18,869 nucleotides of DNA, from NCBI GenBank assembly GCA_004298605.1, contig SCPW01000037.1:1-18869 (forward strand). The letters are read 5' to 3'. The stretch comes from Gallionella sp. (lineage in GTDB: Bacteria > Pseudomonadota > Gammaproteobacteria > Burkholderiales > Gallionellaceae). Shown one piece after another: positions 1 to 18,869 of this stretch. The translations under genes and the position numbers were made by a program. The notes beneath the pieces were generated by a model, which saw nothing but the letters and a program-made list of their open reading frames with translations, searched no databases and was not told where the DNA came from. Every line of letters starts with the position of its first letter. The first letter of the stretch is position 1.

Positions 1-1
1 G

Positions 2-484
2 ATCGCGGTGCAGGGGCAGGACGGCAAGGAGGCCTACACGCGCAACGGCAGTTTTCAGGTCGCATCGAACGGCTTGCTGCAAACGCGCACCGGTTTGAAC
101 GTGATGGGCGATAGCGGCCCCATCACCGTCCCGCCGGACACCGAAGTGACTTTCGCCAAAGACGGCACGATTTCCACAGTCCCGAGCGGCTCGCAGCCTT
201 CGTCGGTGATTGCGGTCGGCAGGCTGAAACTGGTCAATCCGCCCCCCGGGCAACTGGAGCGCGGCGGCGACGGGTTGTTCCGCATGAAAGACGGCACGGT
301 CGCCGCAGCGGATGTAAACGTGGGAATCGCGCCCGGTAGCCTGGAGGGCAGCAATGTGAATACCGTGGAAGCGCTGGTGACCATGATTTCGCTGGCGCGC
401 AAATTCGACATGCAGATGAAAATGTTGCAGACCGCGGATAACAACGCGCGGCAGGCCAGCCAGATATTGAATATTTCGGGCTAG
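2..484 (+). CDS. flgF: FlgF, proximal rod protein (3' part only)
   Basis: This is the C-terminal 160 residues of a flagellar basal-body rod protein; the gene runs off the left edge and the first complete codon is at position 2. FlgF forms part of the proximal rod outside the cytoplasmic membrane. Visible features are the AYTRNGSFQ stretch of the FlgE/F/G central domain and the C-terminal helix around [24 protein letters not shown], the rod/hook C-terminal motif that packs as a coiled coil. FlgF rather than FlgG is chosen because a complete FlgG follows directly and the ending ASQILNISG differs from it. No start codon is present, so full length is unknown; the family is usually about 245-250 residues. 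Confidence 0.95.
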
Positions 485-527
485 ATGGGAAGTGGGAAGT
501 GCGGTTTTCCCACTCCCCGCTCCCCAA
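485..527. repeat. Inverted pair of GTGGGAA-type heptamer repeats
   Basis: The gap between flgF and flgG holds ATGGGAA-GTGGGAA heptamers on the top strand, followed by the same type of heptamer on the bottom strand (GGGGAGC, GGGGAGT). AGTGGGAA at 491-498 and TTCCCACT at 507-514 can form an 8-bp stem. The same repeat type recurs at 3548-3584 and 8923-8957. The flgG ribosome-binding site lies just after it. Confidence 0.7.
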
Positions 528-545
528 ATTGAAAGGATAAAAATC

Positions 546-1328
546 ATGATACGTTCCTTGTGGATTTCAAAAACCGGGCTGGATGCGCAGCAGACCCAGA
601 TGGACGTCATTTCCAATAATCTGGCCAACGTCAGCACCAGCGGTTTCAAGCGTTCGCGCGCGGTGTTCGAAGATCTGCTGTACCAGACCCTGCGCCAGCC
701 CGGCGCGCAGTCGTCGCAGCAGACCCAGATCCCGTCGGGCTTGCAGATCGGCACCGGGGTGCGCCCGGTGGCCGCCGAGCGGATTCATACCCAGGGCAAT
801 CTGCAACTGACCAGCAACCAGCTCGATGTGGCGATTCAGGGGGCGGGGTTTTTCCAGGTGCTGATGCCTGACGGCTCGACGTCCTATACCCGCGATGGGT
901 CGTTCCAGACCGATAGCCAGGGGCAGTTGGTGACATCCAGCGGCTTTCCCATCCAGCCCGCCATTACCATCCCGGCGGACGCGATCACCGTGTCGATCGG
1001 GCGCGACGGGGTGGTCAGCGTCACACAGCCCGGCGTAATTGCGCCGGTGCAGGTGGGCAGCCTGCAACTGGCGACTTTTATAAATCCGGCGGGCCTGCAA
1101 AGCCAGGGCGAAAATTTTTACCAGGAAACCGCTTCCTCCGGCACACCGAGCACCAATGTGCCGGGCACCAATGGCAGCGGCCTGTTGAATCAAAGCTATG
1201 TGGAAACCTCGAACGTGAATGTGGTGGAGGAACTGGTGAACATGATCCAGACGCAGCGCGCCTACGAGATCAATTCCAAAGCCATCCAGGCTTCGGACCA
1301 GATGTTGCAGCGCCTGTCGCAGATTTGA
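546..1328 (+). CDS. flgG: FlgG, distal rod protein
   Basis: FlgG builds the distal flagellar rod that passes through the P and L rings. The 260-residue product equals the usual family length. The N-terminus ([20 protein letters not shown], then [16 protein letters not shown]) is the rod-protein signature, and the C-terminal helix contains [19 protein letters not shown]. The ATG at 546 is chosen over an in-frame upstream start at 492 because GAAAGGA (531-537) sits 8 nt before it and the conserved N-terminus begins there. The upstream alternative would translate the repeat between flgF and flgG. The gene is the second of a continuous flg run. Confidence 0.98.
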
Positions 1329-1341
1329 TGGGGTGATGGCC

Positions 1342-2085
1342 ATGGCGCGCGCGGTTAAATTCTGGTTGCCCGGTTTTCTGGCCGTGCTGGCCGGCTGCGC
1401 CGGCAACCCGCCGACCAGCGTGCATCAGCCCATGACCGCCAAACCGGTCGAGAAAAAAACGGTTGTGCCGGTGGACGGGGCGATTTTTCATGCCGGAATC
1501 AACGAGCGGCCATTGTTCGAAGACAAACGCGCGCGCAATGTCGGCGATATCCTGACCATCAACATCGCGGAAAAAATGACCGGCAGCCGGAAATCCAGCG
1601 GCAGCTCCAGCTATTCGAACAGCATCGACGCAAAGATTCCGACCATGACCACGAACATACCGGACACGCTCGTCAGGGGCATACCGGTGGTCGGCGTGCC
1701 GGCCGCCAAACTGCTCAACAAGCTGTTCTCCTTGACGGGCTCCGCCGTGGGTGAAACCAGCAACGAAACGTCGAGCAAGGCTGCGGGAAGCGCGAGCGAA
1801 GACTTGACCGGAACAATCGCCGTCACGGTGATCGATGTGCTGCCGAACGGGAACCTCCTGGTCAGCGGCGAGAAGCAGGTGGCGTTGAACCAGAGCGACG
1901 AATTCATCCGCTTTTCCGGCGTGGTCAACCCGACCACGATCAGCAACCTGAACGCCGTGCAGTCCACCCAGGTTGCCGATGCGCATATCGAATACAAGAA
2001 TGCCGGTGCGATGAACGAGGTGATAAACGACGCGCGGTCACTGGGGTTCCTGGGGCGGTTCTTCCTGTCGGTGTTGCCGTTCTGA
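1342..2085 (+). CDS. flgH: FlgH, L-ring lipoprotein
   Basis: FlgH forms the outer-membrane L ring around the flagellar rod. The N-terminus is a lipoprotein signal: a short basic segment, a hydrophobic stretch and the lipobox LAGC, giving lipidated Cys19 from this start. The body carries the family pattern [20 protein letters not shown], and later [16 protein letters not shown] and [13 protein letters not shown] 1333, ATG 1336 and ATG 1342 are all in frame. ATG 1342 is preferred because GGGG at 1330-1333 is then 8 nt upstream. With it the product has 247 residues, a little longer than typical enteric FlgH. The gene lies 13 bp after flgG and 11 bp before flgI, in the same operon. Confidence 0.96.
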
Positions 2086-2096
2086 GGAGCAGGGCG

Positions 2097-3215
2097 ATGA
2101 GACGATTTTTTTCGATGAAACTGCGAGCCGCCCGGCTGTTGATGCTGGTGCTGGCGCTGGCGCCGTTCGCGGCATACGCCGACCGCATCAAGGACATGGC
2201 GAGCATCCAGGGGGTGCGCGATAACCAGTTGATCGGCTACGGCATCGTGGTCGGGCTCGACGGCAGCGGCGACCAGACCACGCAAACGCCGTTCACGGTG
2301 CAAAGCATCATCAGTATGCTGTCGCAGATGGGCGTGAACCTGCCGCAAGGCACCAGCCTGCAACTCAAGAATGTCGCGGCGGTGATGGTGACCGCCACGC
2401 TGCCGCCGTTTTCCAAGCCGGGGCAGACCATAGACGTGACCGCTTCTTCGATCGGCAACGCCAAGAGCCTGCGCGGCGGGACGTTGCTGATGACGCCGCT
2501 GAAGGGCGCGGACGGCCAAGTGTACGCGATGGCGCAGGGCAACGTGCTGGTCGGCGGGGTGGGCGCTTCCTCGGGCGGGGCTTCGGTGCAGGTGAATCAC
2601 TTGAGCGTTGGCCGCCTGCCCTCCGGCGCGACTGTGGAGCGCGCCGTGCCGACGCTGCTGGGGCAGGGCGAATTCATTCATCTGGAATTGAACGCGACGG
2701 ACTTCACCACCGCCGCGCGGATAGTCGAGGCCGTCAACGGGCAGGTCGCGCCTGGCCTGGCTTCGGCGCTGGACGGGCGGGTGATACAGGTGCGCGCGCC
2801 GGCAGGCGGCGAGCGCGTGGCGTTCATATCCAAAATCGAGAACCTGGAAGTCAATCCGGCGCAGGGAATCGCCAAGGTGATCGTCAATGCGCGCACCGGC
2901 TCGGTGGTGATGAACCAGGCGGTGACCTTGGATACATGCGCCGTGGCGCACGGCAACCTGACGGTGGTGATCGGCGTCGAGAGCTCGGTGAGCCAGCCCA
3001 ATCCGCTTTCCCGGGGGAAAACCGTGCAGACCGACAAAACCGCGATAGATATCAAGGCGGATCAGGGCGGCCTGGTGCAACTCCAGAAGGGCGCGTCGCT
3101 GAGCGAAGTGGTCAAGGCGTTGAATTCGATCGGCGCGACCCCGCAGGATTTGCTGGCGATTTTACAGGCGATGAAATCATCCGGCGCGCTGCGCGCCGAA
3201 CTGGAAATCATATGA
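2097..3215 (+). CDS. flgI: FlgI, P-ring protein
   Basis: FlgI is the periplasmic P-ring protein that works with the L ring as the rod bushing. The 372-residue product starts with a Sec signal peptide ending AAYA, followed by [33 protein letters not shown], the hallmark FlgI start. The C-terminus ([24 protein letters not shown]) is also typical. The ATG at 2097 has GAGGAG 8 nt upstream (2084-2089); an in-frame ATG at 2115 would also leave a signal peptide. The stop codon overlaps the flgJ start as ATGA (3212-3215), which suggests translational coupling. Confidence 0.98.
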
Positions 3216-4114
3216 TAGCCGACAGCGCGAATATTCCCGCAAAGCTGGCGCTCGATACGCGGGGGCTGGAGCAGTTGCGCGCCCAGGCCAAACAGTCGCC
3301 GGAACAGGCGCTCAAGGCGGCGGCGCAGCAGTTCGAGTCGATATTTCTCGACATGATGCTGAAAAGTATGCGCGAAGCCACCCCGCAAGACGGCATGTTC
3401 GATAACGAGCAGACCAGGATGTTCACCGGCATGCTGGACCAGCAACTGGCGCAGGGTCTGGCCAGCCGTGGCGTGGGCCTGGCCGACATCATGGTCAGAC
3501 AACTGGGCGGCAGTATGGGCAGTAGTATGGGCAGTAGTATGGGAAAAATGGAAAGTGGGAAACCGGGAGCGGTAAGTGGTGAGTTGCCCTCCCGGCGTCC
3601 AGCACTTAGCCCCCAAGCTTCAGTTAATGTTTTGCCGTCCGCGTATAACGGAACCGTCCAACAGAATTTTGTGAATCAAATGCTGCCGCACGCCATGCGG
3701 GCCAGCCAGGCAAGCGGTGTGCCGCCACAACTGATGCTGGGGCAGGCCGCACTGGAAAGCGGTTGGGGTAAGCGCGAAATCCGCATGGCCGACGGCAGCA
3801 ACAGCTATAACCTGTTCGGCATGAAGGCGGGCTCGGGCTGGAACGGCAAAGTGGCGGAAGCGATAACCACCGAATATAAAAATGGCGCGGCATACAAGCA
3901 GGTCGAAAAATTCCGCGCGTATTCGTCATATGCCGAGGCCTTTCAGGATTATGCACAGATGATCGGCAAAAATTCGCGCTACGCGGATGTGTTGCAGCGG
4001 GGCGGCGATGTGGCCGGCATGGCGCAGGCCATCCAGAAAGCGGGCTATGCGACCGACCCGAAATATGCCGGCAAGCTGGCGCGGGTGATGGAGATAACCG
4101 GCGGCCTGCTTTAG
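3212..4114 (+). CDS. flgJ: FlgJ, rod cap protein with muramidase domain
   Basis: FlgJ caps the growing rod and opens the peptidoglycan layer for it. The N-terminal rod-binding domain covers about residues 30-98 ([20 protein letters not shown], then [21 protein letters not shown]). The C-terminal glucosaminidase domain covers about 150-298, with the catalytic Glu182 in the ALESGWG motif. The product has 300 residues, near the family norm. The linker (about 99-140) is unusual: it has tandem MGSS units encoded by a 12-bp repeat, followed by sequence encoded by degenerate heptamer DNA repeats. The start ATG overlaps the flgI stop. The TAG stop lies exactly at the edge of a non-coding inverted-repeat element. 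Confidence 0.97.
3515..3543 (+). repeat. 12-bp tandem repeat inside flgJ
   Basis: ATGGGCAGTAGT occurs at 3515-3526 and 3527-3538, followed by a partial copy (ATGGG). It encodes [10 protein letters not shown] in the FlgJ interdomain linker. Because the unit is a multiple of three, copy-number change would lengthen or shorten the linker without shifting frame. Confidence 0.85.
3548..3584 (+). repeat. Degenerate heptamer repeat inside flgJ
   Basis: Five consecutive heptamers can be read: ATGGAAA, GTGGGAA, ACCGGGA, GCGGTAA, GTGGTGA, then GTT. They resemble the GTGGNNA heptamers at 485-527 and 8923-8957. Here they are translated as part of the FlgJ linker, between the cap and muramidase domains. 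Confidence 0.55.
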
Positions 4115-4272
4115 GAGCCGAGAAATAATAACTTGGACAATTATGGGTGTGCTGGCGGGATGCGCTGCAAGACGCCGGGCGTGCCGCATGGCCATTCCCT
4201 GCAAGCGACCGGCAACGCGGCAGCGCGCCCGCCAGCGCGGCCAGAATGTTCAAATTATTATTTCTCGGCTCC
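4114..4272. mobile_element. MITE-like inverted-repeat element at the flgJ stop codon
   Basis: A roughly 159-bp non-coding palindromic element lies between flgJ and flgK. Its arms match over 19 nt (4113-4131 with 4255-4273). They continue, after one mismatch and one G-T pair, through TTGGACA/TGTTCAA, and then imperfectly through the GC-rich interior (for example GCTGGCGGG repeated inverted). The whole piece can fold into one long hairpin. TTA occurs on both sides (4111-4113 and 4273-4275); if the border is moved one base, the flanking repeat is TTAG. Removing the element with one repeat copy restores CTTTAG, so the flgJ stop is kept. No transposase is encoded. It could equally be an unusually large structured terminator. 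Confidence 0.7.
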
Positions 4273-4304
4273 TTAGCCGGTTGGCAGCCCGTTTGCAGGT
4301 TTCT

Positions 4305-4331
4305 TAAAGAATTTGCCGGGCATGCCGATAA
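4305..4331 (+). promoter_or_regulatory. Sigma-28 (FliA) promoter for flgKL
   Basis: TAAAGAAT (4305-4312), an 11-nt spacer and GCCGATAA (4324-4331) match the enteric FliA consensus TAAAGTTT-N11-GCCGATAA closely, with a perfect -10 element. The flgK start is 39 nt further on. This fits late-class expression of the hook-filament junction genes separately from flgF-J. Confidence 0.88.
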
Positions 4332-4370
4332 TGTAAGCAGGCTCGTCACTGGGCGGGTAAAGGATGAATC

Positions 4371-6299
4371 ATGGGAAGCTCTAGTTTATTTACCTCGGCA
4401 TTGAGCGGCATGAATGCGGCGCAGCTTGGTCTGGCGACCACGCAGCACAATATCGCCAATGCCAGCACCCCCGCATTCACCCGGCAGGAGGTGCAGACCA
4501 GTTCGCGCGCGGGCCAGCAAACCGGCGCCGGGTTCATCGGGCAGGGAGTCGATATTTCGAGCGTAAAAAGAATTTACGATCAGTTCCTGACCACACAGGT
4601 GTTGCAGGAGCAGGCCCAGGCCAATTATCTGAGCGCCTACCACAGCGCGATGAAGCAGATCGACAATCTGGTCGCCGACCCGACCGCCGGCGCTTCACCG
4701 GCAATGCAGGATTTTTTCAGCGCGATGAACGGGGTCGCCAATAGCCCCGAATCGATTCCCGCCCGCCAGACCCTGCTGGGCAATGCGCAGTTCGTCGCAA
4801 ACCGTTTTCAGGCGATCAACCAGCGCCTGACCGATATAGCCGATGGGCTCAACGGCCAGGTCACCAGCAGTGTCAACTCGGTCAATACCTACGCGCAGCA
4901 GATCGCCACCCTGAACAGCAATATCAAACTCTCCATTGCCGCCGGACAGGGGCAGCAGCCCAACGATTTGATGGATCAGCGCGACCAGGTGATCAGCCAG
5001 TTGAACGAGGAAATCAAGGTCAGCGTACAGGTGCAGGCCGACGGCACGGCCACGGTATTCATCGGCAACGGCCAGGCATTGGTTATCAACGAGCAGGCCA
5101 TGGCGTTGCGCACCGTCCAGTCGGCAAGCGACCCGAGCAAGCTCGAGATCGGTTACAAGAGCGGGAGCGTTACGATTTCCATGCAACAAAGCAGTTTGCA
5201 GGGCGGCAACCTGGGCGCCTATCTCACCTTCCGCGACCAGAGCCTGGAGCCGGCGCGCAATGCGCTGGGGCGCGTGGCGATGGGGCTGGCGTCCAGCATC
5301 AACCAGCAGAACCAACTGGGGCAGGATCTGAAAGGCGCGCTGGGCGGCAATGTTTTCAATACCGCCACACCCTACGTTGTCGGGGATGCGGGCAACACCG
5401 GCACGGCAGTCATTTCGGCCGCCATTTCCAGCGTGTCGGCCCTGACGACCAGCGACTACCAGCTCCGGTTCGATGGGGCGAGCTACTCGATAGTGCGCCT
5501 GTCGGATAATAACGTGACCAACCTTGGCGCGGCGCTGCCGCAGACGGTGGATGGTTTTACCGTCAGCCTGACATCCGGCGCGGCGGCGGCGGGCGATTCC
5601 TTCCTGATCCGCCCTACCGCGAACGGTGCGCGCGACATCAGCGTGGCGATCAACGACCCCAACAAGATTGCCGCGGCCGCGCCGATGCGCACGGCGGCGA
5701 CACTGACCAACAGCGGAAGCGGCCTGATCAGCGCCGGGACGGTGAACTCGCCCCCTCCCCCGAATGCCAACCTCCAGAACAGCGTAACGGTCACATTCGT
5801 CGATGCGACCCACTACACCGTTGTCGACAACACCGCGTCGACAACGCTGGTGGGGCTGCCGGGCACGGTGTATAACCCGGCCGCGGGCGCGACCCTGTCT
5901 TTTAACGGCTGGACGGCGCAGATTACCGGGGCGCCGGTTGCCGGAGATACGTTCAGCATCGTAAAAAACACCAACGCGACCGGCGACAACCGCAATGCCT
6001 TGCTGATGGCGGGCCTGCAAACCCAGAACCTGATGGATAACGGCACGGCCAGCCTGCAGGGCGCATATGGCCAACTGGTCGGCGAGGTTGGCGCCAAAAC
6101 CCACGAGCTGGATGTGACCAGCCGGGCGCAATCCAATATGGTGGCCCAGACCGTCGCATCGCAGCAGGCCGTTTCCGGCGTGAACCTGGACGAAGAAGCG
6201 GCAAACCTGCTGCGCTACCAGCGCGCCTACCAGGCCGCCGCCAAGGCAATGCAAATCGCCGGCACCATGTTCGACGCCTTGATGGAAATAGGAGGGTAG
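4371..6299 (+). CDS. flgK: FlgK, hook-filament junction protein 1
   Basis: FlgK joins hook to filament and is exported by the flagellar type III system. The N-terminus (SLFTSALSGMNAAQLGLATTQHNIANASTPAFTRQEV) and C-terminus (VSGVNLDEEAANLLRYQRAYQAAAKAMQI) are the conserved coiled-coil ends. The usual NTPGYSRQ reads STPAFTRQ here. At 642 residues it is about 95 longer than E. coli FlgK. The excess appears to be two beta-rich insert domains, about residues 345-416 (ending GDSFLIRPT) and 444-533 (ending GDTFSIVKN). The second resembles an insert in FlgL. The ATG at 4371 has AAGG about 8 nt upstream, and the gene lies downstream of a sigma-28 promoter. Confidence 0.97.
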   Translation: MGSSSLFTSALSGMNAAQLGLATTQHNIANASTPAFTRQEVQTSSRAGQQTGAGFIGQGVDISSVKRIYDQFLTTQVLQEQAQANYLSAYHSAMKQIDNLVADPTAGASPAMQDFFSAMNGVANSPESIPARQTLLGNAQFVANRFQAINQRLTDIADGLNGQVTSSVNSVNTYAQQIATLNSNIKLSIAAGQGQQPNDLMDQRDQVISQLNEEIKVSVQVQADGTATVFIGNGQALVINEQAMALRTVQSASDPSKLEIGYKSGSVTISMQQSSLQGGNLGAYLTFRDQSLEPARNALGRVAMGLASSINQQNQLGQDLKGALGGNVFNTATPYVVGDAGNTGTAVISAAISSVSALTTSDYQLRFDGASYSIVRLSDNNVTNLGAALPQTVDGFTVSLTSGAAAAGDSFLIRPTANGARDISVAINDPNKIAAAAPMRTAATLTNSGSGLISAGTVNSPPPPNANLQNSVTVTFVDATHYTVVDNTASTTLVGLPGTVYNPAAGATLSFNGWTAQITGAPVAGDTFSIVKNTNATGDNRNALLMAGLQTQNLMDNGTASLQGAYGQLVGEVGAKTHELDVTSRAQSNMVAQTVASQQAVSGVNLDEEAANLLRYQRAYQAAAKAMQIAGTMFDALMEIGG

Positions 6300-6304
6300 A
6301 TGCC

Positions 6305-7519
6305 ATGCGTGTGAGCTCCAGCACTTTATTCGACAGCAGTGTCGCCGCGCTGAACCAGCAGCAGGCACGCATGATGCAAACACAGCAGCAGGTTTCCAGC
6401 GGGCGCAGGATTTTGACCGCGTCGGATGACCCTGTCGCCGCGGCAAGGGCTCTGGATATCAGCCAATCGGATGCGATGAACACCCAATACGCCTCAAACC
6501 GGGATGCGGCGCGGCATAACCTGTCGCTGGCCGAAACCGTACTGCAAAGTGTGACGGCTTTGATCCAGGACGTGAGCACGGTGGCGGTCAATGCGGGCAA
6601 TGGCGCGCTCAACGATGCCGACCGCCGCGCCATTGCGACAGAGTTGGGCGGCAGGTTACAGGAGCTGACAAGCCTGGCAAACAGCACCGACGGTGCGGGA
6701 AACTATCTGTTTGCCGGGTTCCAGTCCAGGACGCAGCCTTTTGTGGATACGCCCGCCGGGATGGGTTATTTCGGCGACGACGGCCAGCGCCTGGTGCAAG
6801 TCAGCGCATCGCGGCAAATGTCTGCCAGCAATTCCGGCGCGGATGTTTTCATGCGCGTGAAAAACGGCAACGGCACATTCATCACGCAGGCGACCGCCAC
6901 GAATACCGGCACCGGCATCGTCAGCGCGGGGTCGGTGGCTAACCCCGCGCTGCTGACGGGGAACAGCTACAGCGTGGCTTTCAGCGTGGCGGCCGGAGTG
7001 ACGACCTACAGCGTGACAAACACGACAACCTCCACGCTCCTCTCCGCCGGTAACCCCTATGTGAGCGGGCAATCCATCAGCTTCGACGGGATGCAGTTCG
7101 ACATTCAGGGCGCGCCCGCCAACGGCGACACGTTCACCGTGTTGCCCAGTTCCAACGAAAGCGTGTTCAAGACAGTTTCCGATTTGATCGCCGCATTGAA
7201 CACCCCCCTGGCAAGCAGCGCCGCAGGCGGCATGACGCGGTTGACCAACAGCCTGAACCGCGGCCTCAACAACATGGACAACGCGCTGAATAATATTCTC
7301 TCCAACCGGTCCACACTGGGCGTGCGCCTCAATGAAGTCGATGCGCTGCAGGCGACGGGTGACGATCTGGGTTTGCAATACAAGCAGAGTTTGTCGCAGT
7401 TGCAGGATGTCGATTACAACCAGGCATTGAGCGACCTGGTGCAGCAGCAAGCCAATTTGCAGGCCGCGCAGCAGACTTTTTCAAAGATTGCCGGCCTTTC
7501 CCTGTTCGATTACCTCTGA
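6305..7519 (+). CDS. flgL: FlgL, hook-filament junction protein 3
   Basis: FlgL is the second junction protein, between FlgK and flagellin. The flagellin-like N-terminus (MRVSSSTLFDSSVAALNQQQ, then QQQVSSGRRILTASDDPVAAARAL) and C-terminus (LSDLVQQQANLQAAQQTFSKIAGLSLFDYL) are diagnostic. Its 404 residues exceed the roughly 317 of E. coli FlgL. An insert at about 195-282 (GIVSAGSV to GDTFTVLPS) is homologous by eye to the second insert in FlgK. AGGAGGG (6290-6296), inside the end of flgK, is the ribosome-binding site, and only 5 bp separate the genes, so they are co-transcribed from the promoter before flgK. Confidence 0.97.
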   Translation: MRVSSSTLFDSSVAALNQQQARMMQTQQQVSSGRRILTASDDPVAAARALDISQSDAMNTQYASNRDAARHNLSLAETVLQSVTALIQDVSTVAVNAGNGALNDADRRAIATELGGRLQELTSLANSTDGAGNYLFAGFQSRTQPFVDTPAGMGYFGDDGQRLVQVSASRQMSASNSGADVFMRVKNGNGTFITQATATNTGTGIVSAGSVANPALLTGNSYSVAFSVAAGVTTYSVTNTTTSTLLSAGNPYVSGQSISFDGMQFDIQGAPANGDTFTVLPSSNESVFKTVSDLIAALNTPLASSAAGGMTRLTNSLNRGLNNMDNALNNILSNRSTLGVRLNEVDALQATGDDLGLQYKQSLSQLQDVDYNQALSDLVQQQANLQAAQQTFSKIAGLSLFDYL

Positions 7520-7699
7520 TTCCCACCGGCTTCTGTAGGGTGGGCGCTTTGGTGAACTGCGCCCACCATACGATTACTGATTTTTAGTCGATAACAAAGC
7601 GCGGAAAAGGGGCGCGATGGCTTTGCGGGAGAGGATTGAGGAGTGGTGGTAAATACCTGAGGTGTGATTAATGGTATTTCAAGAATTTCCACTCTCTAA
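7520..7699. other. Gap between flgL and the motB-side element
   Basis: No gene is supported here. It holds the hairpin at 7535-7571 and a weak inverted repeat AAATACC/GGTATTT (7651-7657 and 7673-7679). It also holds a short open stretch ending at 7650 that would read DNKARKRGAMALRERIEEWW. That stretch has no good start and may be the tail of a lost gene. Confidence 0.4.
7535..7571 (+). terminator. Hairpin after flgL (GTAGGGTGGGCGC type)
   Basis: GGTGGGCGC (7539-7547) pairs with GCGCCCACC (7559-7567) across an 11-nt loop, and GTA/TAC extend the stem outside one mismatch. It lies 15 bp after the flgL stop and probably ends flgKL transcription. No T tract follows, so it may instead be a dispersed intergenic repeat acting as a processing or stability element. 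Confidence 0.55.
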
Positions 7700-7888
7700 T
7701 CTTACTGTGTCACAAAGCGATCAAGGGATGCAGTGCAAGGCAAAATCGGGTGAAGTGGGTCAGGCAGGGATGGGCGATGCCATTGTCGCCCAACTCGCAA
7801 AAAGCGGAGTTTACATATAGTAAATGAGCATTTTGAGCCCGATTTTAACGCCGCAATGCGCCCTTCAGCGTTTTGTGACACAGTAAGA
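7700..7888. mobile_element. MITE-like element at the motB stop codon
   Basis: This is a 189-bp non-coding element. Its terminal inverted repeats match at 19 of 20 positions (7700-7719, TCTTACTGTGTCACAAAGCG, against 7869-7888), with weaker similarity continuing inward to AAAATCGGG. CTAA lies directly outside both ends (7696-7699 and 7889-7892), consistent with a 4-bp target duplication. A TA duplication with slightly shorter ends is also possible. Inside are small hairpins (GGGCGA/TCGCCC and TTTAC/GTAAA). The right CTAA supplies the motB stop (CTA = TAG on the minus strand), so insertion left motB intact. No transposase is present. Confidence 0.75.
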
Positions 7889-8869
7889 CTAAGGTGCTGC
7901 CGGAACGCCCGCAGGGGGAGAGCCGGACGCCGCCTCCACGTCCTGTTTGATGGGTTCAGCGGGTTCTCCGTTATCCGTTTCGGCATCCTCGCCAACCTTG
8001 CCGCCGTCATGCTGCGCCGCTTCTTCCGCTTTTTTATTCATGACGATCATGCTGATGCGCCGGTTGATGGGGCTTAACGGCTCCTCCTTTTTGTACAGCA
8101 CCGCAGAAGACAGGCCCACCACGCGGACGATTTTATCTTCCGCCATGCCGCCTGCGATCAATTCGCGGCGCGAGGCATTGGCCCGGTCGGCGGACAATTC
8201 CCAGTTGCTGTACCCCTTGCTGCCGCCGCTGTAAACGGCCGCGTCGGTATGCCCGGACAGGCTTATTTTGTTGGGCACTTCGTTCAGCGTCTTGCCGATT
8301 TCATGCAGGATTTCTTTGGTGTAGGGTTCAAGCTCGGCGCGACCGATCTGGAACATCGGGCGGTTTTGTTCATCGACGATCTGGATGCGCAGACCTTCGC
8401 TGGTGAGGTCGAGCAGTATCTGGTTTTTGAATTTATGCAGATTGGGGTTGTTTTCGATCACCTGCTCGATATTGGTTTTCAACTCTTTGATTTTTTCGCG
8501 CTCGATACGCAAAAATTCCTGCTGCGCGGCCTTGAGGTTGATGACTTTATCATCCGCGGGCAAATCGCCTTTCCTGACCTGCCCCGAGCTCCTGGTCAGA
8601 TCCTCCCCGCCACCTTTGATGACACTGGAACTGTCGCCGCTGCCGGAACCGCCCCTGAGCGCTACTTTGAGCGGTGTTTTGAAGTATTCCGATATGCCTT
8701 TCAAATCTCCCGATGTCGTCGATCCCAGCAGCCACATCAACAGGAAAAACGCCATCATCGCCGTGACGAAATCGGCGTAAGCGATCTTCCACGCGCCGCC
8801 GTGGGCGCCGCCCACCACCTTCTTGATGCGCTTTACGACAATGGGTTTTTTGTTGCTGTCTTCGGACAT
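7889..8869 (-). CDS. motB: MotB, flagellar stator with peptidoglycan-binding domain
   Basis: MotB forms the proton-conducting stator with MotA and anchors it to peptidoglycan. The single membrane helix (about residues 28-50) contains IAYADFVTAMMAFFLLMWLLG with the proton-accepting Asp33. The OmpA-like domain in the C-terminal half shows SLSGHTDAAVYSGG and NWELSADRANASRREL, ending INRRISMIVMNK. The start at 8869 gives MSEDSNKKPIVVKRIKK, the usual short cytoplasmic tail. An in-frame ATG at 8929 would add 20 residues lacking family character. The Shine-Dalgarno before 8869 is weak, so translation may be coupled to motA. The product has 326 residues. The stop lies at the border of a MITE-like element. 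Confidence 0.96.
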   Translation of the reverse strand: MSEDSNKKPIVVKRIKKVVGGAHGGAWKIAYADFVTAMMAFFLLMWLLGSTTSGDLKGISEYFKTPLKVALRGGSGSGDSSSVIKGGGEDLTRSSGQVRKGDLPADDKVINLKAAQQEFLRIEREKIKELKTNIEQVIENNPNLHKFKNQILLDLTSEGLRIQIVDEQNRPMFQIGRAELEPYTKEILHEIGKTLNEVPNKISLSGHTDAAVYSGGSKGYSNWELSADRANASRRELIAGGMAEDKIVRVVGLSSAVLYKKEEPLSPINRRISMIVMNKKAEEAAQHDGGKVGEDAETDNGEPAEPIKQDVEAASGSPPAGVPAAP

Positions 8870-8922
8870 GTTCAGGAAGCAGTGGATGGGGAACAAGCGG
8901 AAAACGCAGGATGGAAAACGAA

Positions 8923-8957
8923 ATCCCACTCACCACTCACCACTCCCCACTCCCCAC
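8923..8957 (-). repeat. Heptamer tandem repeat between motA and motB
   Basis: Read on the minus strand, this is GTGGGGA x2, GTGGTGA x2, then GTGGGAT: five heptamers in a row. It sits inside the 90-bp motA-motB gap, so it would be transcribed within the motAB message. The same family occurs at 485-527 and 3548-3584. Confidence 0.85.
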
Positions 8958-8959
8958 CT

Positions 8960-9814
8960 TTAGCGTTTTGTCTTGACATGTTCTTCCAGTTCGAGAAAAC
9001 CGGGGCGCTCGGTGGAATTGAGCACCTTGCGGCCAAATTCGACCGCCATCGCCGGCGCATAACCGTTAAGGTTGGCCAGCAGCGTTACCTTAATGGTCTG
9101 GAATATCTTGGTGCCTTCTTCGGCTTTTTGTTCCAGCAGCGTTGCCAGCGGGCCGACAAAACCATAGGCGAGCAAAATACCCAGGAAAGTGCCCACCAGC
9201 GCGTGGGCGATCAACATCCCCAGTTCGGCGGGCGGGATACCGACCGATTCCATGGTATGCACCACGCCCATCACCGCCGCGACGATACCGAACGCCGGCA
9301 TCCCGTCGCCCAGTTTGGCAATCACGTGGGAAGGCACCATCGCCTCGTGATGATGCGTTTCAATTTCCACATCCATCAGGTTTTCGATTTCCATGGCATT
9401 CAGGTTGCCGCTGACCATGATGCGCAAATAGTCGGTCATGAATTCGATCACGTGATGATCCGATGCAATTTTGGGGTACTTGGCGAAAATCGGGCTTTCC
9501 CCCGGCCTTTCCACGTCACCCTCGATGGACATCAAGCCTTCCTTGCGCACTTTGCCGAGCAATTCGTACAGCAAGGCCATCAGCTCCATGTATGTGTCCT
9601 TGCCGTATTTTGGCCCTTTCAGCACCGTCGGCAAATCTTTGAGTGTCGCCTTGATAACCTTGCCGGTATTGCCGACCAGGAACGCGCCGAGCGCGGCGCC
9701 GCCGATCATCAGCAGCTCGACCGGCTGGAACAATGCCGCCAAATGGCCGCCCGCCAGCACAAAACCGCCGAATACCGACAAACATACCGCCACATAACCG
9801 ATGATTACTAACAT
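8960..9814 (-). CDS. motA: MotA, flagellar stator proton channel subunit
   Basis: MotA is the multi-pass stator subunit that pushes on FliG. With the start at 9814 (MLVIIGYVAVCLSVFGGFVLAGG) the functional residues fall at the E. coli numbers: Arg90 and Glu98 in KVRKEGLMSIEGD for the FliG contact, and Pro173 and Pro222 next to the channel. The family stretch GDGMPAFGIVAAVMGVVHTM and the ending EFGRKVLNSTERPGFLELEEHV are clear. The product has 284 residues. The in-frame extension to 9862 is rejected because it breaks this register. A sigma-28 promoter lies about 220 bp upstream, and motB follows after 90 bp containing heptamer repeats. Confidence 0.97.
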   Translation of the reverse strand: MLVIIGYVAVCLSVFGGFVLAGGHLAALFQPVELLMIGGAALGAFLVGNTGKVIKATLKDLPTVLKGPKYGKDTYMELMALLYELLGKVRKEGLMSIEGDVERPGESPIFAKYPKIASDHHVIEFMTDYLRIMVSGNLNAMEIENLMDVEIETHHHEAMVPSHVIAKLGDGMPAFGIVAAVMGVVHTMESVGIPPAELGMLIAHALVGTFLGILLAYGFVGPLATLLEQKAEEGTKIFQTIKVTLLANLNGYAPAMAVEFGRKVLNSTERPGFLELEEHVKTKR

Positions 9815-10034
9815 GCCTATGCTTTCTGTTTTTCTAAGGAAGCCATATGGTTCCGGGGACAACCCGGCATCGCCCTCACGCGCTCCGCGTTGAGGCCGAC
9901 GAAGCGTTGCGGACGTATTCTAGAGCAAATCCGGGCTGCGGATAGTATTCAGGGAAACGCTTTGTTTATTTTAAGCTGCCCGCATCGGGCTTTCCGACAA
10001 GCTCGGGAGCCACTTGCCGGAACACGAACTGGCT
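9815..10034 (-). other. Long 5' leader of motAB
   Basis: About 210 nt separate the predicted sigma-28 start site from the motA start codon. I see no convincing small ORF or large structure, only short GC-rich self-complementary stretches and a weak AGAAAG ribosome-binding site near motA. Confidence 0.5.
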
Positions 10035-10061
10035 TAATCGGCACTTTCCTGGGAAACTTTA
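10035..10061 (-). promoter_or_regulatory. Sigma-28 (FliA) promoter for motAB
   Basis: On the minus strand TAAAGTTT (10061-10054), an 11-nt spacer and GCCGATTA (10042-10035) match the FliA consensus at all -35 positions and at seven of eight -10 positions. It points at motA and lies directly after the flhDC terminator, so the stator genes form their own late-class unit. Confidence 0.87.
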
Positions 10062-10075
10062 GGGGGAGGCTGCTG

Positions 10076-10110
10076 AAAAAAATACCTATCCCCGCTTGTG
10101 GCGGGCAGGC
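10076..10110 (-). terminator. Probable intrinsic terminator of flhDC
   Basis: In the flhDC direction, CCCGC (10105-10101), a 5-nt loop and GCGGG (10095-10091) form a stem that can be extended by CCT/AGG outside small bulges. It is followed by a run of seven T (10082-10076). The T run begins several bases after the core stem, so efficiency is uncertain. Confidence 0.6.
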
Positions 10111-10122
10111 TCCGGCTTCCAG

Positions 10123-10677
10123 TCAGGCAGCTTGTTCGACCGCAACTGTGATCTGCCTGGCAGCTTTGGTTTTGCCGGCACGTGCGGGAGGATGGCAGAT
10201 ACCGCACATGTAGTTATTGTGCAGGTCATCCGCGTGAGCCACAAAATGCCCGCCGCATTCCTTGCAGGGAACGAGCTGCAGCATCCCCGCATTGAAGAAG
10301 CGGATCATGAACCACGCGCGGGTGATACTCAGCACGGGCTCGGCGTCTTCGATGCCCCGCACCTGGTCGAGATAGAGGCGGTAAGCGGTAATCAGCGCAT
10401 GCACACCATTAATTCCGGCGTTTTTGACCAGGAACCGGTAAATATCCATGAACAGCGACGAGTGGATATTCGGCTGCCAACTCATGAACCAATCGGTCGA
10501 ATAAGGCAGCATCCCCTTGGAAGGCGATTCGCCCTTGACCTCTTTGTATAGCCTGAGCAGGCGCTCGCGGCTCAGCGATGTTTCTTCCTGCAACAACTGC
10601 AAGCGCGCGCCCATTTCAATCAGGTCAATCGCAATCCTGACCTGCAGGGCCTCGCCCACTATGGTTTTGGTAGCCAT
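10123..10677 (-). CDS. flhC: FlhC, flagellar master regulator subunit
   Basis: FlhC and FlhD form the heteromeric activator of class 2 flagellar promoters. The 184-residue product carries the four zinc cysteines of the family: Cys138 and Cys141 (PCKECGG), and Cys158 and Cys161 (MCGICHPP). Typical segments are LIEMGARLQLLQEETSLSRERLLRLY in the N-terminal helices and SSLFMDIYRFL. The start ATG at 10677 has AAAGGCGG a few bases upstream. It lies 13 bp after flhD and is followed by a terminator and then motAB, the flhDC-motAB order known from enteric bacteria. Confidence 0.97.
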   Translation of the reverse strand: MATKTIVGEALQVRIAIDLIEMGARLQLLQEETSLSRERLLRLYKEVKGESPSKGMLPYSTDWFMSWQPNIHSSLFMDIYRFLVKNAGINGVHALITAYRLYLDQVRGIEDAEPVLSITRAWFMIRFFNAGMLQLVPCKECGGHFVAHADDLHNNYMCGICHPPARAGKTKAARQITVAVEQAA

Positions 10678-10690
10678 GGCAACCGCCTTT

Positions 10691-11008
10691 CTATGCCAGC
10701 TCTTCGACGGGTTGCGCCGACATCAGGATCGCCGCATGCGCCTGGGACATCATGCGGTCCTTGCTGTAATCGGTCACCATGTTGAGCAGCAGGTTTTCGT
10801 CGAAGCGGAAACGGCACAGCAGCATGTTGGACGCCGCCATCTTGATGACTTGCGGCGGGGTAAGGTTGCCGATCACGTCCACCAGATCCTGGCTGAGCCC
10901 CAAACGGAAAATTGCGGCGGGTTTGTCTTCCTTGATCATCTGCTGCGCCAGCATCAGATAAGTCAGATTAATGTCGCGTATGCCTTCTTGCAATTGCATG
11001 GTGTTCAT
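10691..11008 (-). CDS. flhD: FlhD, flagellar master regulator subunit
   Basis: FlhD is the partner of FlhC in the master activator. The 105-residue product aligns by eye with enteric FlhD: DINLTYLMLAQQMIKEDKPAAIFRLG, then NMLLCRFRFDENLLL with conserved Cys65. The ATG at 11008 is chosen over a start at 11062 because AAGGGGG lies about 5 nt upstream and the protein then begins like family members (MNTMQLQEGIRDINL). It is the first gene of flhDC. About 770 bp of gene-free control region lie upstream, including a sigma-28 promoter and inverted repeats. Confidence 0.95.
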   Translation of the reverse strand: MNTMQLQEGIRDINLTYLMLAQQMIKEDKPAAIFRLGLSQDLVDVIGNLTPPQVIKMAASNMLLCRFRFDENLLLNMVTDYSKDRMMSQAHAAILMSAQPVEELA

Positions 11009-11162
11009 ATAGCCCCCTTGTAAGCCAGTGAAGAACGGATAACCTGGAATCAACTGCGTCATTCAACAATTACATCTGTCGCAACCCGTATCCATACGAA
11101 TCACGACGGTTGCATTATTGCTGACATGGCGGGAAGAAAAAATCGGAAGCGTGCCGTTTTTT

Positions 11163-11206
11163 TTGTAAGAACCAGGAGACAGGTTTTGTAGGAATTTTTC
11201 TTACAA
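11163..11206. promoter_or_regulatory. TTGTAAGAA inverted repeats in the flhDC leader
   Basis: TTGTAAGAA (11163-11171) and TTCTTACAA (11198-11206) are perfect 9-bp inverted copies. A third near copy, TTGTAGGAA (11186-11194), forms a close palindrome with the last one (3-bp spacer). In RNA from the flhD strand the 11198-11206 copy could pair with either of the others, giving two mutually exclusive hairpins. As DNA it could be an operator. The site is about 155 bp before the flhD start. Confidence 0.5.
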
Positions 11207-11212
11207 GAAGAA

Positions 11213-11243
11213 CCCCTCCGCCTTGAGGAGGTAGGCGGAGGGG
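11213..11243 (-). repeat. Strong 10-bp hairpin in the flhDC leader
   Basis: CCCCTCCGCC (11213-11222) and GGCGGAGGGG (11234-11243) pair perfectly around an 11-nt loop. On the flhD strand the hairpin is followed by TTCTTCTT, so it could act as an attenuator between the sigma-28 promoter and flhD. The short pyrimidine tail makes it a weak terminator at best. Confidence 0.6.
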
Positions 11244-11295
11244 TAGAGCAGAACGCCGGCTTGCAAGGGGGTCAAACCAACGCTCTTGGTTTTGA

Positions 11296-11322
11296 TTATC
11301 GGCAGCATCCAGCAAAACTTTA
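11296..11322 (-). promoter_or_regulatory. Consensus sigma-28 promoter upstream of flhDC
   Basis: On the minus strand TAAAGTTT (11322-11315), an 11-nt spacer and GCCGATAA (11303-11296) match the FliA consensus at every position. Transcription would run toward flhD, about 280 nt away, through the hairpin at 11213-11243. No gene lies between, so it either feeds flhDC or makes a short non-coding RNA. Confidence 0.8.
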
Positions 11323-11456
11323 GGGCAATTTAAAAAGATTTATTCCTTTTTAATCATTGTGTTGCAATTTCATGCAAATTACTTTTCAATAACCGCCCGG
11401 TTTCACCCGCTCCTTTTTGCCGCCGGTGTCATGTAACACTTAAATCCTCGCAAACC

Positions 11457-11527
11457 AACCCCTTCAGCCCTCTTGTCAGGTGGGAGGCCTTTAAGCATCC
11501 CCTGATAAGGAGAGGTTTGGAGGGGTT
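11457..11527. repeat. Imperfect hairpin repeat (AACCCCT type)
   Basis: AACCCCTTCAGCCCTCTTGT on the left and AGGTTTGGAGGGGTT on the right are imperfect inverted copies around CAGGTGGGAGGCCTTTAAGCA. The piece resembles common dispersed intergenic hairpins; no coding or promoter role is visible. Confidence 0.55.
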
Positions 11528-11776
11528 AATTTAGGGTGCTACTGTGCGCTGGCAGGTTGCTGAACCCCCTTTAACCCCCGGCATTCCGTTCTTGACTCCA
11601 TCAGGTGCGTTGCGTAAAGTGCCGCCGCGATTCCAGTTGCGTTCCGGCTTGGATGAATTTGTTTGCCGCGACCGCAATTGGCTCCACTCCAAACCTGCTG
11701 CGGTTATCCTCACTTGATTGAAAGAAAGCGCAATGGCTGCTAAAACTGGGACTCTCCCGGATTCGGGGTACACATC

Positions 11777-12862
11777 ATGCTGATCCAGCTTGCCGTCATG
11801 GGTATGCTGGCGGCGCTGTTGCCGCTGACCATCGTCTGGGTATCGAGCGACACCGACAAATACCGCAAGCTGGTATGGGTTACGCTATTCCTTACATTCG
11901 ACCTGATTATGTTCGGCGCATTCACGCGGCTGACCGACTCCGGCCTCGGCTGCCCGGATTGGCCCGGCTGTTATGGGCAGGCCAACCCATTTCAGGCACA
12001 TGCGGACATCCGCGCCGCCGAAACCGCGATGCCGACCGGCCCTGTGACGGTCATGAAGGCGTGGATCGAAATGATCCATCGCTACTTTGCCATGGGCATC
12101 GGCGTGCTGATCGTCGCGATGATGGTGATCGCGTGGCGCAGGTGGCTGAAATCGGGCCGCAGGGAAATGAAATTTTTGCCGGTGTTTCCGACAGTATTAT
12201 TTGGGTTTGTTTGCCTGCAAGGCGCCTTCGGTGCATGGACTGTCACCCTGAAATTGCAGCCGATTATCGTGACTATTCATCTGCTGCTGGGCATGGCATT
12301 GCTGGCGCTTCTGACATGGTTTGGCGCGCGCCAAAGCGACCATCCGCCTGTGCCGCAACTGGCTTCCGCGCTACGCGTACCGGCGGCGCTGGCCATTATG
12401 CTGCTGGCAATTCAAATCGCGCTCGGCGGTTGGGTCAGCAGCAATTATGCGGCGCTGGCTTGCACGGATTTCCCGTTGTGCCACGGCACGCTGTTACCGC
12501 AAATGGATTTTGCAAACGGTTTCACGCTATGGCGCGATTTGGGCATGACCGCCAAAGGCGAATATCTGCTTTTGCCGGCGTTGATCGCGATCCACTGGGC
12601 GCATCGCGCCTTTGCCTTTGCCGTGATTATATTTGTCGCCTGGATAGCGCTCAGGGCGCTCAAAATTGACGGTTTGCGCAAGACCGCGCGCTGGCTGCTG
12701 ATTATGATTGCGCTGCAATTCGCCACCGGCGCCCTGACCGTTTTCCTGAATTTTCCGCTGGCGCTGGCAGTGGCGCACAATGGCGGTGCGGCGATTCTCG
12801 TGCTGTTGCTGACCATGTTGAACTGCAAAATCCGAGCTGCGTCCAACGCCGCGCCCATATAG
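11777..12862 (+). CDS. ctaA: Heme A synthase (CtaA/COX15 family)
   Basis: This membrane enzyme oxidises the methyl group of heme O to the formyl of heme A, for aa3-type oxidases. The 361-residue product has two similar four-helix halves. Four heme-binding histidine positions are visible: His101 (EMIHRYFA, with Glu98), His168 (TIHLLLG), His273 with His276 (IHWAHRA) and His334 (VAHNGG). Each half also has an extracytoplasmic cysteine pair: Cys59/Cys65 in GLGCPDWPGCYG and Cys229/Cys235 in ACTDFPLCHG. The start at 11777 has GGGG about 7 nt upstream; ATG 11798 is an alternative. Unusually, no heme O synthase, SCO or oxidase structural genes of the aa3 type lie beside it in the window. Confidence 0.93.
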   Translation: MLIQLAVMGMLAALLPLTIVWVSSDTDKYRKLVWVTLFLTFDLIMFGAFTRLTDSGLGCPDWPGCYGQANPFQAHADIRAAETAMPTGPVTVMKAWIEMIHRYFAMGIGVLIVAMMVIAWRRWLKSGRREMKFLPVFPTVLFGFVCLQGAFGAWTVTLKLQPIIVTIHLLLGMALLALLTWFGARQSDHPPVPQLASALRVPAALAIMLLAIQIALGGWVSSNYAALACTDFPLCHGTLLPQMDFANGFTLWRDLGMTAKGEYLLLPALIAIHWAHRAFAFAVIIFVAWIALRALKIDGLRKTARWLLIMIALQFATGALTVFLNFPLALAVAHNGGAAILVLLLTMLNCKIRAASNAAPI

Positions 12863-12892
12863 CTTCAACACTATTTCAAAAGCCACAACCCG

Positions 12893-12920
12893 GTAGGGGC
12901 GCGATAAATTGCGCCCCTAC
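12893..12920. terminator. Palindromic GTAGGGGCGC repeat between convergent genes
   Basis: GTAGGGGCGC (12893-12902) and GCGCCCCTAC (12911-12920) form a perfect 10-bp stem with an 8-nt loop, 30 bp after ctaA. It probably terminates ctaA and the facing lipoprotein gene. The lipoprotein stop codon (TAG, minus strand 12919-12917) lies inside the right arm. Related copies occur at 16657-16722. Confidence 0.7.
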
Positions 12921-13603
12921 TTTGCCATCTTCTCGGCAGGTTTTTTCGGGTTGGCGTGAACCAGCCTTATGTTAAGCGCTTCACTTTTCTCAACGACGTA
13001 ATCGTTACCGTAGTCGAAGCGCCATGCCCAGGCACCGGCGCGGCGGGTTTTGAAGGTTGTATCAGTCCAGTATTTTCCGGCCAACAACTCCGGGAAATAG
13101 GCTTTTGGCAGTGTGGGTCCAGGGAAGAAAATACTGGTATCCACTATGGTGTTCAATTCGTAACGGCTTGGCAGATGCCAATCGGTGAAACCGCAAACTT
13201 TTATTGCATTGATCGCTTTGGCATAGGCTTCGGTATCGCAATCGCTGCCGGTGCATACCCCGCCGTTGGCTTTTCCCGCAAAACCGCCGTTGCTATTTTG
13301 GTCCGTGTCGTACCAACTGTAAGTGTTATTGATATCCTGCAAACCAGATCCGGATTTTTTGACTTCCCATACCAAACCCGACTGGTTGTCCTGCACACAT
13401 GCCCATGGCTGCTTGGCATAGTCCTTGCCGTCATTCACGCTGCCATCCTGGTTAATACGCGTCATGTCAAACACAAACGGCTTGGGGTTGAGCACATCGC
13501 CGCAACCCGCGATCACCAGGGGGCACAGCAGCGCCAAAGCAATACCGTTGCAAGAAGGAATGCAATTCATTGGCATCATGCTCTTGTTGATCATTTTTTT
13601 CAT
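12917..13603 (-). CDS. DUF1566-domain lipoprotein
   Basis: This is a predicted lipoprotein of 228 residues: an N-terminal hydrophobic segment ending in the lipobox VIAGC puts the lipidated Cys at residue 34. The mature part looks like the DUF1566 (Lcl C-terminal) domain, with GLVWEVKKSGSGLQDINNTYSWYD, NGGVCTGSDCDTEAYAKAIN, FTDWHLPSRYELNTIVD and a final aromatic-rich YWTDTTFKTRRAGAWAWRF. Its function is unknown; such domains occur in many secreted bacterial proteins. The start at 13603 is chosen to give a compact signal peptide, and the longer frame to 13741 adds a non-signal segment. There is no clear Shine-Dalgarno. The stop codon lies in an intergenic repeat. Confidence 0.8.
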   Translation of the reverse strand: MKKMINKSMMPMNCIPSCNGIALALLCPLVIAGCGDVLNPKPFVFDMTRINQDGSVNDGKDYAKQPWACVQDNQSGLVWEVKKSGSGLQDINNTYSWYDTDQNSNGGFAGKANGGVCTGSDCDTEAYAKAINAIKVCGFTDWHLPSRYELNTIVDTSIFFPGPTLPKAYFPELLAGKYWTDTTFKTRRAGAWAWRFDYGNDYVVEKSEALNIRLVHANPKKPAEKMAK

Positions 13604-13845
13604 TTGGCGCACCCGGAAGTAAATATGGGAATAACTGCTCGGCAGAGGGCGCGCATTATCAGGGAATTGTGTGGGTTGTTCAAGGTTGCTGTTGGCATGG
13701 GGCAAATCTGGACAAGCAGGCAGAAATGAGATTCCGGACACTGTTTGAGGTATTCTTCCAAAAAAAGGTGCGCTAAACTAGACGTCCGTTTGATATTGCC
13801 CATCGAGATTAAACCCGCGCTTGATTTTTATACCCAGGAAATGCC

Positions 13846-14322
13846 ATGAAACCTATTTCAATTCCAAAACCTGTCGGCTCGCTGTTGTCGCTATTGCCGC
13901 AATACCCGAATTCCGTTTTATTCGCCCAAGCGCTGAATTTCATACTGAAGCCCATGCTCAGCCAGGAAACACTCCAGCAACTGCAAGGCAAACTGTATTG
14001 CATTTCGGTGGCGGATGCCGGCATGAAATATTATTTCACGGTAACTTCCAAAGGGTTCATCGCGCGCCATCGCGCCGCGACTCCCGACCTGACCATCAGT
14101 GCCAGCACATTCGATTTCGTCATGCTCGCCACGCGCCGCGAAGACCCGGACACCCTGTTCTTCAGCCGCAGGCTGGTCGTGGAGGGCGATACCGAGCTGG
14201 GGCTGCTGGTCAAGAATTCGCTGGATGCGCTGGAGTTGCCGTTCCAGAGCATTTCCGATGTTACGCCGCTCAAACTGGCCGAACTTTTGAAATCGCGCGT
14301 ACTTTCCGCCATCAAAAAATAA
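13846..14322 (+). CDS. ubiT: UbiT, accessory factor for O2-independent ubiquinone synthesis
   Basis: The 158-residue SCP2 lipid-binding protein matches E. coli UbiT (YhbT) by eye in its most conserved stretch, ARKQDPDTLFFQRRLVIEG there and RREDPDTLFFSRRLVVEG here, followed by DTELGLLVKNSLDALEL. UbiT works with UbiU and UbiV to make ubiquinone without oxygen and is thought to bind hydrophobic quinone precursors. AGGAA lies about 6 nt before the ATG. ubiU and ubiV are not in this window. The next gene, 34 bp downstream on the same strand, is a lipoprotein cytochrome c. No convincing FNR site was found upstream. Confidence 0.87.
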   Translation: MKPISIPKPVGSLLSLLPQYPNSVLFAQALNFILKPMLSQETLQQLQGKLYCISVADAGMKYYFTVTSKGFIARHRAATPDLTISASTFDFVMLATRREDPDTLFFSRRLVVEGDTELGLLVKNSLDALELPFQSISDVTPLKLAELLKSRVLSAIKK

Positions 14323-14356
14323 TGCCCAGTTCCTCGGTCAACCTGTGGTACCGGCC

Positions 14357-14713
14357 ATGACAAAAAAGATTCTGCTACTGATCGCATCGCTTGCGCTCTT
14401 GTCTGGATGCGGCAAGAAAGAAGTTGCCGCCCCTGCCTCTGTACCCGGTGCAAAAACGTACAAAAGCACCTGCAGCATATGCCATAAATCCGGATTACAC
14501 GGGGCTCCCCGTTTTGGCAACAGGGAGGAATGGGCGCCACGCGCCGCCAACGGCAACGAAATTCTGTATGAGCGCGCGATAAAAGGGTACAAGGGCAACA
14601 AAGGCCTCATGCCCGCCCGCGGCTACAACCACAAGCTGACCGATGCCGAAATAAAAGAAGCGGTGGATTATATGGTCAAGTATTCCCTGCCAGCCTGGTC
14701 GGTAGAAAAGTGA
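14357..14713 (+). CDS. Monoheme lipoprotein cytochrome c (c5-like)
   Basis: This is a small membrane-tethered electron carrier of 118 residues. The signal sequence ends in the lipobox LLSGC (lipidated Cys18). One heme site is present, CSICH at 39-43, followed by KSGLHGAPRFG. Met85 in KGLMPARGY is the likely second axial ligand, the layout of c5/c555-type cytochromes. GTG 14345 would add four residues; neither start has a clear ribosome-binding site, so coupling to ubiT 34 bp upstream is possible. It faces the cytochrome b fusion gene and may serve the same respiratory chain, but no partner is shown. Confidence 0.88.
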   Translation: MTKKILLLIASLALLSGCGKKEVAAPASVPGAKTYKSTCSICHKSGLHGAPRFGNREEWAPRAANGNEILYERAIKGYKGNKGLMPARGYNHKLTDAEIKEAVDYMVKYSLPAWSVEK

Positions 14714-14747
14714 CGTAACGGCGAAGCGGAGGCTGTTTACCAATCGC

Positions 14748-16307
14748 TCATTCCCGATCGACGACCCGCTTTGATGCATCTCCGCTCTCGGCCAGGCTGG
14801 AGCGGAATGACTCCAGCTCCAGGGACAACGCTTCAAAATCTGCGGAAGATGCCCAGAATTGTCTGATACGTTCACGCTCGGCGCGGCTGCGCAAGCGTGG
14901 CTCCCTCGTCGCAGCCAAACGTTGTTCTGTCCACAGCCCACCCATGCGGTGATAACAATCGTTCTCGCGGCAGCCCGTGATGAATACGCCATCAACATGA
15001 TGCTCGTGCAGCACATACTCAATGAAGGAAGGCGGCAGCATGGCGGTACAGGGCAGGCTCAATACGGCCACCCCTTTGCCGCGCAATTTCCCTATATCCG
15101 CCGCGTTATCGCAGCCGAAAACCATGACCCGCACATCGCCCTCAAGTTTTGCCACGCCATTCATCATTTCGGTGCGAAGCCCGGACATCGGCAAAGATGG
15201 CATTTCGATTCCGCTCACATACCCGGCATCGCTCCTGAAGGGGGTTGATGATGGGCATGCTCCGACGCAAATGCCGCAGCTTACGCAGCGGTCCGGCACG
15301 ACCACCGCCTCTTCCAGAAAGTGCATGCCATCGCTGCGCGGCCTCATCACCACGGCTTCATAGGGGCAATCGGCGACGCAGCGCGTGCATCCGCTACAAT
15401 CCTTGAGGCTTACTTCGGCAACCGGTATCTGTTTAAACCTGGTTGGCAGCCACGGCAGCGCGCCGATTACCAGGCTGAGCACAACTACCAGCGCCCATAC
15501 CTGCCCTGCCGACCCGATGTCCAGCAGCGGGTAAATAAACAGGTAAAACCAGTCTATCCCGATGTTGCGTGGTTCAATCCCCAGGTCTGCCTGACCCTGG
15601 CTCAGTGCCGGCACTGCCAATGCCAGAACCAGCAATGCCAGCAGCATCCCGAGAGCGAGCGCACGCTTGGGATTAACCACCGGGTAGCTGATGTGCAGGA
15701 TATGTATCCAGAGAAAGAACAGAACAAATAGCGGGAAGGTCGCATGAGCAAACGAGATCAGCGAAAAGAACCGGTCATTGAGCGCATCGTTTGAAACAAA
15801 GTTGCGCGACATCGGCTCATCGAATATCGGCAACCAGTCGAACCACTCCAGCGTAGCCACAGCGGAATATTGTGCCAGCGTGTCCCACACCATCCAGTAA
15901 CCGTTGATGCCGGAGGTTATTATCAGCCATATCAGCAGCACACCGGTAACCCAGGCAAACCAGCGCGCTCCGCGATAGCGCCCGAGGATGAATTCGCGCA
16001 ACAAATGCAGCAGCATCACCAGCACCAGCGCATCGGCAGCGTAGCGGTGCAGGCTGCGCATGATGCCGCCAAAATACCATTGCTCGTGGGTGAGATATTC
16101 TACCGAAGCGTAGGAGACTTCCTTGCCAGTTTCATAGAAGGCATAAGTGTATGCACCGCTAATAACCATGATCCAGAAGAAATAGAACCCCAGCGCGCCC
16201 AGATAATAAAAAGGGTTGAGGTCATTGCCGAAAATCTTGTTCAAGAGGCCTTCAAATCGAAGCAGCATCCTGCGCGCAAGGGAATCGGTGGAATTGGAAG
16301 TTGTCAA
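14748..16307 (-). CDS. Cytochrome b - ferredoxin - MvhD-like fusion protein
   Basis: This is a 519-residue modular membrane redox protein. Residues about 30-285 resemble cytochrome b6/bc1 b: His87 and His101 (HRYAADALVLVMLLH) and His188 and His202 are two heme pairs each 14 apart, and IDWFYLFIYPLL (251-262) recalls the PEWY region. Next come two [4Fe-4S] motifs, Cys304/307/310/314 and Cys341/344/347/351. The C-terminus (about 392-465) resembles the MvhD/FrhD hydrogenase iron-sulfur subunit, with Cys399, 420, 446 and 451 (FGCDNAAD, ITGCRENDCYH). It may pass electrons between quinone and a cytoplasmic iron-sulfur partner; this is inference. The start at 16307 is TTG; ATG 16268 is a possible start. 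No upstream partner gene is on its strand nearby. Confidence 0.88.
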   Translation of the reverse strand: MTTSNSTDSLARRMLLRFEGLLNKIFGNDLNPFYYLGALGFYFFWIMVISGAYTYAFYETGKEVSYASVEYLTHEQWYFGGIMRSLHRYAADALVLVMLLHLLREFILGRYRGARWFAWVTGVLLIWLIITSGINGYWMVWDTLAQYSAVATLEWFDWLPIFDEPMSRNFVSNDALNDRFFSLISFAHATFPLFVLFFLWIHILHISYPVVNPKRALALGMLLALLVLALAVPALSQGQADLGIEPRNIGIDWFYLFIYPLLDIGSAGQVWALVVVLSLVIGALPWLPTRFKQIPVAEVSLKDCSGCTRCVADCPYEAVVMRPRSDGMHFLEEAVVVPDRCVSCGICVGACPSSTPFRSDAGYVSGIEMPSLPMSGLRTEMMNGVAKLEGDVRVMVFGCDNAADIGKLRGKGVAVLSLPCTAMLPPSFIEYVLHEHHVDGVFITGCRENDCYHRMGGLWTEQRLAATREPRLRSRAERERIRQFWASSADFEALSLELESFRSSLAESGDASKRVVDRE

Positions 16308-16401
16308 TTTGAAGTGCGCCTCTAAAGCCCCTGCATCAAGAACAACTGAATTACATTCGAAATAACTGGGAAATCACGCTGCTCAAAGCCTGACGGCATA
16401 A

Positions 16402-16407
16402 TATAAT
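16402..16407 (+). promoter_or_regulatory. TATAAT -10 element before the 64-residue ORF
   Basis: A perfect TATAAT lies 32 nt before the TTG start at 16439. The -35 region, about 17 bp upstream, is poor. It would direct transcription rightward into the small membrane protein gene. Confidence 0.45.
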
Positions 16408-16438
16408 GGATGCGCTCAAACATTAATGGGGAATAAAC

Positions 16439-16633
16439 TTGGAAGTTGTCTACTACACACTTATCGCTGCCGGGCTTTACTTCACGGCCGACTGGTTGCT
16501 TGATCGTCTGGAACATTCGCGCGGCGAACGTTTCAACCGCGGCGCCCGCAGCCTCGTTTTCTTTTCGATCATTCTGGTGCTGGCATTTATTTCGTTCAAT
16601 CTTATCAAGTATCTATTGCTGTTCTCCGAGTAA
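16439..16633 (+). CDS. Small two-helix membrane protein, function unknown
   Basis: A 64-residue protein with two hydrophobic segments (about 4-20 and 39-62) around a charged, Arg-rich loop (LLDRLEHSRGERFNRGAR), suggesting a hairpin in the inner membrane. The start is TTG with GGGGA about 7 nt upstream; no in-frame ATG exists nearby. I do not recognise the family. It is transcribed divergently from the cytochrome b fusion and convergently with the oxidase-like gene, and has its own TATAAT. It could be a small accessory subunit of one of these membrane proteins. Support is amphipathic composition and context, not homology. Confidence 0.55.
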   Translation: MEVVYYTLIAAGLYFTADWLLDRLEHSRGERFNRGARSLVFFSIILVLAFISFNLIKYLLLFSE

Positions 16634-16656
16634 ACGGCAAAATTACCTTTGTGAAC

Positions 16657-16722
16657 ATTGTAGGGGCGCGATTCATCGCGCCCATGTCTATTAAAGGGCG
16701 CGATGAATCGCGCCCCTACAAT
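16657..16722. terminator. Perfect 27-bp inverted repeat between convergent genes
   Basis: The 27-bp unit beginning ATTGTAGGGGCGCGATTCAT (16657-16683) is repeated exactly inverted at 16696-16722 with a 12-nt centre. Each unit also folds on itself (GGGCGCGAT/ATCGCGCCC). It lies between the 64-residue ORF and the end of the oxidase-like gene, a natural place for two-way termination. It is the same family as 12893-12920. Confidence 0.8.
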
Positions 16723-16732
16723 AAAAGCGCGC

Positions 16733-18139
16733 TTACTTTGCCCGCAGCATGGCTTTGAAAACCACAACCAGGAACATTATCCCGCCAACAACGGCTATCA
16801 GCCCGCCCAAGCCCATCAATCCCATACCCGCGGTCTGCGCGAAGCCATGCAGCCCCTGTGCGGCTCCCGCGACCTTGCGCTGCACACCGTAGCCGCCCGA
16901 CCACAGCAATCCGACAATATGCAACAACTGCCCTGTGCCATATACGTAAGGCATCAGCGAAGCCCATTTCAGATCCGGTTCGCGATAGCCGAGGCGTGGC
17001 AGCAGGTGCAAGGTCAGCCCCATGAATGCCAGGCTGATTGCGCCTCCGGTTCCATGATAGTGCGCAGTAATGATCGTGTTGCTGTCACCGATCATCAGGC
17101 TTATTCCGCCACCAAGGGCGAACAGGAGGATTGACGAAATCAGTGCCGCGCGCCGGGGCTTGGTTGCCGGTATGCGCTCGCCAGCCATGAGCCCATAGAG
17201 AACCGCCAAGCCGAGCGGCACAGGCGAAAATGCGCCTCCAACCTTCATCAACTGGGTAAACTGATCCACATAATCACCCGTCGAACCGACAAAGGACAGG
17301 TAAATGACCGGGACGAACAATACCGGCAGCACACCCAACAGCAGGAAAAACGATGCCACCCGTGGGGTCAGCGGGTTTTTGGCGCCGCAGGCGCCGCCCA
17401 GCCACAACCAGCCCGCCAGCATCAACAGCATGTAGGTGAATTGCAGCACATGTCCACCGCCCCAAAATAGCAGATCATAGTATTGGGTGCTTTCGAAAAC
17501 GTCCGGAATAATCACATAAGACCATCCGAAAGCGATCAGTGCAAATACGGTAGAAATGGAAGCACCATAAAACCCCAAGCGTATCGAACCTTCTCCACCC
17601 TTCCACGAATCGGTCGATGGCACCGTTATCAGGCTGCGCAGCACCAACACGGCTACGCCAACCGCAAAGATAATCAGCCCGGAAAAAAAGAAGGTGCTTT
17701 GTATTACCGGCACATAATTGCTCATCAGCGGCTTGCCGGCATTAACAAAAGGAGACAGCACGATCATGGCTGCTCCAACTGCGGCCAGCACCAGGGACAG
17801 CCAGCCAATGCCGATGAACCTGGATGTCGAGTTCAGGCTCCACAACACGCCGGCGAATGCCATGAACCACAGCAGCACCGACAGATCCACATGCACCACA
17901 AGCGCGGTATGGAAAAAATCTACCCAAGGAAAAATGTCTTGAACATAGGGGGTGCGCGCCAGCACCAATAAAATGGCGAACATGCCGGCTCCTACCAGCG
18001 ACGCAATACCTAGCCACAACCAGCCGGAAGCCAGTTTACGGCTGGCATCCGATGGCATGGAAAATGTAAATCCGTGTGCCCTTTCGCCGGTGGCGTCCAT
18101 ACTTTCTTTGATGCCCGTTTGCTGATATGTCGAATCCAT
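16733..18139 (-). CDS. Heme-copper oxidase subunit I-like protein lacking CuB ligands
   Basis: A 468-residue protein with about 12 hydrophobic segments and the layout of heme-copper oxidase subunit I. His83 (VVHVDLSVLLWF) fits the helix II low-spin heme ligand. His360 and His362 (ITAHYHGTGG) fit helix X, the high-spin and low-spin heme ligands. His230 (WGGGHVLQFTYML) fits the helix VI CuB ligand. The tandem His of helix VII, expected about 50 residues after His230, is Tyr280-Leu281, and no other HH exists. It may therefore bind hemes but not CuB, so oxidase or NO reductase activity is doubtful. AGGGTAG precedes the ATG at 18139. The gene lies 9 bp after the 172-residue protein gene. The exact subfamily is not assigned. 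Confidence 0.82.
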   Translation of the reverse strand: MDSTYQQTGIKESMDATGERAHGFTFSMPSDASRKLASGWLWLGIASLVGAGMFAILLVLARTPYVQDIFPWVDFFHTALVVHVDLSVLLWFMAFAGVLWSLNSTSRFIGIGWLSLVLAAVGAAMIVLSPFVNAGKPLMSNYVPVIQSTFFFSGLIIFAVGVAVLVLRSLITVPSTDSWKGGEGSIRLGFYGASISTVFALIAFGWSYVIIPDVFESTQYYDLLFWGGGHVLQFTYMLLMLAGWLWLGGACGAKNPLTPRVASFFLLLGVLPVLFVPVIYLSFVGSTGDYVDQFTQLMKVGGAFSPVPLGLAVLYGLMAGERIPATKPRRAALISSILLFALGGGISLMIGDSNTIITAHYHGTGGAISLAFMGLTLHLLPRLGYREPDLKWASLMPYVYGTGQLLHIVGLLWSGGYGVQRKVAGAAQGLHGFAQTAGMGLMGLGGLIAVVGGIMFLVVVFKAMLRAK

Positions 18140-18148
18140 TCGCTACCC

Positions 18149-18667
18149 TTAAATTGCATTCTTGTTCTTGAAAATAAATCCGCCGGTCGCAGCTTTGAAA
18201 TCAATCACCATGATGCGTCCCGGCGCGAGATTGACCGTCTCCTCTCGCATATAGTTGAAATCATCCCCATCACGATCCTTCAGGCGCGCCTTCAGAGTAT
18301 GGGTGCCCGCCTTCACCTGAATGCGCCGGTAAATACTGGAATTACTGCTGTGCGCCAACCCTGCTGGCCGCAACACTTCATGATAGAGCTGTTTCCCATC
18401 CATTTCCAACTCGACTACCACGTCAACCCGCTCGCGCGGGCACACTGTAGTCACTTTGCGCTGTAGCGGCGGCAATTTGGCAAGCTCTTCCGGAGTGCGT
18501 TCGCGGCATGCCCCTTTGTGCTGGCCCGCATGGCTGAAGCTCAGCTTAATCAACGTTTCGTCAGGCGGCAAGTGAGTGTATGCCGGAAAGGTGGAAAAAT
18601 AGCCGATCACTCCCATAAACAGGGCATAAAACAATCCCTGGCCGATATATTGCGATGGTTTAGCCAT
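18149..18667 (-). CDS. Membrane-anchored periplasmic protein, function unknown
   Basis: A 172-residue protein with one N-terminal membrane helix (about 10-28) and a predicted beta-rich periplasmic domain. Visible possible ligands are His46, His50, Cys54 and Cys76 (SFSHAGQHKGACRE, then VTTVCPRERV), which could bind metal or form a disulfide. The middle (VVVELEMDGKQLYHEVLRPAG) looks like strands. The start at 18667 has GGGAG about 7 nt upstream and overlaps the stop of the preceding reductase-like gene by 8 bp (ATGGCTAA). The oxidase-like gene follows after 9 bp. I do not recognise the family. By position it could take the place of an oxidase subunit II or assembly factor; that is inference. 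Confidence 0.8.
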   Translation of the reverse strand: MAKPSQYIGQGLFYALFMGVIGYFSTFPAYTHLPPDETLIKLSFSHAGQHKGACRERTPEELAKLPPLQRKVTTVCPRERVDVVVELEMDGKQLYHEVLRPAGLAHSSNSSIYRRIQVKAGTHTLKARLKDRDGDDFNYMREETVNLAPGRIMVIDFKAATGGFIFKNKNAI

Positions 18668-18869
18668 GTGTCGCTCCCTCGGATGATACTGACGCTTCCG
18701 CAACCTGAGCCTTGTGGGGGTTCAGCAGAAATGCATCAGAAAAATACTGGTCTTCCGGCAATCCCTTGGCCATGAATGGCGCGCGACCCGCCTCAATCAT
18801 CAAAGGCGAACCGCAGGCATAAATCTGGCAACCGGCCAGATCAGGATAATCCTGCAAGATGGCCTCATG
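18660..18869 (-). CDS. Ferredoxin reductase-like flavoprotein (3' end only)
   Basis: Only the last 69 residues are in the window; the gene enters from the right edge, and the apparent start at 18857 is just an internal TTG. The segment HEAILQDYPDLAGCQIYACGSPLMIEAGRAPFMAKGLPEDQYFSDAF resembles the C-terminal NAD(P)-binding end of ferredoxin-NADP reductase family proteins of the CDP-6-deoxy-glucoseen reductase (AscD) type, where the CGxPxM motif contacts the nucleotide. If complete, it would pass electrons from NAD(P)H to an iron-sulfur or heme acceptor. It overlaps the 172-residue protein gene by 8 bp, so the two are co-translated, with the oxidase-like gene downstream. Confidence 0.8.
   Translation of the reverse strand, partial: HEAILQDYPDLAGCQIYACGSPLMIEAGRAPFMAKGLPEDQYFSDAFLLNPHKAQVAEASVSSEGATHG

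Follow-up and report, generated by a model that had tools for sequence, protein, structure and literature searches.

The window analyzed here is the whole stretch of 18,869 nucleotides of contig SCPW01000037.1 from Gallionella sp., and it contains near its end a gene for a protein similar to subunit I of haem-copper oxidases (HCO), in which the CuB histidine pair is missing (hereafter the focal gene and protein). The relevant genes and codons, with residues located by MAFFT alignment, are:

11777 to 12862, forward strand: haem A synthase of the CtaA/COX15 family (Pfam, E 1.4e-79).
14748 to 16307, reverse strand: fusion of cytochrome b, 4Fe-4S and FlpD (Pfam), downstream of the focal gene in the same cluster, with the same order in Gallionella relatives.
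16733 to 18139, reverse strand: focal gene (from the open reading frame list), coding for a CuB-less HCO subunit-I-like protein of 468 amino acids.
16874 to 16879, reverse strand: codons of Arg421-Lys422, where other HCOs have Arg-Arg.
17054 to 17062, reverse strand: codons of His360-Tyr361-His362 in helix X (positions of the high-spin and low-spin haem ligands), which stand opposite the HFH of the eNOR, ba3-like and A-type rows.
17300 to 17305, reverse strand: codons of Ile279-Tyr280, where the lost His-His pair of CuB most likely stood (hhalign and MAFFT; some alignments disagree).
17441 to 17443, reverse strand: codon of Gln233 (three residues after the helix VI histidine, His+3; the same residue is found in eNOR).
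17450 to 17452, reverse strand: codon of His230 in helix VI, the only CuB-ligand position that survives.
17891 to 17893, reverse strand: codon of His83 in helix II (low-spin haem ligand position).
18149 to 18703, reverse strand: small protein with an N-terminal helix and beta strands, adjoining the focal gene; translation may begin at the ATG at 18667.
18663 to 18869, reverse strand: C-terminal end of a cytochrome b/Fer2/FAD/NAD fusion, cut by the contig end (domains as in the full-length relative at L001:3520-5460).

Much of positions 1 to 10000 looks flagellar (rod, P-ring, hook-associated and stator proteins), as judged from translations only, and a small c-type cytochrome (14345 to 14713) is convergent with the cytochrome b/4Fe-4S/FlpD gene. 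The small protein has no Pfam match; its structure model reached a pLDDT of 90.8, and Cys54 and Cys76 were invariant in 50 rows. In related loci the usual order is CuA-II, eNOR-I, CtaB, SCO, a single or double set of cytochrome b fused to 4Fe-4S/FlpD or to Fer2/FAD/NAD, then the small gene and the focal gene, and in Gallionella a further cytochrome b/4Fe-4S/FlpD fusion follows the focal gene. SCO, CtaB and eNOR, expected past position 18869, were not present on the contig of the window. The contig ends inside a cytochrome b fusion, which can explain why eNOR was not found in this incomplete genome.

Relatives of the focal protein were collected by scanning named genomes (63 loci, by title from Gallionella/Ferrigenium and other Betaproteobacteria, Gammaproteobacteria, Nitrospirae, Ideonella and Rhodoferax), to which were added the loci of the 25 out of 300 order-level genomes with a focal match. 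Removal of 22 duplicate or partial loci left a family of 88 members. Pfam, the structure model and comparison with the PDB agreed on the 12-helix COX1 fold for the focal protein, which has histidines at positions 22, 77, 83, 230, 360, 362, 378, 407 and 431. In all three MAFFT alignments His83, His230, His360 and His362 fell on the ligand positions of helices II, VI and X of eNOR, ba3-like and A-type rows, and Arg421-Lys422 on the Arg-Arg position; we take these histidine positions to be those of the haem and CuB ligands from known HCO structures. All of these histidines were invariant in the 88 members, as were, among others, Gln233, Met298, Tyr361, Arg421 and Lys422. The positions of the low-spin histidine pair (helices II and X) and of the high-spin histidine (helix X) expected of an HCO subunit I are kept throughout the family, and of the three CuB/FeB histidines His230 alone remains in the focal protein. 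These results bear out the initial annotation as to the spacing of the haem ligands, the assignment of His230 to helix VI and the absence of an HH anywhere in the protein. Inspection of the sequence revealed no histidine at all between 230 and 360, so no ligand can come from helix VII or from the loop that follows, under any alignment, and a misalignment cannot hide the lost pair. His77 and His378, which had been named as residues that might stand at the CuB site, do not rescue it: both positions vary across the family, and the model puts them in helices II and X. At His+4 the focal protein has Phe234, which is neither the His-linked Tyr that A- and B-type oxygen reductases carry along with their CuB histidine set, nor the Gln of eNOR, nor the Asn of sNOR, and Phe occupied this position in 86 of the 87 tabulated members. 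The comparison supports the view that this is an HCO-fold protein with the haem-ligand positions kept and the CuB/FeB pair gone, and thus neither a canonical oxidase nor a canonical NO reductase.

The lost pair was placed at Ile279-Tyr280 by all 14 hhalign settings (seven against eNOR and seven against eNOR, ba3-like and A-type rows together) and by two of the three MAFFT alignments, the third leaving a gap and Pro272 opposite the pair. The initial annotation had chosen Tyr280-Leu281. This register was recovered in four of seven hhalign settings against ba3-like profiles and five of seven against A-type ones (a weak match). Alignments to single-sequence HMMs were scattered: 7 of 18 eNOR rows gave 279-280, the other 11 an insertion or 271-272, and three ba3-like rows 275-277. 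In the structure model helix VII ends at 283 and helix VIII starts at 287, and comparison of these limits with those of bovine oxidase favours 279-281. Ile279-Tyr280 is most likely the former site of the pair, although the exact site is less sure than the loss itself.

A shallow profile of 44 rows set the HH of eNOR at Asp289-Tyr290, with two gaps within helix VII, and bears on a different reading: that the pair survives, shifted to 289-291, in some relatives with a working CuB/FeB site, and that the window protein has lost it. Consistent with this, seven eNOR-context loci have an HH at 290-291 (L074, L075, L076, L078, L084, L085 and L089), L046 has an HH at 289-290 within SAHHIL, the same letters as in eNOR, and His290 occurs in 35 of 72 eNOR-context and all seven aa3-context members. 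However, the shallow alignment depends on a shift by ten residues that is immediately reversed, the deeper profiles gave 279-280 in 14 of 14 settings, the model places residue 290 in helix VIII just past its start, and the number of residues from His230 to helix VIII is near that of the bovine enzyme, which points to 279-281 for the pair. With Asp-Tyr-Val at 289-291 in the window protein itself, we regard a shifted working site as very unlikely.

The relatives share the loss of the canonical pair, a check that had been proposed from the window alone. Position 279 was never His in the 88 members, and position 280 was His in only four (L081, L096, L097 and L098). By context, which was tabulated for 87 members (72 in eNOR context, seven in aa3 context and eight of a CcsA clade; L038 has no context), Tyr280 occurred in 69 of 72, 7 of 7 and 1 of 8 members, respectively, and the CcsA clade had His there in three of eight. 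The pair may have been lost stepwise, from HH to xH and then to xY. His407 was kept in all 79 eNOR- and aa3-context members and in none of the eight of the CcsA clade. Between the window gene and five relatives of the Gallionella group dN/dS was 0.10-0.15, and the focal gene is under purifying selection. Two loci titled Gammaproteobacteria and Polaromonas (L027 and L028) code for proteins 81-82% identical to the window protein in a shared gene order, reflecting either transfer or mis-binning.

This pattern of conservation bears on two further explanations. In one of them, His230 and Tyr280, together with a further residue that could be Gln233, would form a new kind of site for the second metal. 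His230 and Gln233 are invariant and Tyr280 is common, but some members have Gln, Thr, Leu, Pro or His in place of Tyr280, and Gln233 is also found in eNOR, which has the full histidine set; we give such a site little credence. In the other, the high-spin haem, freed of CuB, would bind NO or O2 beside His230 and Tyr280, and the protein would act as a sensor, a store or a haem-only catalyst protecting respiration exposed to NO. The invariance of His230 and of the proximal His360, the prevalence of Tyr280 in eNOR and aa3 contexts and the presence of an NO reductase as neighbour agree with gas binding. Against it, Pfam found no output domain in the focal protein and Tyr280 is nearly absent from the CcsA clade, which makes this role improbable in our view. 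NnrS is a membrane haem protein of NO-exposed bacteria; NnrS (PF05940) was not among the Pfam matches of the focal protein up to E 0.01, and hhalign gave no match to one NnrS sequence.

The relationship to known enzymes was examined with an IQ-TREE tree of 68 rows, in which ba3-like, A-type, one C-type and two cNOR-type rows served as outgroup and from which four rows of a first tree, including sNOR (a long branch), had been dropped. The focal family formed one group (100/100) with a stem branch of 2.79 changes per column, eNOR formed another (100/98), and both were joined (99/96) apart from the outgroup rows. Table A4 of PMC8756737 gives Gln at the active-site Tyr position as diagnostic of eNOR and Asn as diagnostic of sNOR. 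The neighbouring COX1 gene codes for eNOR by this token, with Gln at that position in 20 of 20 rows, in which the Gln at His+3 was invariant too. Subunit I of eNOR, a Gln-type NO reductase on the B-family side of HCOs, is the nearest relative both by profile (hhalign global E 2.3e-42) and by tree, and shares with the focal protein the histidines of helices II, VI and X, the GHxxQ motif and a common operon; the focal protein differs in being about 100 residues shorter and in having neither the HH pair nor the diagnostic Gln at His+4. The ba3-type (B-family) oxygen reductases, which have three CuB histidines and a His-linked Tyr, share the fold and the haem ligand positions and gave the highest identity in the PDB (18%), but the ba3-like rows have the HH and the Tyr at His+4 that the focal protein does not, and they lie outside the clade of eNOR and the focal family. 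As for sNOR (NorY of ammonia oxidisers), it also belongs to the COX1 family and has a SCO/SenC neighbour; a NorY-like sequence from an ammonia oxidiser (L178), of a different family, has HH and Asn at His+4, unlike the focal protein, and hhalign of the focal family against this single sequence gave no significant match. Judged from alignments and tree, the focal family is a conserved set of paralogues of HCO subunit I with eNOR as its sister group. It has lost the active-site Gln/Tyr along with two of the three ligands of CuB/FeB, and has kept the ligand positions of both haems. On Thermus plasmid pTF19b, an eNOR-like subunit I (L101:7983-9665) lies about 3.6 kb from nirS and has Lys (GHFKG) for the second helix-X His, the expected low-spin haem ligand.

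Neighbours were surveyed at 110 loci, which differed in length and in part lay at contig ends. They comprised 74 loci of eNOR type (eNOR itself in 57), 19 of CtaA/CtaB/aa3 type, 10 of CcsA type and seven without any of the neighbours sought except for one cytochrome b. All 74 loci of eNOR type, for which eNOR or the small gene was the defining feature, contained the small gene, and in 70 of them it adjoined the focal gene; it is tied to the cytochrome b fusion genes. One locus (L091) is of eNOR type by its stretch, yet its protein grouped with aa3-context members in the first tree. A divergent focal clade (L055, L057, L058, L063, L096-L099 and L219) lies beside CcsA of cytochrome c maturation, and in some genomes such a copy occurs on top of an eNOR-linked one; genomes G011, G132 and G170 each have both.

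These settings bear on the proposal that the focal protein works in biogenesis, as a copy of subunit I that is loaded with haem but catalytically dead. It would pick up haem O/A from CtaB/CtaA and deliver it to the catalytic subunit, or serve as an assembly scaffold, in eNOR, aa3 and CcsA-clade cytochrome c settings. Haem handling and assembly are the theme common to all of them: CtaA or CtaB adjoins the focal gene in 17 of 19 CtaA/CtaB/aa3-class loci (not in L036 and L216) and CcsA in 9 of 10 CcsA-class loci, and CtaB and SCO occur in 53 and 65 of the 74 eNOR-type loci, although the classes were defined by those very neighbours. On the other hand, the usual neighbour of the focal gene in the eNOR operon is the small gene and not CtaB, and only the 25 order-level genomes had a focal match; 13 of the matchless ones have an A-type subunit I, so the focal protein is not a general assembly factor. 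We consider a biogenesis role possible, though rather unlikely.

Co-occurrence was determined in samples of the order (n=300), genus (n=61) and phylum (n=299), all including the window genome (G000), with four or five candidates scored per genome in the large samples. At E < 1e-100 for the focal protein, and leaving out a weak focal match (G103) and a weak eNOR match (G081), the order sample contained 22 genomes with eNOR, 24 with the focal gene and 22 with both; the focal gene occurred without eNOR in G000, with its cut contig, and in G145, of the CcsA clade. Corresponding figures were 21, 25 and 21 in the genus, and 28, 57 and 27 in the phylum (E limits 1e-60 and 1e-40), where eNOR was alone in G525 (69% complete) and the focal gene alone in 30 of its 57 carriers, G000 included. 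Carriers of eNOR thus also had the focal gene in 22 of 22, 21 of 21 and 27 of 28 cases. Among 14 genomes behind chosen named loci, eNOR above the focal protein's own score level was not found in nine (L031, L032, L036, L051-L055 and L063), and L057 and L058 had it. According to PMC10734462, eNOR is present in four out of six Gallionellaceae genomes that carry narGH, Ferrigenium KS MAGs being part of this set; the Ferrigenium genomes of L004, L006 and L013 contained both eNOR and the focal gene. CtaA exceeded the cut-off in 26 of 61 genus genomes (three weaker matches excluded), namely in 24 of the 25 focal carriers vs two of the 36 others, which also suits a biogenesis role. The focal gene is in near-obligate company with eNOR carriers and, in the genus, with haem A synthase. 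No COX1 match above 400 bits was found in the seven genus focal carriers examined, and motif-checked A-type matches scored at least 506. Haem A synthase tracking the focal gene set in this way points to haem A use, and in the genus the users of haem A are most likely eNOR, the focal protein or both.

The company of a true NO reductase and of haem-A-making genes suggests a helper and not a terminal enzyme. Our leading interpretation, to which we give close to an even chance, is that the focal protein assists the eNOR (or aa3) module in a redox or structural capacity. It would bind two haems, one of which may be haem A or O, and the high-spin haem, having no CuB next to it, would be capped by His230 (bis-His) or left accessible to gases. 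No O2 or NO would be reduced by the canonical binuclear route, and the protein would either stabilise the reductase or pass electrons between it and the cytochrome b/Fe-S proteins of the operon. The partnership with eNOR favours a subunit or dedicated partner, and the CtaA/CtaB/CcsA settings a wider role in haem/HCO biogenesis; since the family also occurs beside CtaA/CtaB (often near aa3 genes) or CcsA without eNOR, it cannot be an eNOR subunit only. Other results argue against the accessory role: the 30 phylum-sample carriers without eNOR, the seven of 110 loci with none of the sought neighbours except one cytochrome b, and a Defluviimonas plasmid (L100:8388-14927) whose eNOR cluster ends with the small gene and then a hemerythrin-family gene, no focal gene being present in the stretch fetched. 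Furthermore, co-occurrence of the two genes can reflect joint transfer of one cluster. In a bolder form of the accessory interpretation, which we consider rather unlikely, eNOR of Beta- and Gammaproteobacteria would be a two-COX1 machine, in which a catalytic subunit works with an obligate, CuB-less, haem-A-dependent pseudo-subunit relaying electrons (or protons), a principle reused with aa3 and in cytochrome c maturation.

If this last reading were true, eNOR would be, to our knowledge, the first HCO needing a second, non-catalytic subunit I. Were the focal protein a required partner, purifying eNOR from its carriers without it would yield an incomplete enzyme, and marker-gene surveys could miscount by scoring COX1-family matches as oxidases or NO reductases. 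The family would also provide a natural single-metal control for the influence of CuB/FeB on haem chemistry. A superfamily defined by its binuclear centre has a widespread, well-conserved branch without a canonical one.
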